A DNA stretch of 55,217 nt from Bacteroidales bacterium. Lineage in GTDB: Bacteria > Bacteroidota > Bacteroidia > Bacteroidales > P3. The stretch covers positions 1-55,217 of the forward strand of contig JAFROL010000019.1 in assembly GCA_017429685.1 (NCBI GenBank), given 5' to 3'. Both the position numbers and the translations under genes were made by a program. The notes under the pieces were generated by a model. The model saw only the letters and a list, made by a program, of their open reading frames with translations, made no database searches and had not been told where the DNA came from. This document shows positions 1-55,217 of this stretch, in pieces (position 1 is the stretch's first letter; each line of letters begins with the position of its first letter).

Positions 1-1
1 C

Positions 2-1717
2 ACCGATAATGGACAAAGCGTCACCCAGACCACCATTATGTGCAAGATGACCACCCAGATGAACGAGAGCTATCCCTTGGTGTCGCGTATCTATACCGAT
101 GTGGGAAACACCAAGCCTGTGATTGTTGTCGACAGTGCGCTCGACTGCAACGCCGGCATAACAATGACCGACCTCAGCTATGCACCCTATTCGCCCGACG
201 ACACCAACCGTGTGGACACCAGCGCCACACAGTGGCAGTTCTATTCCTCCTATCCTCCTACTGAGCAGACTCTTGTGGGTACTTATACCGGCGGTACGGT
301 ACACCACACCTACGAAACCGGCTCGACAGCCAACAACCACTATAGTGTCAAAGTGCGCACCACCGCTTTCGGACGTTCGTGCTGGAATGAGAAGACCGTC
401 GAAATCCGCACCATCAAGCCTCCACGAGCTTCGATCAACCTGCAACGTGACAGCCTGTGCGAGGGCGACTCTATCTACATTTTCAATATGACTCCTGGCG
501 CCGCTTACACCGAATGGACCATCATCGGCAGCGACACATTGAATATGGTGGCACCGACCACCGTGTCGCACTTCGGTTTCGACACCACGTCGACAGTCTT
601 GCTGCTCACACGCAACAATGTACACTATATGAGCGACACCAACGCCGACGGAATCCTCGATCCGGTATACTGCTACGTCAATAGCAACACTACTGTTCAC
701 GTCGAGGAATATCCAGAGCTGGAGGTTATCGGCGACACGATTGTGTGCAACGGAACTCAAGCCATCGTCAATGTCACCTCGCAAAACCCGCAGACCGTCT
801 ACGACTGGTTTGTCTCGATGAACAGCAGCAACCCGCTGCAAGCCAACACAGCCACGCTGACGACGATGCCGACACACGACGAACGCTACTACGTCAAGGC
901 GCATACACCTTTCGGATGCACCTCGTGGGACAGCATCAATATCTATATCGTCGACCCGAGGCTGCAGGTGCCTGTCACTGAAATCTGCGACAACGAGACT
1001 GTGAAGCTCTATGCATCGAATGCTTATAGCTACACCTGGACGTCGATGCCCGACGACCCGTCGATGAACGGCCAGATCAACAACGACACCCTTATAGTCA
1101 CACCTCATACAACGACGACCTACACCCTCACCGGACACGGTATGAACGACTGCTCGGCCACGCCGCTCACACAGACCATCCGCGTCTATCCCTATCCGGT
1201 GCCAACGGTCGAGATGAGCCCCAACTTCATCGACTCCGAAGAACCCGTGGTGACATTCCGCGACGCATCGCCGGGGGCAACGACATCGCTGTGGAACTTC
1301 GGCAACGGCAACACGTCGACCGAACGCCAGCTGCGCTACACCTTCACCGACCTTAGTGAGGACTCGGTCCTGGTGAGCCTGACAACAGGCAACGAACTTG
1401 AATGCACCAGCGACACGCAGTTCTATGTCCCCATCGAGATTTTCTCGGTCTGGATGCCTACGGCCTTCACTCCCGACGAGAGCACCAACAACGAATTCTC
1501 GCTCTTTACCCACAACCAGCTGGAGTACTTCAGCTTTAACCTCTACGACCGCAAAGGCAACAGGATACTCTACACCACCGACCAGAACTTTAAGTGGGAC
1601 GGCACCTATAATGGCCACAAATGTCCGCAGGGAGTGTATGTGTACACCTGCACCTATCGCAGACCCGGCACCACCGACATCGTGACACGACGCGGAACGG
1701 TCACCCTGCTGCGATAA
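2..1717 (+). CDS. T9SS-secreted multidomain surface protein, C-terminal part (5' end outside the window)
   Basis: The frame is already open at base 2, so the start lies left of the window and only about 570 residues are visible. The visible part is a chain of Ig-like/PKD-like beta domains rich in Thr, Asp and Tyr. One clear PKD segment (DASPGATTSLWNFGNGNTS) is coded near 1262-1320. The last 90 or so residues (from about 1440, with WMPTAFTPDESTNNEF, then LYDRKGN, then KCPQGVYVYTC) match the gliding-motility-associated C-terminal domain, a type B sorting signal of the type IX secretion system. The protein is therefore probably exported to the periplasm, passed across the outer membrane by T9SS and left at the surface or released. 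Its ligand or substrate cannot be told from this part. A strong terminator follows 28 bases after the stop, so this is the last gene of its transcript. Confidence 0.85.
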   Translation, partial: TDNGQSVTQTTIMCKMTTQMNESYPLVSRIYTDVGNTKPVIVVDSALDCNAGITMTDLSYAPYSPDDTNRVDTSATQWQFYSSYPPTEQTLVGTYTGGTVHHTYETGSTANNHYSVKVRTTAFGRSCWNEKTVEIRTIKPPRASINLQRDSLCEGDSIYIFNMTPGAAYTEWTIIGSDTLNMVAPTTVSHFGFDTTSTVLLLTRNNVHYMSDTNADGILDPVYCYVNSNTTVHVEEYPELEVIGDTIVCNGTQAIVNVTSQNPQTVYDWFVSMNSSNPLQANTATLTTMPTHDERYYVKAHTPFGCTSWDSINIYIVDPRLQVPVTEICDNETVKLYASNAYSYTWTSMPDDPSMNGQINNDTLIVTPHTTTTYTLTGHGMNDCSATPLTQTIRVYPYPVPTVEMSPNFIDSEEPVVTFRDASPGATTSLWNFGNGNTSTERQLRYTFTDLSEDSVLVSLTTGNELECTSDTQFYVPIEIFSVWMPTAFTPDESTNNEFSLFTHNQLEYFSFNLYDRKGNRILYTTDQNFKWDGTYNGHKCPQGVYVYTCTYRRPGTTDIVTRRGTVTLLR

Positions 1718-1744
1718 GCACTGCGGCAACGTCGCATTCCATCA

Positions 1745-1775
1745 CCGCTCTGAAGTCCTTTCAGAGCGGTTTTTT
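1745..1775 (+). terminator. Rho-independent terminator after the T9SS substrate gene
   Basis: A perfect 9-bp stem (CCGCTCTGA at 1745-1753 and TCAGAGCGG at 1761-1769) with a 7-base loop is followed by a run of six T. Confidence 0.9.
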
Positions 1776-1865
1776 ATTGCTTTCAACAATAAAAAAACAT
1801 ACCCGGCGTTTTTAATTTCGTCTTTAAATTTCGTCCATCAGTTCCCTTAAACCCTAACCTGGATA

Positions 1866-3761
1866 ATGACCCCTCTTGAAATCCTTGAAAAATACTGGCA
1901 CTACGACAGTTTCCGCCCCTTGCAGGAAGAGATTATAGACTCGGTGCTTTCGGGTCGCGACACGCTGGCTTTGCTTCCCACGGGTGGCGGCAAGTCGCTG
2001 TGCTACCAGATTCCTGCGCTGGCCAAAGAGGGTGTCGCTCTTGTGGTTTCGCCACTGATAGCCCTGATGAAAGACCAGGTGAGGTCGCTGACGGAAAAAC
2101 ACATCAAAGCCCGATGCCTTGTCTCGGGAATGACGAAACGGGAAATAGAGACGGTGCTGAACAACTGCATCAACGACAGGGTGAAGCTGCTTTATGTCTC
2201 GCCCGAAAGGTTGCAGAGCCGCACTTTTATCGACCATCTGCGGCAGATGAATGTCAGCCTCATTGCTGTCGACGAGGCGCATTGCATCTCGCAATGGGGA
2301 TATGATTTCCGTCCGCCATACTGCGAGATAGCACGCATACGCCAATATCATCCGTCGGCACCGGTTGTCGCCCTCACGGCAACGGCAACTCCCGAAGTGG
2401 TCGACGACATAAAAGAGAAACTGGATTTTCGCAATGGCAAAGTGTTCAAAAGCAGTTTCTTCAGACCTAAGCTTTCTTACAGTGTCTTCGAGGAAGAGGA
2501 CAAAACGGGCAAAATGCTGCGCATCATCAAAGGTGTAGGCGGCAGCGGAATCGTATATGTCCGCAACCGCCGTCGCACCATAGAGTTGGCGAACTTGCTC
2601 AATGACAACGATATCCCTGCTGCAGCCTATCACGCCGGCATACCGTTGAAAGAACGCGACCAGCGGCAGAAAGAATGGCAGAAATCGTCGTGTGGCGTAA
2701 TGGTGGCGACCAATGCTTTCGGAATGGGAATTGACAAGCCTGATGTGCGTTTTGTTATCCACTATGACCTGCCTGAATCGCCCGAAGCCTATTTCCAGGA
2801 AGCCGGCCGAGCGGGCCGCGACGAACGTCAGGCCTACGCTGTGCAGCTATACCAGCGCAGCGACGTCGAGAGGCTGCACTGTTCGCTGGAACGCGACTTT
2901 CCTCCGCTCAACTATATCCGCAATGTCTATAGGGCTGTGTGCAATTTCTACCAAATTCCTGTCGGTTCCGGCCAGGACAGCCGTTTCGACTTCGAGATGG
3001 AGAAAATATGCGCTGCCTATAGTTTTGACGTATACACCTTCTTCAGCGCAATGCGTTTCATCGAGCGCGAGGGGCTTGTCGCGTTGCCCGAGCACAGCGA
3101 ACTGCAGTCGCGTCTGTTCATCACTGTGGGCAAGGAGGAATTGTATCGCTTTCAGGTCTCTAACCGCGAAATAGGCGATATGCTGACATCGCTCTTGCGT
3201 ATCTATGGCGGCATATTTACCGACTATACACCCATCAGCGAAAATGCCATAGGGCAACGATGCGGCAAAACGGAAACGCAGGTCGCCAATATGCTCAAAG
3301 AACTCAACAGGCTGCAGATGGCGGAATACATCCCCAAAACGCTCAAGCCGCAAATAATATTCAGCTCGCCGCGCATCGATATCAAGGACCTGTACGTCAG
3401 CGACCGCAACTACAAAGACCTGAAACGCTCCGAAGCCAACCGTCGTGAGGCCATTATAAGATATGCCACAAACAACAGCGAGTGCCGTAGCCGCCAGCTG
3501 CTGCGCTATTTTGGCGAGGAGCAGCAGTCGGGATGCGGCATCTGTGACGTATGCCTTGCCAGGAAGAGGCAGGAGAGTCTCCCGCTGGAGGAAATGATAA
3601 AACAAGTATTGGCTTCCGGGCCGCAAACAATCAAGCAACTGGCAGACAGGTTGCCGAACATAGACAAGGAAGAGTTGACCACGACGGTGCGCTCGCTGCT
3701 GAACCGCAGAGTGCTGACCACCGATCAGGACTTCCGCATCAGTTGGCGCAGTTCGTCGTAG
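1866..3761 (+). CDS. recQ: ATP-dependent DNA helicase RecQ
   Basis: A 631-residue superfamily 2 helicase that unwinds DNA 3' to 5' in recombination and fork repair. Visible motifs are the N-terminal aromatic/Gln region (FRPLQ, 16-20), Walker A (TGGGKS, 39-44), the DEAH box (136-139) followed by CISQWG, motif V/VI in the second RecA fold (VRFVIHYDLPESPEAYFQE, then GRAGRD), and the RecQ-C-terminal zinc site (one Cys, then CGICDVC near residue 560). A winged-helix region follows. No obvious HRDC domain is present, so this looks like the shorter RecQ class; Bacteroidetes often carry two RecQ types. The ATG at 1866 is chosen because the helicase core begins directly after it. The 3' end overlaps the convergent maf gene by 37 bases. 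Confidence 0.95.
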   Translation: MTPLEILEKYWHYDSFRPLQEEIIDSVLSGRDTLALLPTGGGKSLCYQIPALAKEGVALVVSPLIALMKDQVRSLTEKHIKARCLVSGMTKREIETVLNNCINDRVKLLYVSPERLQSRTFIDHLRQMNVSLIAVDEAHCISQWGYDFRPPYCEIARIRQYHPSAPVVALTATATPEVVDDIKEKLDFRNGKVFKSSFFRPKLSYSVFEEEDKTGKMLRIIKGVGGSGIVYVRNRRRTIELANLLNDNDIPAAAYHAGIPLKERDQRQKEWQKSSCGVMVATNAFGMGIDKPDVRFVIHYDLPESPEAYFQEAGRAGRDERQAYAVQLYQRSDVERLHCSLERDFPPLNYIRNVYRAVCNFYQIPVGSGQDSRFDFEMEKICAAYSFDVYTFFSAMRFIEREGLVALPEHSELQSRLFITVGKEELYRFQVSNREIGDMLTSLLRIYGGIFTDYTPISENAIGQRCGKTETQVANMLKELNRLQMAEYIPKTLKPQIIFSSPRIDIKDLYVSDRNYKDLKRSEANRREAIIRYATNNSECRSRQLLRYFGEEQQSGCGICDVCLARKRQESLPLEEMIKQVLASGPQTIKQLADRLPNIDKEELTTTVRSLLNRRVLTTDQDFRISWRSSS

Positions 3762-4297
3762 AGGCGCGACAGCGGCAACCCCATTACGTTATAGTAGCAG
3801 CCTTCAATACGCTCGACGCCGACCATCCCAATCCATTCCTGAATGCCGTAGGCTCCGGCTTTGTCGAAGCAGGTGCCTTGGTCTATATAGTGCCAGATTG
3901 TCTCTTCGCTCAGCTGGCGAAAGACGACAACGGTCTGCTCGGTAAAGACAACCTGTCGCGATGCGCTTTTCAGACATACTCCGGTGTAGACCGTATGCCT
4001 GTCGTCGGACAGCGATCGAAGCATTTCGTAGGCCCGCTCCCGGCTGTGTGGCTTGCCGAGCACCTCGCCTTTGTGCACAACAATAGTGTCGGCGGTGACA
4101 AGAATCTCATCGTCGGCTAATGTCTTCGCATAGCCTTTGGCTTTGAGCAATGCCAGCGATGCGGCAATGTATTCGACAGGAGTGCCGGGCTCCACAATCT
4201 CTTCGGTTTCGATATCTACGAAATCGACAGGGAATCCCAGTTGCGATAGCAATTGCCGGCGCCGCGGCGATTTTGATGCCAATAAGAGAGTATACAC
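3725..4297 (-). CDS. maf: Maf-like nucleoside triphosphate pyrophosphatase
   Basis: A 190-residue cytoplasmic protein of the Maf/HAM1 superfamily. Characterised members hydrolyse non-canonical or modified nucleotides (dTTP/UTP or m7GTP classes) to the monophosphate, which acts as house-cleaning; the name recalls septum inhibition in Bacillus. Diagnostic motifs are the N-terminal LASKSPRRRQLL substrate loop, VTADTIV with the catalytic Asp, GKP, and TGVCL. The length is normal for the family. Its last 37 bases overlap the end of recQ tail to tail, so both genes use both strands of that segment for coding. Upstream (to the right) the MORN-repeat gene ends 71 bases away on the same strand, so cotranscription is possible. 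Subclass specificity cannot be fixed by eye. Confidence 0.95.
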   Translation of the reverse strand: MYTLLLASKSPRRRQLLSQLGFPVDFVDIETEEIVEPGTPVEYIAASLALLKAKGYAKTLADDEILVTADTIVVHKGEVLGKPHSRERAYEMLRSLSDDRHTVYTGVCLKSASRQVVFTEQTVVVFRQLSEETIWHYIDQGTCFDKAGAYGIQEWIGMVGVERIEGCYYNVMGLPLSRLYDELRQLMRKS

Positions 4298-4368
4298 TAT
4301 TGAAAAATTGAAAGTTGAGACAGTAGGGTAGGGAAGGCAATACGGATTGTCAATGCGTCAATGGCAAA

Positions 4369-5562
4369 TCAGAAGTCTCCTGCCCGGCTGTTGCCGGCGG
4401 GTTTGCGGTCGCCGTCTTTCTGTTCCTTGCCGCCTTTGAAGACCATAGCCCTGGCCACTTTGCCCTGCTCGTCGTAAAGCACCCATCGGCCCTCTTTTTC
4501 TCCATTGGCGAAAGAGCCTGACTCTTCAGGTTTTCCAGCGCTGTTGAAGCGTTCATATTTGCCGTGCCACAGTCCGTTTTTATAATTGGCACGACTTTCG
4601 ATTTTTCCGTTGGCAAAATAGCGCACCTCCTCGCCGTCCTTCTCGTCGGCGGCATAGTGCATCACATATCTTGGGCGTCCGTCGTCATAGTAGCCTTTCC
4701 ATTCGCCGTCTTTCATACCTTTGTGGAAACTGCCCGTATAGTCGATGCGCCCGTCTTCGTACCAGGCTGTCCATACGCCTTCCTCCTTGTTCGAGACATA
4801 GTTTCCTTCGTGCAGCTTGCGTCCCGACTCGTACCACGTGGTCCATTTGCCACTTTTGTTTCCGCCGACAAACTGGCCTTCACGCCATTTCTCGCCGGTT
4901 TCGTAATAGTATGTCCAAACGCCGGTTTCCTTGCCTTGCTCGTAGGTGCCGCGAATGCCGATCTTGCCGTTGGTGCGCCAGTAGAAGAGCCATTCACCTT
5001 CCTGCTCGCCGTTCTCCAGGCGGCCTTTCATATCCATATTGCCTTTGTCGGTATACCATTCGGCCATACCATTGAGCTCGTTGTCGCGATAGGTGCCCTT
5101 GAATTTCAGTTTGCCGTTTTCGTGCCATTCGTTGGCTGAACCTTGCTTCTGGCCGTCGACAAAAACTATTTCGTCCTTTTTCTGACCGTTCCTGTACCAC
5201 GACCGGTAGGTGCCGTTTTTGCGGCCTGCCGTCACGGCGACTTCACTTTTGAGGCTTCCGTCGGGATACCATTCTTTCGAAATGCCTGTGCCGTAGCACT
5301 CCTCTGCGCACTTGGCGCCGTCCTCATAAAAAACTTTCCACACTCCGGTCTTTTCGCCGCGGTCGTTGTAGCGGCCTTGCTGAAAGACACGTCCGTTGCG
5401 ATGCCAGAAGGTCCAGTCGCCGGTGCGTACACTGTCGTCGGTCATCATACCCTCGACTGCGGGATGGCCCTTGTCGGCGTCATAGAATTTCTGATAACGG
5501 ATCTGGGCATTTACAGTGAGCAAACTGCATACAAAAAGGGAAAAAACAATGTTTTTTTTCAT
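4369..5562 (-). CDS. Secreted MORN-like (YwqK-type) repeat protein
   Basis: A 397-residue protein with an N-terminal signal peptide (residues 1-19, ending VNA). The rest is about fourteen repeats of roughly 23 residues with the pattern G.W..YY.nG.., the MORN_2 variant found in proteins annotated as YwqK-family antitoxins. That label is a family name carried over from Bacillus; nothing here shows a toxin partner. In Bacteroidetes such repeats form extended beta hairpins in the periplasm or on the surface, with unknown ligands. The C-terminus is charged and free of repeats. The gene starts 35 bases after the stop of the DUF4270 lipoprotein gene, so the two are probably cotranscribed. Confidence 0.8.
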   Translation of the reverse strand: MKKNIVFSLFVCSLLTVNAQIRYQKFYDADKGHPAVEGMMTDDSVRTGDWTFWHRNGRVFQQGRYNDRGEKTGVWKVFYEDGAKCAEECYGTGISKEWYPDGSLKSEVAVTAGRKNGTYRSWYRNGQKKDEIVFVDGQKQGSANEWHENGKLKFKGTYRDNELNGMAEWYTDKGNMDMKGRLENGEQEGEWLFYWRTNGKIGIRGTYEQGKETGVWTYYYETGEKWREGQFVGGNKSGKWTTWYESGRKLHEGNYVSNKEEGVWTAWYEDGRIDYTGSFHKGMKDGEWKGYYDDGRPRYVMHYAADEKDGEEVRYFANGKIESRANYKNGLWHGKYERFNSAGKPEESGSFANGEKEGRWVLYDEQGKVARAMVFKGGKEQKDGDRKPAGNSRAGDF

Positions 5563-5597
5563 AAGGTCTTAAGCATCGGTTTTTTTGAAATGATTCA

Positions 5598-6881
5598 CTA
5601 TTCGCTGTACACAAATCTGATACGGATAGGGTTGTTGCCGGTAGCCGACGGGCTGGTGCCGTTGAGCACCAGCCTTGCGGGCGACGAACGCCGTGCGTTG
5701 AGCACCAGCAGCGTACCGTAGTCCGAACCTGCCTTTAACATTTTCTGAAGATGTTGGGTGATGCGGAGGCGGTAGTATTTGCCATTTTCAGAGTAAGTTC
5801 CGTCATAGCCCGAAAAGGAGACGTCGTACATATCCTGCACGCTCGACATACTGCCGTCGGCGTTAAGCTTAAGGGCTGCAACCATATCGGGTTTGTAGGC
5901 TGGCGACAGGTCGGCAACCGGGAGTTGCAGCTCAGCGTAATGAATCACAGCGTAGGGGTGGTCGGCGTGGAACTGCTGTACAAAGCTGTTGAAATTAACC
6001 TTGACGTTTGTGCCGCCCATCGGACTAAGATACAGATATTGAGAGCCTTCAATAGAGTCGCTGGTGTTGGTGTTGAACGTTGACAGGGCGCCGATGTAGT
6101 TGTTCTTGAACTGGCAGAAATGCGGAGCCGTCTGCGAGACGACAAAGTTATAGGTACGCGCTATCGTGTCGCTTCCGTTGGTATAGCGATAGTGTATGCC
6201 GAGTCCGGTGCCTGCCGCGGCCAGGTTGATTGTCGCTGCCTGCGGTGTCCCGTCGTTGACGAGGCGCACGCGAATGCCCTTCATAGCAGCCTCAAAGTCA
6301 GTAGAGGAGGCGTAGCTTTTGTTTCGCACGTAAGCAATGAAATTGTCGTTCAGGCGCATCGAAGCCACCATACTGTCGCTCTGCTCCACGCGCACCGTGC
6401 CGTCGAAAAAGCACGTGCCGTTGACGGCCAGTTCGTCGAAAGCATAGTAGGCACTGTCGCGAAGCACAGGCTCGGCAAGCTGATACACTTCGAAATGAAG
6501 GTCCCTGTACGATTTCGAGCCCAAACTCTCAGGATAGACGGTGGCCAGCGAGAACGATAGTATCGCCGAGTCGATCAGCGAGTTCTGGTCAAACTCGACA
6601 CCCGCGTTGTCGGCAGTGGTAATCTGCATAAAAAGCACACCTTCCGACGAGCCGAAAACATCGTCGCTATAGCATCCTATCAGGGCATTCGACTGGGATG
6701 AAGTCTGTAGCGAATCGTCAAAAACGGTATAGGCAGTGCCATAGGCCGTGTCGCAGATGCCTTCATAGAGCGTTGCCGGGTCCTGAAGGTCGACACCGAG
6801 GTCAGACTCCTTTTCGTTGCAGGCAGCGAAAAGAGCAAAAACACAGAAAAACAATGCTATAAAAAATCTGTTTCTTGTCAT
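5598..6881 (-). CDS. DUF4270 family lipoprotein
   Basis: A 427-residue protein with a lipoprotein signal (FALFAAC, Cys near residue 20) followed by NEKESDLGVDL. The conserved start after the Cys, the 'QDPATLYEG' segment and the overall length fit DUF4270, a Bacteroidetes family of outer-membrane-anchored beta-rich proteins of unknown function. In this phylum DUF4270 genes often lie beside a short glycogen-synthase-like gene, as here: the upstream minus-strand gene ends at 7001, 119 bases away. A TAnnTTTG element sits in that gap (6941-6948), so the gene may have its own promoter as well as readthrough. No catalytic motif was seen. Confidence 0.8.
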   Translation of the reverse strand: MTRNRFFIALFFCVFALFAACNEKESDLGVDLQDPATLYEGICDTAYGTAYTVFDDSLQTSSQSNALIGCYSDDVFGSSEGVLFMQITTADNAGVEFDQNSLIDSAILSFSLATVYPESLGSKSYRDLHFEVYQLAEPVLRDSAYYAFDELAVNGTCFFDGTVRVEQSDSMVASMRLNDNFIAYVRNKSYASSTDFEAAMKGIRVRLVNDGTPQAATINLAAAGTGLGIHYRYTNGSDTIARTYNFVVSQTAPHFCQFKNNYIGALSTFNTNTSDSIEGSQYLYLSPMGGTNVKVNFNSFVQQFHADHPYAVIHYAELQLPVADLSPAYKPDMVAALKLNADGSMSSVQDMYDVSFSGYDGTYSENGKYYRLRITQHLQKMLKAGSDYGTLLVLNARRSSPARLVLNGTSPSATGNNPIRIRFVYSE

Positions 6882-6940
6882 TTAGTTCGTGAATTGTGGT
6901 TGGTTTTTGGTATATTTGCGGTTGGAGAGCTGTAGGAAAA

Positions 6941-6948
6941 CAAATGTA
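6941..6948 (-). promoter_or_regulatory. Possible -7 element (TACATTTG) for the DUF4270 gene
   Basis: On the minus strand the octamer matches the Bacteroidetes TAnnTTTG consensus and lies 60 bases before the start. No good -33 TTTG was found at the usual distance, so the call is tentative. Confidence 0.4.
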
Positions 6949-7000
6949 TGTCCATCATATCTTTTTGAGTCCCGTCCAACTTCACCGATGCCCATCGGGC

Positions 7001-7825
7001 TTAATTGTTGATGTTGCTTCCGATGATGGTATCGTAAAGTTTGTTGATTTGTTCGTAGAACACGGTGCGGTCAGCGTTGTATTCCACTATGTTGCGTTTG
7101 TTTTCGCGAGCGAAGGCCACCAACTCAGGATTGGCGTTGGGCGAAGCGATGACGATGCCGTGAGCGTAGGTGATTGCCGCCTTGGTAAGCGTCATATAGT
7201 CCAGATTCTCAAACAGTCGCAAATCCTTGGCGGTGGCTCCGTCTGCCTTGAGCTTGCGCTCCATATCGGGGCCGAAATTGCCCTCAAAGGCATCGTTTGT
7301 AATCGAAAAGACCGTTTTTGTGCCCGAAAAGAACGCGTTCTCCTTGTTGATGCGGCGCAGGTAGAAAGGAATCATACACGAGAACCATCCTGTAAAGTGA
7401 ATCAGATGCGGCTGCCAGGCAAGCTTGCGAACAGCCTCGAGGGTGCCGCGACCGTAGAAAAGTATACGCTCGTCGTTGTCGGCATAGAACTTGCCGTTCT
7501 CGTCAAAGAAACCTTTATGGTGAGTAAAATATTCCTCATTGTCAATAAAATAGACCTGCATACGTGCCGACGGTATCGAGCCCACCTTGATGATAAGCTG
7601 ATGATCGGCATTGTTCACTATCAGGTTCATACCCGACAGGCGGATAACCTCGTGCAGTTGGTTTTTGCGTTCGTTGACATTGCTGAAACGAGGCATAAAA
7701 ACCCTTATCTCACGTCCCTTTTCCTGGGCGAAAGAAGGCAAATAGCGACCGATATACGAGTTTTCGGACTCTGGCACGAAAGGCATAATCTCCTGATTGA
7801 CAAAAAGTATTCTCCCTTTTCCCAT
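7001..7825 (-). CDS. Short glycogen/starch synthase-like protein (GT5 N-terminal domain only)
   Basis: 274 residues matching the N-terminal Rossmann half of GT5 glycogen synthases: ILFVNQEIMPFVPESENSY, IRVFMPRF, PHLIHFTGW and TVFSITNDAFEG correspond to the GlgA core. The C-terminal GT-B half that binds the nucleotide sugar is absent; full GlgA has about 480 residues. The KxGGL motif that opens bacterial GlgA is replaced by ENSYIG. Proteins of this length are common in Bacteroidetes and are annotated glycogen/starch synthase, but with these losses catalysis is doubtful and a binding or regulatory role is as likely. It is transcribed leftward, probably together with the DUF4270 and MORN-repeat genes, and is divergent from recX. 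Confidence 0.8.
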   Translation of the reverse strand: MGKGRILFVNQEIMPFVPESENSYIGRYLPSFAQEKGREIRVFMPRFSNVNERKNQLHEVIRLSGMNLIVNNADHQLIIKVGSIPSARMQVYFIDNEEYFTHHKGFFDENGKFYADNDERILFYGRGTLEAVRKLAWQPHLIHFTGWFSCMIPFYLRRINKENAFFSGTKTVFSITNDAFEGNFGPDMERKLKADGATAKDLRLFENLDYMTLTKAAITYAHGIVIASPNANPELVAFARENKRNIVEYNADRTVFYEQINKLYDTIIGSNINN

Positions 7826-7850
7826 ATTTTTTATATTATTATTCCAATTG

Positions 7851-7884
7851 CAAAGTTACGAATATTTTTTGGATTGGCGGCAAA
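7851..7884 (-). promoter_or_regulatory. Promoter for the glycogen-synthase-like gene
   Basis: On the minus strand TAACTTTG (7851-7858) matches TAnnTTTG. A TTTG lies 22 bases upstream (7881-7884), slightly longer than the usual 19. The start codon is 26 bases downstream. Confidence 0.6.
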
Positions 7885-7954
7885 GAATTTCGCATTAAGC
7901 CGCTTTTGGTGCACTTTGGGCGTCGAAAGAAAAATGCCTAAAAAAAGCCGCAAA

Positions 7955-7986
7955 TTGTCCGTAATTATTTTTTTTTTGTATTTTTG
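7955..7986 (+). promoter_or_regulatory. Promoter for recX
   Basis: TATTTTTG at 7979-7986 matches the -7 TAnnTTTG element, with TTG at 7955-7957 (21-base spacer) as the -33 element. It is back to back with the minus-strand promoter at 7851-7884. Confidence 0.6.
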
Positions 7987-8071
7987 CCCTAAGAAAATAA
8001 AACTCAAAATAACTACAAGCGACATTATATCAGTATCTTATATCATTTTCACCATACCATAGAGTACACCA

Positions 8072-8563
8072 ATGCCAGACAAATTCAAATTTACGGATGC
8101 TGACAAAGCCTTCATCTCTAAAGCCGAACACTATTGCGCTACAGCTGAGCAGTGCCGCACGTCAGTTATGGAGAAGCTTCTTTCGTGGGGTGCCGACAGG
8201 GCACTTGCAGGACGCATAGTAGACCATCTGGTTGAAACCAAGTTCATTGACGAAGCTCGCTATTGCAAAATCTACTGCGAATCGAAACTGCATCTGCAGA
8301 AGTGGGGACGCATAAAAATCAACTATATGCTGCGCAGCAAACGAATTGACAACCACATAATCGCCAATGCGTTGCAACAAATCGACGAAACACAGTACAC
8401 AGAAACCCTCCGTCAGCTTGCCGAAACCAAACTGCGCACACTGCACGACACCGACCCCTACAAACTGCGAGGCAAACTGGTATCATTCCTCGCCTCGCAC
8501 GGATTCGAACAGTCCGAAATACAGACTGTCGTCCAGCAACTTGTGGGCGAAGGTGAGTTGTGA
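8072..8563 (+). CDS. recX: Regulatory protein RecX
   Basis: A 163-residue all-helical protein made of three-helix repeats; RecX family members bind RecA filaments and limit their growth or strand exchange. Visible signatures are the first repeat (A.HYCATAEQCRTSVMEKLLSWG), LVETKFIDEARYCKIYCESKLHLQKWGRIKINYMLRSK split over repeats one and two, and the C-terminal KLVSFLASHGFE. The length is usual for the family. recA is not nearby. The following DUF3078 gene begins 32 bases after the stop, so the pair may share the recX promoter, although they have no known functional link. Confidence 0.92.
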   Translation: MPDKFKFTDADKAFISKAEHYCATAEQCRTSVMEKLLSWGADRALAGRIVDHLVETKFIDEARYCKIYCESKLHLQKWGRIKINYMLRSKRIDNHIIANALQQIDETQYTETLRQLAETKLRTLHDTDPYKLRGKLVSFLASHGFEQSEIQTVVQQLVGEGEL

Positions 8564-8595
8564 ACAAGAGACATCAAATCTTATTCCATAAAAAT

Positions 8596-9714
8596 ATGAC
8601 AAAAAAAATACTTCTTCTCTCAGCTTTGGCCCTTCTGGCAATGCCTATCGCCCGGGCCACCGGCGACGGTGACAACACCATCACCAACGACGAGCCTAAC
8701 AGTGAAACCAAAGATGCTCCCAAAGGTACCTGGAGCACCTCGACGACTCCGGCGCTCAAAATCGGCGAGTTCCTCTACCACAACTGGTCCGCAACGGGCA
8801 ATTCGCAAATCGACATCACCGGAACTTTCTTTGGAAACTACAAATACACCCACCCGCGCTTCGTGTGGGACAACGTCGTCGACCTGGCCTACGGCTTTGC
8901 CTGGCAGGACCTCGACAACTCGGCCGAAGACAGCGTGGGCGGCCGCTTCGAGACGCGCCGCAAAAGCAACGACAAGATCGACCTGACCTCGGCCCTGTCG
9001 TGGAAAGCCTACAAGGATTGGGGCGCCAGCTTCACGGCCAACTTCAAGTCGCAGTTCGGCAAGGGCTACACCTATGAAGGCATCGGCTACAACGCCATCG
9101 CCACTGAGGTGTCGAGCTTCCTGGCCCCTGGCTATCTGACCACCGCTCTCTCGTTCGAGCTCAAGAAAGAAAACTGGTCCGTCTCGCTCTCGTTCCTGAC
9201 CGGCAAGACCACCTTCGTCTACAGCGACACGCTGATTGCCAACGGCTACACCTACGGTGTCATTCAGGACGACGACTTCAACGCTGCCGACCCGTCGACT
9301 TTCACCCACACCTATTTTGCACTCGGTTCGTACGTCAAGGGTATGTACCTCAAGAAGGACATCCTGCCCAACCTCGACCTCTATGCCCGCGCCGAGCTTT
9401 TCTATGACTACAAGAAACCCAAGAATATGGCTTGGGGTGACAACATCGCCACCGAATCCAAATACACCCTTGCCGAAGGCGAAGCCTGGACCGACCTGCA
9501 GGACTTTGGCTGGCTGAAACGCCGCGCCTTCGAGACCGACCTCGATTTCGAGCTGAAACTCGACTACCGCTTCTCAAAGCACATCTCGGCCAACTTTGCC
9601 CTCAACTTGAAATGGGACACCGACTTTGCCGGTATGGGCAACTGGGGCCACTGGCAGGTCTACCAGATGGCCGGCATCCAGGTCTTCTTCAACTGGAAGA
9701 CCCCCAAGAGCTGA
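8596..9714 (+). CDS. DUF3078 outer-membrane beta-barrel-like protein
   Basis: 372 residues from the ATG at 8596, chosen because it gives a clean signal peptide (MTKKILLLSALALLAMPIARA); an in-frame ATG at 8560 would add 12 residues before it. The mature protein starts with a Thr/Asp/Glu-rich segment and continues as alternating aromatic strands (SLSFLTGKTTF, LYARAELFYDYK, FETDLDFELKLDYRF) ending in IQVFFNWKTPKS, as in the Bacteroidetes DUF3078 family. These are predicted outer-membrane barrels of unknown cargo. The GC-rich, strongly biased codon use suggests high expression. A bidirectional terminator follows. Confidence 0.8.
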   Translation: MTKKILLLSALALLAMPIARATGDGDNTITNDEPNSETKDAPKGTWSTSTTPALKIGEFLYHNWSATGNSQIDITGTFFGNYKYTHPRFVWDNVVDLAYGFAWQDLDNSAEDSVGGRFETRRKSNDKIDLTSALSWKAYKDWGASFTANFKSQFGKGYTYEGIGYNAIATEVSSFLAPGYLTTALSFELKKENWSVSLSFLTGKTTFVYSDTLIANGYTYGVIQDDDFNAADPSTFTHTYFALGSYVKGMYLKKDILPNLDLYARAELFYDYKKPKNMAWGDNIATESKYTLAEGEAWTDLQDFGWLKRRAFETDLDFELKLDYRFSKHISANFALNLKWDTDFAGMGNWGHWQVYQMAGIQVFFNWKTPKS

Positions 9715-9731
9715 AATAACTGAAAACGAAG

Positions 9732-9778
9732 AACGGAGAACGGAAAGCTGCCGACGCGGTAGCCCGTTCTCCGTTTTT
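9732..9778. terminator. Terminator between convergent genes
   Basis: A perfect 12-bp stem (AACGGAGAACGG at 9732-9743 and CCGTTCTCCGTT at 9764-9775) is followed by T residues on the plus strand and preceded by A residues, so it could serve both the DUF3078 gene and the convergent gene ending at 9805. Confidence 0.8.
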
Positions 9779-9804
9779 CGTTTTTAAGTTCTCCGTTTTC
9801 CGTT

Positions 9805-10632
9805 CTACTCGAACTGGAAATGGCATCGCGAGGCGTAGCCCAGGCCCAGCAGCTGCACTGCCGACCCCTTGTTGATAGCTATCTGCAGCTGGCCCGTGGC
9901 CGAGACCGTCAGCAGGACGTTGCCCATCCGCACGTCGCCATAGTGGCGGCTCAAACCCACGATGTCCTCATAGTGCTCGCTGCGGCCCGAACGCCATTCG
10001 ATTTTCACCCTGAAGCGGCGTCCCGCCCGAAGGGTTTCGAAGTCTTCGTAAGAAATGTTAAGATTGACGTTGCCGTAATTGTCTATGCCTGAAACCATTG
10101 CCACAAGTGTGTCGCCTTCCGTCTGGGCTTGGGGCTGCATACGGCGACGCAGCGGCTCGCATATTGTGCCAAGCTGCTGAAGCGGCTCGCCGGCCAAAAG
10201 ACGACGCGCCACATCGCAATACAGGTCGTAGGCCAGAAAGGTGTAGGTTCTAATGTCTTCGGGCAGAGATAGTTCGATGGTTACGTCGCAGCCGGCGTCG
10301 AGCGACTGTTCGAGCAGTCGGCGGTCGCTGCAAATGATATACTGGCCGCGGCTGCGCACCAGCATCGGGACGCATCCTGCTGCCGACGGCCCCCCCTCGG
10401 CGGCAATCCGTTCGCAACCCACATCGACGATGTGCACCGTGCCCTCGGGAAACGACGGTATGCCGTAGCGGACAATGCCGATGGTGGTGGCTGGGTCGTT
10501 CCACTGCTGGCTATGGCTGAGGTCGACAATTCTAACATCAGGGACCGACGAGCAGAGCCGCCCTTTGACCATCGCGACGAAAAAATCGCGACAACCCCAA
10601 TCCGTCGTAAGAGTAACTATAGGTGCATTCAT
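9805..10632 (-). CDS. SAM hydroxide adenosyltransferase (SAM chlorinase/fluorinase fold, DUF62)
   Basis: A 275-residue protein of the fluorinase/chlorinase superfamily. Most bacterial members are hydrolases that split S-adenosylmethionine to adenosine and methionine rather than halogenases. Visible features are the N-terminal TLTTDWGCRDFFVAMVKG (SAM-binding Asp), IVDLSH, a middle segment with ICSDRRLL, and the C-terminal-domain motif IDNYGNVNLNI. The length is normal. The gene stands alone on the minus strand between a terminator and a long regulatory and repeat-rich gap. Halogenase activity is unlikely but not excluded by eye, because the halide-site residues were not resolved. Confidence 0.9.
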   Translation of the reverse strand: MNAPIVTLTTDWGCRDFFVAMVKGRLCSSVPDVRIVDLSHSQQWNDPATTIGIVRYGIPSFPEGTVHIVDVGCERIAAEGGPSAAGCVPMLVRSRGQYIICSDRRLLEQSLDAGCDVTIELSLPEDIRTYTFLAYDLYCDVARRLLAGEPLQQLGTICEPLRRRMQPQAQTEGDTLVAMVSGIDNYGNVNLNISYEDFETLRAGRRFRVKIEWRSGRSEHYEDIVGLSRHYGDVRMGNVLLTVSATGQLQIAINKGSAVQLLGLGYASRCHFQFE

Positions 10633-10701
10633 ATCAAGATGTATTTTATGTGCTTATAAATCAGTGGGCAAACCGCGTTGTGGCCGTTCGTGTCCATTTT
10701 G

Positions 10702-10709
10702 CAAATTTA
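10702..10709 (-). promoter_or_regulatory. -7 element for the SAM hydroxide adenosyltransferase gene
   Basis: Minus-strand TAAATTTG matches TAnnTTTG and lies 70 bases before the start. No clear -33 element was seen. Confidence 0.45.
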
Positions 10710-10744
10710 CACAAAAATTTTTAATTTGGAATATTGTTATGCAA

Positions 10745-11079
10745 AGAAGCCGTGGTCCGGACGAATTGCAAGGTGCGCCGCCGGTCTGTCGGGTGGGCGA
10801 GGGGTCGGCCTGCCGGACGCCCGGAATCGCGCCCTCGGCCGGATGCGGCAAACGGCGCGCTTTCCCAGCGCTACCCGCTCCGCCGGTTCCCATACCGATG
10901 GAAGGCAGTTCTTATATCGTTCTTATATTCGCGATATAAGAACGATATAAGAACTGAATAAAAACAGTGAGCCAAAATGCGACCCTGGTGCGGGCCGTTT
11001 TTTGCGCAGCGAGGGCGCTGCCGGAACGGTTTTCGGCGGCGGGCGAAAACTTTTTTGCGCGTATATATAAAATAATTCG
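10745..11079. other. GC-rich non-coding stretch around the palindromic element
   Basis: The 518-base gap 10633-11150 has no convincing gene. Besides the promoters at its two ends and the palindrome at 10906-10956, it holds a GC-rich non-coding segment on each side (about 10745-10905 and 10980-11050), unlike the AT-rich promoters. Part of the left segment (TTTCCCAGC, then ACCCGCTCCGCC) recurs in inverted orientation beside the related palindrome near 49500, which suggests that these flanks belong to the same repeat element. Confidence 0.5.
10906..10956. repeat. 11-base-modular palindrome, copy 1
   Basis: A perfect 23-bp inverted repeat (10906-10928 with 10934-10956) around the centre TCGCG. 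Each arm is two units of the 11-mer NGTTCTTATAT. The same 51 bases occur unchanged at 29425-29475, and a longer relative lies at 49401-49492. Confidence 0.95.
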
Positions 11080-11110
11080 TATTTTTGTTTGTTTGCACCA
11101 TAGTGGTGCA
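11080..11110 (+). promoter_or_regulatory. suf promoter -7 element with a dyad at the expected transcription start
   Basis: TATTTTTG (11080-11087) matches TAnnTTTG; TTTG lies 22 bases upstream (11054-11057). A 17-base dyad, TGCACCATAGTGGTGCA (11094-11110, arms of 7), falls at about the start of transcription and 41 bases before the sufC ATG. It could be a repressor operator or a 5' mRNA stem. Confidence 0.6.
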
Positions 11111-11150
11111 GATGCATTAATTATTCGATAATCAATAAACTACACGAAAT

Positions 11151-11909
11151 ATGTCATTACTGTCGATACGCAATTTGCACGCCTCGATAGGCGACCGCGA
11201 GATTCTGAAAGGCGTAAACCTCGAAATCAACAAGGGCGAAGTCCACTCGATTATGGGCCCTAACGGCAACGGCAAAAGCACCTTGGCAGGCATCATTGCC
11301 GGCAACCCGAAATACACCGTTACCGAAGGCGAGGTGATATACAACGGCAAGAACATCCTTGACCTGCCTGTCGACGTGCGTGCCAACGAGGGCATCTTTC
11401 TCGGCTTCCAGTACCCTGTCGAGATTCCTGGCGTGACCATCACCAACTTTATGCGCACAGCCATCAACGAGCAGCGCAAATACCGCGGCCTTGACCCGAT
11501 GGGCGGTGCCGAATTCCTGCGCCTGATGGAGGAGAAGAAGAAGGTGGTCGAAATGACCACCAACCTGGCCAACCGTTCGGTCAACGAGGGCTTTAGCGGC
11601 GGCGAGAAGAAGAAGAACGAGATTTTCCAGATGGCTATGCTCAACCCGACGCTGGCCATCCTCGACGAGACCGACTCGGGTCTGGACATTGACGCTCTGC
11701 GCATCGTCGCCAACGGCGTCAACCAGCTGCGCAGCCCCGAAAACGCCACGGTGGTCATCACCCACTACCAGCGTCTGCTCGACTATATAGTCCCCGATTT
11801 TGTCCACGTGCTCTACGAGGGCCGCATCGTCAAGACGGGCCCAAAGGAACTGGCTCTTGAACTGGAGGAAAAAGGCTACGAATGGATTAAGGAGGAACTG
11901 GAGAAATGA
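11151..11909 (+). CDS. sufC: Fe-S cluster assembly ATPase SufC
   Basis: A 252-residue ABC-type ATPase that works with SufB and SufD as the SUF scaffold for Fe-S cluster assembly in the cytoplasm. Motifs are Walker A (GPNGNGKST, about 36-44), the Q-loop (FQYPVEIPGV), the SufC signature FSGGEKKKNE (about 146) and Walker B with the following Glu (LAILDETDSGLD, about 168), typical of SufC rather than of transporter ATPases. Unlike the usual Bacteroidetes order sufB-sufC-sufD-sufS, no sufB precedes it; the gene is first behind its own promoter. The stop overlaps the sufD start by four bases (ATGA), indicating translational coupling. Confidence 0.96.
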   Translation: MSLLSIRNLHASIGDREILKGVNLEINKGEVHSIMGPNGNGKSTLAGIIAGNPKYTVTEGEVIYNGKNILDLPVDVRANEGIFLGFQYPVEIPGVTITNFMRTAINEQRKYRGLDPMGGAEFLRLMEEKKKVVEMTTNLANRSVNEGFSGGEKKKNEIFQMAMLNPTLAILDETDSGLDIDALRIVANGVNQLRSPENATVVITHYQRLLDYIVPDFVHVLYEGRIVKTGPKELALELEEKGYEWIKEELEK

Positions 11910-12835
11910 TACGCAAAGACGTTTTGCCCAACGTGTGGCCCGACGCGTGGCAGTGCGACGCGGCCCCGCAGCACCTCGCCGTCGCCGGCCGTCAGGAGGA
12001 ATGCATCGTGCTCTGCAATCCCGCCGACGCCCCCCTCTTTATGCTGCACGAGGACAAGGGCTACAGCATTATGCCCGACATCGAGAACCTGCAGGTCTGC
12101 ATTGAGCGCGACGCAAGCCTGAAGCTGTACCGCCTGCAAGGCCCCAACACCCAGCCCAACCACCTCACCGAGCTCCACGTCGCGATGCAGGAAGGCTCGC
12201 GCCTTTCGATGTGCACCGTGACCCTGGGCGGCAGCCACGTGCGCAACAACATACAGGTGCGTATGCAGGGCGAACGCTGCACCCTCGAGGCCGACGGGCT
12301 TTACCTCATTGACCGCGAGCAGGAGTGCGACAACTACATCTTCGTTGAGCACGCCAAGCCCAACTGCCACAGCCGCGAGCTGTACAAAGGCATCGTCGAC
12401 GATGCCGCCCGCGCCCGCTTCAACGGGCACGTGCTGGTGCAGGACGGTGCCGTCAAGACCGAGGCCTATCAGACCAACCACAATATCCTGCTGACCGACA
12501 AGGCCCACGTCGACACCAGGCCGTTCCTCGAGATATACAACGACGACGTCAAGTGCTCGCACGGCAGCACCATAGGGCAGCTCGACGAGCAGGCTATGTT
12601 CTACCTGATGACGCGTGGCATCAGCCAGCGCACCGCTGTCACGATGCTTAGCTATGCCTTCTGCGACGAGGTGATACGCAACATTGCCATCTCCTCGCTG
12701 CGCGACACTGTGGGCGATATGGTCAAGAAGCGCCTGCACGGCGAGCTGACCTCCTGCGCCGACTGCGCCATTGCCTGTGCCAACCCCTGCAACGGTCCCG
12801 ATGCACATTTCGAAATAGACCCTTCAAAACTATAA
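11906..12835 (+). CDS. sufD: Fe-S cluster assembly protein SufD, short form with Cys-rich tail
   Basis: 309 residues of the SufB/SufD beta-helix family. The conserved core CSHGSTIGQLDEQAMFYL is present, including the His that matters for cluster assembly in E. coli SufD, followed by the C-terminal helices (AVTMLSYAFCDEVI). Family members usually have 420-450 residues; here the N-terminal helical region of about 110 residues is missing, and no upstream in-frame extension is possible because sufC occupies the DNA. The C-terminus carries CADCAIACANPC (about 284-295), a four-Cys cluster that could bind metal. It overlaps sufC by four bases and is followed 7 bases later by the PorE-like gene. Confidence 0.9.
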   Translation: MIRKDVLPNVWPDAWQCDAAPQHLAVAGRQEECIVLCNPADAPLFMLHEDKGYSIMPDIENLQVCIERDASLKLYRLQGPNTQPNHLTELHVAMQEGSRLSMCTVTLGGSHVRNNIQVRMQGERCTLEADGLYLIDREQECDNYIFVEHAKPNCHSRELYKGIVDDAARARFNGHVLVQDGAVKTEAYQTNHNILLTDKAHVDTRPFLEIYNDDVKCSHGSTIGQLDEQAMFYLMTRGISQRTAVTMLSYAFCDEVIRNIAISSLRDTVGDMVKKRLHGELTSCADCAIACANPCNGPDAHFEIDPSKL

Positions 12836-12842
12836 TTGTCTG

Positions 12843-14726
12843 ATGATGAAATGGCTGCTGCTTCTGCTGATGGCGTTGCTGCCCTATGTTGCGGCGGCAC
12901 AGGGCGACGACTGTCACCCCAACTTCAAAGGCAGCGACCGCAGCGATTTCGACAAAGGCATCGAAGCCTACAACAACAAGCGCTACCAGCAATGCCTCTC
13001 GCTGATGCGCAAGGTGTCGCAGCACAACCGTACCGCCGCCGACCCATACTTCTATATGGGCGTCAGCGCCGTCAAGACCGGCGAACGCCCGGCTTCTGTC
13101 CGCAATCATTTCACCAAGCTGTTCAAGTACTGTCCGGACTATCCCAACGCGCTGGCTTACTTCTATATGGGTGTGGTAGAATATACCTATAAAAACTACG
13201 ACGAGGCCGTCCGGCAGCTGAACCGCTACTTCGACATCGCCAACCAGCAGCCCAATCCGGCCTACGACGTGGTCTACGAGGAGGCCTCGACCTACCTCTA
13301 CTGGTCCGAGTTCCTTGCGCAGGCACAGCTCAATCAGGTGCCTTTCTATCCCACCGTGCTGCGTGGCCCTTCGTCGCGCAGTGACGAGCACAGGCCCTAC
13401 ATCACGCCCAATGGCAAGGAAATCTACTACCTGCGGCAAGTGCCGGCATCGAAGCAGAAGACGTTCTACAACAGGGAGTCGGAAGAAATGGCGCTGCGGC
13501 TGTACGTCAGCCGCTGGAAAGACACGGCCTTTACCGCTGGCGAAGCGATGGCTCCGCCTTTCAACGACGACGGCGAGATCAGCAGCCTCACGACCACTGC
13601 CGACGGAAACCTTATGTATCTCTCTGTGACGCACAACGACAAGGGCTATGCCAACTGCGACATATTTTTTTGCCAACGCGACAAAGGCAAATGGGGCCCG
13701 CTGCAGAACGCCGGACGCAACGTCAACGGCGAACGCACGTGGGAGTCGCAGCCCAGCATCACCCCCGACGGGCAGTACCTCTATTTTGTTTCGAACCGCG
13801 ACGGCGGCCTGGGCGGCGACGACATCTGGCGCTGCCGGAGGCTGGCCAACGGCGACTGGAGCCGCGCCGAAAACCTCGGCCCCGCTGTCAACACAGCAGG
13901 CAACGAACGGCTTCCCTTCATCCACGCCGACAGCAAGACGCTCTATTTCGCCTCGAACGGATGGCAGGGCTTCGGAGGATACGATATGTACTTTATCGAC
14001 CTGACCGACACCTATCTGCAACGGCCCACCAACCTCGGCCTGCCCATCAACAGCGAAGAGAACGACATCAGTTTCAACGTCACCACCGACGGCAAGCACG
14101 GCTATTTTGCAGGCAAATCGACCGAATGGGCCGGCATCGGTGGCAACGACATCTTCACATTCGAGCTGTACCCTGCGGCGCAACCCGAGGAGATGAGCAT
14201 CGTGGAAGGCAAAGCCATTATGGGCAGCGACAACGTACGCCTGTCTGGCACCATTGACGTGCTGAGAGAGAAGGCCGATGCCGACCGGTACTTTTTTGGC
14301 GGTTATGGCGACGGTTATGCCATAGCCCTTTCCGCCAAAGGCAACAACACGGTTATTGTCAGCGTCGACGGTTATCTGCCACGCGTTGTGTGCGGCAACG
14401 CGGCACAAGTGCGTCGCGACCTTGGTGCCGCCGACTTTGTGCTTCAACCCGCCAAGCTGCTGGACCGCTATCCGCTGCCACTGCCCAAAACAGGCGGAAA
14501 CAAAAGCATTCTGCCCCTAAGTGCCAACGCCACAGCCATCCTCGACGTCTATGCCGACTATCTGCTTCAGCATCCACGGATGCACATACGCATCGAGGCC
14601 ACACGTATGGACGAGGCAAAGGCCATCCACGACTATCTGCTTTCGCGCCAGCTGCGTGCCGAACGGTTTGAGTACAAGCCCAATTCGTCGCTGGCCAACC
14701 CACAGATTGTAATAACCGAAATGTAG
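12843..14726 (+). CDS. PorE-like TPR/PD40/OmpA-family periplasmic protein
   Basis: 627 residues. Order: a signal peptide (1-20), TPR-like helices (about 30-160, e.g. DPYFYMGVSAVKTGE and ALAYFYMGVVEYTYKNYDEA), a PD40/WD40-like propeller (about 185-440, repeats with ITPDGQYLYFVSNRDGGLGGDDIW and FIHADSKTLYFASNGWQGFGGYD split between blades), a carboxypeptidase-regulatory-like domain (about 455-520) and a C-terminal region with an OmpA-like fold trace (AILDVYADYLLQHPRMHIRI, then LSRQLRAERF). This is the architecture of PorE, a T9SS periplasmic component that binds peptidoglycan, and it fits the T9SS substrate at the left edge. The OmpA part is degenerate, so peptidoglycan binding is uncertain and a paralogue of unknown role is the alternative. 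It lies 7 bases after sufD and 19 before the ABC exporter gene. Confidence 0.75.
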   Translation: MMKWLLLLLMALLPYVAAAQGDDCHPNFKGSDRSDFDKGIEAYNNKRYQQCLSLMRKVSQHNRTAADPYFYMGVSAVKTGERPASVRNHFTKLFKYCPDYPNALAYFYMGVVEYTYKNYDEAVRQLNRYFDIANQQPNPAYDVVYEEASTYLYWSEFLAQAQLNQVPFYPTVLRGPSSRSDEHRPYITPNGKEIYYLRQVPASKQKTFYNRESEEMALRLYVSRWKDTAFTAGEAMAPPFNDDGEISSLTTTADGNLMYLSVTHNDKGYANCDIFFCQRDKGKWGPLQNAGRNVNGERTWESQPSITPDGQYLYFVSNRDGGLGGDDIWRCRRLANGDWSRAENLGPAVNTAGNERLPFIHADSKTLYFASNGWQGFGGYDMYFIDLTDTYLQRPTNLGLPINSEENDISFNVTTDGKHGYFAGKSTEWAGIGGNDIFTFELYPAAQPEEMSIVEGKAIMGSDNVRLSGTIDVLREKADADRYFFGGYGDGYAIALSAKGNNTVIVSVDGYLPRVVCGNAAQVRRDLGAADFVLQPAKLLDRYPLPLPKTGGNKSILPLSANATAILDVYADYLLQHPRMHIRIEATRMDEAKAIHDYLLSRQLRAERFEYKPNSSLANPQIVITEM

Positions 14727-14745
14727 TGACTACTATCATCTGATT

Positions 14746-16614
14746 ATGCGCCAACTGCAGACCATACGACAACGCCTCAGACACTCGAGCATTTTCCGCG
14801 TGTTCCGCTACCTGCGTTTCTATCCCAAGGAGATTGCGCTGAACATTGTCTTCAATCTGCTGTCCGTGGTTTTCAATCTTATGTCGTTTGTGCTTATCGT
14901 TCCGGTCATAGAGCTTTTTTTCGGCCTCAGCCAGCCGCCGGCTGTCGAGCCCGTCTTTGCCTTCAACCGGAGCGCCCTGACGGAATGGGCGCTCTACCAC
15001 CTGTACTTTTTCAAGCAGTCGGCCGGCATCTGGACCAGCCTGTTTACTTTTGCCGGTGCCTACCTGCTCTGCGTGCTGCTATATGACCTTACACGCTATC
15101 TGGGGCTCTTTTTCCTCAGCCCCATCCGCAACGGCATTACACGTCGGTTGCGCGACGACATATACCACAAAATCACAATTTTGCCAATCTCCTATTTTGC
15201 CGGGCACCGCAAGGGCGATATCATCAGCCGGCTTTCGGCCGACCTTGCCGACATCGAGTGGAGCGTTGTCAGCACCCTCCAGTCGCTGGTCAAAGACCCT
15301 GTCAATGTCATCGTATTCGCTGCCACACTAATATTCATTAGTCCGCGTCTGTTCCTTCTGTTCCTTCTTATCCTGCCTCCGGCGGTGCTGCTCATAGCGT
15401 ATATTGGTAAAAGCCTGAAACGTAATTCGGTAAAAGGCCAGCAGACTATGGGCGAAACAATGTCGGCCTACAAAGAGACCCTCGACAATCTTGAAGTCAT
15501 CAAGGCCTATGGCCGTGAACAGCACAGGCAGCACATCTTCGAACGTTCCAACGCCGACTACAGCCGGCGGATGATGCGTGTGGCACGCCGTCGCGAAGCC
15601 GGAAGTCCGCTGTCGGAGGTGATGGGCACCGTCGGTTTAGGTCTTATCCTGGTGCTTGGTGGCAACGCTGTGCTGCGCGGCGACCTGCAGGCCTCGGTTT
15701 TCATCCTATTCGTCATTATCTTTGCTCGCCTCATACCTCCCGTCCAGGCCATCGTCAAAGCCTACAGCAGCCTCCAGAAAGGCAGTGCCTCGGCAGCCCG
15801 CATCTTCGAGATTCTCGATGCCGACGAACGCATCGTTGAAAAGCCCGATGCTGTGATGATGACAGGCTTCGGCGACAAGATTGAATACCAGAATGTCAGC
15901 TTTGCCTACGACAGCGACGACGGCCGTCAGGTTTTCGTGCTTGACCACGTCGACCTAACCATTCCCAAGGGTCGCAAGGTTGCCATCGTTGGGCCTTCGG
16001 GAGCCGGCAAGACGACCCTTGTCGACCTGCTACCGCGCTTCTACGACCCGACCGACGGACGCATTCTGATTGATGGCGTGCCTATCAAGGATATGAACAT
16101 CAACTCGTTGCGCTGCAATATTGGTGTCGTGTCGCAGAACTGCATTTTGTTCAACGACACGGTGGCCAACAACATAGCCTTTGGCCTTGAAGGCGTCGGT
16201 ATGGAGCGCATCCGCGAAGCGGCACGCATAGCATATGCCGACGACTTTATTATGCAGCTGCCACAAGGCTATGACACCCCCGTTGGCGACCACGGGAGTG
16301 CCCTCAGCGGCGGACAGCGACAGCGTATCAGCATCGCCCGTGCCATATTGCGCAATCCGCCGATACTGATTCTCGACGAGGCAACGTCGGCTCTCGACGC
16401 CGAATCGCAACAGGCTGTCCAGTCGGCCATTGACAGCCTGATGCAGGACCGCACGTCGATTGTCATAGCCCACCGCTTGTCAACAATCGAAAACGCCGAT
16501 ACCATCATTGTGATGGATCGTGGTCGTATCGTTGAGTCGGGTTCGCACAGCGAGCTGATGCAGCGCGGAGGCACTTATAAGTCGTTGGTGGAGATGCAAA
16601 ATTATCGAGTTTGA
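14746..16614 (+). CDS. MsbA-like ABC exporter (fused membrane and ATPase domains)
   Basis: 622 residues, one half-transporter that would act as a homodimer. The N-terminal 340 residues hold six membrane segments (e.g. IALNIVFNLLSVVFNLMSFV and LFLLFLLILPPAVLLIAYIG). The ATPase has Walker A (GPSGAGKTT, about 416), a Q-loop (GVVSQNCILFNDT), the signature ALSGGQRQR (about 517), Walker B (ILILDEATSALD, about 540) and the H-loop (VIAHRLSTI). The family includes MsbA lipid A flippases as well as peptide and drug exporters. MsbA is the usual Bacteroidetes annotation, but the substrate cannot be deduced. It is the last gene of the sufC-sufD-PorE-like run. Confidence 0.9.
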   Translation: MRQLQTIRQRLRHSSIFRVFRYLRFYPKEIALNIVFNLLSVVFNLMSFVLIVPVIELFFGLSQPPAVEPVFAFNRSALTEWALYHLYFFKQSAGIWTSLFTFAGAYLLCVLLYDLTRYLGLFFLSPIRNGITRRLRDDIYHKITILPISYFAGHRKGDIISRLSADLADIEWSVVSTLQSLVKDPVNVIVFAATLIFISPRLFLLFLLILPPAVLLIAYIGKSLKRNSVKGQQTMGETMSAYKETLDNLEVIKAYGREQHRQHIFERSNADYSRRMMRVARRREAGSPLSEVMGTVGLGLILVLGGNAVLRGDLQASVFILFVIIFARLIPPVQAIVKAYSSLQKGSASAARIFEILDADERIVEKPDAVMMTGFGDKIEYQNVSFAYDSDDGRQVFVLDHVDLTIPKGRKVAIVGPSGAGKTTLVDLLPRFYDPTDGRILIDGVPIKDMNINSLRCNIGVVSQNCILFNDTVANNIAFGLEGVGMERIREAARIAYADDFIMQLPQGYDTPVGDHGSALSGGQRQRISIARAILRNPPILILDEATSALDAESQQAVQSAIDSLMQDRTSIVIAHRLSTIENADTIIVMDRGRIVESGSHSELMQRGGTYKSLVEMQNYRV

Positions 16615-16710
16615 AAAACAATTCACATACAAGTGATGTCTGAAAATTATCGATACTTGTAGTTTAATAGGCTGACTTTTAATACGTAATATTTTATTTT
16701 TAATTTTTAT

Positions 16711-16741
16711 TTTGCTGTTTGGCAAAAAGTTTGTACTTTTG
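16711..16741 (+). promoter_or_regulatory. tRNA-Val promoter
   Basis: TTTG (16711-16714), exactly 19 bases, then TACTTTTG (16734-16741): a perfect match to the Bacteroidetes TTTG-N19-TAnnTTTG promoter, 21 bases before the tRNA. Confidence 0.9.
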
Positions 16742-16762
16742 CAAACTCTTTCACGGGAGATT

Positions 16763-16837
16763 GGGAGTTTAGCTCAGCTGGTTCAGAGCACTTGCCTTAC
16801 AAGCAAGGGGTCATTGGTTCGAATCCAATAACTCCCA
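16763..16837 (+). tRNA. tRNA-Val (anticodon TAC)
   Basis: A 75-base cloverleaf. The acceptor GGGAGTT pairs with AACTCCC; the D-arm region is GCTCAGCTGG; the anticodon stem CTTGC/GCAAG has loop CTTACAA giving TAC; the T-loop is TTCGAAT. The CCA end is not encoded. Confidence 0.97.
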
Positions 16838-16840
16838 CAA

Positions 16841-16872
16841 AACGGAGACTCGACAGTAGCTCCGTTTTTTTT
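16841..16872 (+). terminator. Terminator after tRNA-Val
   Basis: The stem AACGGAG (16841-16847) with CTCCGTT (16860-16866) is followed by an unbroken T run to 16872. It ends only 20 bases before the next gene, which may therefore depend on readthrough. Confidence 0.8.
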
Positions 16873-16891
16873 GTAAAAACCATTAGCTCCA

Positions 16892-17383
16892 ATGTCCAGC
16901 CGCAAGTATCGTATAGTGTTGTTCCTCTGTCTCGCGGTCTCTCTCTCCGCCTGCCACAACGATGTCGTCCCCGACGATGTTGTCGACACTGCCACATTGG
17001 CGCAATTCCTATCCGAGGCACACCTCATAGACAGCTATTACAACGTAGCCGACAACCGTGATTCGGCAAAGACTCTTGTTGATGCCGCCTATGACTCGCT
17101 ATACGCCAAATATGGCATCAGTAAAGAGCAATACGACAGTACTATAGTCTATTATTTGCGTCGGCCGCAGATGCTGGAGGAAGTCTTTTCGCGAGTACTC
17201 GACAACCTGAATGCCTATACTGAACGGAAATTGAATGATTGTCGCATAGCCGACAGCATCGCCGAGGCCCGGAATCCCGACTCGACGGCACGAGAGGCTT
17301 CGAATAAAAGAAGGAGAGCAAAAGACGAGCCTGCCGAAATTAAGGTGTTCAGAAGCATCAAGGACATTAAGGGTGTAAAATAG
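16892..17383 (+). CDS. DUF4296 family lipoprotein
   Basis: 163 residues with a lipoprotein signal (VSLSAC, Cys near residue 21) and then a helical domain: FLSEAHLIDSYYNV, YDSLYAKYGISKEQYDST, YYLRRPQMLEEVFSRVLDNL. This pattern, including the KYGI.KEQYDST segment, is that of DUF4296, small Bacteroidetes lipoproteins of unknown function. The C-terminus is basic and Ser/Arg/Lys-rich. There is no recognisable promoter in the 20 bases between the tRNA terminator and the start, so expression may depend on readthrough from the tRNA-Val promoter. Confidence 0.8.
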   Translation: MSSRKYRIVLFLCLAVSLSACHNDVVPDDVVDTATLAQFLSEAHLIDSYYNVADNRDSAKTLVDAAYDSLYAKYGISKEQYDSTIVYYLRRPQMLEEVFSRVLDNLNAYTERKLNDCRIADSIAEARNPDSTAREASNKRRRAKDEPAEIKVFRSIKDIKGVK

Positions 17384-17512
17384 AAGTTTGGGGAACCGTC
17401 AGGAGAAAAACCGGCCTGTTTTGCAACCACAGTTGACTGGCCACTATTTTTATATTGCTATGCAATAATAATGTCTATTCAGCGTTAATAAAAATATTTA
17501 AGCGACAGAACT

Positions 17513-19051
17513 ATGTTAGTCAAGACTTTCGGTAGTGCAATCTATGGTGTTAGCGCCATTACGATAACAGTTGAGGTTAGTGTAGAGGCTGGCGTCAATT
17601 TTATGATTGTCGGCCTCCCCGACAATGCTGTCAAGGAAAGCCAGCAGCGCATCCAGTCTGCGCTAGTCCAGTGTGGCCATCACATACCGCAGCGCCACGT
17701 TGTCATCAATATGGCTCCCGCCGACATCCGTAAGGAAGGGTCGGCCTATGATTTGCCTCTGGCTATAGGCATCGTTGCCGCCGACGGTCAGATGAGCAGC
17801 GAACACCTTGGTGAATATGTTATTATGGGTGAGTTGTCGCTCGACGGAAGCCTTCGTCCCATCAAGGGAGCCCTGCCGATGGCCATCGAAGCTCGCAAAC
17901 GTAAATTCAAAGGCCTCATCTTGCCGCACGACAATGCCCGTGAGGCAGCAATAGTCAACAACCTTACGGTTTATGGCGCCGACAATATACAGCAGGTAAT
18001 CGACCATCTCAACGGCACCAAAACTATCGAGGCGACCGTGGTCGACACGCGTGCCGAATTTGCCCGCAACCTGGACCAGTACGAGTTCGATTTTGCCGAC
18101 GTAAAAGGTCAGGAAGAAATAAAACGCGCCCTCGAGATTGCCGCCGCTGGTGGACACAACGTCATCCTTATCGGTCCTCCAGGCAGCGGCAAAACAATGT
18201 TGGCCAAGCGGTTGCCGTCAATCCTGCCTCCGCTGAGCCTCGAAGAGTCGCTCGAAACCACACAGATACACAGCGTCGCCGGCAAGATGCGCAAAGAGGA
18301 CTCGCTGATAGCGGTACGCCCCTTTAGGGCACCCCATCATACGGTGAGCGACGTGGCTCTGGTCGGTGGCGGCACGACCCCGCAACCTGGCGAAATCAGT
18401 CTGGCGCACAACGGTGTGCTGTTTCTTGACGAACTGCCGGAGTTCAAACGCAGTGTGCTCGAAGTGCTGCGACAGCCGATGGAAGAGCGTCGCGTCACCA
18501 TCAGCCGCGCCAAGATGACTACCGAATATCCGGCGGCATTTATGCTTGTGGCGGCTATGAACCCCTGCCCCTGCGGATACTATAACCATCCCACCATCGA
18601 ATGCACCTGCAATCCCGGTGCGGTGAACAAATACCTGAACAAAATCAGCGGGCCGCTGCTCGACCGCATAGATCTCCATATCGAAGTCACGCCGTTGCCG
18701 CATTCCGCCCTTGCCGAGAAGAAACTTGGCGAACCAAGCGCCGTCATACGCCAGCGCGTCATCGCTGCCCGCAAGATTCAGGAGGAGCGCTACAAAGGCT
18801 ACAAGGGAATACACTGCAACGCCCAGATGAATCAGAAGCTGTTCCGTCAGTGGTGCGACATAGATGCCGAATGCCAGGAACTGATGAAAAACGCTATGGA
18901 CCGTCTTGGGCTCAGCGCCCGTGCCTACGACCGTATCCTCAAGGTGGCCAGAACCATAGCTGACCTCGAAGGAGCTCCTGACATTACCACTACCCACCTC
19001 AGCGAAGCAATCAACTATCGTTCGTTAGACCGTGACAATTGGGGGAAATGA
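17513..19051 (+). CDS. comM: YifB/ComM family Mg-chelatase-like AAA+ ATPase
   Basis: 512 residues. The N-terminal ChlI-type domain ([21 protein letters not shown] split, then [15 protein letters not shown]) is followed by an AAA+ core with Walker A ([20 protein letters not shown], about 220), the conserved [13 protein letters not shown] segment, Walker B region [11 protein letters not shown], and the CPCGYYNHP Cys motif, ending in the Mg-chelatase C-terminal helical domain. ComM of Haemophilus and Vibrio is a helicase that drives branch migration during natural transformation; the family is widespread in bacteria not known to be competent. The length is standard. The next gene starts 76 bases downstream and may be cotranscribed. 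Confidence 0.95.
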
Positions 19052-19127
19052 CGCTCCTTTTGCTATATTGATACGATTTCCCCCCTTCACATACAGCAAA
19101 TTGTACAATCGTTGAAAAATCATAATA

Positions 19128-19382
19128 ATGAAGAAATACAGTTATCAGACTGCCGGCACTTGCTCGGTGCAGATTGACTTTGAGATAGACGACGAAGGAC
19201 GGCTCCACAACGTGCAATATTATGGCGGATGCAATGGCAACCTTCAGGGTATAGGACGCCTTGTCGAAGGTATGCCGGCAGCAGAAGTTCAATCCAAACT
19301 GAGAGGCATACGTTGCGGATACAAGGATACCAGCTGTCCCGACCAACTTGCCCGCGCCTTGGAAAATGTTGTAGGACAATAA
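19128..19382 (+). CDS. TSCPD domain protein (TIGR03905 type)
   Basis: 84 residues that are essentially one TSCPD domain: CSVQIDFEIDDEGRLHNVQY, then GGCNGNLQGIGRLVEGM, then IRCGYKDTSCPDQLARAL. Three Cys (GGCNGN, RCGYK, TSCPD) are placed as in the ribonucleotide-reductase-associated TSCPD domain, where they are thought to bind metal. Stand-alone copies such as this have no established function. It sits 12 bases before sbcD and may be translated from the same mRNA. Confidence 0.88.
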   Translation: MKKYSYQTAGTCSVQIDFEIDDEGRLHNVQYYGGCNGNLQGIGRLVEGMPAAEVQSKLRGIRCGYKDTSCPDQLARALENVVGQ

Positions 19383-19394
19383 AGCGTTGATACA

Positions 19395-20627
19395 ATGAGA
19401 ATACTGCACACTGCCGACTTGCATCTGGGACAGATACTGTACCAGTATTACGAGCGGACCGACGAACACAATCATTTTTTCGATCAGCTGCGCCAATGGT
19501 GCGACATTTACAAGCCCGATGCGCTGGTCGTCAGTGGCGACATTTTCGACATTCAGCAACCCAGCGCTGCGGTTAAGGATTTTTTTAACCGCAGTTTTGT
19601 GTCATTGCATCTTCAGTTTCCTGATATTCAGATTGTCATTGCTGCTGGCAACCACGATTCGGCGGCACGCATCGAGGCCGACCGCGAGGTGTGGGGTATG
19701 TCGGGCGTGAAGCTGGTGGGGCACGGTCCATCGGTCGATGCAGCCACGCAGCCCGACGGTTGGCAGGAACGTTTTGTTGTTGAACTGCCTACGGGCTATA
19801 TTGTCGTGTTGCCTTTTGTCGCAAGTCTTCGCAGCGACACGCTGCAGTCGCTGCTCGACTACGTCGACCAGCGCAATGCTGACGGTCGCCCTGTGGTGAT
19901 GATGGCACACCAGGCAGTGTCGGGCAGTGACACAACAGGACACAGCGATGTCGGCAATCTCCGCGACCTTGGCATCGGTGATTTTGGCACTGGATACGAC
20001 TACCTTGCCCTTGGCCACATCCACCGTGCTCAGACCATCGGACATCCTTTAGCCGACGAGAACAACGAGCACAGCTCTTATGCTGCAGGCATTGCACGCT
20101 ATTCTGGAAGCGCACTCCACGTCAGTTGCGACGAGCAATATCCCCACACCGTCAGTCTGGTCGACATTGACCGGCACGGAGGCACGGTAGAGCTGACAAG
20201 ATTGAGGATTGACGAGTTGCGTCATTTCTTCATTCTTCCTCCCAACGGAACACCAGCCGCGTCGAGTGCCGAAGAGGTTTACGATATGGTCGACGGGTTT
20301 TGCAGAGAAACAGGCAGCGGCTACATACGTCTGCGCATCGACAGGCGGACACCCATCCCGGTCGATTTTGTGCAAACCATCTACCGACGTCTCGAAGAGA
20401 CAGGCAACGAAGTGCGTTTCAACCCCAAAACCGTATTCGAAAACGACGATGAGCAACCCGAAGAAGCTGTGCGGCCCGTCTTCGAAATAGCCGAGCTGAA
20501 GCAGATGACAGACCCGCTCGATTTTGTAAGAAAAATGATTGATTCATTCCCCGAATTGGACATCAATCAGCTCGAGGAGGATTTCAAGGAGGTGGAAAAT
20601 GAAATCAGGAAAGGACAGGAAAGCTGA
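19395..20627 (+). CDS. sbcD: Exonuclease SbcCD, nuclease subunit D
   Basis: A 410-residue calcineurin-like phosphoesterase, the Mre11 counterpart. Phosphoesterase motifs in order are HTADLHLGQ (metal-binding Asp/His), VVSGDIFD, AAGNHDSAAR, MMAHQAVSG and LALGHIHRAQ. With SbcC it forms an ATP-dependent double-strand exonuclease and hairpin endonuclease that cuts palindromes and blocked ends. The last base of the stop codon is the first base of the sbcC ATG (TGATG), so translation is coupled. In a genome with long perfect palindromes (see 10906, 29421, 49401) SbcCD is an expected counter-force. Confidence 0.96.
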   Translation: MRILHTADLHLGQILYQYYERTDEHNHFFDQLRQWCDIYKPDALVVSGDIFDIQQPSAAVKDFFNRSFVSLHLQFPDIQIVIAAGNHDSAARIEADREVWGMSGVKLVGHGPSVDAATQPDGWQERFVVELPTGYIVVLPFVASLRSDTLQSLLDYVDQRNADGRPVVMMAHQAVSGSDTTGHSDVGNLRDLGIGDFGTGYDYLALGHIHRAQTIGHPLADENNEHSSYAAGIARYSGSALHVSCDEQYPHTVSLVDIDRHGGTVELTRLRIDELRHFFILPPNGTPAASSAEEVYDMVDGFCRETGSGYIRLRIDRRTPIPVDFVQTIYRRLEETGNEVRFNPKTVFENDDEQPEEAVRPVFEIAELKQMTDPLDFVRKMIDSFPELDINQLEEDFKEVENEIRKGQES

Positions 20628-23600
20628 TGAAGATACTTGAACTGCATATCCGAAATATTGCCTCTGTCGAGAAGGCCGACATAGATTTTGAGAATGACCC
20701 TAACCTGCAAGACCCTGACACGGGCAAGGCCGCGCAGAAATTCCTCATTTTTGGCGATACAGGCACGGGGAAATCGGTGTTGCTCGATTGTATTTCGATG
20801 GCGCTTTTCAACAAAACGCCACGCCTCGACGAAATAAAAAACAAGAACAACAACTCGTTCCACAACACCAACAACAACGAGGTGAGAATCGGCAGTCTGG
20901 AACAGTATACCCGACTTGGAATTTCGGCCAAGGACGACTGCTACAGCGAGGTCGTTTTCGAAGGCAACAACGGCACTGTCTACCGTGCCCGTACCGAGCT
21001 GGGAATGAGTGAGTCGAAAGGCAAACTGATTTACCGCAAGCGGAAATGGACGCTGCAGGCAGGCAACGAAGCGGAAGTGAAGGTGGATACTAACGGCAGA
21101 ATGATCACCGATGTCATAGGAATGACCTATGACCAGTTTAACAGAATGGCTATGCTGGCACAGGGACAGTTTGCCAACTTCCTGTGCGGCGACCGCAAAG
21201 AACGGGCCGAAATACTTGAAAAACTGACCAATACCGAACTGTTCTCGACATATGGAAAAGCCATACACGACATCTATTCGCGCAAGGAAAAGGACTGTAT
21301 AACAGCAAAGAACGTGATGGAAGCCGTCGAGAATATAGTCCTTCCCGACGACGAGGTTCAGGCATTGAAGGTCAGTCTCGTTGCAGAAGAGAAGAATGCA
21401 AAGCAGGCGTCAGAAAAGAAGAAGCTCCTGAGTGACAGAATCAGTCTGGTCGACAAGATACTCGAAAACCAGAAAAATGTCGATGCGGCAGCAGAACATT
21501 TGACTGTTCTAAGAGGGGAGATGGAAAGAGACAGCTTCAAAGCGCAGAAAGCCCTGTGTGCTGACTGGGACGACACGGACGAGGAGCGCAAACGGATGAG
21601 CGAACTTATTGCTAATCGCAAGTCGCTGGCCGAAGCTTGTGAACAGGAAAAGGCTCTGAAAGAACGTTTTGCCACACTGGCTGCCGACTTGGCCAAAAGG
21701 CAACGCGATTTCGACGACGAAGCCCGTCGCCTTTCCGAAGTTGACCGTTGGCTTGCCGAACGGCAGGACCACGACACGCTCTACACCGAAAGCCGCTTGG
21801 TGCTGGCCTCGCTGGACCGCTATGAAGCGGACTGCCACGCTCTCGACGGCAAGAAAAAGGATTACGCCGACGCTGTGGCTCAAACAGCAGTGCTGTCCAA
21901 AGAACTCCAGGATGCCGAAATCGGAAAAGCCAATGCCTTGGGCAATGTTAAAAGCGCACAGGATGAAATCAACCGATTGCTGGAAGACCGCAATTTGCTT
22001 AACCCGAAGCAGATGGATACCGATACTGTTCGTCTTGCGAAGCTCAGGACAGCCTACGAAACATTGCGCATCGACCACGGCAAATGGCTTGAAAGTGTCG
22101 CTGAGCGCGACAAGAAGACATCGAATCTGACGGAGCTGTCCAAGACTCTTGATGACAAACGGACAGAAAAGAAGGATGCCCAAGAGGCCTACAACACTGC
22201 GGCGGCCGACAACGAAAAGGCTATGCGTCTGTTCTCGGCTGTCAATGCCAGTCTCGACGACAAACTCGACGAACTGCGAAAGCGAATCGTTGCGGACGAT
22301 GTGGAAATCTGTCCACTCTGTGGACAAAAAATTGCCGGTACCATCCTGACCAAGGAACAGTTCGCCTCGCTCTTGACCCCTTACGAAGAGAATCTGCAAA
22401 GTACGAAAAAAGCAGCCGCAAACGCGTTGGAACGTCTCACAAAGGCCAACGGCGATGTGAACAGCATCGCCGGACAGATAACGACTCTTCGCCAACAGTT
22501 GGACAGTCAGAACGAAAGCATCAAAGCCGTTGCTGCCAAGCTTTCCGAAAGGATGGTGAAAGCAGGAATCGATGAAAGTGGCGATATCGAGGCCGCTTTC
22601 GACCTTAAGCTGGCACAGCTTGCCAGCGATGAATTGGAGCTGCAGCGCAAACGCAAACAGTTGGCAAAATTGCAGGAAGAAATCGACAGACGCCAGAAAT
22701 CCAAGAGTGAGTTGGACGCAAACCTCAACACTGCCACCGCCAAACTGACGGCCGCCAAAGCCAAAGCCGAAAACAACAGCTTTCGCATCGACAGTCTTTC
22801 CGGCGAAATATCCGCTTTGGAAACGGCGCTGGCAGCGGCAGTCGAGAAACTGGATTCGGCGCTGGCTCCTTTCTTCCCGAAATGGCGTGACGATGTTAAG
22901 GATACTTCGTCGCGGCTTTCTTGCGAAGCTTCCGAATACTTGGATCGCAAAACTCGTGCGGCCGACGGTCACGCCTCCCTCGAAAACCGACGGGGATTGC
23001 TGGATCAATATCTGCAGATAAAGGACAGGATATCAGCTGCAAATGACGACTGGAAGGCCGATGAAATCGCCACCGTCGAGTTCAATGACCCGACACAAGC
23101 GTGGAACGACCTCTTGGACAGCAGTATTGCCGTCCGCAACAGGATTGACAGCTGTCGTCTCGCAATTGAGGAATCCTGTGCTGTGCTGGCAGCCTGGCGG
23201 CAACGCAGCGGCAAGGACGACGACTATCTGCGCGCACTGATGGCCAGTCGCGACGATGTCGCCGAAGCACGCCGCAAAATTGCCACAATCGAAGGCAGTG
23301 TCAGCAGCTGGCAGAAAATATCCGAAGATGCAAAAATAGGCGTTTCCGATGCAAGGAAGGCGTTGTCGCTGAACGACGAAGAATCTGTTCCCGACAGAAA
23401 TGAACTGCAGAAACTATTCCTCGAGCAGGATGAGATAGAGAAAGAATCCACAAGGCTCTACACCATAGCCAAAACCAAGCTGGAGAAAGACGAAGAGGAC
23501 CAGAAGACAATGAAAAAGGCCCGAGAAGACTATGAGACCAGCAAAAAGGAAAAAGACCATTGGTCGATTCTCGACTCCCGTTTTGGAGGCGAACGGTTCC

Positions 23601-24070
23601 GCAATCTGGTGCAGACTCAAATTCTTATACCTCTGCTCAACAACGCCAACCATTATCTCTGCCAGATAAACGACCGCTATACGTTGACCTGCACAGCCGA
23701 AAACGAGCAGCTGTCCATCCTTGTCCTCGACCGCTTCAATCGCAACGAGGTGCGCAGCGCCACGGTACTCTCGGGAGGCGAAAAGTTTATGATTTCGCTT
23801 GCACTTTCGCTGGCCTTGTCGTCGTTGAACCGTCCGGATATGAACGTCAACATCCTCTTCATCGACGAAGGTTTCGGCACTCTCGACCAGGAATGTCTCA
23901 ACAGCGTGATGACGACGCTGGGCAAACTCGGCGAGATGAGCGGGCAAAGTTCGCGACGCGTAGGCATCATCTCGCACCGCGAGGAGCTGTTGGGATGCAT
24001 CCCCAACAAAATCAAACTGAAAAAAATCGGCGAGGGCCGCAGCAAAGTGGAAATCGTCTACGAACCGTGA
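20627..24070 (+). CDS. sbcC: Exonuclease SbcCD, ATPase subunit C
   Basis: 1147 residues of the Rad50/SbcC SMC-like family. N-terminal ATPase lobe with a variant Walker A (FGDTGTGKSVLLD), a long Lys/Glu/Ala-rich coiled coil with the zinc hook CPLC at residues 562-565, a returning coiled coil, and a C-terminal lobe with the signature LSGGEKFMISLALSLAL and Walker B (ILFIDEGFGTLDQE). The hook joins two SbcC arms; the heads bind SbcD. Base composition is more AT-rich and codon use looser than in the suf region. A short hairpin with a T run follows the stop. Complete and intact. Confidence 0.95.
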   Translation: MKILELHIRNIASVEKADIDFENDPNLQDPDTGKAAQKFLIFGDTGTGKSVLLDCISMALFNKTPRLDEIKNKNNNSFHNTNNNEVRIGSLEQYTRLGISAKDDCYSEVVFEGNNGTVYRARTELGMSESKGKLIYRKRKWTLQAGNEAEVKVDTNGRMITDVIGMTYDQFNRMAMLAQGQFANFLCGDRKERAEILEKLTNTELFSTYGKAIHDIYSRKEKDCITAKNVMEAVENIVLPDDEVQALKVSLVAEEKNAKQASEKKKLLSDRISLVDKILENQKNVDAAAEHLTVLRGEMERDSFKAQKALCADWDDTDEERKRMSELIANRKSLAEACEQEKALKERFATLAADLAKRQRDFDDEARRLSEVDRWLAERQDHDTLYTESRLVLASLDRYEADCHALDGKKKDYADAVAQTAVLSKELQDAEIGKANALGNVKSAQDEINRLLEDRNLLNPKQMDTDTVRLAKLRTAYETLRIDHGKWLESVAERDKKTSNLTELSKTLDDKRTEKKDAQEAYNTAAADNEKAMRLFSAVNASLDDKLDELRKRIVADDVEICPLCGQKIAGTILTKEQFASLLTPYEENLQSTKKAAANALERLTKANGDVNSIAGQITTLRQQLDSQNESIKAVAAKLSERMVKAGIDESGDIEAAFDLKLAQLASDELELQRKRKQLAKLQEEIDRRQKSKSELDANLNTATAKLTAAKAKAENNSFRIDSLSGEISALETALAAAVEKLDSALAPFFPKWRDDVKDTSSRLSCEASEYLDRKTRAADGHASLENRRGLLDQYLQIKDRISAANDDWKADEIATVEFNDPTQAWNDLLDSSIAVRNRIDSCRLAIEESCAVLAAWRQRSGKDDDYLRALMASRDDVAEARRKIATIEGSVSSWQKISEDAKIGVSDARKALSLNDEESVPDRNELQKLFLEQDEIEKESTRLYTIAKTKLEKDEEDQKTMKKAREDYETSKKEKDHWSILDSRFGGERFRNLVQTQILIPLLNNANHYLCQINDRYTLTCTAENEQLSILVLDRFNRNEVRSATVLSGGEKFMISLALSLALSSLNRPDMNVNILFIDEGFGTLDQECLNSVMTTLGKLGEMSGQSSRRVGIISHREELLGCIPNKIKLKKIGEGRSKVEIVYEP

Positions 24071-24111
24071 GCAAAGGAGTCGGAATCTGAAGCCGAAAAT
24101 TAAGATGTTCT

Positions 24112-24143
24112 TTACGACGGTCCCGTCGTAATTGATTTTTTTT
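24112..24143 (+). terminator. Terminator after sbcC
   Basis: TTACGACG (24112-24119) pairs with CGTCGTAA (24124-24131), loop GTCC, followed by a T-rich tract ending at 24143. The T tract runs into the next promoter. Confidence 0.65.
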
Positions 24144-24144
24144 G

Positions 24145-24168
24145 TATATTTGCATATCGTTATGCAAA
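24145..24168 (+). promoter_or_regulatory. -7 element and overlapping dyad before the hendecad/RyR gene pair
   Basis: TATATTTG (24145-24152) matches TAnnTTTG; no standard -33 element was found. A dyad of 8-bp arms, TTTGCATA (24149-24156) and TATGCAAA (24161-24168) with spacer TCGT, overlaps the element and the expected start point, as an autoregulatory operator would. Confidence 0.5.
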
Positions 24169-24227
24169 CCACGAATGCGGATATATCGCTCTAAAAAAAT
24201 ATATTACATCATTAAAACATTATAATT

Positions 24228-24596
24228 ATGATTCTCTCTTTCCAAGCAATCAACCCGGTCAATCCAGTTGTCGACATTTGCAATACCATTATCCTTATTG
24301 CTATTATAACAACACTTACAATTCTGCTATACAAAGCAATAGTGTTGATGTTCGACCTTGTTAGCCGTACGCGGAAAAATAAATGGGATAGTGATGAACG
24401 CTCGAATAAGCATAACTGGGAAGTCGAAGAGCGCAACAAAAAGCACGAGTGGGAAGTCGATGACCGCAAAACAAAGCACGAGTGGGAAGTCGAAGAGCGC
24501 AACAAAAAGCACGAATGGGAAGTCGAAGAGCGCAATGCAAAAAGCCAAAGTGAAACCAAAGGAAAAAACACACAAATAAACGATGAAAAGAAATAA
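24228..24596 (+). CDS. Small membrane protein with five charged 11-residue repeats
   Basis: 122 residues; not recognised as a named family. One hydrophobic segment (about 15-41, VVDICNTIILIAIITTLTIL and on) is followed by five tandem 11-residue units at 50-60, 61-71, 72-82, 83-93 and 94-104 with the pattern KHEWEVEERNK; Trp recurs at 53, 64, 75, 86 and 97. Such hendecads form straight helices, either a coiled coil or a single charged helix. The tail is polar. The N-terminus is expected outside or in the membrane with the rod in the cytoplasm, but topology is inferred. It overlaps the next gene by 14 bases in another frame, so the two proteins are translationally coupled and probably act together. 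The DNA repeats are 33 bp and nearly identical, so copy number may vary between strains. Confidence 0.8.
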   Translation: MILSFQAINPVNPVVDICNTIILIAIITTLTILLYKAIVLMFDLVSRTRKNKWDSDERSNKHNWEVEERNKKHEWEVDDRKTKHEWEVEERNKKHEWEVEERNAKSQSETKGKNTQINDEKK

Positions 24597-26730
24597 CAGA
24601 AAACTGCTGCTATATTTCGACCGCGTCCTTTCGTCAAACCTCTGGAAACAAGGTCTTATTCTTTTTGTCTTTATGCTGATGGCCTTCGGCATATCCTATG
24701 CTATGCTGTCGTTGTCGGGTTCGCAGTGGCAGGTTTTTTGCAGTGCCAACGGCTTGAGCAAGTGGACATTGCCTTTGTATCTGTTGATTGATACCAATGC
24801 GCTGAACAACCTGTATATTTTCAATTCTGAAAGTGGAGTGAACATAAACGGATGGACGCTGGTTATCAGTGTGCTCACCTATCTGGTTGGCGTTTTTCTC
24901 TTCAGCGGAATGATTATCTCGCTCATTACCAACAGCATCAGCCGCCGTGTCGACGACCATCATAGTGGACGCATCTTCTACCTGCTTTCCAACCACTATG
25001 TCATTATGGGCTACGACGATATGGTGCCCGCCATCATCGCCGACATCTTTGCGCGCAACAAAAACGCATACGTACTGCTGCTGACTGCCGTCAACGCCGA
25101 AAAAATCAAAGAATGGCTTGCCAAATCCGTGGCAAGCAAGCAGATGAAACGAATCATCGTCAACTACGGCCATCGCACGATGGAGGAATGCTATCCCAAG
25201 ATTCATCTCGAAAACGCAGAAGAGATTTTTATCGTCGGACGACGCGAAATCGAAACCCACGACGCAATGAACGTCGAAAATGTCGACAGCATCTGCAACT
25301 ACCTGCAAAACCTCAAAAGCAAAAAAGGTAATATCCGTCTGCCCAAACGCATAACCTGTGTCTTCGAAGACCTCGACACCTATACCGCCTTCAAGACCAC
25401 CGAGATATTCAGCGAAGTGCGCGAGCTTGGCATCGAGCTCGTCCCCTACAATTTCTACACCGGATGGGCCAAGCAGGTTTTCGTCAAAGGATGCCATATC
25501 GACAAACGCAATCCCGACAGTCCTATCAAGTATCCGCCGCTTCTGCGCGAGGACAAGGACGAGGAACGTTATGTCCATCTTGTGTTTGTAGGCATCACCA
25601 ACTGCTCGGTGCCTATGGCCATCGAAGCCGCTCACGTGCTCCACTACCACAGATACTCTGACAATTCAATGCGCCGGACGCGTATCACCTTCATTGACCG
25701 CAACGCCAAAGAAGAGATGGAACAGTTCGTTACACGCTACCATCATTTCTTCAGCGTGCAGCCTCCCGTATACGAGGACCTCTCCGACAGTACCGTCAAA
25801 AGCTGCAATGATGACAAATCGCGCAGTATTTCCGAAAGCGACGAAAGTGGATTCCTCGATGTCGAATTCCGGTTCATCAAGGGCGACATCTTCTCCAAGC
25901 GCGTCCAGGACCGGCTGTGCGACTACACACTCGACCCCACTCAGTCGCTCTCCCTCTTCCTGGCTATGCGCAACCCCAAGGACAATTTCGAAATCGGTAT
26001 GAATCTGCCGGATACTATCTATTTCTGCAGCATTCCCATCTATATCCGTCAGGACCGCTCCGACAATTTTGTCACCAACCTGCGTTATCAGGACCAGAAA
26101 TTCTGCGAGGAATACTGTTATATCGATGCCTTCGGCAAACTGAATGTAACAAAACGCCACGGACGCTACGCCAACATCTATCCTTTCGGAATGATCGACA
26201 CGGGCTACAGCAGCGACGCCAAGTCGCTCGCCAGGGCACGGCTTGTCAACTATCTGTACAGCAATGATATGCCTTCGTCGAGTGCGCTCTGCGCCCTCTC
26301 AAGCGAAAACATCATCGAAGAGGCTCGCCAAAAGTGGGACAAACTGACCGTAGCACTCAAGTGGTCGAACCTCTACAGCGCTTATTCTATTCGCATAAAG
26401 CTCGACATACTGCGGCGTATGAGAGGCCTCTCGCCCGACGACGACAGCCACGACACCGATCCCTTGAGCAAAGACGAAATCGACGTTTTGGCCGAGGTCG
26501 AGCACAACCGCTGGAATGTCGAAAAGCTCCTGATGGGCTACAGCAAGGCCAAACCCGAAGAAGACAAGTACAATCACGAAGAATACGCCGACAAGCTCGC
26601 TGCAAACAAGAAAGTGTACATTCACCACGACATTCGTCCCTACAAGAAGCTCGGCAGTGTGAGAAAATACGATATCGGCATTACTGCAAACATACCCTGG
26701 CTTCTCGAAATGACCGACAGCGAACTCTGA
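24583..26730 (+). CDS. CASTOR/POLLUX-like membrane protein with C-terminal RyR domain
   Basis: 715 residues. Two membrane segments (about 24-45 and 91-116) flank a loop with an amphipathic stretch (WTLPLYLLIDTNALNN, 61-76) that could be a re-entrant pore helix. Then come two Rossmann-like RCK/TrkA-N-type regions (SNHYVIMGYDDMVPAI at about 137; HLVFVGITNCSVPMAIEA in the middle), and a C-terminal RyR domain (from about 631: EVEHNRWNVEKLLMGY at 638, then HHDIRPY). This order matches bacterial relatives of CASTOR/POLLUX ion channels; RyR modules are found in prokaryotic signalling and conflict proteins. Ion selectivity and ligand are unknown, and the usual GxGxxG is altered to GYDD. The start overlaps the hendecad gene. 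No enzyme motif was seen. Family assignment is by architecture only. Confidence 0.7.
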   Translation: MKRNNRKLLLYFDRVLSSNLWKQGLILFVFMLMAFGISYAMLSLSGSQWQVFCSANGLSKWTLPLYLLIDTNALNNLYIFNSESGVNINGWTLVISVLTYLVGVFLFSGMIISLITNSISRRVDDHHSGRIFYLLSNHYVIMGYDDMVPAIIADIFARNKNAYVLLLTAVNAEKIKEWLAKSVASKQMKRIIVNYGHRTMEECYPKIHLENAEEIFIVGRREIETHDAMNVENVDSICNYLQNLKSKKGNIRLPKRITCVFEDLDTYTAFKTTEIFSEVRELGIELVPYNFYTGWAKQVFVKGCHIDKRNPDSPIKYPPLLREDKDEERYVHLVFVGITNCSVPMAIEAAHVLHYHRYSDNSMRRTRITFIDRNAKEEMEQFVTRYHHFFSVQPPVYEDLSDSTVKSCNDDKSRSISESDESGFLDVEFRFIKGDIFSKRVQDRLCDYTLDPTQSLSLFLAMRNPKDNFEIGMNLPDTIYFCSIPIYIRQDRSDNFVTNLRYQDQKFCEEYCYIDAFGKLNVTKRHGRYANIYPFGMIDTGYSSDAKSLARARLVNYLYSNDMPSSSALCALSSENIIEEARQKWDKLTVALKWSNLYSAYSIRIKLDILRRMRGLSPDDDSHDTDPLSKDEIDVLAEVEHNRWNVEKLLMGYSKAKPEEDKYNHEEYADKLAANKKVYIHHDIRPYKKLGSVRKYDIGITANIPWLLEMTDSEL

Positions 26731-26754
26731 CACTCATCTAATTGCCTCCTGCCT

Positions 26755-28731
26755 ATGAAGATACGCTACTCCACTCGCTCCCCTCTGCTTTCTGTCGTCC
26801 TCAACATCCTTCTGGCATATGTCGTCTATATGCTTTGCCGCATACTCTACGTGTGCGAAAACTGGTCGCTCTTTGCCCAGGGGTGGCACAACCTGAGCCT
26901 GTCCAGCCTGCTGCGTGGAGGCCTGCGCTACGACGGGTCGGCCATAGCCTATACCAACACGCTCTATGTGCTTCTGATGCTGCTGCCATTGATGGGCAAG
27001 GAACGCTCCTGGTGGCAGACGATGTGCAAATGGTTCTATGTCGTAGTCAATTCGCTGGCCGTCGTAGCCAACCTTTCCGATGCCGTCTATTCGCAATACA
27101 CCGGACGGCGCACCACCAGCACCTTCTTCCACGAGTTCAGCAACGAGAGCAATCTCGGCACCATTTTTGCCACCGAGCTGCTCAACCACTGGTATCTCGT
27201 CCTGGCGGGCGTCGCTCTGATAGCAATGCTTATAGTCCTCTATGCCAAGCCGCGTGGCAGCCTCGAAACCGGCACCGACATCCACGTCGTCCGCCGCCGC
27301 TATCTCGCCACGCAGTGGCCGGCCTTTGTCCTCGCTATGCCGCTGGCGGTTGTGGCTATGCGAGGTGGCATCATAGGCACCTATAGGCCGGTGTCGCTCA
27401 CCGATGCCAACCAGTATGTCAACCAGCCTAACGAAGCTGCCATAGTGCTCAATACCCCATTCTCCGTCATACGCACCATCGGCAAGACCAGCTTCAGCAT
27501 TCCGCCATATTTCGACGACGAGGCCCGGCTTGAGGCTGTCTACAGTCCGCTGCACGTCGCCGATACGGCCGACACGGCCGTCGTCCTGCCGCGTCGCAAC
27601 ATTGTGGTTCTTATCGTCGAAAGCTTTGGCCGTGAATACATTGGCTTCTACAACCACGACCTCGACGGCGGCACCTACAAGGGCTACACGCCTTTTGTCG
27701 ACTCGCTGCTCGGCCTTTCGCTCACCTGGCAGGAAACCTTCGCCAACGGACGCACCAGCATCGACGGTATGCCAGCCATCCTGGCGTCCATACCGACCTT
27801 TGTCGAACCGTTTTATTTCACTCCCTATTCCCTCAACCGCGTCAGCGGACTGCCCGGCGAGCTTGCCAAAGTGGGCTACTCGTCGGCCTTCTTCCACGGC
27901 GCCGACAACGGTTCGATGGGGTTCCAGGCCGCGGCGCGCTCTATGGGCTTCGGTGCCTACTATGGTCGCGACGAGTACGATGCCGACTCGCGTTTCGGCG
28001 GCGAGGCCGACTTCGACGGCACTTGGGCCATCTGGGACGAACCCTTCCTGCAGTATTTTGCCACCAAAATCGGCGAGATGCAGCAGCCTTTCGTCGCTGC
28101 CGTCTTCACAGCCTCGTCCCACCATCCTTTCGTCATTCCCGACCAGTACAAGGACATATATCCCGAAGAGGAAATGGTGATGCACAAATGCATACGCTAC
28201 ACCGACAACGCTTTGCGCAAGTTCTTCGACACCGCAAGGCGCCAGCCGTGGTTCGACAACACCATCTTCGTCCTCACCAGCGACCACACTAATATGAGCA
28301 ATCACGACTACTACCGCAGTCCCATAGGCCTTTTCCGCGGCCCCATACTGATCTACGACCCCAGCGGTCAGCTGCCGCGCGGCATACAGCCCGGCATTGC
28401 GCAGCAGATAGACCTTATGCCAACCCTTCTGCACCTGGTGGGCTACAACCGTCCCTTCGTAGCCTTCGGCAAGGATCTGCTGGCTACGGAGCCCGACAGC
28501 AGCTGGACCGTCAACTACAGCGGCGGCATATACCAGTACCTCCGCGGCGACACCATTATCCAGTTCGACGGCGAAAAAGTGACCGGCACCTATTCGCTCT
28601 CCTCCGATCCGCTGATGCAGCATCCGCTCCCTACGCCACCTCAGGGCCACCTCTTGCACCTCAAGGCTATCATACAGCAGTATATGACCCGTATGCTCGG
28701 CGACCGGCTTACCGTGGCAAATCAAGAATGA
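26755..28731 (+). CDS. LTA synthase-type membrane sulfatase-fold enzyme
   Basis: 658 residues. The N-terminal 230 residues hold about five membrane helices; the rest is an extracytoplasmic alkaline-phosphatase-superfamily domain. Motifs are NIVVLIVESFGREYIGFY (metal-binding Glu), FANGRTSIDGMPAIL with the catalytic Thr, FFHGADNGSMGF, and LTSDHTN (metal-binding Asp-His). Gram-positive relatives polymerise glycerol phosphate; in Gram-negative bacteria related proteins transfer phosphoglycerol or phosphoethanolamine groups to glycans or lipids. Bacteroidetes lack teichoic acid, so a phospho-group transferase acting on envelope lipid or glycan is more likely. It begins 24 bases after the RyR gene and may be cotranscribed with it. 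Confidence 0.88.
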   Translation: MKIRYSTRSPLLSVVLNILLAYVVYMLCRILYVCENWSLFAQGWHNLSLSSLLRGGLRYDGSAIAYTNTLYVLLMLLPLMGKERSWWQTMCKWFYVVVNSLAVVANLSDAVYSQYTGRRTTSTFFHEFSNESNLGTIFATELLNHWYLVLAGVALIAMLIVLYAKPRGSLETGTDIHVVRRRYLATQWPAFVLAMPLAVVAMRGGIIGTYRPVSLTDANQYVNQPNEAAIVLNTPFSVIRTIGKTSFSIPPYFDDEARLEAVYSPLHVADTADTAVVLPRRNIVVLIVESFGREYIGFYNHDLDGGTYKGYTPFVDSLLGLSLTWQETFANGRTSIDGMPAILASIPTFVEPFYFTPYSLNRVSGLPGELAKVGYSSAFFHGADNGSMGFQAAARSMGFGAYYGRDEYDADSRFGGEADFDGTWAIWDEPFLQYFATKIGEMQQPFVAAVFTASSHHPFVIPDQYKDIYPEEEMVMHKCIRYTDNALRKFFDTARRQPWFDNTIFVLTSDHTNMSNHDYYRSPIGLFRGPILIYDPSGQLPRGIQPGIAQQIDLMPTLLHLVGYNRPFVAFGKDLLATEPDSSWTVNYSGGIYQYLRGDTIIQFDGEKVTGTYSLSSDPLMQHPLPTPPQGHLLHLKAIIQQYMTRMLGDRLTVANQE

Positions 28732-28824
28732 CCTGTAATCTAAGGCTTGATAATCAAGGAAGAATATTCAAAACTAATTACATAATTCTCAAGTAAGTCA
28801 ACTAATTCCAAACTCTTAATCCCG

Positions 28825-29319
28825 ATGTCCACCGTACTTATAATTCTGGCAATAATCCTGTTCCTTGTCGGCATAGCCGGTTCCATAGTTCCCGGACTTG
28901 CCGGCCCGCCGTTCAGCTGGGCGGCGCTACTGCTGATCCATTTCAGCGACGCGGCGCAGTTCACTCCCGCGTTCCTCGTAGCCACAGCGGCAGTGGCCGT
29001 TGTCATCACGCTTCTCGACTACATTGTGCCCTCGTGGAGCACCAAGCGCCACGGAGGCAGCAAAGCGGGAGTTTGGGGCTGCAACATAGGGCTTGTCGTT
29101 TCCATCGTCGGGCTTCCTTTCGGCCCGCAGGGCCTGTTGGGAGTCATCCTTTGGCCTTTTGCGGGTGCGCTGGTCGGCGAGCTTGTCAGCGGCAAGCAAA
29201 GCCGTGCGGCACTGCGTGCCGCCTGGGGTGCCTTCCTTGGTTTCCTCACCGGCACAGGACTCAAGCTGGCTTTTGCCTTCTTTGCTGCCTTCTATGTTGT
29301 CCGCGAGCTGTTTGTCTGA
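28825..29319 (+). CDS. DUF456 family membrane protein
   Basis: 164 residues, nearly all hydrophobic, with Gly-rich membrane helices (IILAIILFLVGIAGSIVPGL, WAALLLIHF, ATAAVAVVITLLDYIVP, then GVILWPFAGALVGEL). The opening VGIAGSIVPGLAGPPFSWAALL and the later GPQGLLGVILWPFAGALVGEL pattern are those of DUF456, a widespread inner-membrane family of unknown role. It follows the sulfatase-fold gene after 93 bases that contain no clear hairpin. The downstream end lies about 100 bases before palindrome copy 2. Confidence 0.88.
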   Translation: MSTVLIILAIILFLVGIAGSIVPGLAGPPFSWAALLLIHFSDAAQFTPAFLVATAAVAVVITLLDYIVPSWSTKRHGGSKAGVWGCNIGLVVSIVGLPFGPQGLLGVILWPFAGALVGELVSGKQSRAALRAAWGAFLGFLTGTGLKLAFAFFAAFYVVRELFV

Positions 29320-29420
29320 CGGGCGGCACCTCTTTTTCCTGCTTTTTTGCACACCATTCTGCCGTTCTCCTCTTGTCGGCGTCTCTGTGCCGTCGCCTAC
29401 GCCTTTTCCCATATGTTTTT

Positions 29421-29479
29421 AATGCAGTTCTTATATCGTTCTTATATTCGCGATATAAGAACGATATAAGAACTGCATT
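29421..29479. repeat. 11-base-modular palindrome, copy 2
   Basis: A perfect 27-bp inverted repeat (29421-29447 with 29453-29479) around TCGCG. The inner 51 bases (29425-29475) are identical to copy 1. It lies between the ends of two convergent genes; no T run follows, so it is not a standard terminator. Confidence 0.95.
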
Positions 29480-29540
29480 GGAAAAATATGAAAAAAAGCG
29501 GTCCGGATAGCATTCGAAAGGCTATGGGCCGCTGTTGTGT

Positions 29541-29716
29541 CGTTGTGTCGGATTTGCCGTTGTGTCGGATTTGTCGTTGTGTCGGATTTGCAATCCGACA
29601 CTGCTTAATATAAGGATTTGTAATCCGCAAAAATCATTGCACTATCGTTGTGTCGGATTTGCAATCCGACACTGCTTAATATAAGGATTTGTAATCCGCA
29701 AAAATCATTGCACTAT
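29541..29716. repeat. REP array downstream of the RAYT gene (two 17-bp partial and two 71-bp full units)
   Basis: Two 17-base partial units (29541-29557, 29558-29574) are followed by two identical 71-base units (29575-29645, 29646-29716). Each full unit holds two small palindromes, GTCGGATTTGCAATCCGAC and GGATTTGTAATCC. The last 12 bases of the array (29705-29716) are also the last codons of the transposase gene. With the palindrome at 29421, this array fills the 385-base gap 29320-29704. Confidence 0.95.
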
Positions 29717-30274
29717 AATAACGTCCAGTAGTCCTTTCCCTCCAGCATAGTCTATTGCTGAACTGTATTTGAAATGCTCTGGTGTTGAAACTATTTCTCT
29801 CGTGACCGGGTTCTGGTGGATATAGTTTATTTTCTGTTGAAGGAAATTGTACGAAACAATGTCCTCAGGATAGTAGCCTTCTTGCCAGAAACGGTAATTC
29901 TTGATTTTTCTGTCATTGTTGCCGGCAAACCAAAACCTGTTCATCATCCATTCCTTTCGGCTTTCTTCGGGGTTGTTTTGTATGCAGTCGATTATTTTCT
30001 TGTTAGTGAATTTTTTGAAGTCGCGTATGACATTTGACAGTTCCAGTCGCTCTTCTTCATACGGGAGTTCTTTATCGAGAGCTACTAATAGATGAATGTG
30101 GTTGCTCATCAGCACCCACGCATAAATGTTGAGGCTTTTGTTTTCCTGACAATATTTGAGCGAATCGACAACTATATGGTTGTAGATTGGGCGTGTGAAT
30201 ATGTCTATCCAGTCGACAACGGTTAACGTTACGAAGTATAGTGTCTTTGTTAAGGTGCAGTATGGAGTCGTCAT
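29705..30274 (-). CDS. REP-associated tyrosine transposase (RAYT, Y1/HUH superfamily)
   Basis: 189 residues of the IS200-like Y1 transposase fold. Diagnostic segments are YFVTLTVVDWIDIF at the start, WVLMSNHIHLLVAL with the HUH pair HIH, a mid-region FKKFTNKKIIDCI and the C-terminal signature INYIHQNPV, then EHFKYSSAIDYAGG. RAYTs are single-copy genes that recognise and process REP palindromes rather than moving as simple insertion sequences. Here REPs lie on both sides in inverted orientation (29541-29716 and 30296-30348), the expected arrangement. The frame is intact. The final codons lie inside the last REP unit. Confidence 0.93.
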   Translation of the reverse strand: MTTPYCTLTKTLYFVTLTVVDWIDIFTRPIYNHIVVDSLKYCQENKSLNIYAWVLMSNHIHLLVALDKELPYEEERLELSNVIRDFKKFTNKKIIDCIQNNPEESRKEWMMNRFWFAGNNDRKIKNYRFWQEGYYPEDIVSYNFLQQKINYIHQNPVTREIVSTPEHFKYSSAIDYAGGKGLLDVIIVQ

Positions 30275-30295
30275 TGTTTTGTGTTTGCGGTGTTT

Positions 30296-30348
30296 GCGGA
30301 TTACAAATCCTTATATTAAGCAGCGTCGGATTGCAAATCCGACGCAAC
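30296..30348. repeat. REP unit upstream of the RAYT gene (inverted copy)
   Basis: The inverted counterpart of the downstream unit: 30296-30323 is the exact reverse complement of the half with GGATTTGTAATCC, and 30324-30348 carries GTCGGATTGCAAATCCGAC with two compensating changes outside it (C/G for T/A). It lies 21 bases upstream of the RAYT start and 3 bases from the end of the next lipoprotein gene. Confidence 0.93.
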
Positions 30349-30351
30349 GGG

Positions 30352-30828
30352 TCAGTCGTTGTCCTTCTTCAGCGACTGGTGTCTTTGGAGCTTTGTGGGC
30401 TTTGCAAGTGCTTTTTCCACTTGTTCGGGTAGCTCTTCCTTGATTACCGGCGTGGGCGAGTGTACTAGCCATTCGCCGTCCTGTTTGCGGACTTCAACGG
30501 TGCCGGTAAAGTCTTTTATCGGTGTGGTTTTGTGGTAGGTTACGACGGCTGTTGTGTCGTTGACCAATTCAGTTTTGATGATTTCTATTTTGGCTGGTGT
30601 GTCCGACTTGATGTAGTTGCTGTCGACCATAGCAAGCAGTCCGCGGCCTGTGGTGATGGTTGTTTTCTTGGTTTCGTGGTCTGCAAACTGCTCGGCCTCG
30701 TCGATGTTGTAGTTGGCCATAGCGTAGGAGTATTTGTAGGCCACTTCTTCGACCAGATCTTGTGTCGACGAGCATCCGGCACACAGCAGCGTCAGACATA
30801 ATAATGTGGGGATGGATTTTTTTCTCAT
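30352..30828 (-). CDS. DUF4878-like lipoprotein (NTF2-type fold)
   Basis: 158 residues from the ATG at 30828, chosen over an in-frame ATG at 30846 because it starts the signal MRKKSIPTLLCLTLLCAGCSS directly. The Cys in LLCAGC is the lipid anchor. The body (YSYAMANYNIDEAEQFAD, then ATTIT-like strands, VVTYHKTTPI, EVRKQDGEWLVH) follows the DUF4878/NTF2-like pattern of a helix followed by curved strands that end in a 'dGeWkv' strand. Function is unknown; such lipoproteins are common in the Bacteroidales envelope. The stop lies 3 bases from a REP unit. A terminator separates it from the next upstream gene. Confidence 0.75.
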   Translation of the reverse strand: MRKKSIPTLLCLTLLCAGCSSTQDLVEEVAYKYSYAMANYNIDEAEQFADHETKKTTITTGRGLLAMVDSNYIKSDTPAKIEIIKTELVNDTTAVVTYHKTTPIKDFTGTVEVRKQDGEWLVHSPTPVIKEELPEQVEKALAKPTKLQRHQSLKKDND

Positions 30829-30851
30829 ACTGATTATAAGGCTCATAAAAG

Positions 30852-30880
30852 AAAAAAAAGAGACCGCGCAATGCGGTCTC
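30852..30880 (-). terminator. Terminator of the 114-residue lipoprotein gene
   Basis: The stem GAGACCGC (30860-30867) and GCGGTCTC (30873-30880) has a 5-base loop. On the minus strand it is followed by eight T. Confidence 0.88.
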
Positions 30881-30900
30881 TTCTTTGATGACGTGAGAAA

Positions 30901-31245
30901 TCAGTTGCGTGAAAGTTTGCCAGTTTTGATGGCCTCTTCCTTCACCGTGGTTTTCTCTTCGGTGGTGTTGATTTTGCCAATAGTTCTGCCGCCCTCAGTT
31001 TTTTCTTTGGTCACTGCGGGGGTGTTGTTTTTCTTTTTGGCGGGTTTTTTGGCAGCAGGAGCCGGAGCCTCTTCGACAACGGTGGTGTCGACGACGGGGG
31101 TGTCAACGATGGGGGTATCGATTACCTCGGGAGTGTCGACAGCGGTGGTGTCGGCTGCTTCAGGAGCGTTGTTGCAAGCGGTCATCAGAGCGATGGCGGC
31201 AACAGCGATGGCTGCGAATTTGAATGATTTTTTCATTGTCTTCAA
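30901..31245 (-). CDS. Small lipoprotein with Val/Asp/Thr-Pro and Lys-rich low-complexity regions
   Basis: 114 residues; no named family recognised. A lipoprotein signal (AAIALMTAC, Cys near residue 24) is followed by a run of short repeats of the type DTPVVDT (about 35-58), a Pro/Ala/Lys linker (APAPAAKKPAKKK) and a polar charged tail. It looks unfolded, like a spacer or tether between outer membrane and periplasm. A second in-frame ATG at 31236 is an equally good start. It lies 18 bases after the 251-residue lipoprotein gene, so the two form one transcript ending at the terminator at 30852-30880. Confidence 0.65.
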   Translation of the reverse strand: MKTMKKSFKFAAIAVAAIALMTACNNAPEAADTTAVDTPEVIDTPIVDTPVVDTTVVEEAPAPAAKKPAKKKNNTPAVTKEKTEGGRTIGKINTTEEKTTVKEEAIKTGKLSRN

Positions 31246-31263
31246 ATGTTGCTAAAGGGTTGA

Positions 31264-32019
31264 TTATTTGCGGACAAGTTTTTTGGGCATAACGTTGCCT
31301 TTGCTGAACTCGATGGTCTGCCAGGGGCTGTTGACGTCGGTCGACAGGCTGTTGACGGTCGGGTTTTCGTTGCCGGCAAGATATTCAGCTGCATTCCAGA
31401 CGCTACCTACGGCGGTGTAAGCAAAGGTCTGGGCGTTCATATCGATGGCGGTGATGGTCTCGGTCATTTCTTCGCACTGCCAAACTGGGATGTTTGTGCC
31501 ATTGTAGGGAGTCAGCTCATTGTTGTAGTTGAAGTAGAAGAAGACGTAGTCGTTGTCTTGGGCAGCGGTGTAGGTTCCGACGCTGGTGCCGCCAACCATA
31601 TAGACAGAAGGCTGGTCGTTAGCGGTCTGGTCCTTGTAGAGGCGGGTGATGAACTGACCTTCGTGAGTGCCGCAACCGACAAAAGTGGCAGCCCAAGTGG
31701 TGTTGGCGTAAGCAACGTCAGCGTGGCTAGTGACAACAGCTACAAAGTTAGCAGTGTAGGTAGCATCGCCAGTAACGGTGATGGTGCGGGGATTTTCGGT
31801 AACGCCGTCGCTCCAGTTTGCGAAGGTGTAGCCTTCGTTGGGGGTAGCGGTCAGGGTAACGGTGGCAGCCGAATCATAGACGCCGCCGCCAGTAACGGTA
31901 CCCATAGTGGCATCATTTGCATTTGCGGTGATGGTGAATTGAGTGGTTTCTTCGCCGCAGGAAGCGAACATTGAGCAAGCTACGAGAGCAATGCCCATCA
32001 TTTTGAAAAGATTTTTCAT
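31264..32019 (-). CDS. Lipoprotein with one divergent InlB B-repeat-like domain
   Basis: 251 residues. A lipoprotein signal (ACSMFASC, Cys about 21) is followed by a beta-grasp repeat (about 28-95: ATMGTVTGGGVYDSAATVTL, then TPNEGYTFANWSDG and YTANFVA), the divergent InlB B-repeat fold seen in many Bacteroidetes surface proteins. The remaining 150 residues (FVGCGTHEGQFITRLYKDQ, then YNNELTPYNGTNIPVW) resemble no family I can name. It is likely exposed at the surface or in the periplasm. It is the first gene of a two-gene transcript with the 114-residue lipoprotein. A -7 element lies 78 bases upstream. Confidence 0.75.
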   Translation of the reverse strand: MKNLFKMMGIALVACSMFASCGEETTQFTITANANDATMGTVTGGGVYDSAATVTLTATPNEGYTFANWSDGVTENPRTITVTGDATYTANFVAVVTSHADVAYANTTWAATFVGCGTHEGQFITRLYKDQTANDQPSVYMVGGTSVGTYTAAQDNDYVFFYFNYNNELTPYNGTNIPVWQCEEMTETITAIDMNAQTFAYTAVGSVWNAAEYLAGNENPTVNSLSTDVNSPWQTIEFSKGNVMPKKLVRK

Positions 32020-32096
32020 TTTTTTAGTTGTTTTTTAATTGGTTAATAATAATTTTCGTTCTGTGTTATGTGTTTCCCTTAACGGGAAATTTTATG

Positions 32097-32104
32097 CAAA
32101 AGTA
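32097..32104 (-). promoter_or_regulatory. -7 element (TACTTTTG) for the two-lipoprotein transcript
   Basis: Minus-strand TACTTTTG matches TAnnTTTG. A small hairpin (TTCCC/GGGAA around TTAAC, near 32073-32090) lies in the 5' leader. No -33 match was seen. Confidence 0.5.
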
Positions 32105-32178
32105 CACACTTTTTTTTATATATGTTAAAATTTTAAGTTTTTTTTGCTTTTGGTTTTGGTTCTGTATTGTTTGCAGCG

Positions 32179-33294
32179 TCAGTTCTTGATGTCGAGCGCG
32201 TCGCGTATGCCGTTGCCTAAAAGCATAAATGCCAATACGATAAGCATTATGGCGAGACCTGGGATGAAGGCTTGGTAGGCGCTGTCGAGCAGTATCTGGC
32301 CGTAGTTTTCTTTGACCATACTTCCCCACGACGGCATAGGCGGCTGGACGCCGATTCCGAGGAAACTGAGGCCCGCTTCGAGCAAAATGGCGCTGGCGAA
32401 GTTGGAGGCGGTGACGACGATGACGGGACCGGTGATGTTGGGCAGGATGTGGCGCAGGATGATGCGTGGGGTGCGGTAGCCCAGGGCACGGGCGGCCTCG
32501 ACGTATTCTTTCTCTTTGACCGAAAGCACCTGGCCGCGCACCACGCGGGCCACGTCGACCCACATTGTCAGGCCCACGGCGATGAAGACCTGCCAGAAGC
32601 CTTTGCCCAGGGCGAAGGTGATGGCGATGACCAGCAGCACGGTGGGGATGGACCACACGACGTTGATGAGCCACATAATGACGCTGTCGACCCAGCCGCC
32701 GTAGTAGGCTGCCAGTGAGCCGAGCAGGATGCCTATGAGCAGCGCGATGGCCACGGCGATGAAACCCACCGAGAGGCTGACGCGGCTGCCTATCAACACT
32801 TGGCTCAGTATGTCGCGCCCGTAGGTGTCGGTGCCGAGAAGGAAGGTGCGGGTCTTGATCTCTTTGACTTTGCTGGCGGGCAGGCGCAGTGTTTCGCCGT
32901 CGTTGGGGATGGAGCCGGTGTAGGTCTCGGCGACGATGCTGTCGCCCTGATGGCTGTAGGAGTAGACGGGTATTGCCTCGGCCCCGAGCGGACGGCCCTT
33001 GGCAAGGGTTTTGAGCGGCCCCTGCTCGGCTTCGGTGCTGTTGTCGAGGTATAGGAAGGTGGCTTTGCTCAGCGGTTTCATCGAGGCCAGCTCGAGGTAC
33101 TGCTGGTTGCAGTAGGGTGTGTGGTCGGGGGTGATGAGGTAGCCCAGTATGGCAACAAGTGCGAAAAGGCCTATGACAACAAGGCTTGCGATGGCCATCC
33201 GGTTGCGGCGCAGTCGCTGCCAGAACATAGAGGAGGGGCTTCCGCCAGCTGTGGCGGCATCGATAAAGGCTTGTTGTTTTTTGCGTAGGCGCAT
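32179..33294 (-). CDS. DppC/OppC-like ABC transporter permease
   Basis: 371 residues. After a first membrane helix (AIASLVVIGLFALVAILGYL, about 33-52) comes an insertion of about 110 residues outside the membrane, then FLLGTDTYGRDILSQVL, the standard DppC entry motif, and five further helices. The EAA loop (EYVEAARALGYRTPRIILRHILPN) that contacts the ATPase and the C-terminal SFLGIGVQPPMPSWGSM motif are intact. It would pair with a DppB-like permease and one or two ATPases to import oligopeptides or similar solutes; none of these partners is in the window, which is usual for Bacteroidetes, where this permease often stands apart. The start lies beside the CTAGT array. Confidence 0.88.
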   Translation of the reverse strand: MRLRKKQQAFIDAATAGGSPSSMFWQRLRRNRMAIASLVVIGLFALVAILGYLITPDHTPYCNQQYLELASMKPLSKATFLYLDNSTEAEQGPLKTLAKGRPLGAEAIPVYSYSHQGDSIVAETYTGSIPNDGETLRLPASKVKEIKTRTFLLGTDTYGRDILSQVLIGSRVSLSVGFIAVAIALLIGILLGSLAAYYGGWVDSVIMWLINVVWSIPTVLLVIAITFALGKGFWQVFIAVGLTMWVDVARVVRGQVLSVKEKEYVEAARALGYRTPRIILRHILPNITGPVIVVTASNFASAILLEAGLSFLGIGVQPPMPSWGSMVKENYGQILLDSAYQAFIPGLAIMLIVLAFMLLGNGIRDALDIKN

Positions 33295-33306
33295 ATTTCA
33301 GTGTTT

Positions 33307-33360
33307 CTAGTTGAACTAGTATTACTAGTCGTGCTAGTATTACTAGTTCAACTAGTGTTG
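33307..33360. repeat. Six tandem 9-base CTAGTNNNN units forming an inverted repeat
   Basis: Units begin at 33307, 33316, 33325, 33334, 33343 and 33352. They also form arms 33307-33328 and 33334-33355 with 21 of 22 positions pairing around TCGTG. The array fills the spacer between the DppC-like and DUF59 genes. Confidence 0.95.
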
Positions 33361-33375
33361 GTTAGGATGGTTCGA

Positions 33376-33693
33376 TTATAGGAATCCCAGTTCGGCTTTG
33401 GTGGCTTCGCTCAGGTTTTCGAAGCTCCAGGGCGGGTCAAAGGTGAGCTCGACATCGACGCTTTTGACGCCTTCGATATATGAAATCATATCCTTGACCT
33501 CGCGGAACATATATTCGGCTTCGGGACAGTCGGGGGCGGTCATCGTCATAAGCACCTTGACGTTGAGCTCGTCGTCGACATCGATGTTGTAGATCAGTCC
33601 CAGGTCGTAGATGTTGACGGGGATTTCGGGGTCGTAGACGTTTTTCACGCAGTTGATTACGGCGTCTTTTATGGTTTCTTTGGTGGGGGTCAT
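33376..33693 (-). CDS. DUF59/MIP18 family Fe-S assembly factor (SufT-like)
   Basis: 105 residues, one DUF59 domain: KNVYDPEIPVNIYDLGLIYN, then MTMTAPDCPEAEYM with the conserved Cys, and a C-terminal FDPPWSFENLSEATK. Members such as SufT and yeast MIP18/Cia2 help deliver Fe-S clusters to target proteins. A position in a suf neighbourhood is common; here it follows sufE on the same strand (sufE stop at 33780, gap 86 bases filled by an 8-base array), supporting a role in Fe-S maturation. The core suf genes are 22 kb away. The length is typical. Confidence 0.92.
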   Translation of the reverse strand: MTPTKETIKDAVINCVKNVYDPEIPVNIYDLGLIYNIDVDDELNVKVLMTMTAPDCPEAEYMFREVKDMISYIEGVKSVDVELTFDPPWSFENLSEATKAELGFL

Positions 33694-33770
33694 ATTAGTG
33701 CGTTATTGCGTTATTGTGTTATTGCGTTAGTTCGATATAACGATATAACGTTATAACGAAATAACGATAT
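33694..33770. repeat. Tandem 8-base array (GTTATTGC to GATATAAC)
   Basis: About nine units of 8 bases from 33694. The first half reads GTTATTGC and the second half changes to GATATAAC, its rough reverse complement, with the switch at TTCGAT (33731-33736). The array fills the sufE-DUF59 spacer. Confidence 0.92.
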
Positions 33771-33779
33771 TTTGTTTGA

Positions 33780-34202
33780 TTATTCTTTCTTCATCGAGTA
33801 TGCCAGGGCGTACATCTTGATTTGTTTCAGCATCGACGTCAGTCCGTTGCTGCGGGTGGGCGAGAGGTGCTCTTTGAGGCCTATGACGTCGATGAAGTGG
33901 AGGTCGGCGTCGAGGATGTCCTTGGGTGTCTGTCCGTCGAAGGTGCGGATGAGCAGCGAGATGATGCCCTTGGTGATGACGGCGTCGCTGTCGGCGGCGA
34001 AGTAGAGGCGTCCGTCGCGCTGCTGGCAGCTAAGCCACACGCGGCTCTGGCAGCCTTTGATGAGGTTGCTTTCGGTCTTGTCCTTCTCGTCGATGACGGG
34101 GCATTCCTTGCCGAGTTCGATGAGGTAGCTGTACTTGTCGAGCCATTCGTCAAAGTTGGCAAACTCGTTGATTATTTGGTCTTCTATTTCTTGGATTGTC
34201 AT
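33780..34202 (-). CDS. sufE: Cysteine desulfuration protein SufE
   Basis: A 140-residue SufE family protein that accepts persulfide sulfur from the desulfurase SufS and passes it to SufB. The key segment IKGCQSRVWLSCQQRDG contains the catalytic Cys (GCQS.VWL). FANFDEWLDKYSYLIELGK at the N-terminus and FIDVIGLKEHLSPTRSNGL at the C-terminus are also family signatures. The length is normal. It is upstream of the DUF59 gene on the same strand; sufS and sufB are not in the window. The spacer on its 5' side holds a CTAGT array. Confidence 0.94.
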   Translation of the reverse strand: MTIQEIEDQIINEFANFDEWLDKYSYLIELGKECPVIDEKDKTESNLIKGCQSRVWLSCQQRDGRLYFAADSDAVITKGIISLLIRTFDGQTPKDILDADLHFIDVIGLKEHLSPTRSNGLTSMLKQIKMYALAYSMKKE

Positions 34203-34220
34203 TTTATTTTTATTTTTTTT

Positions 34221-34265
34221 CTAGTTTTACTAGTTTTTCTAGTTTAACTAGTGTTACTAGTAATG
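34221..34265. repeat. Five tandem 9-base CTAGTNNNN units
   Basis: Units start at 34221, 34230, 34239, 34248 and 34257 (e.g. CTAGTTTTA, CTAGTTTAA). They share the CTAGT core with the array at 33307 but have no hairpin symmetry. The array lies between sufE and lptG. Confidence 0.93.
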
Positions 34266-34271
34266 TTTTTT

Positions 34272-35363
34272 TTATTTTGGTGCTTTTTTGATCAGGTACA
34301 ATGCGGCGATGCCGAAAACGAACTGTGGGACGAACACCGCCAGGAATGGCGGCAAATTGCCGTTTTCGGAGAATACGGAGCAGACGCGCATCAGGACGAT
34401 GAATCCGAACGCCAGGCTGATGCCTATCGCCAGATGGATTCCTATGCCGCCGCGTGTCTTGCGCGACGAGATGGCCACTCCGATGAATGTCATCACGATG
34501 AATGCCAGAGGGTTGAGCAGACGTTGGTAGAACTCGAGCTTGGCAGCAATGACGGCTCCCGAGCCTCGCATCGTTTCGTGCTGTATGTGGTGGTACAGTT
34601 CGATGCTGTTCATTGTGCTTATCTGCTTCGAGGCCAGGTTGAAGTCGTCTGGCTTAAGCTTGAGGCGGATTTTCACTTTGGCGTTGCTGCGCATTGTCTC
34701 CTTGTCGCCGTCGAAGGTGCGCATCGTCATACCCTGGGCTGTCCAGGCGTCGGTGGCGGTGTCGTAGATGATTTTGTTGGCGGTGACGCGAACTTTGAGC
34801 TTGCCGGAGGGGTCGTAGCTGTCCTGTTGGAAGAAAACGGCGCTACGCTCATTGACGTCGTAGCTGTAGGCGTAGACCTGTACACCGCGTGATGTCTGGA
34901 AGTGAAGGTCGCTGTAGTAGCTGCGGTGGTTTGTGTGTATGTATTTGTCTTCGAATTTCTTGAGGTGTATGTTGCTGCGCGGGATGACAAAATTGCCAAT
35001 GACGAGGATGCCAAGTGCCAGGATCAGGGCTCCGTGCAGGTAGGGCCGAAGCATCCGCCGATAGCTGATGCCGCTGCCGAGGATGGCGATGATTTCGGTG
35101 TTGCCCGCCATCTTGGAGGTGAAGAAGAGTGTGGAAATGAAGACAAAGAGTGGTCCGTAGAGGTTGAAGAAGTTGGGGATGAAGTTGAGGTAGTATTGGA
35201 AGATGATTTCGCCGATAGGGGCTTGGTTCTTAAGAAAGTCGTCGAGCTTTTCCGACACGTCGAAGGTGATGACAATGACGATGATAAGCACCAGCCAGAG
35301 CAGGAACGTCTTGATGTACTTGCCCAGTATGTAGCGGTCTATCAGCGGATAAGTGAATTTCAT
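34272..35363 (-). CDS. lptG: LptG/LptF-type LPS export permease (YjgP/YjgQ family)
   Basis: 363 residues from the ATG at 35363, which gives the usual opening PLIDRYILGKYIKTFLLWLV; an ATG at 35384 would add seven residues and abuts a terminator T run. Six membrane helices are visible in two groups of three (about 15-110 and 280-360), with a periplasmic beta-jellyroll between (about 125-265, e.g. KVRVTANKIIYDTATDAW). The family forms the LptFG channel that takes LPS out of the inner membrane with LptB ATPase. Bacteroidetes often annotate a single LptF/LptG-type protein at such loci. Either subunit name is possible. Confidence 0.88.
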   Translation of the reverse strand: MKFTYPLIDRYILGKYIKTFLLWLVLIIVIVITFDVSEKLDDFLKNQAPIGEIIFQYYLNFIPNFFNLYGPLFVFISTLFFTSKMAGNTEIIAILGSGISYRRMLRPYLHGALILALGILVIGNFVIPRSNIHLKKFEDKYIHTNHRSYYSDLHFQTSRGVQVYAYSYDVNERSAVFFQQDSYDPSGKLKVRVTANKIIYDTATDAWTAQGMTMRTFDGDKETMRSNAKVKIRLKLKPDDFNLASKQISTMNSIELYHHIQHETMRGSGAVIAAKLEFYQRLLNPLAFIVMTFIGVAISSRKTRGGIGIHLAIGISLAFGFIVLMRVCSVFSENGNLPPFLAVFVPQFVFGIAALYLIKKAPK

Positions 35364-35385
35364 TGTCGTTTTTGTCCCTTTCATC

Positions 35386-35413
35386 AAAAAAGGTTCCCCG
35401 CGAGGAACCTTTT
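35386..35413 (-). terminator. Terminator between mutA and lptG
   Basis: A perfect 10-bp stem (35388-35397 and 35404-35413, AAAAGGTTCC/GGAACCTTTT) with a 6-base loop. On the minus strand the T run ends one base before the ATG at 35384, leaving no room for a promoter before lptG. Confidence 0.88.
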
Positions 35414-35430
35414 CCTTATAATGTGTTACT

Positions 35431-35471
35431 CTTTAACTTCCTTTAACATCCCTCTAACTTCCTTTTACTCC
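35431..35471. repeat. Imperfect tandem array of about 10 bases (CTTTAACTTC)
   Basis: Four degenerate units (CTTTAACTTC, CTTTAACATC, then two weaker ones) lie between the mutA stop and its terminator. The same unit recurs at 38221-38260. Confidence 0.85.
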
Positions 35472-35477
35472 TAAAAA

Positions 35478-37343
35478 TCACATTATTCCGAAAAGTTTCT
35501 GGAAGCCGGTGAGGGATTCGAGGACGTTGGTCTTGACGTGGATGAACTCGTCGACGCCATAGCCCTTGTAGGTCTCGACCATTTCCTTCGGGAAACCAGC
35601 CAGGACGATGCTCTTGACCTTGCCTTTCAGCAGGTTGCAAGCCTGTTCGGTGATTTCGGCATATTCGTCGTCCGACGAGCAGAGCACCACGATGTCGGCC
35701 TTCTGCTCGAGGGCGGCCTTGACGCCTTCTTCTGCCGTTGCGAAACCGTTGTTGTCGACGATTTCGTAGCCAGCCACGCCGAAGAAGTTGGTGGCGAAGC
35801 CCGAACGGGCGCGGCGCATAGCCAGGTTACCGTAGGTGAGCAGGAACACTTTGGGGCGGCGGCCCGACTGCTCGGTGGCGAGGCGCAGATGCTCGAAGGC
35901 TTCGGCTCCGCGATAGGGTTCGAGGGTCTTGATTTCGTCGCCCTTCTCGCAATGGCAGCAGCAGCAAGGTTTCTTCTCGATTTTGGCGTTCATCGTCTCG
36001 GTCAGGTTGGGATACTGGTTGGTGCCGAGGATGGTGGTTTTGCGTGTGGCGATGTCCATATCGCGTTGCTGGGCGGTCTTGGCGATTTCGTCTTGCACAT
36101 AGCCTTCGCGGATGGCTTTGGCGAAGCCGCCTTTCTCCTCGATGGCGAGGAACTGCTTCCAAGCGTACTGGGCGATGGAATCGGTCAGGTTTTCAATATA
36201 ATAGCTGCCAGCTGCGGGGTCGACGATTTTGTCGAGGTAGGACTCTTCCTTGAGCAGCAGCTGCTGGTTGCGGGCGATGCGGTAGCTGAAGTCGTCGGCC
36301 TCTTTGAAAGCGATGTCGAACGGCGCGGTCGAAATCGAGTCGGCGCCGGCGATGGCGGCACTCATCGTCTCGGTGGTGGTGCGCAGCATATTGACGTATG
36401 GGTCGAAGACCGACTTGTTCCAGGTCGACGAGGTGGAGTTGATGTAGGCCTTGAGGGCGCAGTCGCACGAGGGTTTGTACTGCTCGGCGATCTTGCTCCA
36501 CAGCATACGTGCGGCGCGGATCTTGGCGATTTCCATAAAGTAGTTGCCACCGATGGCGAGGTTGAAAACCAGGTTCTTGGCCACCAGCGTGGCGTCGCAT
36601 CCGCGTTCGGTCAGCTTGGCCATAAGCTCGTTGGCAACGGCAAGGCTGAAGCCGAGCTCCTGTACGATGTTGGAGCCGGCATTGTTGAAGAGGGTGCCTC
36701 CGACGGTCAGCACACGGAACTTGGGCAGGTTCTCCTTGGCGTAGTTGACGAGCTCGACGGCCTCGTTGAGGTCGTTTTCCTCGCCGCCCCAGAATTTGCC
36801 GTGCTTGAGGGCGTAGCTATAGATGTCGAAATTCACCGTGCCGCGTATCTCTTTGGTGTCGAAGCCGTTCTTGCGGGCCACGGCGACGAAGAGGCGCAGT
36901 GTGTCGATGAACTTGGTGTTGCAGCAGTTGAAGTGGATTGTCACCGCCGTCAGGTAGATGTCCTTCAGTAGGGTGGCCATCTGCTCTTCGGTCTCGATTG
37001 TCTTGGCGCAGAATCCGATGGCTGTGGCGCCGCGTTTTACGGCGTCGAGGGCATAGGCGTTGGCCTTAGCGGGGTCTTTTTCTTTGATGTCCTGACGGAT
37101 GTCCCAAACGTTGTTGTCGCTGTGCTTGCCACGCGTGTAGGGGAACTGGTCGGGGTTAGAATTCAGATATTCAATATTTTCTAGGTCTTCGGCTCTGTAG
37201 TAGGGCTTTACCTTGAAACCTTCGATGGTTTTCCAAACCAGTTTTTTCTCGTAGTCAGCACCTTTAAGGTCCTTGTTGATGACTTCTTCCCATTTTTCGG
37301 TCGAAACGGGCGGGAATTCGGTGAACAATTTGTTGTCTTCCAT
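35478..37343 (-). CDS. mutA: Methylmalonyl-CoA mutase small (beta) subunit
   Basis: 621 residues. The TIM-barrel part resembles methylmalonyl-CoA mutase (FPPVSTEKWEEVINKDLKGA at the start, YRAEDLENIEYLNSNPDQFP, RGTVNFDIYSYAL, IRAARMLWSKIAEQY), followed by a Rossmann domain (PKVFLLTYGNLAMRRARSGF). The DxHxxG that ligates B12 is absent, as expected for the non-catalytic small subunit. With the large subunit it interconverts succinyl-CoA and methylmalonyl-CoA in propionate formation. The large-subunit gene normally follows directly; here lptG does, so it must be elsewhere. A Cys cluster (PCCCCHCEKG, near residue 458) lies in the linker between the domains and is unusual. Confidence 0.94.
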   Translation of the reverse strand: MEDNKLFTEFPPVSTEKWEEVINKDLKGADYEKKLVWKTIEGFKVKPYYRAEDLENIEYLNSNPDQFPYTRGKHSDNNVWDIRQDIKEKDPAKANAYALDAVKRGATAIGFCAKTIETEEQMATLLKDIYLTAVTIHFNCCNTKFIDTLRLFVAVARKNGFDTKEIRGTVNFDIYSYALKHGKFWGGEENDLNEAVELVNYAKENLPKFRVLTVGGTLFNNAGSNIVQELGFSLAVANELMAKLTERGCDATLVAKNLVFNLAIGGNYFMEIAKIRAARMLWSKIAEQYKPSCDCALKAYINSTSSTWNKSVFDPYVNMLRTTTETMSAAIAGADSISTAPFDIAFKEADDFSYRIARNQQLLLKEESYLDKIVDPAAGSYYIENLTDSIAQYAWKQFLAIEEKGGFAKAIREGYVQDEIAKTAQQRDMDIATRKTTILGTNQYPNLTETMNAKIEKKPCCCCHCEKGDEIKTLEPYRGAEAFEHLRLATEQSGRRPKVFLLTYGNLAMRRARSGFATNFFGVAGYEIVDNNGFATAEEGVKAALEQKADIVVLCSSDDEYAEITEQACNLLKGKVKSIVLAGFPKEMVETYKGYGVDEFIHVKTNVLESLTGFQKLFGIM

Positions 37344-37380
37344 TATCTTATGTATGTTTTATTTATTCAGTGCGAAAATA

Positions 37381-37388
37381 CAAAGATA
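37381..37388 (-). promoter_or_regulatory. -7 element (TATCTTTG) for mutA
   Basis: Minus-strand TATCTTTG matches TAnnTTTG, 37 bases before the mutA start. There is no clear -33 match. Confidence 0.55.
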
Positions 37389-37477
37389 CTAATTTTTTTA
37401 AATACACGTGGAATAGGTGAAAAAATAATGATGGAAGTTGTTTTTTGCTTTGGCCTCCACCGTTATTTAGTTTTTTG

Positions 37478-38140
37478 TCAATTTCCGATAAAGGCGTAAC
37501 GCACAATATTTTCGCCCATTTTGAGGGCTTTGAGGCGTGTCTCTTGGCTGTCGTTGTGGACATCCTGGTCTTCCCATCCGTCGCCAAGGTCGCACTCCCA
37601 GCTGAAGAAGCATACCAAGCGCCCCTCCCAAATGAGGCCGAAGCCCTTGGGTGGCTTGTTGTCGTGCTCGTGGATTTTGGGCAGCCCGTTGGGGAAGTCG
37701 TATTTCTGGTGGTAGATGGGGTGGCTGAAAGGCAGTTCGACGAAGTCCAGCTCTGGGAAGACCTTCTTCATCTGCGGGACGATGAAGTCGCGCAAGCCGT
37801 AGTTGTCGTCGATATGCAGGAATCCGCCGCCAATCAGGTAGTTGCGCAGGTTTTGCGCCTCCTGACTGCTGAAGACGACGTTGCCGTGGCCGGTAAGGTG
37901 CAGGAAGGGGTAGTTGAAGATTTCGCTGCTGCCGACGTCGACGGTGGCGTATTTGGGGTCGAGGTTCATATTGGCGTCGGCGTTGCAGAAGGCTATGAGG
38001 TTGGTCAGCGAGGTTGGGTTGGCGTACCAGTCGCCACCGCCGCCATACTTAAGCAGCGCCAGTTGGGTGCGGGTCTGGGCGAACGATAGCTGAACGCCGA
38101 GTGCTGATAGTAAGAAGATGATCAGAGATATACGTTTCAT
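37478..38140 (-). CDS. DUF4159 family secreted protein
   Basis: 220 residues with a cleavable signal (MKRISLIIFLLSALGVQLSFAQ). The mature part (LALLKYGGGGDWYANPTSL, FPFLHLTGHGNVVFS-like segment, LRNYLIGGGFLHIDDNYG, FPELDFVELPFSHPIYH) is DUF4159, a glutamine-amidotransferase-like fold without an evident catalytic triad, frequent in Bacteroidetes. Function is unknown. It lies between rsmE and mutA on the same strand; the spacer on its 5' side is taken up by two short tandem arrays. Confidence 0.9.
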   Translation of the reverse strand: MKRISLIIFLLSALGVQLSFAQTRTQLALLKYGGGGDWYANPTSLTNLIAFCNADANMNLDPKYATVDVGSSEIFNYPFLHLTGHGNVVFSSQEAQNLRNYLIGGGFLHIDDNYGLRDFIVPQMKKVFPELDFVELPFSHPIYHQKYDFPNGLPKIHEHDNKPPKGFGLIWEGRLVCFFSWECDLGDGWEDQDVHNDSQETRLKALKMGENIVRYAFIGN

Positions 38141-38164
38141 TGCTGTTTTTCTGTGTTTTTTTTG

Positions 38165-38209
38165 TGGTTAGGTGGATTAGGCAGGTTAGGCGGATTAGGC
38201 AGATTAGGC
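38165..38209. repeat. Five tandem 9-base units (GGATTAGGC)
   Basis: Units of RGRTTAGGC start at 38165 (degenerate), 38174, 38183, 38192 and 38201. The array lies between rsmE and the DUF4159 gene, 11 bases from a second array. Confidence 0.93.
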
Positions 38210-38220
38210 GGATGTATTGT

Positions 38221-38260
38221 CCTTTAACTTCCTTTAACTTCCCTTAACTTCCTTTAACTC
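38221..38260. repeat. Four tandem 10-base units (CCTTTAACTT)
   Basis: 38221-38230 and 38231-38240 are identical; the next two units differ by one base each. It shares its unit with 35431-35471. Confidence 0.95.
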
Positions 38261-38266
38261 CCCTTT

Positions 38267-38965
38267 TTAGTTGCTCAGGTTGAAAAATGCTGTTGCGGCG
38301 AGGGCGGCGGTCTCGGTGCGCAGACGACTGCTGCCGAGGGTTACGGGAATAAAACCTGCCGACAGAGCCCTTTGCACTTCGGAAGGGCTGAAGTCACCTT
38401 CGGGGCCAATGAGAATCAAGGCGTTGCTGCCTGGCTTGTAGGCACTGTGCAGCGGTGTGCGGTGGTCGCCGTCGCAGTAGGCTATGAAGCGCTGCCCGTC
38501 GAAAGGTGAGTCGATGAGTTCGGTGACGGGTGTTGGCGGGTCGATTTCGGGCAGGTAGGCTTTGAGCGACTGCTTGACGGCGCTGACGGCGATTTTGTCG
38601 AGACGTTCCTTTTTAAGGACGCAGCGCTCGGAGTGGTCGCAAACGATGGGCGATATGCGGTCGATGCCCATCTCGACGGCTTTCTCCACGAACCATTCGG
38701 TTCGAGCTGTGTTTTTTGTCGGTGCAATGGCTATATGGAGAAAGAATGAGTGCCGTCCGTAGTCGCGTGTGCGTTCCACCACTTCGACTGTGCAGGCCTT
38801 TGGGTGTGCGTCCAAAATGCGGCAGCGGCACAGCGTTCCGCGTCCGTCGGTGAGGAAAAGTTCGTCGCCCGCAGCCATACGCAGTACTTTTATGCAGTGC
38901 CTCGACTCATCGTCGCTGAGAGTGCAAATGTCTGATTCTATGTCGTCTGAAAAGAAAAGTTGCAT
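38267..38965 (-). CDS. rsmE: 16S rRNA m3U1498 methyltransferase RsmE
   Basis: A 232-residue SPOUT methyltransferase that methylates N3 of U1498 in 16S rRNA with SAM. Motifs are the N-terminal HCIKVLRMAAGDELFLTDG (PUA-like RNA-binding domain), LHIAIAPTKNTARTEWFVEK, CERCVLK-like segment (DHSERCVLKKERL), and the trefoil-knot SAM site LILIGPEGDFSPSEV with LGSSRLRTETAALAA at the end. The length is normal. It is the first gene of the long minus-strand run and has a -7 element upstream. Confidence 0.95.
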   Translation of the reverse strand: MQLFFSDDIESDICTLSDDESRHCIKVLRMAAGDELFLTDGRGTLCRCRILDAHPKACTVEVVERTRDYGRHSFFLHIAIAPTKNTARTEWFVEKAVEMGIDRISPIVCDHSERCVLKKERLDKIAVSAVKQSLKAYLPEIDPPTPVTELIDSPFDGQRFIAYCDGDHRTPLHSAYKPGSNALILIGPEGDFSPSEVQRALSAGFIPVTLGSSRLRTETAALAATAFFNLSN

Positions 38966-38990
38966 ACAGAAGCTCCTTTGGTTGCATCTG

Positions 38991-38998
38991 CAAAAATA
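38991..38998 (-). promoter_or_regulatory. -7 element (TATTTTTG) for rsmE
   Basis: Minus-strand TATTTTTG matches TAnnTTTG, 25 bases before the start. Confidence 0.55.
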
Positions 38999-39079
38999 CG
39001 AAAAATTCCGGATTGATACTTTTTTTGGATTTTTGTCGTTATTTGTGAGATTGTTTTAGATAGAATTTAATATTGCAAT

Positions 39080-42000
39080 ATGAGAATCAAACGATTGATA
39101 GTCCTGATTTTTGCGTTGTGTGTCGTGCCGATGGCTATGGCACAGAAGAACCGCATAACCGAATTCACTCCAAGCGGCTTGCCGCAGGAGATGCTTGAAT
39201 ACCTGAACCAAGCCACCAGCGACAAAGACCGCAAGACCGAGAACGCGCGCCTAATGCGCGACTTCGGGGTACGCTATGGAGCTTTGGACGGCTCGACGCA
39301 GGGCCGTGTCACGGCAATCTGCAATACGGTGTTGAAACTCAAGGTGCGTCAGCATCCGGATGTGACTAATTTTATCAGCCTCTTCAACACGCTGGCGGCT
39401 ACTGGCAATTCGTCGAACTTCGACCAGTGGCTTGGATGCATCGAGTATATACAGTCGCGCAACAAGAAAATCAAGGATTTCACAGATTTTGTTGAGTTCA
39501 GCGCCGGCTTGGCAACGTCGCGCACGCTCTATGCATCGCGGTCCTGCACGTGGCAGCTGCAGAAAGATTGTGCGTATCGTCTGGCTTTTGAAGACAATGA
39601 GATTAAGGTGTTTGTCGACAAGCCGGTAGAGCTCTACTACAGCTCGGACAAGGACAACGGCACGATATACGGCACGAAGGGTGTTTTCCACTACTTTGAC
39701 AACAAATGGGTGGGCGACGGAGGCCGCCTGAACTGGGACCGTACGGGTATCGCTCCCACAGTTTGCTGGGCAAGTCTGTCGAAATATGAGGCGGTGGTGA
39801 AGTTTCCCAAGTTTGTCGCCGACTCGGTGCAGTTCACCAACACCAACTATTTCAGCAAGCCCATCTACGGCAGGGTAGAGGAGGCGCTCAGCGCCAAGCT
39901 GGAACCCGAGAAGTACTCGTTCCCCAAATTCCGCTCGTATCAGAAGGACTTCAAAATGAAGGATATCCTGCCCGGTGTCGATTACAGCGGCAGCTTTATG
40001 ATGAACGGCTCGAAATTCATCACCAGCGATACCAAGAACCCCGCCACACTGATTTTCTATCGCAGCGGCAAGCCTTTCATCACCGTCAATTCGGTCAAGT
40101 TCACCATCACCGCCAGCCGCGTGGTGTCGGAAAATGCCGCCGTCAAAATCTATATCGATGGCGACTCGATTTGCAACAACGGCATCACGGTGCGCTATCT
40201 GGCGCAAGAGAAGCAGGTGAGCCTCATCAACGACTCGAAGCGCAACTATTACAGCCCTTATTCCAACTCGTACCACAACCTGGATATGTATTGCGAATCA
40301 ATCGTTTGGAAGATGAACGAGGACAAGCTGGATTTTGCTATGCTTGGCGCGTCGGGCGACCAGAGCTATTCGACCTTTGAGTCGAACAGCTACTACTCGG
40401 AACGCAAGTTCCGCGAAATCCAGGGCATCGACCAGGTGAGCCCCGTCATACGCGTGTATCGTTATATGCAGATGCGCGATATGACCTACGATTTCTATAT
40501 GGACGAGTTCGCCCAGGCCATCAAGATGGACATTATGCAGGCCAAGTCGATGATTCACACGCTGGCTAAGTCGGGCCTGGTGTCGTACAACGAGGCGCAG
40601 GGCAAAATCTATGTCAACGACAAGCTGGTGGACTATGCCAAGGCCAGCGCCAAGAGCAAAGACTATGATTATGACGCACTTATCCTTGAATCGTCGGCCA
40701 AGAACAACAACGCCGAGCTGAATCTTTCGAGCAACGCTTTGAGCGTGCACGGCGTCGAGAAGTTCGTCCTCAGCGACAGCCAGCAGGTGGTCATCTATCC
40801 CAACCAGGGCGAGCTGGAGGTGCGCAAGAATCGCGACATCAACTTCAACGGCCGCATCAACGCCGGCCGCTTCATTTTCTACGCCACCAACGCAACGTTC
40901 CTCTACGACGACTTCAAGCTCGACCTGCCGCAGGTCGACTCGATGATATTCTACGTCACCCAGTTCAACAATCCGCAGGAGGAGCACATCGTCTACACGC
41001 CGCTGCACAACCTGACGGGCCACCTGCAGATTGACCAGGCCGACAACCACAGTGGACTGAAGAAGGTCGCGGAACAATATCCTATCTTTACTAGCTTGAA
41101 AGACAGTTATGTATACTACGACCGCAAGGACATCCACAACGGCGCCTACGTGCGCGACAAATTCTACTATACCATACATCCGTTTGTGGTCAAGAATATG
41201 GTCGATTTTGTCACCGACAGCCTCAGTTTCAACGGCGTGCTGACCTCGGCGGGCATCTTCCCCGACATCGTCGAACCCCTCAAGGTGCAGCCCGACTATT
41301 CGCTTGGCTTTGTCCGCAAGACGCCGCGCGGTGGATATGACGCCTATGGCGGCAAGGGCCATTTCACCAACAAGCTCGACCTCAGCTATCGCGGCTTCCG
41401 CGCCGAAGGTCAGGTGGATTATCTGACTTCCGTAATGAAGTCGAAGACCATCTATTTTATGCCCGACTCGATGGTTGCCGTCAGCGACACCTTCTATGTC
41501 AAGGAACAGGGCGTATTCCCCGACATCCGCATCAACCGCGCTATGCAGCGCTGGTACCCCTATGCCGACTCGATGCGCGTGGCGCAGCTGCTCAACGGTC
41601 CGCAGTTCAAGATGTACCACAACGATGCCCTGCTGGCTGGCCATACCGTCCTCAAGCCCGAAGGAGCATACGCCTCCGGAGCCGTCACCATCAAGGAAGG
41701 TACGCTCGAGTCGCTGCGTTTCTCGCTGCAGCCCAAGGATATGTACAGCAACGTGACGGCCTTCACGCTGCGCTCTGAGGTGTATAACAACATCGCTTTC
41801 TACGCCACCGATATGAAGTCGCACACCGACTACACCAAGCGTCGGGCCGACTTTGTGGCCAATGCCGACCTGGGCCGCACCCAGCTGCCGCTGCTGCAGT
41901 ATGCCGCCTATGTCGACAAGTTCTCGTGGGAAATCGACAAGAAGGAGCTGGATCTCATCAACAGCAAGAGCGAAAGCAGCCAGGGCCTGGAAGGCCTGAC

Positions 42001-43639
42001 GCTGCGCGAGCGCTTCCGCCACACCGAGCAGCCCGGCGCCCTCTTCGTTTCGACCGACTCCACCAAGGACAGCCTCAACTTCCACGCCGTGCGTTCGACA
42101 TATCTGTATAATGCTGGCCAGCTGACCTGCCGCCAGGTCTTCACCGTCAACAGCGCCGATGCCGTCATCGCCCCCGGCGGCGACACGCTCCACGTGCGCC
42201 AGGGCGGCGCTATCGACCTGATGAAGCGTTCGCAGATTCTGGCCAGCCGCGACAATAAATACCATCTGATCTACGATGCCGACGTAATCCTCGATGGTGC
42301 CAAGAAATACAGCGCCAAGGGCTATATCGACTATGTCGACGTCGACAACAAGAAGCAGAAAATCTACCTGTCGTCCATCGCGCCCGACAATCGTGGCGTT
42401 TCGGTGGGCAACGGCTTTGTGCCCGACAGCGCCAACTTCACGCTCAACAGCGCCTTCGGCTTTGCTGGCAATGTCCGCGTCGAGGCCGACAAGGAGCACT
42501 ACTATTTCGACGGCGGCGTCCGCCTGCTGCACAAGTGCACCACGTCGGCGCAGCTCGGCCTGCTGGCCTACTCCAGCTACCTCGACCCCAAACAGATACT
42601 GGTCTCGGTGCCCGAAATACCCACCGACTGGAAGGGCAACCGCATCACGGCGTCGATTCTTTTCAACAAGGCCAATATGATGCCCTATCCCGCCTTCCTC
42701 ACCGCCGAGCGCGCCGCCGACAACGAGCTGATGGGCGCATACGGATATGTGACGTATAATAATGATACAAAGGAATATATGATTGCTTCGGCCGAAAAGA
42801 TTCAGGATCCCGACAATGTCGTCAGCCCCTACCTGACGCTCAACACGCAGACCTGCGAGATGAAGGGCGAGGGCCCCATCAATTTCAACGTCAAGCAGAA
42901 CCTGGTGAGCCTCTTCTCGTATGGCACCGCCACCCTTGGCGGCAGCAAGGAGGGCGACATCGAGATGAGCAGCATCCTCGGCTTCACATTCCCCATCGAC
43001 GAGAAGGTGCTTGGAGCTATGGCTCAGACCATTGCCGACGACCTGCGCCTGTCGCCGTCGCAGCCTGCCAACGAAGCTACGCGCCGCGCAATGATGTACT
43101 ATATGGGCGCCGAAGCCGGTGCCGAAGCTTACGCCAACTACGTCAGCACGGGCTTCTACGACAAGATGCCCAAGGAGTTCGACAACACGCTGCTCATCGA
43201 AGGCATAGAGTGGACATACGACCCGGCCCTCGGCTACCGCTACGACGGCGTAGCCTCGCTGGCAATGGTCGGCAAGAAGCAACTGCATCTCTCGACTCGC
43301 GTCAAAGCCCAGATGTACCACAAAGGCAACGGCAACTACCTGGTGCTCTACATTCAGGTGGCCTCCGACCACTGGTACTATTTCAACTACGAGTTCAACA
43401 GCCAGCAGATGCTCATCCAGAGCTCGGTGGGCGAATGGGTCGATATGATCAAGGCCCTGCCCGCCGACAAGCGCCACGTCAGCGGCAAGAGCGACCAGGG
43501 CGACTATCGTTACCGTATCTCGCCGAGCCGCAGCGAAGTGCCCAACTTCCTGCTGCGTATGGGCGGCAACGCCGAGGCTGAGGACGACCCCGGCGACTGG
43601 GACGTCGACGAGGAAGACGTAATCGAGGGCGACGATTGA
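39080..43639 (+). CDS. Very large secreted protein of unknown function (1519 residues)
   Basis: A signal peptide (1-22, ending PMAMAQ) is followed by about 1470 residues predicted as mainly beta, with short aromatic strands and recurrent themes such as GKGHFTNKLDLSYRGFRAEG, SMIFYVTQFN and AKGYIDYVDVDNKKQKIYLS. I recognise no named domain; the spacing of strands vaguely resembles LPS-transport or AsmA-like beta structures, but this is only an impression. A helical stretch near 480-540 (DEFAQAIKMDIMQAKSMIHT) interrupts. The C-terminus ends in a strongly acidic tail (last 25 residues) and carries no T9SS sorting domain, so the protein is most likely periplasmic. Length and conservation-like composition suggest a core Bacteroidetes family of unknown role. 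It stands alone, with a strong terminator. Confidence 0.75.
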   Translation: MRIKRLIVLIFALCVVPMAMAQKNRITEFTPSGLPQEMLEYLNQATSDKDRKTENARLMRDFGVRYGALDGSTQGRVTAICNTVLKLKVRQHPDVTNFISLFNTLAATGNSSNFDQWLGCIEYIQSRNKKIKDFTDFVEFSAGLATSRTLYASRSCTWQLQKDCAYRLAFEDNEIKVFVDKPVELYYSSDKDNGTIYGTKGVFHYFDNKWVGDGGRLNWDRTGIAPTVCWASLSKYEAVVKFPKFVADSVQFTNTNYFSKPIYGRVEEALSAKLEPEKYSFPKFRSYQKDFKMKDILPGVDYSGSFMMNGSKFITSDTKNPATLIFYRSGKPFITVNSVKFTITASRVVSENAAVKIYIDGDSICNNGITVRYLAQEKQVSLINDSKRNYYSPYSNSYHNLDMYCESIVWKMNEDKLDFAMLGASGDQSYSTFESNSYYSERKFREIQGIDQVSPVIRVYRYMQMRDMTYDFYMDEFAQAIKMDIMQAKSMIHTLAKSGLVSYNEAQGKIYVNDKLVDYAKASAKSKDYDYDALILESSAKNNNAELNLSSNALSVHGVEKFVLSDSQQVVIYPNQGELEVRKNRDINFNGRINAGRFIFYATNATFLYDDFKLDLPQVDSMIFYVTQFNNPQEEHIVYTPLHNLTGHLQIDQADNHSGLKKVAEQYPIFTSLKDSYVYYDRKDIHNGAYVRDKFYYTIHPFVVKNMVDFVTDSLSFNGVLTSAGIFPDIVEPLKVQPDYSLGFVRKTPRGGYDAYGGKGHFTNKLDLSYRGFRAEGQVDYLTSVMKSKTIYFMPDSMVAVSDTFYVKEQGVFPDIRINRAMQRWYPYADSMRVAQLLNGPQFKMYHNDALLAGHTVLKPEGAYASGAVTIKEGTLESLRFSLQPKDMYSNVTAFTLRSEVYNNIAFYATDMKSHTDYTKRRADFVANADLGRTQLPLLQYAAYVDKFSWEIDKKELDLINSKSESSQGLEGLTLRERFRHTEQPGALFVSTDSTKDSLNFHAVRSTYLYNAGQLTCRQVFTVNSADAVIAPGGDTLHVRQGGAIDLMKRSQILASRDNKYHLIYDADVILDGAKKYSAKGYIDYVDVDNKKQKIYLSSIAPDNRGVSVGNGFVPDSANFTLNSAFGFAGNVRVEADKEHYYFDGGVRLLHKCTTSAQLGLLAYSSYLDPKQILVSVPEIPTDWKGNRITASILFNKANMMPYPAFLTAERAADNELMGAYGYVTYNNDTKEYMIASAEKIQDPDNVVSPYLTLNTQTCEMKGEGPINFNVKQNLVSLFSYGTATLGGSKEGDIEMSSILGFTFPIDEKVLGAMAQTIADDLRLSPSQPANEATRRAMMYYMGAEAGAEAYANYVSTGFYDKMPKEFDNTLLIEGIEWTYDPALGYRYDGVASLAMVGKKQLHLSTRVKAQMYHKGNGNYLVLYIQVASDHWYYFNYEFNSQQMLIQSSVGEWVDMIKALPADKRHVSGKSDQGDYRYRISPSRSEVPNFLLRMGGNAEAEDDPGDWDVDEEDVIEGDD

Positions 43640-43680
43640 TTTTGACCCCAAATTTGGTCGTTTTTCATTCCGAAAACACA

Positions 43681-43720
43681 TTTTGCAAGGCATCCCAGCG
43701 GATGCCTTGCAAAATTTTTT
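43681..43720 (+). terminator. Strong terminator after the 1519-residue protein gene
   Basis: A perfect 15-bp stem (43681-43695 and 43700-43714), loop CAGC, then a T run. Confidence 0.93.
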
Positions 43721-43785
43721 AATGTTATATGATGTTAGTTTTTAGTGAGTTTAGTACTGGTGGCGTAGGAAAAAGTAAAAATAAT

Positions 43786-43816
43786 TTTGTGTATATCAGA
43801 AAAAGTAGTACTTTTG
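43786..43816 (+). promoter_or_regulatory. tRNA-Leu promoter
   Basis: TTTG (43786-43789), 19 bases, TACTTTTG (43809-43816): a perfect consensus, 24 bases before the first tRNA-Leu. The -7 octamer is identical to that of the tRNA-Val promoter. Confidence 0.9.
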
Positions 43817-43839
43817 CACCCGCTTTCGAGAGTAAGATT

Positions 43840-43923
43840 GCCCAGGTGGTGGAATTGGTAGACACGCTACTTTGAGGGGGTAGTGCCGATTCAGGCGTGC
43901 AAGTTCAAGTCTTGTCCTGGGCA
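43840..43923 (+). tRNA. tRNA-Leu (anticodon GAG)
   Basis: An 84-base class II tRNA. The acceptor GCCCAGG pairs with CCTGGGC; the D-loop region is GGAATTGGTAGACACG; the anticodon stem CTACT/GGTAG has loop TTGAGGG giving GAG; a long variable arm is present; the T-loop is TTCAAGT. CCA is not encoded. A 9-bp hairpin (43961-43969 with 43973-43981) separates it from the next tRNA, and both probably come from one transcript. Confidence 0.96.
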
Positions 43924-43987
43924 CAAAAACCTGAAACGTTTCTACTCTCAGAAAGCAAAGTGTTTCAAGAGGCTTGAAACATTACCA

Positions 43988-44072
43988 GCCCGGATGGCGG
44001 AATTGGTAGACGCGCACGTTTCAGGTGCGTGTATCGAAAGATGTGCAGGTTCAAGTCCTGTTCCGGGCACCA
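43988..44072 (+). tRNA. tRNA-Leu (anticodon CAG), CCA encoded
   Basis: A class II tRNA. The acceptor GCCCGGA pairs with TCCGGGC; the anticodon loop TTCAGGT gives CAG; the variable arm and T-arm GCAGG/CCTGT are present. Unlike the other two tRNAs here, the CCA end is encoded (44070-44072). Its 3' end borders the decayed island, consistent with use as an integration site. Confidence 0.96.
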
Positions 44073-44179
44073 AAGAGATTTTGCAAGTAACTCTAAATGA
44101 GCGAAAATGCAAAATCTTTTTTCTTTTATATCCCATTTTTGGCCACCTTTTGGCCACCTTTTCGAGAAAGGAAACGAAA

Positions 44180-44221
44180 ATGCGTAGAAAAACAAGCTGT
44201 AATTTCAGTGTATTAAAATAG
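44180..44221 (+). pseudogene. Possible 13-codon remnant of a tyrosine integrase start
   Basis: The ATG at 44180 codes for MRRKTSCNFSVLK and then stops. The opening resembles the start of Bacteroidetes phage-type integrases (short basic start followed by F.VL). It lies 107 bases after tRNA-Leu, behind two direct copies of TGGCCACCTTTT (44140-44165). The match is short and could be chance. Confidence 0.3.
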
Positions 44222-44230
44222 TTTTTTTGG

Positions 44231-44711
44231 TAATCTTCTGTTGAGGCAAAAGGAGAACAACTGGATGAACTTCGGGATATGGCCAATAGAGTGCCAATTG
44301 ACGACCGTGGCAATCCTGACATCAAACTCTCGGATATCTCACCGCTATTGGTGAAAGACTATTTGGTGAGGGTGGACAGTAGACTTGTCCCAAGTTGAAC
44401 CTAATAAGAATGAGTAACTTAAACAAAAATTGTCCCAAGTTGTGTCCCAAGTTGTGTCCCAAGTCAAGGGGGCAGATTTTGAACTTGTAGTAAGAGCATT
44501 CCTGGCGCTCCAAGAGGAGATGTCAATCATAGAACTGATGGACATTCTTAACCAAACCAACCGTACCAGATTTAGACGGATGTGCTTGAATATCCTTTTA
44601 GACTCCAAGCTTGCAACACCAACTATTCCCGACAAGCCGAACTCGTCAAAACAGAAGTATGTGTTGACAGAGGCTGGTCGGCAATTGATAAAGGATTGTG
44701 CATTCAAATAA
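44231..44711 (+). pseudogene. Decayed AlbA_2/Schlafen-type ATP-binding regulator, two fragments
   Basis: Fragment 1 (44234-44399, no start codon) codes for GEQLDELRDMANRVPIDDRG, then LSDISPLLVKDYL and DSRLV, a stretch characteristic of AlbA_2-domain ATP-binding proteins (Schlafen-like, often annotated as transcriptional regulators). It stops just inside a TTGTCCCAAGTTG sequence. Fragment 2 (44430-44711, 93 residues, no ATG) begins in tandem copies of the same 12-base motif (SQVVSQVVSQV) and continues with a winged-helix tail ending SSKQKYVLTEAGRQL, the usual C-terminus of the same family or of Fic proteins. The middle part is missing, apparently by deletion at the repeat. Next to tRNA-Leu and an integrase-like remnant, this looks like the leftover of an inserted element. 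Confidence 0.7.
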
Positions 44712-45024
44712 TTTGAAATCCATTGGCCATAGTTTGGCCATATTTCAGTTATATTACCAGTTTTTACTGTGTTATTTGAACGTATAAATAATTACAAAGT
44801 TCACAACTACAAACAGTTGTAATTGATAGAAAGTGCTTTAAGCGTTCCATTTTCTAAAACATAGGCAATTTGATGCAAAAACATTTCTAAAGCATAGGCA
44901 ACTTTATTCTATTTTCTATTCAAATCATAGGCATCATAATGAGTTCTGTAAAACTATTCTTAAACATCATCTGCCACACCTGATACACGACAAACTCGAA
45001 TGGTATGTGTCATTTTTTTTTGAT
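44712..45024. other. AT-rich non-coding remainder of the decayed island
   Basis: No coding region was seen. The stretch holds two direct TTGGCCATA-like copies (near 44719-44742), a small dyad (ACAACT/AGTTGT, 44803-44820) and three CATAGGCA octamers at a 33-base period. Composition is clearly more AT-rich than the flanking genes. Confidence 0.5.
44860..44933. repeat. Three CATAGGCA octamers at exact 33-base spacing
   Basis: CATAGGCA at 44860-44867, 44893-44900 and 44926-44933; the first two are also preceded by a similar TTCTAAA. The spacing equals about three helical turns, as in protein-binding iterons. Confidence 0.75.
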
Positions 45025-45921
45025 TCAGCGAAGCTCATAGCTTTCAATCCATCTTATGGCATCCTCCAGCGGAGTCTCGCTGACGACGTCGGGAGCTATC
45101 GGGTCGTCGCAGAATACTTCGCCCGTGCGTGCCACGTCCTCGCCGATGGTGAGCACCAGTACCGACCCGCCGGGAAGGGCGTAGGTGTTGTTGGCTGAAG
45201 CGTATCCTGCAGTGGGGATGCCGAAGGTCCGTGTGTATTCCAGTCCCCGGAAACACAGCAAGACAGCCTCGCCCGAACTGCCAGTCCAGTCGTCGGTCAG
45301 CAGAGCCACGGGGCACTTGATGTACCCTTGCTCGTCGATGCCAGTCGAATTCAGAACGTAGTTTTTGTTGATGATAATCGGTCTTTTTCGTGAGTTGAGT
45401 TTCAACAGTATGTCATCGGGCAGGAAGCGGTGTATGGCGGCGATCATCGGATACATATTTCCGCCGCGGTTGCCACGCAGGTCGATGACTGCGCCGCGCA
45501 GGCTGTCGCCTAGGCCCGATAGAACAGTGTTCGCATATTTTATGCCTTCCTCCGCGTTGCCCGAGAACGGAGGCAGCATAATCACGGCGATGCCGTTTTC
45601 CATAAGCTCCACTGTTGGCATAGCCCATTCGGCGGTGTCGTTGGTGACGACGTTGTCCGAGGTCATCAGGAAGGTGTGCTTGCCACCGGCCACTTTGCCC
45701 GCCTGGGTTACAATTTCCTGCGCTTCCTCGAGGTCTGCCGGACGTGCTGCCAGTGCTGCCGACTTGGCCTGTTCCCATTCCGTTCCTTGGGCATAGATGC
45801 CGTTTTTATCCATTATGCGTATCGCCTTCCTGACGTATCTGGAGTTTGCGTCGCCGCAGGCGGCTGCCATAGCGGTGCCAACCAGCAGTAATATTGTGTT
45901 TCTGAATATTTTTCGTTTCAT
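45025..45921 (-). CDS. S41 family peptidase (tail-specific/NSR-like), exported
   Basis: 298 residues with a hydrophobic start ending AMAAAC, probably a lipoprotein signal (Cys 22). The S41 core is present: VIDLRGNRGGNMYPMI (about 145-160), ALLTDDWTGSSGEAVLL with the nucleophile Ser near 216, and FGIPTAGYAS. The Lys general base of CtpA-type enzymes is not evident; instead a His at residue 82 in AGGKHTFL fits the Ser-His arrangement of nisin-resistance-protein-like S41 enzymes. No PDZ domain was found. Substrates are unknown. A -7 element lies 32 bases upstream, so the gene is monocistronic, next to the tRNA-Leu island. Confidence 0.85.
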   Translation of the reverse strand: MKRKIFRNTILLLVGTAMAAACGDANSRYVRKAIRIMDKNGIYAQGTEWEQAKSAALAARPADLEEAQEIVTQAGKVAGGKHTFLMTSDNVVTNDTAEWAMPTVELMENGIAVIMLPPFSGNAEEGIKYANTVLSGLGDSLRGAVIDLRGNRGGNMYPMIAAIHRFLPDDILLKLNSRKRPIIINKNYVLNSTGIDEQGYIKCPVALLTDDWTGSSGEAVLLCFRGLEYTRTFGIPTAGYASANNTYALPGGSVLVLTIGEDVARTGEVFCDDPIAPDVVSETPLEDAIRWIESYELR

Positions 45922-45952
45922 TGGGCTTGTTTTTGAGGAATCTATTCGAGTG

Positions 45953-45960
45953 CAAAGATA
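45953..45960 (-). promoter_or_regulatory. -7 element (TATCTTTG) for the S41 peptidase gene
   Basis: Minus-strand TATCTTTG matches TAnnTTTG, 32 bases before the start. Confidence 0.55.
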
Positions 45961-46004
45961 CGTTTTTTATTTCATTTGAAAAATAAGAGGTCTGTTTCGC
46001 GGGA

Positions 46005-46748
46005 TTATTCAAGGCCCCAGATGTGCCAGGATTTCTGGGCTTGGAGGTTCAGCATCTCGAAGCCGTCCTTGGTGGCGGCGCCGAAGCGTGAGGCTTCGGA
46101 CAAAAATCGGGTGGGGGAGGGATTGTAGATGAGGTCGTAGCAGAGATGGCGTGGGCCTAACAGGTCGGGGCGCTGCCAGGGCGACTGGCTGCAGTTGGGG
46201 AACATCCCGACGGGCGTGGCGTTGACGATGAGTGTCCGCTCGGAGGCGAGCGAATAGGCGGTTTCGTAGTCGATCTGCCGGTCGCCGTGTGGGGCGCGGC
46301 TGACGAGGCTGTGGCCGATGCCCAACGAGGAAAGGGCGTATGCGACGGCACGTGCGGCGCCACCTGTGCCGAGAATAAGCGCCCCTGTTATGTTAAACGA
46401 TTTGTTTTGCTCTTTGAATTGCGAAATGGTTTGTGCGAAAGCCGCCGAATCGGTGTTGAACCCCTTCAAAAACAGACGTCCGGCAGTGCGCTGCACCTTC
46501 ACCGTGTTGACGGCTCCGATGTCGCGCGCGGCATCGTCGATGTCGTCGAGCTGGGGCAGGATGTCCACCTTGTAGGGGATGGTGACATTGAAGCCGTCCA
46601 AATGCAGCCTTTCGACAGTGGGCCTCAGGTCGTCGAGGTCGTCGATTTCCACAAGACTATAGGTGTGCCCGCTGCCCGCAAAATGCTCATCGAAAAGGTT
46701 TTGCGAATAGGAATGCGAGAGCTGGCGGCCGATCAGTGCAAAGTTCAT
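46005..46748 (-). CDS. aroE: Shikimate dehydrogenase AroE
   Basis: 247 residues from the ATG at 46748, which starts NFALIGRQLSHSYSQNLFDE with the substrate-binding SHSxS motif. The catalytic Lys is in FNVTIPYKVDI, the Asp in GFNTDSAAF; the NADPH domain has ALILGTGGAARAVAYALSSL and NATPVGMFP. It reduces 3-dehydroshikimate to shikimate in aromatic amino acid synthesis. The length is at the lower end for the family. The frame stays open far upstream, but that extension is the thrE-like gene read in another frame. The start overlaps the stop of that gene by four bases (ATGA), so the two are coupled. Confidence 0.94.
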   Translation of the reverse strand: MNFALIGRQLSHSYSQNLFDEHFAGSGHTYSLVEIDDLDDLRPTVERLHLDGFNVTIPYKVDILPQLDDIDDAARDIGAVNTVKVQRTAGRLFLKGFNTDSAAFAQTISQFKEQNKSFNITGALILGTGGAARAVAYALSSLGIGHSLVSRAPHGDRQIDYETAYSLASERTLIVNATPVGMFPNCSQSPWQRPDLLGPRHLCYDLIYNPSPTRFLSEASRFGAATKDGFEMLNLQAQKSWHIWGLE

Positions 46749-47998
46749 TTTGTCGTGATTTTGTCTTTCCAGATGCGTTTGAAGATGCCTGCGGCAATGA
46801 TGATGCCGCCTGCTATGGCGATGGTCACCTTGAGAGCCATAAATCCGGTAGCTGCAGCTTCGGACAATTGGTTGGTGACCAGATAGTAGGCTGTCCAGAA
46901 GATGCCTCCTCCCGGCACCAGCGGAATGATGCCGCAGATGAGGAACACCGTCGAGGCGCAACGGCACAGGTGCGCCGCTATGTGCGATGCGAAAGTGACT
47001 ATAAATGAGCCTCCAAAGGCAGCAAATACGGGCGAGAACAGAAGCGTGCCGTCGGCGCCTGCGGCACGAAGAATGAGTAGGTAGACCAGCCATCCGGCGG
47101 CACCGACCAGGCCGCAGACGAAGTAGAAGCGGCGCGGTGTGCCGAACATAACGGCAAAGCCGACGGTGCCTATCAGGGCCGAAGCTATCTGTATGGGGTA
47201 TATTGCCGTCAGGGCGTCGACAACGGGTGGCTCGAGTTTGATGATGCCGCGCATAAAGGTGCCGTCGACCAGCAGCGAAAGGCTGACACCCAGCGCGATG
47301 CAAAGAAAGGCTGTGAAGGCGTCGAGCAGGCGCGTGCCGCCGGCGATATAGTCCTCGTTGGCCAGGTCGCGGATGCCGTTGGTGAAGGGCACGCCGGGCA
47401 CCAGGGCTATGATGGTGCCGACAATCATATTTGGCAGGTGCTGCCCGAACCCTAAGCGATAGGCGCCGATGCATAGCAGGCCGCCAAAAAGTCCGCCCAG
47501 CAGGTTGCCGACGATGCGCGACAGGTATGGCATAGCGAAGCTGATGAAAAGTCCCAGTAAAAGCCCTGCCGAGAAGGTGGCCAGCGCGTCGATGAGGCTG
47601 CCGCCAAAGAGAATGCAGAAGGTGGCCACGCCAAGGGCCACGCCCAGCGTCAGCTCCCACCACGCTTTGCCGGGGCTGGTGCGGATGGTGTGCAGCAGCT
47701 GCTCGATGCGGCCGATGTCGCGTTCTTCGCCCGAGGCGATGCGGCGCGACAGCCAGTTCACTTCGGCCACGCGCGACAGCTGTGTGCCTTTGATGGGTAT
47801 GAATTCGGCGCGGGCGTAGTCGCCGGCAGTCGAGATGATGCCGTTGCTGAGCACGAAAAAGCTGTGCTCCTTGACACCCAGCGTGCCGGCCATTATATCC
47901 ATCGTCTGCTCGACGCGGCTGATTTCGGCCCCGTTTTCCAGCAGTATGTGTCCGGCCTCGATGGCGACATTTACGGCGCGTTTTTCTTCGTCTGTCAT
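46745..47998 (-). CDS. ThrE-type threonine/serine exporter
   Basis: 417 residues. A cytoplasmic N-terminal domain of about 110 residues (ILLENGAEISRVEQTMDIM, then FFVLSNGIISTAG) is followed by about ten membrane helices in two five-helix halves (ELTLGVALGVATFCILFGGS, ..., MIVGTIIALVPGVPFTNGIRDLANEDY; second half with IIPLVPGGGIFWTAYY). The two PGVPF/PGGGIF loops mark the ThrE family, in which the two halves may be fused (as here) or separate genes. It exports small hydroxyl amino acids. It sits between the U32 peptidase gene and aroE in one operon. Confidence 0.92.
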   Translation of the reverse strand: MTDEEKRAVNVAIEAGHILLENGAEISRVEQTMDIMAGTLGVKEHSFFVLSNGIISTAGDYARAEFIPIKGTQLSRVAEVNWLSRRIASGEERDIGRIEQLLHTIRTSPGKAWWELTLGVALGVATFCILFGGSLIDALATFSAGLLLGLFISFAMPYLSRIVGNLLGGLFGGLLCIGAYRLGFGQHLPNMIVGTIIALVPGVPFTNGIRDLANEDYIAGGTRLLDAFTAFLCIALGVSLSLLVDGTFMRGIIKLEPPVVDALTAIYPIQIASALIGTVGFAVMFGTPRRFYFVCGLVGAAGWLVYLLILRAAGADGTLLFSPVFAAFGGSFIVTFASHIAAHLCRCASTVFLICGIIPLVPGGGIFWTAYYLVTNQLSEAAATGFMALKVTIAIAGGIIIAAGIFKRIWKDKITTK

Positions 47999-48031
47999 TG
48001 CTTGATTATTTGGTAGTTACCAATCAACAAT

Positions 48032-49276
48032 TCACAATTCACTTTTCACAATCTTGTACAGCTTGTCGCCGCGATGCACCGTTGCGGTTGTGGCGAAGCT
48101 GAAACGGTCGCCCTGATGCACCTCGGCCACGGGGTCGCGCTCCAGGCGCAGTTCCTCGACGGTGGCGCGGTAGACGCCGGTGGTTTCGCCCATAACCATC
48201 ACCTCGTCGCCGGGACGCAGCGTCTCGGCGGTCTGCAGCAGTGCCTCGGCGACGCTGATGCGTGTGAAATAGTTCTTAATCAGGCCCAAATAAACCTTCT
48301 TTTCGGTGGCTTGGCTGCCGTAGCCCTCGGTCCATTCGCCCAGCCGGCGGCCAAGGTAGTAGCCGTCCCAAAATCCTCGGTTAAAGACAGTTGCCAGCCG
48401 CTCTTTCCACTTCGCAATGCGGTCGGGCGTGTAGGTGCCGTCGGCGATGGCCTGGACGGCCTCGCGGTAGCATTCCGTCACGGTGCGCACATAGTCGGCG
48501 CTGCGTCCGCGGCCTTCGATTTTCAAAACGCGCACGCCCGCATCGACGATTTTGTCCAGAAAGTCAATGGTACACAAGTCTTTGGGCGACATAATATATT
48601 TGTTGTCGACCACCAGCTCGGTGTCGCTTTCGAGGTCCTTGACCAGGTATTGGCGGCGGCACAGCTGCAGGCAGGCGCCGCGGTTGGCGCTGTAGCCCGC
48701 GTTGTCGAGGCTCAGGTAGCATTTGCCGCTCACCGACATACAGAGCGCGCCGTGGGCGAAAATCTCGATCTGCACCAGCTCGCCCTTGGGTCCGCGGATG
48801 TCGTTCTGGCGGATAAAGTCGGTGATTTCCTTCACCTGGCTCAGCGGCAGCTCGCGGGCGGTGACCATCACGTCGGCAAACTGGGCATAGAAGCGCACGG
48901 CCTCGATGTTGCTGATGTTGCACTGGGTCGAGATGTGCACCTCGACGCCGACGCTGCGGGCGTAGGTGATGACGGCCAGGTCGCTGGCGATGATGGCGCT
49001 GACGCCGACGCGTTTGGCGGCATCGACAAGGCGGTGCATCTCGTCGATTTCGTTGTTGTAGATTATTGTGTTGACCGTCAGGTAGGTGCGAATGTTGGCG
49101 CGGTGCGCTATGTCGCAGATGCGCTCCAGGTCGTCGAGCGTGAAGTTGGCCGCCGAACGCGACCGCATATTCAGCTCTCCGATGCCGAAATAGACGGCGT
49201 CGGCTCCGCCTTGTATCGCCGCTGTCAAGCTTTCGTACGAGCCCACGGGGGCCATTATTTCTATTTTGTTCTGCAT
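48032..49276 (-). CDS. U32 family peptidase-like protein (TrhP/RlhA type)
   Basis: 414 residues from the ATG at 49276 (MQNKIEIMAPVGSYESLTAA); the frame is open for a further 42 codons upstream but those run into the palindromic repeat. The TIM-barrel core opens with GGADAVYFGIGELNMRS; the U32 signature is EIFAHGALCMSVSGKCYLS, and further Cys (ANRGACLQLCRR) probably bind an Fe-S cluster. Studied members of the family carry out tRNA or rRNA hydroxylation (TrhP, RlhA) or ubiquinone hydroxylation (UbiU/V) rather than proteolysis. Of these, a tRNA U34 hydroxylation role is the most likely. It is the first gene of the operon with ThrE and AroE. Confidence 0.9.
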   Translation of the reverse strand: MQNKIEIMAPVGSYESLTAAIQGGADAVYFGIGELNMRSRSAANFTLDDLERICDIAHRANIRTYLTVNTIIYNNEIDEMHRLVDAAKRVGVSAIIASDLAVITYARSVGVEVHISTQCNISNIEAVRFYAQFADVMVTARELPLSQVKEITDFIRQNDIRGPKGELVQIEIFAHGALCMSVSGKCYLSLDNAGYSANRGACLQLCRRQYLVKDLESDTELVVDNKYIMSPKDLCTIDFLDKIVDAGVRVLKIEGRGRSADYVRTVTECYREAVQAIADGTYTPDRIAKWKERLATVFNRGFWDGYYLGRRLGEWTEGYGSQATEKKVYLGLIKNYFTRISVAEALLQTAETLRPGDEVMVMGETTGVYRATVEELRLERDPVAEVHQGDRFSFATTATVHRGDKLYKIVKSEL

Positions 49277-49400
49277 AATCTTATCGTCAAAATCCAGACC
49301 GCGTTTTTGCCGCCTGACAAATGGATAACGGCACGCGCTCGTTTTTATTGCCCCAAAACCGACAGGGACCGGAAAGATTTCTCCAGCCACCCGCACTGGC

Positions 49401-49492
49401 ATTTCCTATATCGTTCTTATATCGTTCTTATATCGTTCTTATATTTTTATATAGGAACGATATAAGAACGATATAAGAACGATATAAGAACG
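49401..49492. repeat. 11-base-modular palindrome, copy 3 (expanded)
   Basis: Arms 49401-49444 and 49449-49492 around TTTT. Each arm has four 11-base CGTTCTTATAT units; the outermost left and innermost right units are degenerate. Copies 1 and 2 have two units per arm. Flanks on both sides contain a GCCACCCGC-like sequence in inverted orientation. Confidence 0.93.
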
Positions 49493-49698
49493 GGCGGAGC
49501 GGGTGGCTTGAAGGGCTGGGAATGAGCCCGTTAGGGGATTTGGAGGTAAAAATGTTAAAATGTTGATTGTGAGTGAAGTAAGGATTTTAGGGTGGTTTTT
49601 AGGGATTTTTAACAATTTTTTTTGCAGGCTGGAAGCCTGCGCTCCAGGGGGGGGTGCAGGCTGGAAGCCTGCGGTCCAGGTCCAGGGTTTAAATTTTT
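49493..49698. repeat. Non-coding gap with two REP-like palindromes
   Basis: The gap from 49277 to about 49755 has no gene. Besides copy 3 and a promoter, it holds two direct copies of the palindrome GCAGGCTGGAAGCCTGC (49624-49640 and 49656-49672, period 32) separated by a G8 tract. This is a different REP type from that around the RAYT gene. Confidence 0.85.
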
Positions 49699-49729
49699 TT
49701 TGGTGGATTATGTGTTTTTTGTATTTTTG
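49699..49729 (+). promoter_or_regulatory. Promoter of the truncated secreted-protein gene
   Basis: TTTG (49699-49702), 19 bases, TATTTTTG (49722-49729): a perfect consensus. An ATG at 49756 follows, and the G8 tract at 49801-49808 lies between it and the next in-frame ATG at 49814. Confidence 0.88.
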
Positions 49730-49813
49730 CAGTGAAAACAAAAACAATATTGGAGATGAAAAAGCAGAATAACGAATTGTATTATAGTATTGTATTTGTT
49801 GGGGGGGGTAAAA

Positions 49814-50305
49814 ATGAGCGGTAAATTCCGCTTTTTTGCGTCGGCTGCGAGTCTTTTTCTCTGCATCGTCGCATTGTTTTTGCCGTCCTTCGCCGTGGCA
49901 CAGACCGACTATTCGGGCGTGTATTACATCAAAAACAACACGACGGAGTACTATCTTGTGCCGGCGGCCAATCCGCAACAATCCGACAACAAGGACGCGT
50001 ATTTTTCAAGCAACACGAACGGGAACAACTATCTTTCGCCTGGCGACCCGTCGATGCCGTTCCTGACGACATACAAAACGGGCGGCGACCTCAACTCGGT
50101 GTGGCTGGTTCTGCCCAGCGGCACCAGCGGACAGTACTTCATCGTCCACGCCCAGACGGGCAAATACCTGGTCTACGAGCCGCCGCACTCCAACGCACTG
50201 AACCGCAAGAGCGTCCACCTTGTGGATGTGGATGAGGGTTCGTACAACCCTGGAACGAATTTTTTATCTTTGCCCGTCTTTTTTGACGTGGATGTTATTG
50301 TATAA
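49814..50305 (+). CDS. Truncated secreted protein, N-terminal fragment (163 residues)
   Basis: From the ATG at 49814: a signal peptide (1-29, ending FAVAQ), then a beta-rich segment (YSGVYYIKNNTTEYYLVPAA, VWLVLPSGTSGQYFIVHAQT, GKYLVYEPPH) like the opening module of large Bacteroidales surface proteins. After about residue 140 the sequence loses this character and ends in hydrophobic residues, while a promoter for the next gene starts inside it (50265), so this looks like a gene cut short by recombination. A better-placed ATG at 49756 (21 bases after the expected mRNA start) is out of frame by one base relative to the signal peptide; loss of one G or gain of two in the G8 tract at 49801 would join them. 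Either a phase-variable gene or a relic. Confidence 0.6.
   Translation: MSGKFRFFASAASLFLCIVALFLPSFAVAQTDYSGVYYIKNNTTEYYLVPAANPQQSDNKDAYFSSNTNGNNYLSPGDPSMPFLTTYKTGGDLNSVWLVLPSGTSGQYFIVHAQTGKYLVYEPPHSNALNRKSVHLVDVDEGSYNPGTNFLSLPVFFDVDVIV
50265..50272 (+). promoter_or_regulatory. -7 element (TATCTTTG) before the 1548-residue protein gene
   Basis: Matches TAnnTTTG, 84 bases before the start at 50357 and inside the end of the preceding fragment. No good -33 match. Confidence 0.5.
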
Positions 50306-50356
50306 ACAACATTGTTAACGAATTACAACTTTAGAAAGTATTCCTCATTTTGAAAA

Positions 50357-53300
50357 ATGAAAGCATTTAATAGGTTTTTTATATTGTCGTTATTATTCAT
50401 TTCATTTTTGCAGCCTTCACAGCTGCGGGCACAAATCAACATTTCCTCGCTTAGCCAAATCACTGATGCAGCTGGCCATTATGTCATTACGCAGGACATC
50501 ACCGGTGGCGCTCCGGGTGTTGCCTCCTTCAGCGGCACCCTTGAGGCCGACATCAACCCTGCGACAAAGATGCCCTATCGCATCAAGAACCTTACCGCAC
50601 CCCTCTTTACCACTCTTACCGGCACTGTGAAGAATCTGGTTATTGAGAGTGTGACTATAAGCGGTCACAGCGGCAACACCGGTGCTGTTGCCTGCACAGC
50701 CAACAGCGCGGCACGCATCTATAATGTGGGCATCCTCAATGGCTCGGTGGGCGGCACTGGTTACACAGGCGGATTGGTTGGCTTCCTTGACGGCACGGCC
50801 CGCGTTGTCAACTGCTATTCTTATGCTGACATCACCGGCGGCACCAATGTCGGCGGTATCGTTGGCTACAACAATGTGTCTACCGCCAGCAACAACCTCA
50901 AGACTATGGTCTTCGCCTGTATGTTTTACGGTAATATTACGGGCGGCAGTACGATTTCTCCTATTTATGGTGGAAATATCATTAGCAACAAGGACGCAAA
51001 CGGTGTGAGTAACTTCAACTATTTCCGCCTTGAGGCTCCCTATGTGAGTCCATCAGGTGTTACTTACAACTGCGCCCTTGGTGCCGAAGACCGTTTTCTG
51101 AAGCGCTTCGAGTTCTATCGCCACCTTCTCAACGGCCAACGAAAGCTGGCAGGCTGGTGGGCCACCGGCACCTACAGCGGCAGCAATATGCTGAAATGGG
51201 TGCTTCTGCCCGACAGCATTGGCAGCGACCACCCTTATCCCGTACTGATGGCACAAGGCAAATACCCCTCGGTGGTAAACATTGACGCTGCCAACGCAAC
51301 CACTGGCAAGCCGCGCAACCAGGGCGGCAAGCTGGGCCAGCTGGCGGTAACCATCCAGATGGGCAGCGGCGGCGCCGTCTACGCAGCCCCTACAGGCGCA
51401 GCAATCACCACACCGAGCCTCACCCTAAACATCACCGACAAGGACACGGCCCATTACAACTTCAACTACTATAAGGTGCAACTGCCTTATTATAACGATG
51501 TCGGAACCAACAACTATACTGGCAACCGAGTTGTTACGGGATGGAAGATAGTAAGTATCACTGGCGGTACGCCCGGCAGTTTCACCACGGGCAGTGACGC
51601 GCCGGCCTATAACTTCGCCGACCGCAACTGCACCAACAAAGACCTCTATGGCACTGGCGGCAGCAATCGCGTCTTTAACCAGGGCGCCTACTGGGACGTG
51701 CCTGAAGGAGTGACAGCCATCACCATCGAACCCTACTGGGCCAAATGCGTCTACTTGGCCGACCCAAACGCCGACAAGGTGTACAATCAGGCAATGACGA
51801 CTGGATATGATGTACCTAATGTTGGCGGCGGAAGCATCTATACTAACGGTGACGCATCTTTTAACAGCCAGATTGTTTTCACCACGATAGGTGATGCCAT
51901 TGCAAGTTCGGGCACGGCACTTTATTCGGGTATCAGCGAGGCGACGAGGAAGGGACAATCCGTTTATGACTATGCCGTAGTGCTTGTGGGCAATTATCAC
52001 CATATTGCATCTATAGCGGCAGATGAAAGCAAACCCTATACAGTTACCTCTGTCGACCTTGATGGCGACAACGAGCCGGACTATTCCTTTATGCTTCGCT
52101 TCAATGGCCGAACTGCATTTCATCCTTTGAGATACGATTTCCTGAACCTTGTAGGTCTCGGTATGGCGCAGAAGTCTACGGGTGGAACGGGTTCATACAA
52201 CTTTGGTATTATGCAGCCTAAGTACTGGTTCGAGGTGACAAATACCGCTCTCTTTCGCGTTACCCAGTTCGAGTACGACCGTAGCGACCGTGGCACTTTT
52301 CCATATATTGTGCAAGGTGGTGTGATGGAGCAGTGGGTGAGTGGCCAGAGCAGCAAAGTTGCAAACAAGACCACCTATTTCCTTGTTGGCGGCAACGTAT
52401 GGTTCAAGGAGTTCCATCGCGGCACCCACCAGGATTATACATATCAATCGAAACATCCACCTGTATCGGTCACGGGTGGCGACTACGACGAGTTCTATCT
52501 TACAGGTCTCTATCGAGGCGATATCACCAGCTATGCCGACAATGCCGAATGTTACATCAATGGAGGCCGCTTCGGCACTGTAGCCGGTGCTGCTATGGAG
52601 GGCTTGGGCAAAGCCAATGGTGCCGACAACACGGGCAACATCACCTGGCAAGTGCAGAATGCCGACATCCGTGAATTCTTTGCCGGTGGTATCAATGCTG
52701 CCCAACCGGTGACAGGTAATCTTAGTACCACAATTACGGGCGGCTATATCGAGTTGTACTGCGGCGGCCCCAAGTTCGGCGATATGAGCACCGGAAAGAC
52801 GGTAACCACCACGGCTACGGGCTGCACCTTCGGTACTTTCTTCGGAGCTGGATATGGAGGCAATTCTTACAGCCGTCAGGCACCATACAACCATAACAAT
52901 GTAATAAACTTTCCCCATAACAATGCTCAGGCTGGTAACGACGCTTCTTGGAACGCCTGGTTGGCAAGATTCTATAATCAAGATTACAGTAGCACTTATG
53001 GTGGTGTTTCCACTCAGTTCAACTACCAGTTCCTGCCTATGTCTGGTAATCTTGATAACTGTGCGCGTATTTTTGTGGAGTATGTAAAGTTCTCCCTGGC
53101 CACTTGCCGCAACGTTACTTCTACGTTGACGGGTTGCACCATCTTGAATGACTACTATGGCGGCGGTAGCCTTGGCGCGGTTAACGGCCCAGCCTCATCC
53201 ACCCTTGACAGTTGCACTGTGAACGGCAATGTATATGGTGCAGGCTTTTCGGCATCGCTGCCCACCGTCGAAGTGGATTCTATTGGCTTTAGGGTGGAAC

Positions 53301-55003
53301 CCTACTATTACGATGCCCTCGGCACCTATCGCACTGGCGTTAAAGGCGCAACAACCACCTACACTTGGGAACACGGCAATTCCATCGGCATTGATAAGCC
53401 TAACCATATACTCTACACGACAGAGAACCTTACCACTCTTGGACAAGTGATGGGCGATGTGTTGCTCACCATTACCGGCAACTCGCACATTGAGGGCGAT
53501 GTGTACGGCGGTGGAGCCTTGAGCAACGCCAATACCAATGCAAGCAACACTACCACGGTCAACATTCTTGGCGGCACATACGACGGCAATATCTATGGCG
53601 GAGGCCAGGGCCGACTGGCCGATGTCGACAATGGTATAACTGCCGTTGCCGCCAAAGTAAATGGCGTGGTCACAGTCAATATCGGCGAGGATGACGGTGC
53701 GGGCAACTATTCGGGCAGCGCAAACCTGACCGCAAGTTCGGTTTATGGCTGTAACAACACCAACGGCTCGCCGCAGGCCGATGTGTTTGTGAATGTTTAC
53801 AAGACGGCTCGGACGACCGGTACAAACACTGTGGCCGATGGCGGCTATGCCATAGACCAGGTGTTTGGCGGCGGCAATGCGGCCGACTATGCGCCTGAGA
53901 ATGGCAATGCCGCATCCACTAAGAAAGCGACGGTGCATATCTATACTTGCGACAACACCATCAGACGTATATTCGGCGGCGGCAACGCTGCTGCGGCCCA
54001 GGGGGTGGCTACAATCGTCGACGGCGGCCGCTTCGACTGGGCCTTCGGCGGCGGCAACGGTGAGATTACTGCTGCCAACATCGGCAATGGCGGTGTGGCG
54101 CTGACCGTGAATGGTGGCATTTTCAACCACCTCTTCAACGGAAGTAATCAAAACGGCACCATAGGAGGGTCGATTACGGCTACCCTGACCAGTTCGAGCG
54201 GATGTCAGGAGGATATCAAAGAGTACTTCTGCGGCAACAACCTGATGCCAATCACCACTGACCTTACTACTACTATTGTCTGCAATACAGAGTATCCAGT
54301 TTATATTGGAGACCTCTATGGCGGCTCTAATCTGGCACCCATCACAGGCAATGTCACGCTTACTGTAGATGGCGGCGTAATAGACAATGTCTATGCCGGC
54401 AGCAAGGGCACGAATGAAACCGACGCCAGCATCAGCGGCAACGTGCTGCTCAACATCCACGGCGGCACTATCGGCAACGCCTTCGGAGGCAGCAATGTCA
54501 AGGGTACCATCGGCGGCACAATAACGGTCAATGTGTATGAGAGCAGCGAGTGCGCGCTGAGCATAGACAATGTCTACGGCGGAGGTCACCTGGCACCATA
54601 CAGCCATTCTGCTGGTTACCCGGAAGTCAACATCATAAAAGGCACCGTCAACCAAAATGTGTTTGGCGGCGGTCTTGGTGCAGGTGCTGTGGTTACTGGT
54701 TCGCCTAAGGTTACCATTGGCGCCAAGAGGGAATCGGTGGCTTATCCCTGCCGTGTGGGAGGCGATGTGTTTGGTGGCGGAAATGCTGCTGCCATCAACG
54801 GCAACACCGATGTCGAGGTGACGAATAGGGCCGTTGTTAACCGAAATGTCTTCGGCGGCGGAAACGCTGCTGCCGTCAGCACCAATACTGAGGTCAAGCT
54901 TACGGGCCGCGCCAAGGTTTTCGGCAACGTTTACGGCGGCGGCAACCAAGGCCAGGTCGGAGGCGACACGAAAGTGATTGTCAACGGCGACGTTACTCCG
55001 TAA
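50357..55003 (+). CDS. Giant secreted repeat protein, GLUG-like and YGGG repeats (1548 residues)
   Basis: A signal peptide (1-26, ending QLRAQ) is followed by a region with GLUG-like turns (GGTGYTGGLVGFL, GGTNVGGIVGYNN, about 130-175), a middle part of about 600 residues without clear repeats, and from about residue 1030 many copies of a roughly 20-35-residue beta unit of the type GNVYGGGN..A.V.GNT.V.V.G (NIYGGGQGR, QVFGGGNAADY, VFGGGNAAAINGNTDVEV). The repeat half should fold as a right-handed beta-helix, as in adhesins. No T9SS sorting domain, membrane anchor or catalytic motif is visible at the C-terminus, which ends in a repeat (KVIVNGDVTP), so anchoring is unexplained. Near-identical DNA units invite recombination. 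A strong terminator follows. Confidence 0.8.
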   Translation: MKAFNRFFILSLLFISFLQPSQLRAQINISSLSQITDAAGHYVITQDITGGAPGVASFSGTLEADINPATKMPYRIKNLTAPLFTTLTGTVKNLVIESVTISGHSGNTGAVACTANSAARIYNVGILNGSVGGTGYTGGLVGFLDGTARVVNCYSYADITGGTNVGGIVGYNNVSTASNNLKTMVFACMFYGNITGGSTISPIYGGNIISNKDANGVSNFNYFRLEAPYVSPSGVTYNCALGAEDRFLKRFEFYRHLLNGQRKLAGWWATGTYSGSNMLKWVLLPDSIGSDHPYPVLMAQGKYPSVVNIDAANATTGKPRNQGGKLGQLAVTIQMGSGGAVYAAPTGAAITTPSLTLNITDKDTAHYNFNYYKVQLPYYNDVGTNNYTGNRVVTGWKIVSITGGTPGSFTTGSDAPAYNFADRNCTNKDLYGTGGSNRVFNQGAYWDVPEGVTAITIEPYWAKCVYLADPNADKVYNQAMTTGYDVPNVGGGSIYTNGDASFNSQIVFTTIGDAIASSGTALYSGISEATRKGQSVYDYAVVLVGNYHHIASIAADESKPYTVTSVDLDGDNEPDYSFMLRFNGRTAFHPLRYDFLNLVGLGMAQKSTGGTGSYNFGIMQPKYWFEVTNTALFRVTQFEYDRSDRGTFPYIVQGGVMEQWVSGQSSKVANKTTYFLVGGNVWFKEFHRGTHQDYTYQSKHPPVSVTGGDYDEFYLTGLYRGDITSYADNAECYINGGRFGTVAGAAMEGLGKANGADNTGNITWQVQNADIREFFAGGINAAQPVTGNLSTTITGGYIELYCGGPKFGDMSTGKTVTTTATGCTFGTFFGAGYGGNSYSRQAPYNHNNVINFPHNNAQAGNDASWNAWLARFYNQDYSSTYGGVSTQFNYQFLPMSGNLDNCARIFVEYVKFSLATCRNVTSTLTGCTILNDYYGGGSLGAVNGPASSTLDSCTVNGNVYGAGFSASLPTVEVDSIGFRVEPYYYDALGTYRTGVKGATTTYTWEHGNSIGIDKPNHILYTTENLTTLGQVMGDVLLTITGNSHIEGDVYGGGALSNANTNASNTTTVNILGGTYDGNIYGGGQGRLADVDNGITAVAAKVNGVVTVNIGEDDGAGNYSGSANLTASSVYGCNNTNGSPQADVFVNVYKTARTTGTNTVADGGYAIDQVFGGGNAADYAPENGNAASTKKATVHIYTCDNTIRRIFGGGNAAAAQGVATIVDGGRFDWAFGGGNGEITAANIGNGGVALTVNGGIFNHLFNGSNQNGTIGGSITATLTSSSGCQEDIKEYFCGNNLMPITTDLTTTIVCNTEYPVYIGDLYGGSNLAPITGNVTLTVDGGVIDNVYAGSKGTNETDASISGNVLLNIHGGTIGNAFGGSNVKGTIGGTITVNVYESSECALSIDNVYGGGHLAPYSHSAGYPEVNIIKGTVNQNVFGGGLGAGAVVTGSPKVTIGAKRESVAYPCRVGGDVFGGGNAAAINGNTDVEVTNRAVVNRNVFGGGNAAAVSTNTEVKLTGRAKVFGNVYGGGNQGQVGGDTKVIVNGDVTP

Positions 55004-55023
55004 TCGTCATCGGCAGACAGAGA

Positions 55024-55067
55024 AAATATCGTAGGCAGGGAGGAACCCCTGCCTACGATATTTTTTT
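55024..55067 (+). terminator. Terminator after the giant repeat protein gene
   Basis: A perfect 17-bp stem (55024-55040 and 55047-55063), loop AGGAAC, with T residues to 55067. Confidence 0.93.
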
Positions 55068-55217
55068 ATCTATAAACACTAGTGTCCATTAAAAGTTAAT
55101 ATTAAGTAAAATGCAATAAAGTCAGATTTCTAATAGCCTAAAAAAGAGGTGTGTTTTTTTGTAAAGAATTGATAACTACCCAAATGATCATTTGAAATCG
55201 TCGCGCACTAAAAACTG
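55068..55217. other. AT-rich right end, no gene seen
   Basis: 150 bases with no convincing coding start. The CTAGTGTCCATTAAAA-type sequence at about 55079-55094 could be the terminal inverted repeat of an insertion sequence running out of the window, but only one end is visible. Confidence 0.35.

Follow-up and report, generated by a model that had tools for sequence, protein, structure and literature searches.

Dispersed palindromes and related systems

REPINs of Pseudomonas fluorescens have conserved ends and compensatory changes and lie near a RAYT gene, and their spacing is reported to show no deviation from random above 200 bp (PMC3116915). The palindromes described here, from the genome of a gut Bacteroidales bacterium (G000), resemble the REP and REPIN sequences of Pseudomonas with their RAYTs in being dispersed, intergenic and palindromic, in numbering tens to hundreds of copies, and in forming several families per genome. 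However, in the two families distinguished below, A and B, the ends are degenerate and the inner arms invariant or nearly so, spacing is regular over kilobases rather than random above 200 bp, compensatory changes are absent from the outer arms of A but strong in the inner arms of B, and no Y1_Tnp gene flanked by the palindromes was found in the genome. On the features tested, the element is not a REPIN as the available text of PMC3116915 describes one.

The CGTC REP superfamily has been reported in Bacteroidetes, with stems of 8-9 bp, loops of 4-5 nt and, as far as the available part of the report goes, no dedicated transposase (PMC3733652). GTAG and CGTC REPs are likewise stem-loop repeats, whereas here the arms consist of 11-bp units and reach 44 bp or longer in family B and in a long-arm form of A. 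No invariant GTAG or CGTC tag was seen at the foot when 62 short-core A copies and 12 B copies were inspected by eye. The BrickBuilt MITEs of Porphyromonas gingivalis have 23-nt direct units and 19 copies (PMC4596501, available text) and, with other MITEs of that species, share the intergenic position, internal tandem units and terminal inverted repeats; here, in contrast, the units are of 11 nt and lie in inverted arms, with 70 A copies in addition to family B. Terminal inverted repeats, as a MITE feature, are represented by the GCCACCCGCTCCGCC ends of the copies in a relative, RGIG6188, and are degenerate in A and B. No parent element of a DDE transposon was seen in the loci fetched, whose flanks are too diverged to define empty sites. 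PINSR of Prevotella intermedia, 188 bp long and present in 177-184 copies with about three quarters of its places conserved between two strains (PMC4755523), is also lineage-specific and intergenic; it is without terminal inverted repeats, and 11-bp units go unmentioned in the available text.

The unit length itself has a precedent in parC of plasmid R1, where ParR needs two 11-bp repeats (PMC9426499). There, according to the available text, the units are read by a multimerising ribbon-helix-helix protein and the repeats differ among plasmids. An array of 11-bp units is present in the case at hand also, but in parC, the centromere of a plasmid, the repeats are direct and adjoin its own genes, whereas here there are many inverted arrays on a chromosome. 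No match to ParM or ParR was obtained among 20 proteins scanned with Pfam.

Dispersed palindromic protein sites with a chromosome-wide distribution include those of parS, Noc, SlmA and MatP. These are short sites that are not known to have 11-bp arrays or to have their sequence replaced from species to species. Searches for the palindromes elsewhere gave no exact 21-mers in viral contigs and nothing beyond chance-level pieces in plasmids; five 15-mer pieces had no occurrence in the literature texts searched, and other literature searches led to related families only.

The palindromes of the window

The window is the whole of one contig (C34; 55,217 nt) of a genome of 2.65 Mb in 52 contigs, and it holds three copies of family A, given here without strand. 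Copy 1 (10868..10994) has arms at 10907-10928 and 10934-10955 around the centre TCGCG at 10929-10933, with degenerate outer arms on both sides, and stands between a SAM_HAT gene (9805-10632, minus strand) and an ABC-ATPase gene (11151-11909, plus strand) that is sufC-like by our reading. Copy 2 (29387..29513; arms 29426-29447 and 29453-29474, centre again TCGCG) lies between a DUF456 gene (28825-29319, plus strand) and a RAYT-like gene (29705-30274, minus strand). The earlier note, made from the window's sequence, had described both as having two 11-mers per arm around TCGCG, and this is so at 10907-10955 and 29426-29474. It also had them identical over 51 bases; identical they are, over 52 (10905-10956 and 29424-29475). 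As an account of the core, the two-unit palindrome is accurate, but each arm runs on for about 38 nt in a degenerate though patterned sequence.

Copy 3 (49383..49510) is of the long-arm form, with four 11-mer units per arm at 49401-49492 and the centre TTTT. That much had been noted; two of the eight units, the outermost on the left (ATTTCCTATAT) and the innermost on the right (CGTTCCTATAT), are however imperfect. Its ends are GC-rich (AGCCACCCGC... on the left, ...GCGGGTGGCTTG on the right), and it is situated just upstream of a Peptidase_U32 gene (48032-49402, minus strand). With up to one mismatch allowed, the window has 15 occurrences of the 11-mer where 0.54 are expected, and none of 100 shuffles reaches 15.

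As the earlier note had stated, no T run directly follows any of the three. A scan around copy 1 alone (10700-11160) gave four terminator-like sites against 0.9 expected, two being small stems inside or beside the right outer arm, and in none of the four is the palindrome the terminator stem. A side observation in the same window is of two long ORFs at 39080-43693 that overlap on opposite strands, one of 1519 aa (plus) and the other of 1131 aa (minus).

Family A across the genome

The absence of further copies had been named as grounds for giving up the earlier note's reading; there are 70 of family A in the genome, taken as clusters of units from pattern searches together with stretches read around sites. 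Sixty-two are short-core (two 11-mers per arm, 5-nt centre), five are direct arrays with four direct units in one arm and the other arm degenerate (L105, L107, L108, L123, L159), and three are long-arm (window 49401, L139, and L096 with an imperfect right arm). One additional, truncated copy is at a contig end (C35:180454). By a simple codon-usage gene caller 69 of the 70 are intergenic, 37 being between tandem, 20 between convergent and 10 between divergent genes and 2 having a neighbour on one side only, and one copy overlaps a predicted ORF start.

Constraint is most evident in the arms of the short-core form. These (AGTTCTTATATCGTTCTTATAT, 22 bp each) show 2 changes in 62 x 44 = 2,728 positions, with 60 copies free of mismatches and two having one each, and the intermediate mismatch counts in the 574 kb scanned around copies are those of the direct-array and long-arm forms. 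Decayed cores are rare: 398 kb chosen away from A copies yielded only the truncated copy at C35:180454. Genome-wide searches for such cores covered one or two mismatches, among the matches listed. The 5-nt centre, in contrast, has 12 variants, all Y-NNN-R (TCGCG 19, CCGCG 7, TGCAG 7, TGCGG 7, TGCCG 6, TCGCA 5, TCCAG 4, TCCCG 3 and four singletons). Neither a conversion tract nor a single recent burst should skip 5 nt, and the invariance of the arms around so variable a centre disfavors both. A selfish or neutral repeat without function, its identity kept by gene conversion among copies, would account for homogeneity within a species and difference between species, but is very improbable, since centre and adjacent outer arms should then be homogenised as well, yet on neither side does the invariance extend beyond the 22-bp arm; the spacing dealt with below would also be left unexplained.

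The outer arms are informative to about 38 nt, reading inward GCCACC-N-GC-N-CCGCC-TTTT-N-GCA-Y-A-YCGTT-NNN-AT-K-CA. Nearly fixed positions stand beside free ones (T20 in 122 of 124, T21 in 123 of 124, A5 in 121 of 124), and at outer positions 2-23 some 745 of 2,728 letters are non-consensus, against 2 of 2,728 in the core. Left and right do not covary over positions 1-25 (995 matches, with 996.3 +- 14.0 by permutation), and in the zone from 26 to 40 nt left-right matches are below those of shuffles (358 against 384.3 +- 12.4). The idea that the core had been inserted into a pre-existing degenerate target is not supported: the outer half-site is private to this genome (35 + 31 matches), with at most two matches in any of 98 other genomes in a search of low sensitivity.

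A second family and the question of RNA

The same genome has a second family of 11-nt-unit palindromes, B, with the unit TGTACGSTATW, exemplified by CCCGTTGTACGCTATATGTACGCTATATGTACGGTATTTGTACGCTT-tcg-complement with ends like CCACCTTCTTCGCCC. It was sought within 1,163 kb, which include C11 and C50 complete and C40 minus its last 1.8 kb, and there are 14 copies; ten of these are in the 398 kb chosen away from family A, which held no complete A copy. The B copies (L255-L294, e.g. L258 13000 and L271 11043) are outside the window and interleaved with those of A, and the stretches read around A copies, the window among them, contained none. Thirteen of the 14 are intergenic and one overlaps predicted ORFs. 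Gene context differs from that of A, with 8 of 12 B copies having two called neighbours between divergent genes as against 10 of 67 for A (p = 4.8e-4).

Among the 12 copies with an exact centre, the 44-nt arms of B have few variable positions, and these change together on the two sides: 525 of 528 positions match between inner arms, against 507.8 +- 2.9 by permutation (0 of 3,000). Such covariation implies that the palindrome is maintained as such, which is what the copying of one arm from the other would give. Different triplets occur at the centre (TCG, CGA, CGG, CTG, CCG, CAG), and the degenerate outer ends show no dependence of left on right (125 of 192, with 129.4 +- 4.9 expected). The ends of A and B are of the same GC-rich degenerate kind (GCCACC..CGCC), and given these shared ends a common target for the two families is possible.

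Covarying arms are also what an RNA element would have, and predicted RNA hairpins are very stable (-39.7, -52.0 and -86.9 kcal/mol; z -8.1, -13.1 and -15.9). The proposal would be that long hairpins are transcribed as terminators, processing signals or mRNA stabilisers, and the edges of A copies are nearer to gene 3′ ends (median 90 nt, n = 70) than to 5′ ends (164.5 nt, n = 50), a comparison that has no background control. It is nonetheless improbable. The outer arms of A lack covariation, its centre has no strand preference in tandem gaps (16 template, 11 coding), and 10 of 67 A and 8 of 12 B copies are between divergent genes, which together with the lack of a T tract directly after the stem is not how intrinsic terminators look. 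Rfam at gathering scores, applied to the window, found three tRNAs and nothing on the palindromes, and a local role would leave spacing over tens of kilobases unexplained.

Eleven is not the sole period. Twenty-six further palindromes were found in 980 kb of the genome at a score of at least 18, many with tandem units of 7, 9 or 10 nt, and a general copying process may build repeat-unit palindromes. The remark in the earlier note that 11 bases is about one helical turn thus stands as regards a constant period of 11 in these families, but does not extend to the other palindromes of the genome.

Spacing along the chromosome

The 39 same-contig gaps of family A have a minimum of 10,431 bp, and none is below 10 kb where 14.5 +- 3.0 are expected under uniform placement. 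So large a minimum was reached in none of 3,000 uniform simulations, in which copy-less contigs were treated as 21 equal pieces, and in none of 2,000 restricted to intergenic sites. With a null conditional on the first and last A copy of each contig, 8.2 of 29 gaps are expected below 10 kb, again with none observed. Copies mostly leave the assembly unbroken, and loss of short contigs is therefore an unlikely cause.

The two families obey the spacing together. On C11, C40 and C50 there are 17 sites (7 A, 10 B) with 14 gaps of 14,761-41,961 bp, their mean being 25,048 and their CV 0.34; of 20,000 uniform placements one had so large a minimum gap and none so small a CV. No B copy of the 14 is within 14 kb of an A copy, though this zone takes up 65% of the sequence read (P = 3.4e-7). 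As two different cores come under one spacing rule, the rule cannot be set by something that reads just one of them.

Regular spacing is not confined to this genome. The relative G090 has 113 places of one family, and among the 100 listed 57 of 64 gaps were tested: none is below 3 kb (9.1 expected), 6 are below 5 kb (14.6), 9 below 7.5 kb (21.0) and 21 below 10 kb (26.5), with the qualification that the 13 unlisted places could add short gaps. For RGIG6188 the spacing is descriptive only, with seven same-contig gaps of which the smallest is 7,786 bp, and contigs there often end at copies.

Palindromes so regularly placed suggest protein sites arrayed along the whole chromosome, or else a mobile element that avoids its own copies. 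The invariance of the arms about a changing centre, the scarcity of decayed copies and the regular spacing of two cores point to recognition of the design along the whole chromosome, and we tentatively favor the reading of the copies as a regularly spaced, chromosome-wide array of recognised palindromic sites for a putative factor, while giving it somewhat less than an even chance. The earlier note had suggested an active element, or else a protein or RNA target under constraint. Constraint is upheld (invariant arms, variable centre, non-random spacing), and it may act on protein binding or come from the copying of a mobile palindrome. Placed only narrowly behind the array is a REPIN- or MITE-like palindrome that is mobile but non-autonomous, an enzyme encoded elsewhere recognising its shared ends or its hairpin and copying it into intergenic space; the two are not exclusive. 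Target exclusion, which would separate A from B insertions, yields regular spacing if sites fill up.

The genome itself offers the mobile palindrome a good deal: tens to more than 100 dispersed intergenic copies, and two families with like GC-rich ends. Shared ends, the covarying arms of B and the other repeat-built palindromes together suggest that the copies are products of a mobile palindrome, their spacing being set by exclusion, and the last two of these lower the odds of pure protein sites. Yet few A cores are decayed, the arms stay invariant around a changing centre, the loci fetched showed no parent element, and the REPINs that would be the model are, in the available text of PMC3116915, randomly spaced with conserved ends and compensatory changes, as opposed to the degenerate ends and regular spacing here. 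A further difficulty concerns the enzyme. The earlier note had proposed looking for co-occurrence with a RAYT gene, and that link is not supported: both Y1_Tnp genes found in the genome carry their own, unrelated flanking repeats. Moreover, PF01797 (Y1_Tnp) is present in 31 of 41 genomes searched but the unit pattern in just 2 of 61.

Versions in relatives and the sharing of sites

An exact 22-mer search of a species-genome collection gave 50 stretches: 48 are from the MAG RGIG6188 (G066), which comes from sheep rectum, and the other two are from yak rumen and reindeer, one each. In RGIG6188 the palindrome is of a long form, GCCACCCGCTCCGCCC, each arm having four units; it stands at 73 places, in copies near-identical over 90 nt. 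Of 99 genomes of the genus, among them G000, 10 have the two-unit pattern with up to one mismatch, and more versions of the design occur in G007, G090, G106, G082 and others; an exact 27-nt centre is common to 100 listed of the 113 places in G090. In 40 kb from each of 20 relatives there are 11 palindromes with a score of at least 20, two of which (G012, G002) have 11-nt units of unrelated sequence, the membership of the single one in G002 being doubtful as it lacks GC-rich ends. Lag 11 is strongest in all nine hand-picked segments, from seven species (G000, G066, G090, G007, G106, G012, G002), with a small lead in the short-core arm of G000 (0.42 against 0.38 and 0.37), and is strongest in two family B arms too. 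A minor observation is a sub-family with units like ATATATAGGAT beside the main form in G077 (L040 start, L212).

This patchy distribution, and near-identity of a kind that recent spread would give, in RGIG6188 and in the shared centre of G090, are favorable to the mobile palindrome, for which turnover of a master copy would lead to species-specific versions. Empty sites in relatives are favorable also, and count against the array: the copy 1 site, with the same gene pair, is empty in RGIG6188 (L064), and a galE site is empty in G077, G035, G067 and G069 (20 of 30 galE loci looked at).

Occupied sites nevertheless tend to be the same. Among gaps of G000 for which the RGIG6188 pieces have an orthologous stretch, 13 of 17 occupied by A are occupied in RGIG6188 as against 3 of 28 empty ones (p = 1.2e-5), or 3 of 26 empty ones with a wider search span (p = 4.4e-5). 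The comparison is confined to RGIG6188 pieces chosen for holding copies, and incomplete non-matches were dropped (one occupied and seven or nine empty; one and eight in later stretches). Matching for gap length weakens it, the figures being 13 of 17 against 2 of 19 at 100 bp or more (p = 1e-4), 10 of 14 against 2 of 11 at 150 bp or more (p = 0.015) and 8 of 12 against 2 of 8 at 200 bp or more (p = 0.17). In later stretches of G000 two of three gaps occupied by B but also 6 of 21 empty ones are occupied in RGIG6188 (p = 0.25); all gaps pooled give 15 of 20 against 9 of 47 (p = 4.0e-5). The sharing of sites with RGIG6188 is supported. Ten of the 13 shared A sites are short-core in G000, two direct-array and one long-arm, and the copies fetched from RGIG6188 for these sites have the long form. 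True pairs have flanks hardly more similar than those of shuffled pairs (0.527 against 0.482 identity over the first 15 nt, P = 0.03; not significant further out). Vertical descent of single sites is only suggestive, with one clear pair of long-arm copies (L139/L041) among the pairs compared, and parallel insertion at shared sites is possible. The weakening with matched gap length, the higher control of later stretches and the poor likeness of flanks all tell against the array, as do the covarying arms of B, the other unit periods and the differing gene contexts of A and B. A side observation is a long-form palindrome at 7068-7157 of the RGIG6188 stretch L064; the matching gap of the window, 16614-16892, is without one and holds a tRNA gene (16763-16837).

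What an array might do

If the chromosome-wide array is nonetheless taken as the preferred reading, it would amount to about one palindromic site per 25 kb, of two core types but one architecture, in which a short variable centre is enclosed by arms of 11-bp units and these by degenerate ends rich in GC (GCCACC..CGCC). The putative factor would recognise the arms sequence-specifically and would probably be a multimeric DNA-binding protein, with one 11-bp unit per helical turn. A period near one helical turn suggests a multimeric reader, for which ParR of plasmid R1 provides an analogy only. The role of such an array would presumably be in the organisation or segregation of the chromosome and not in the affairs of single genes, and between species the sequence of the unit would be replaced with retention of the design and, in part, of the sites. 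The factor, its chromosomal role and the manner in which sites are gained and rewritten are all inferred, and the rewriting may well be the copying of a mobile palindrome.

A bolder version, which we regard as rather doubtful, would have the array genus-wide, its 11-bp-unit architecture conserved, the unit rewritten in each species and two interchangeable versions present in one genome, the design being read by a modular putative factor or spacing machinery as a new organising or centromere-like code. Were the copies chromosome sites, a recognition sequence would have changed at about a hundred places with spacing kept, and there would be a handle on chromosome organisation in Bacteroidales. 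Were they mobile, the element would be REPIN-like, with a target exclusion that reaches beyond 10 kb and holds between two families differing in sequence. On either reading, the regular spacing common to two unrelated cores is a testable constraint on any mechanism.

Y1_Tnp genes and other repeats of the genome

The RAYT-like gene of the window lies between 57-nt inverted repeats that contain GGATTTGCAATCC (29575-30349), and copy 2, about 230 nt from the gene, is outside these. Its Y1_Tnp domain scored just below the Pfam cut-off in one scan and above it in another, and the locus includes a 71-nt stretch duplicated exactly in tandem. The second Y1_Tnp gene (L160; C50:126600-134600) is embedded in repeat families of 204 and 268 nt that are unrelated to the palindromes.

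The palindromes with other units recur as well. Those with 9-nt units (CTAGTATTA and TTAGGC types) are at window position 33329 and at L108 7223, L159 1053 and L267 18612. Some have 10-nt units (AGTTAAGGGA) with a terminal motif like GGGACAAT, others 7-nt units (GTGACCA / GTGAATA), and the stretches with these are L095, L109, L128, L262 and L271, and L103, L104, L130 and L139, respectively.
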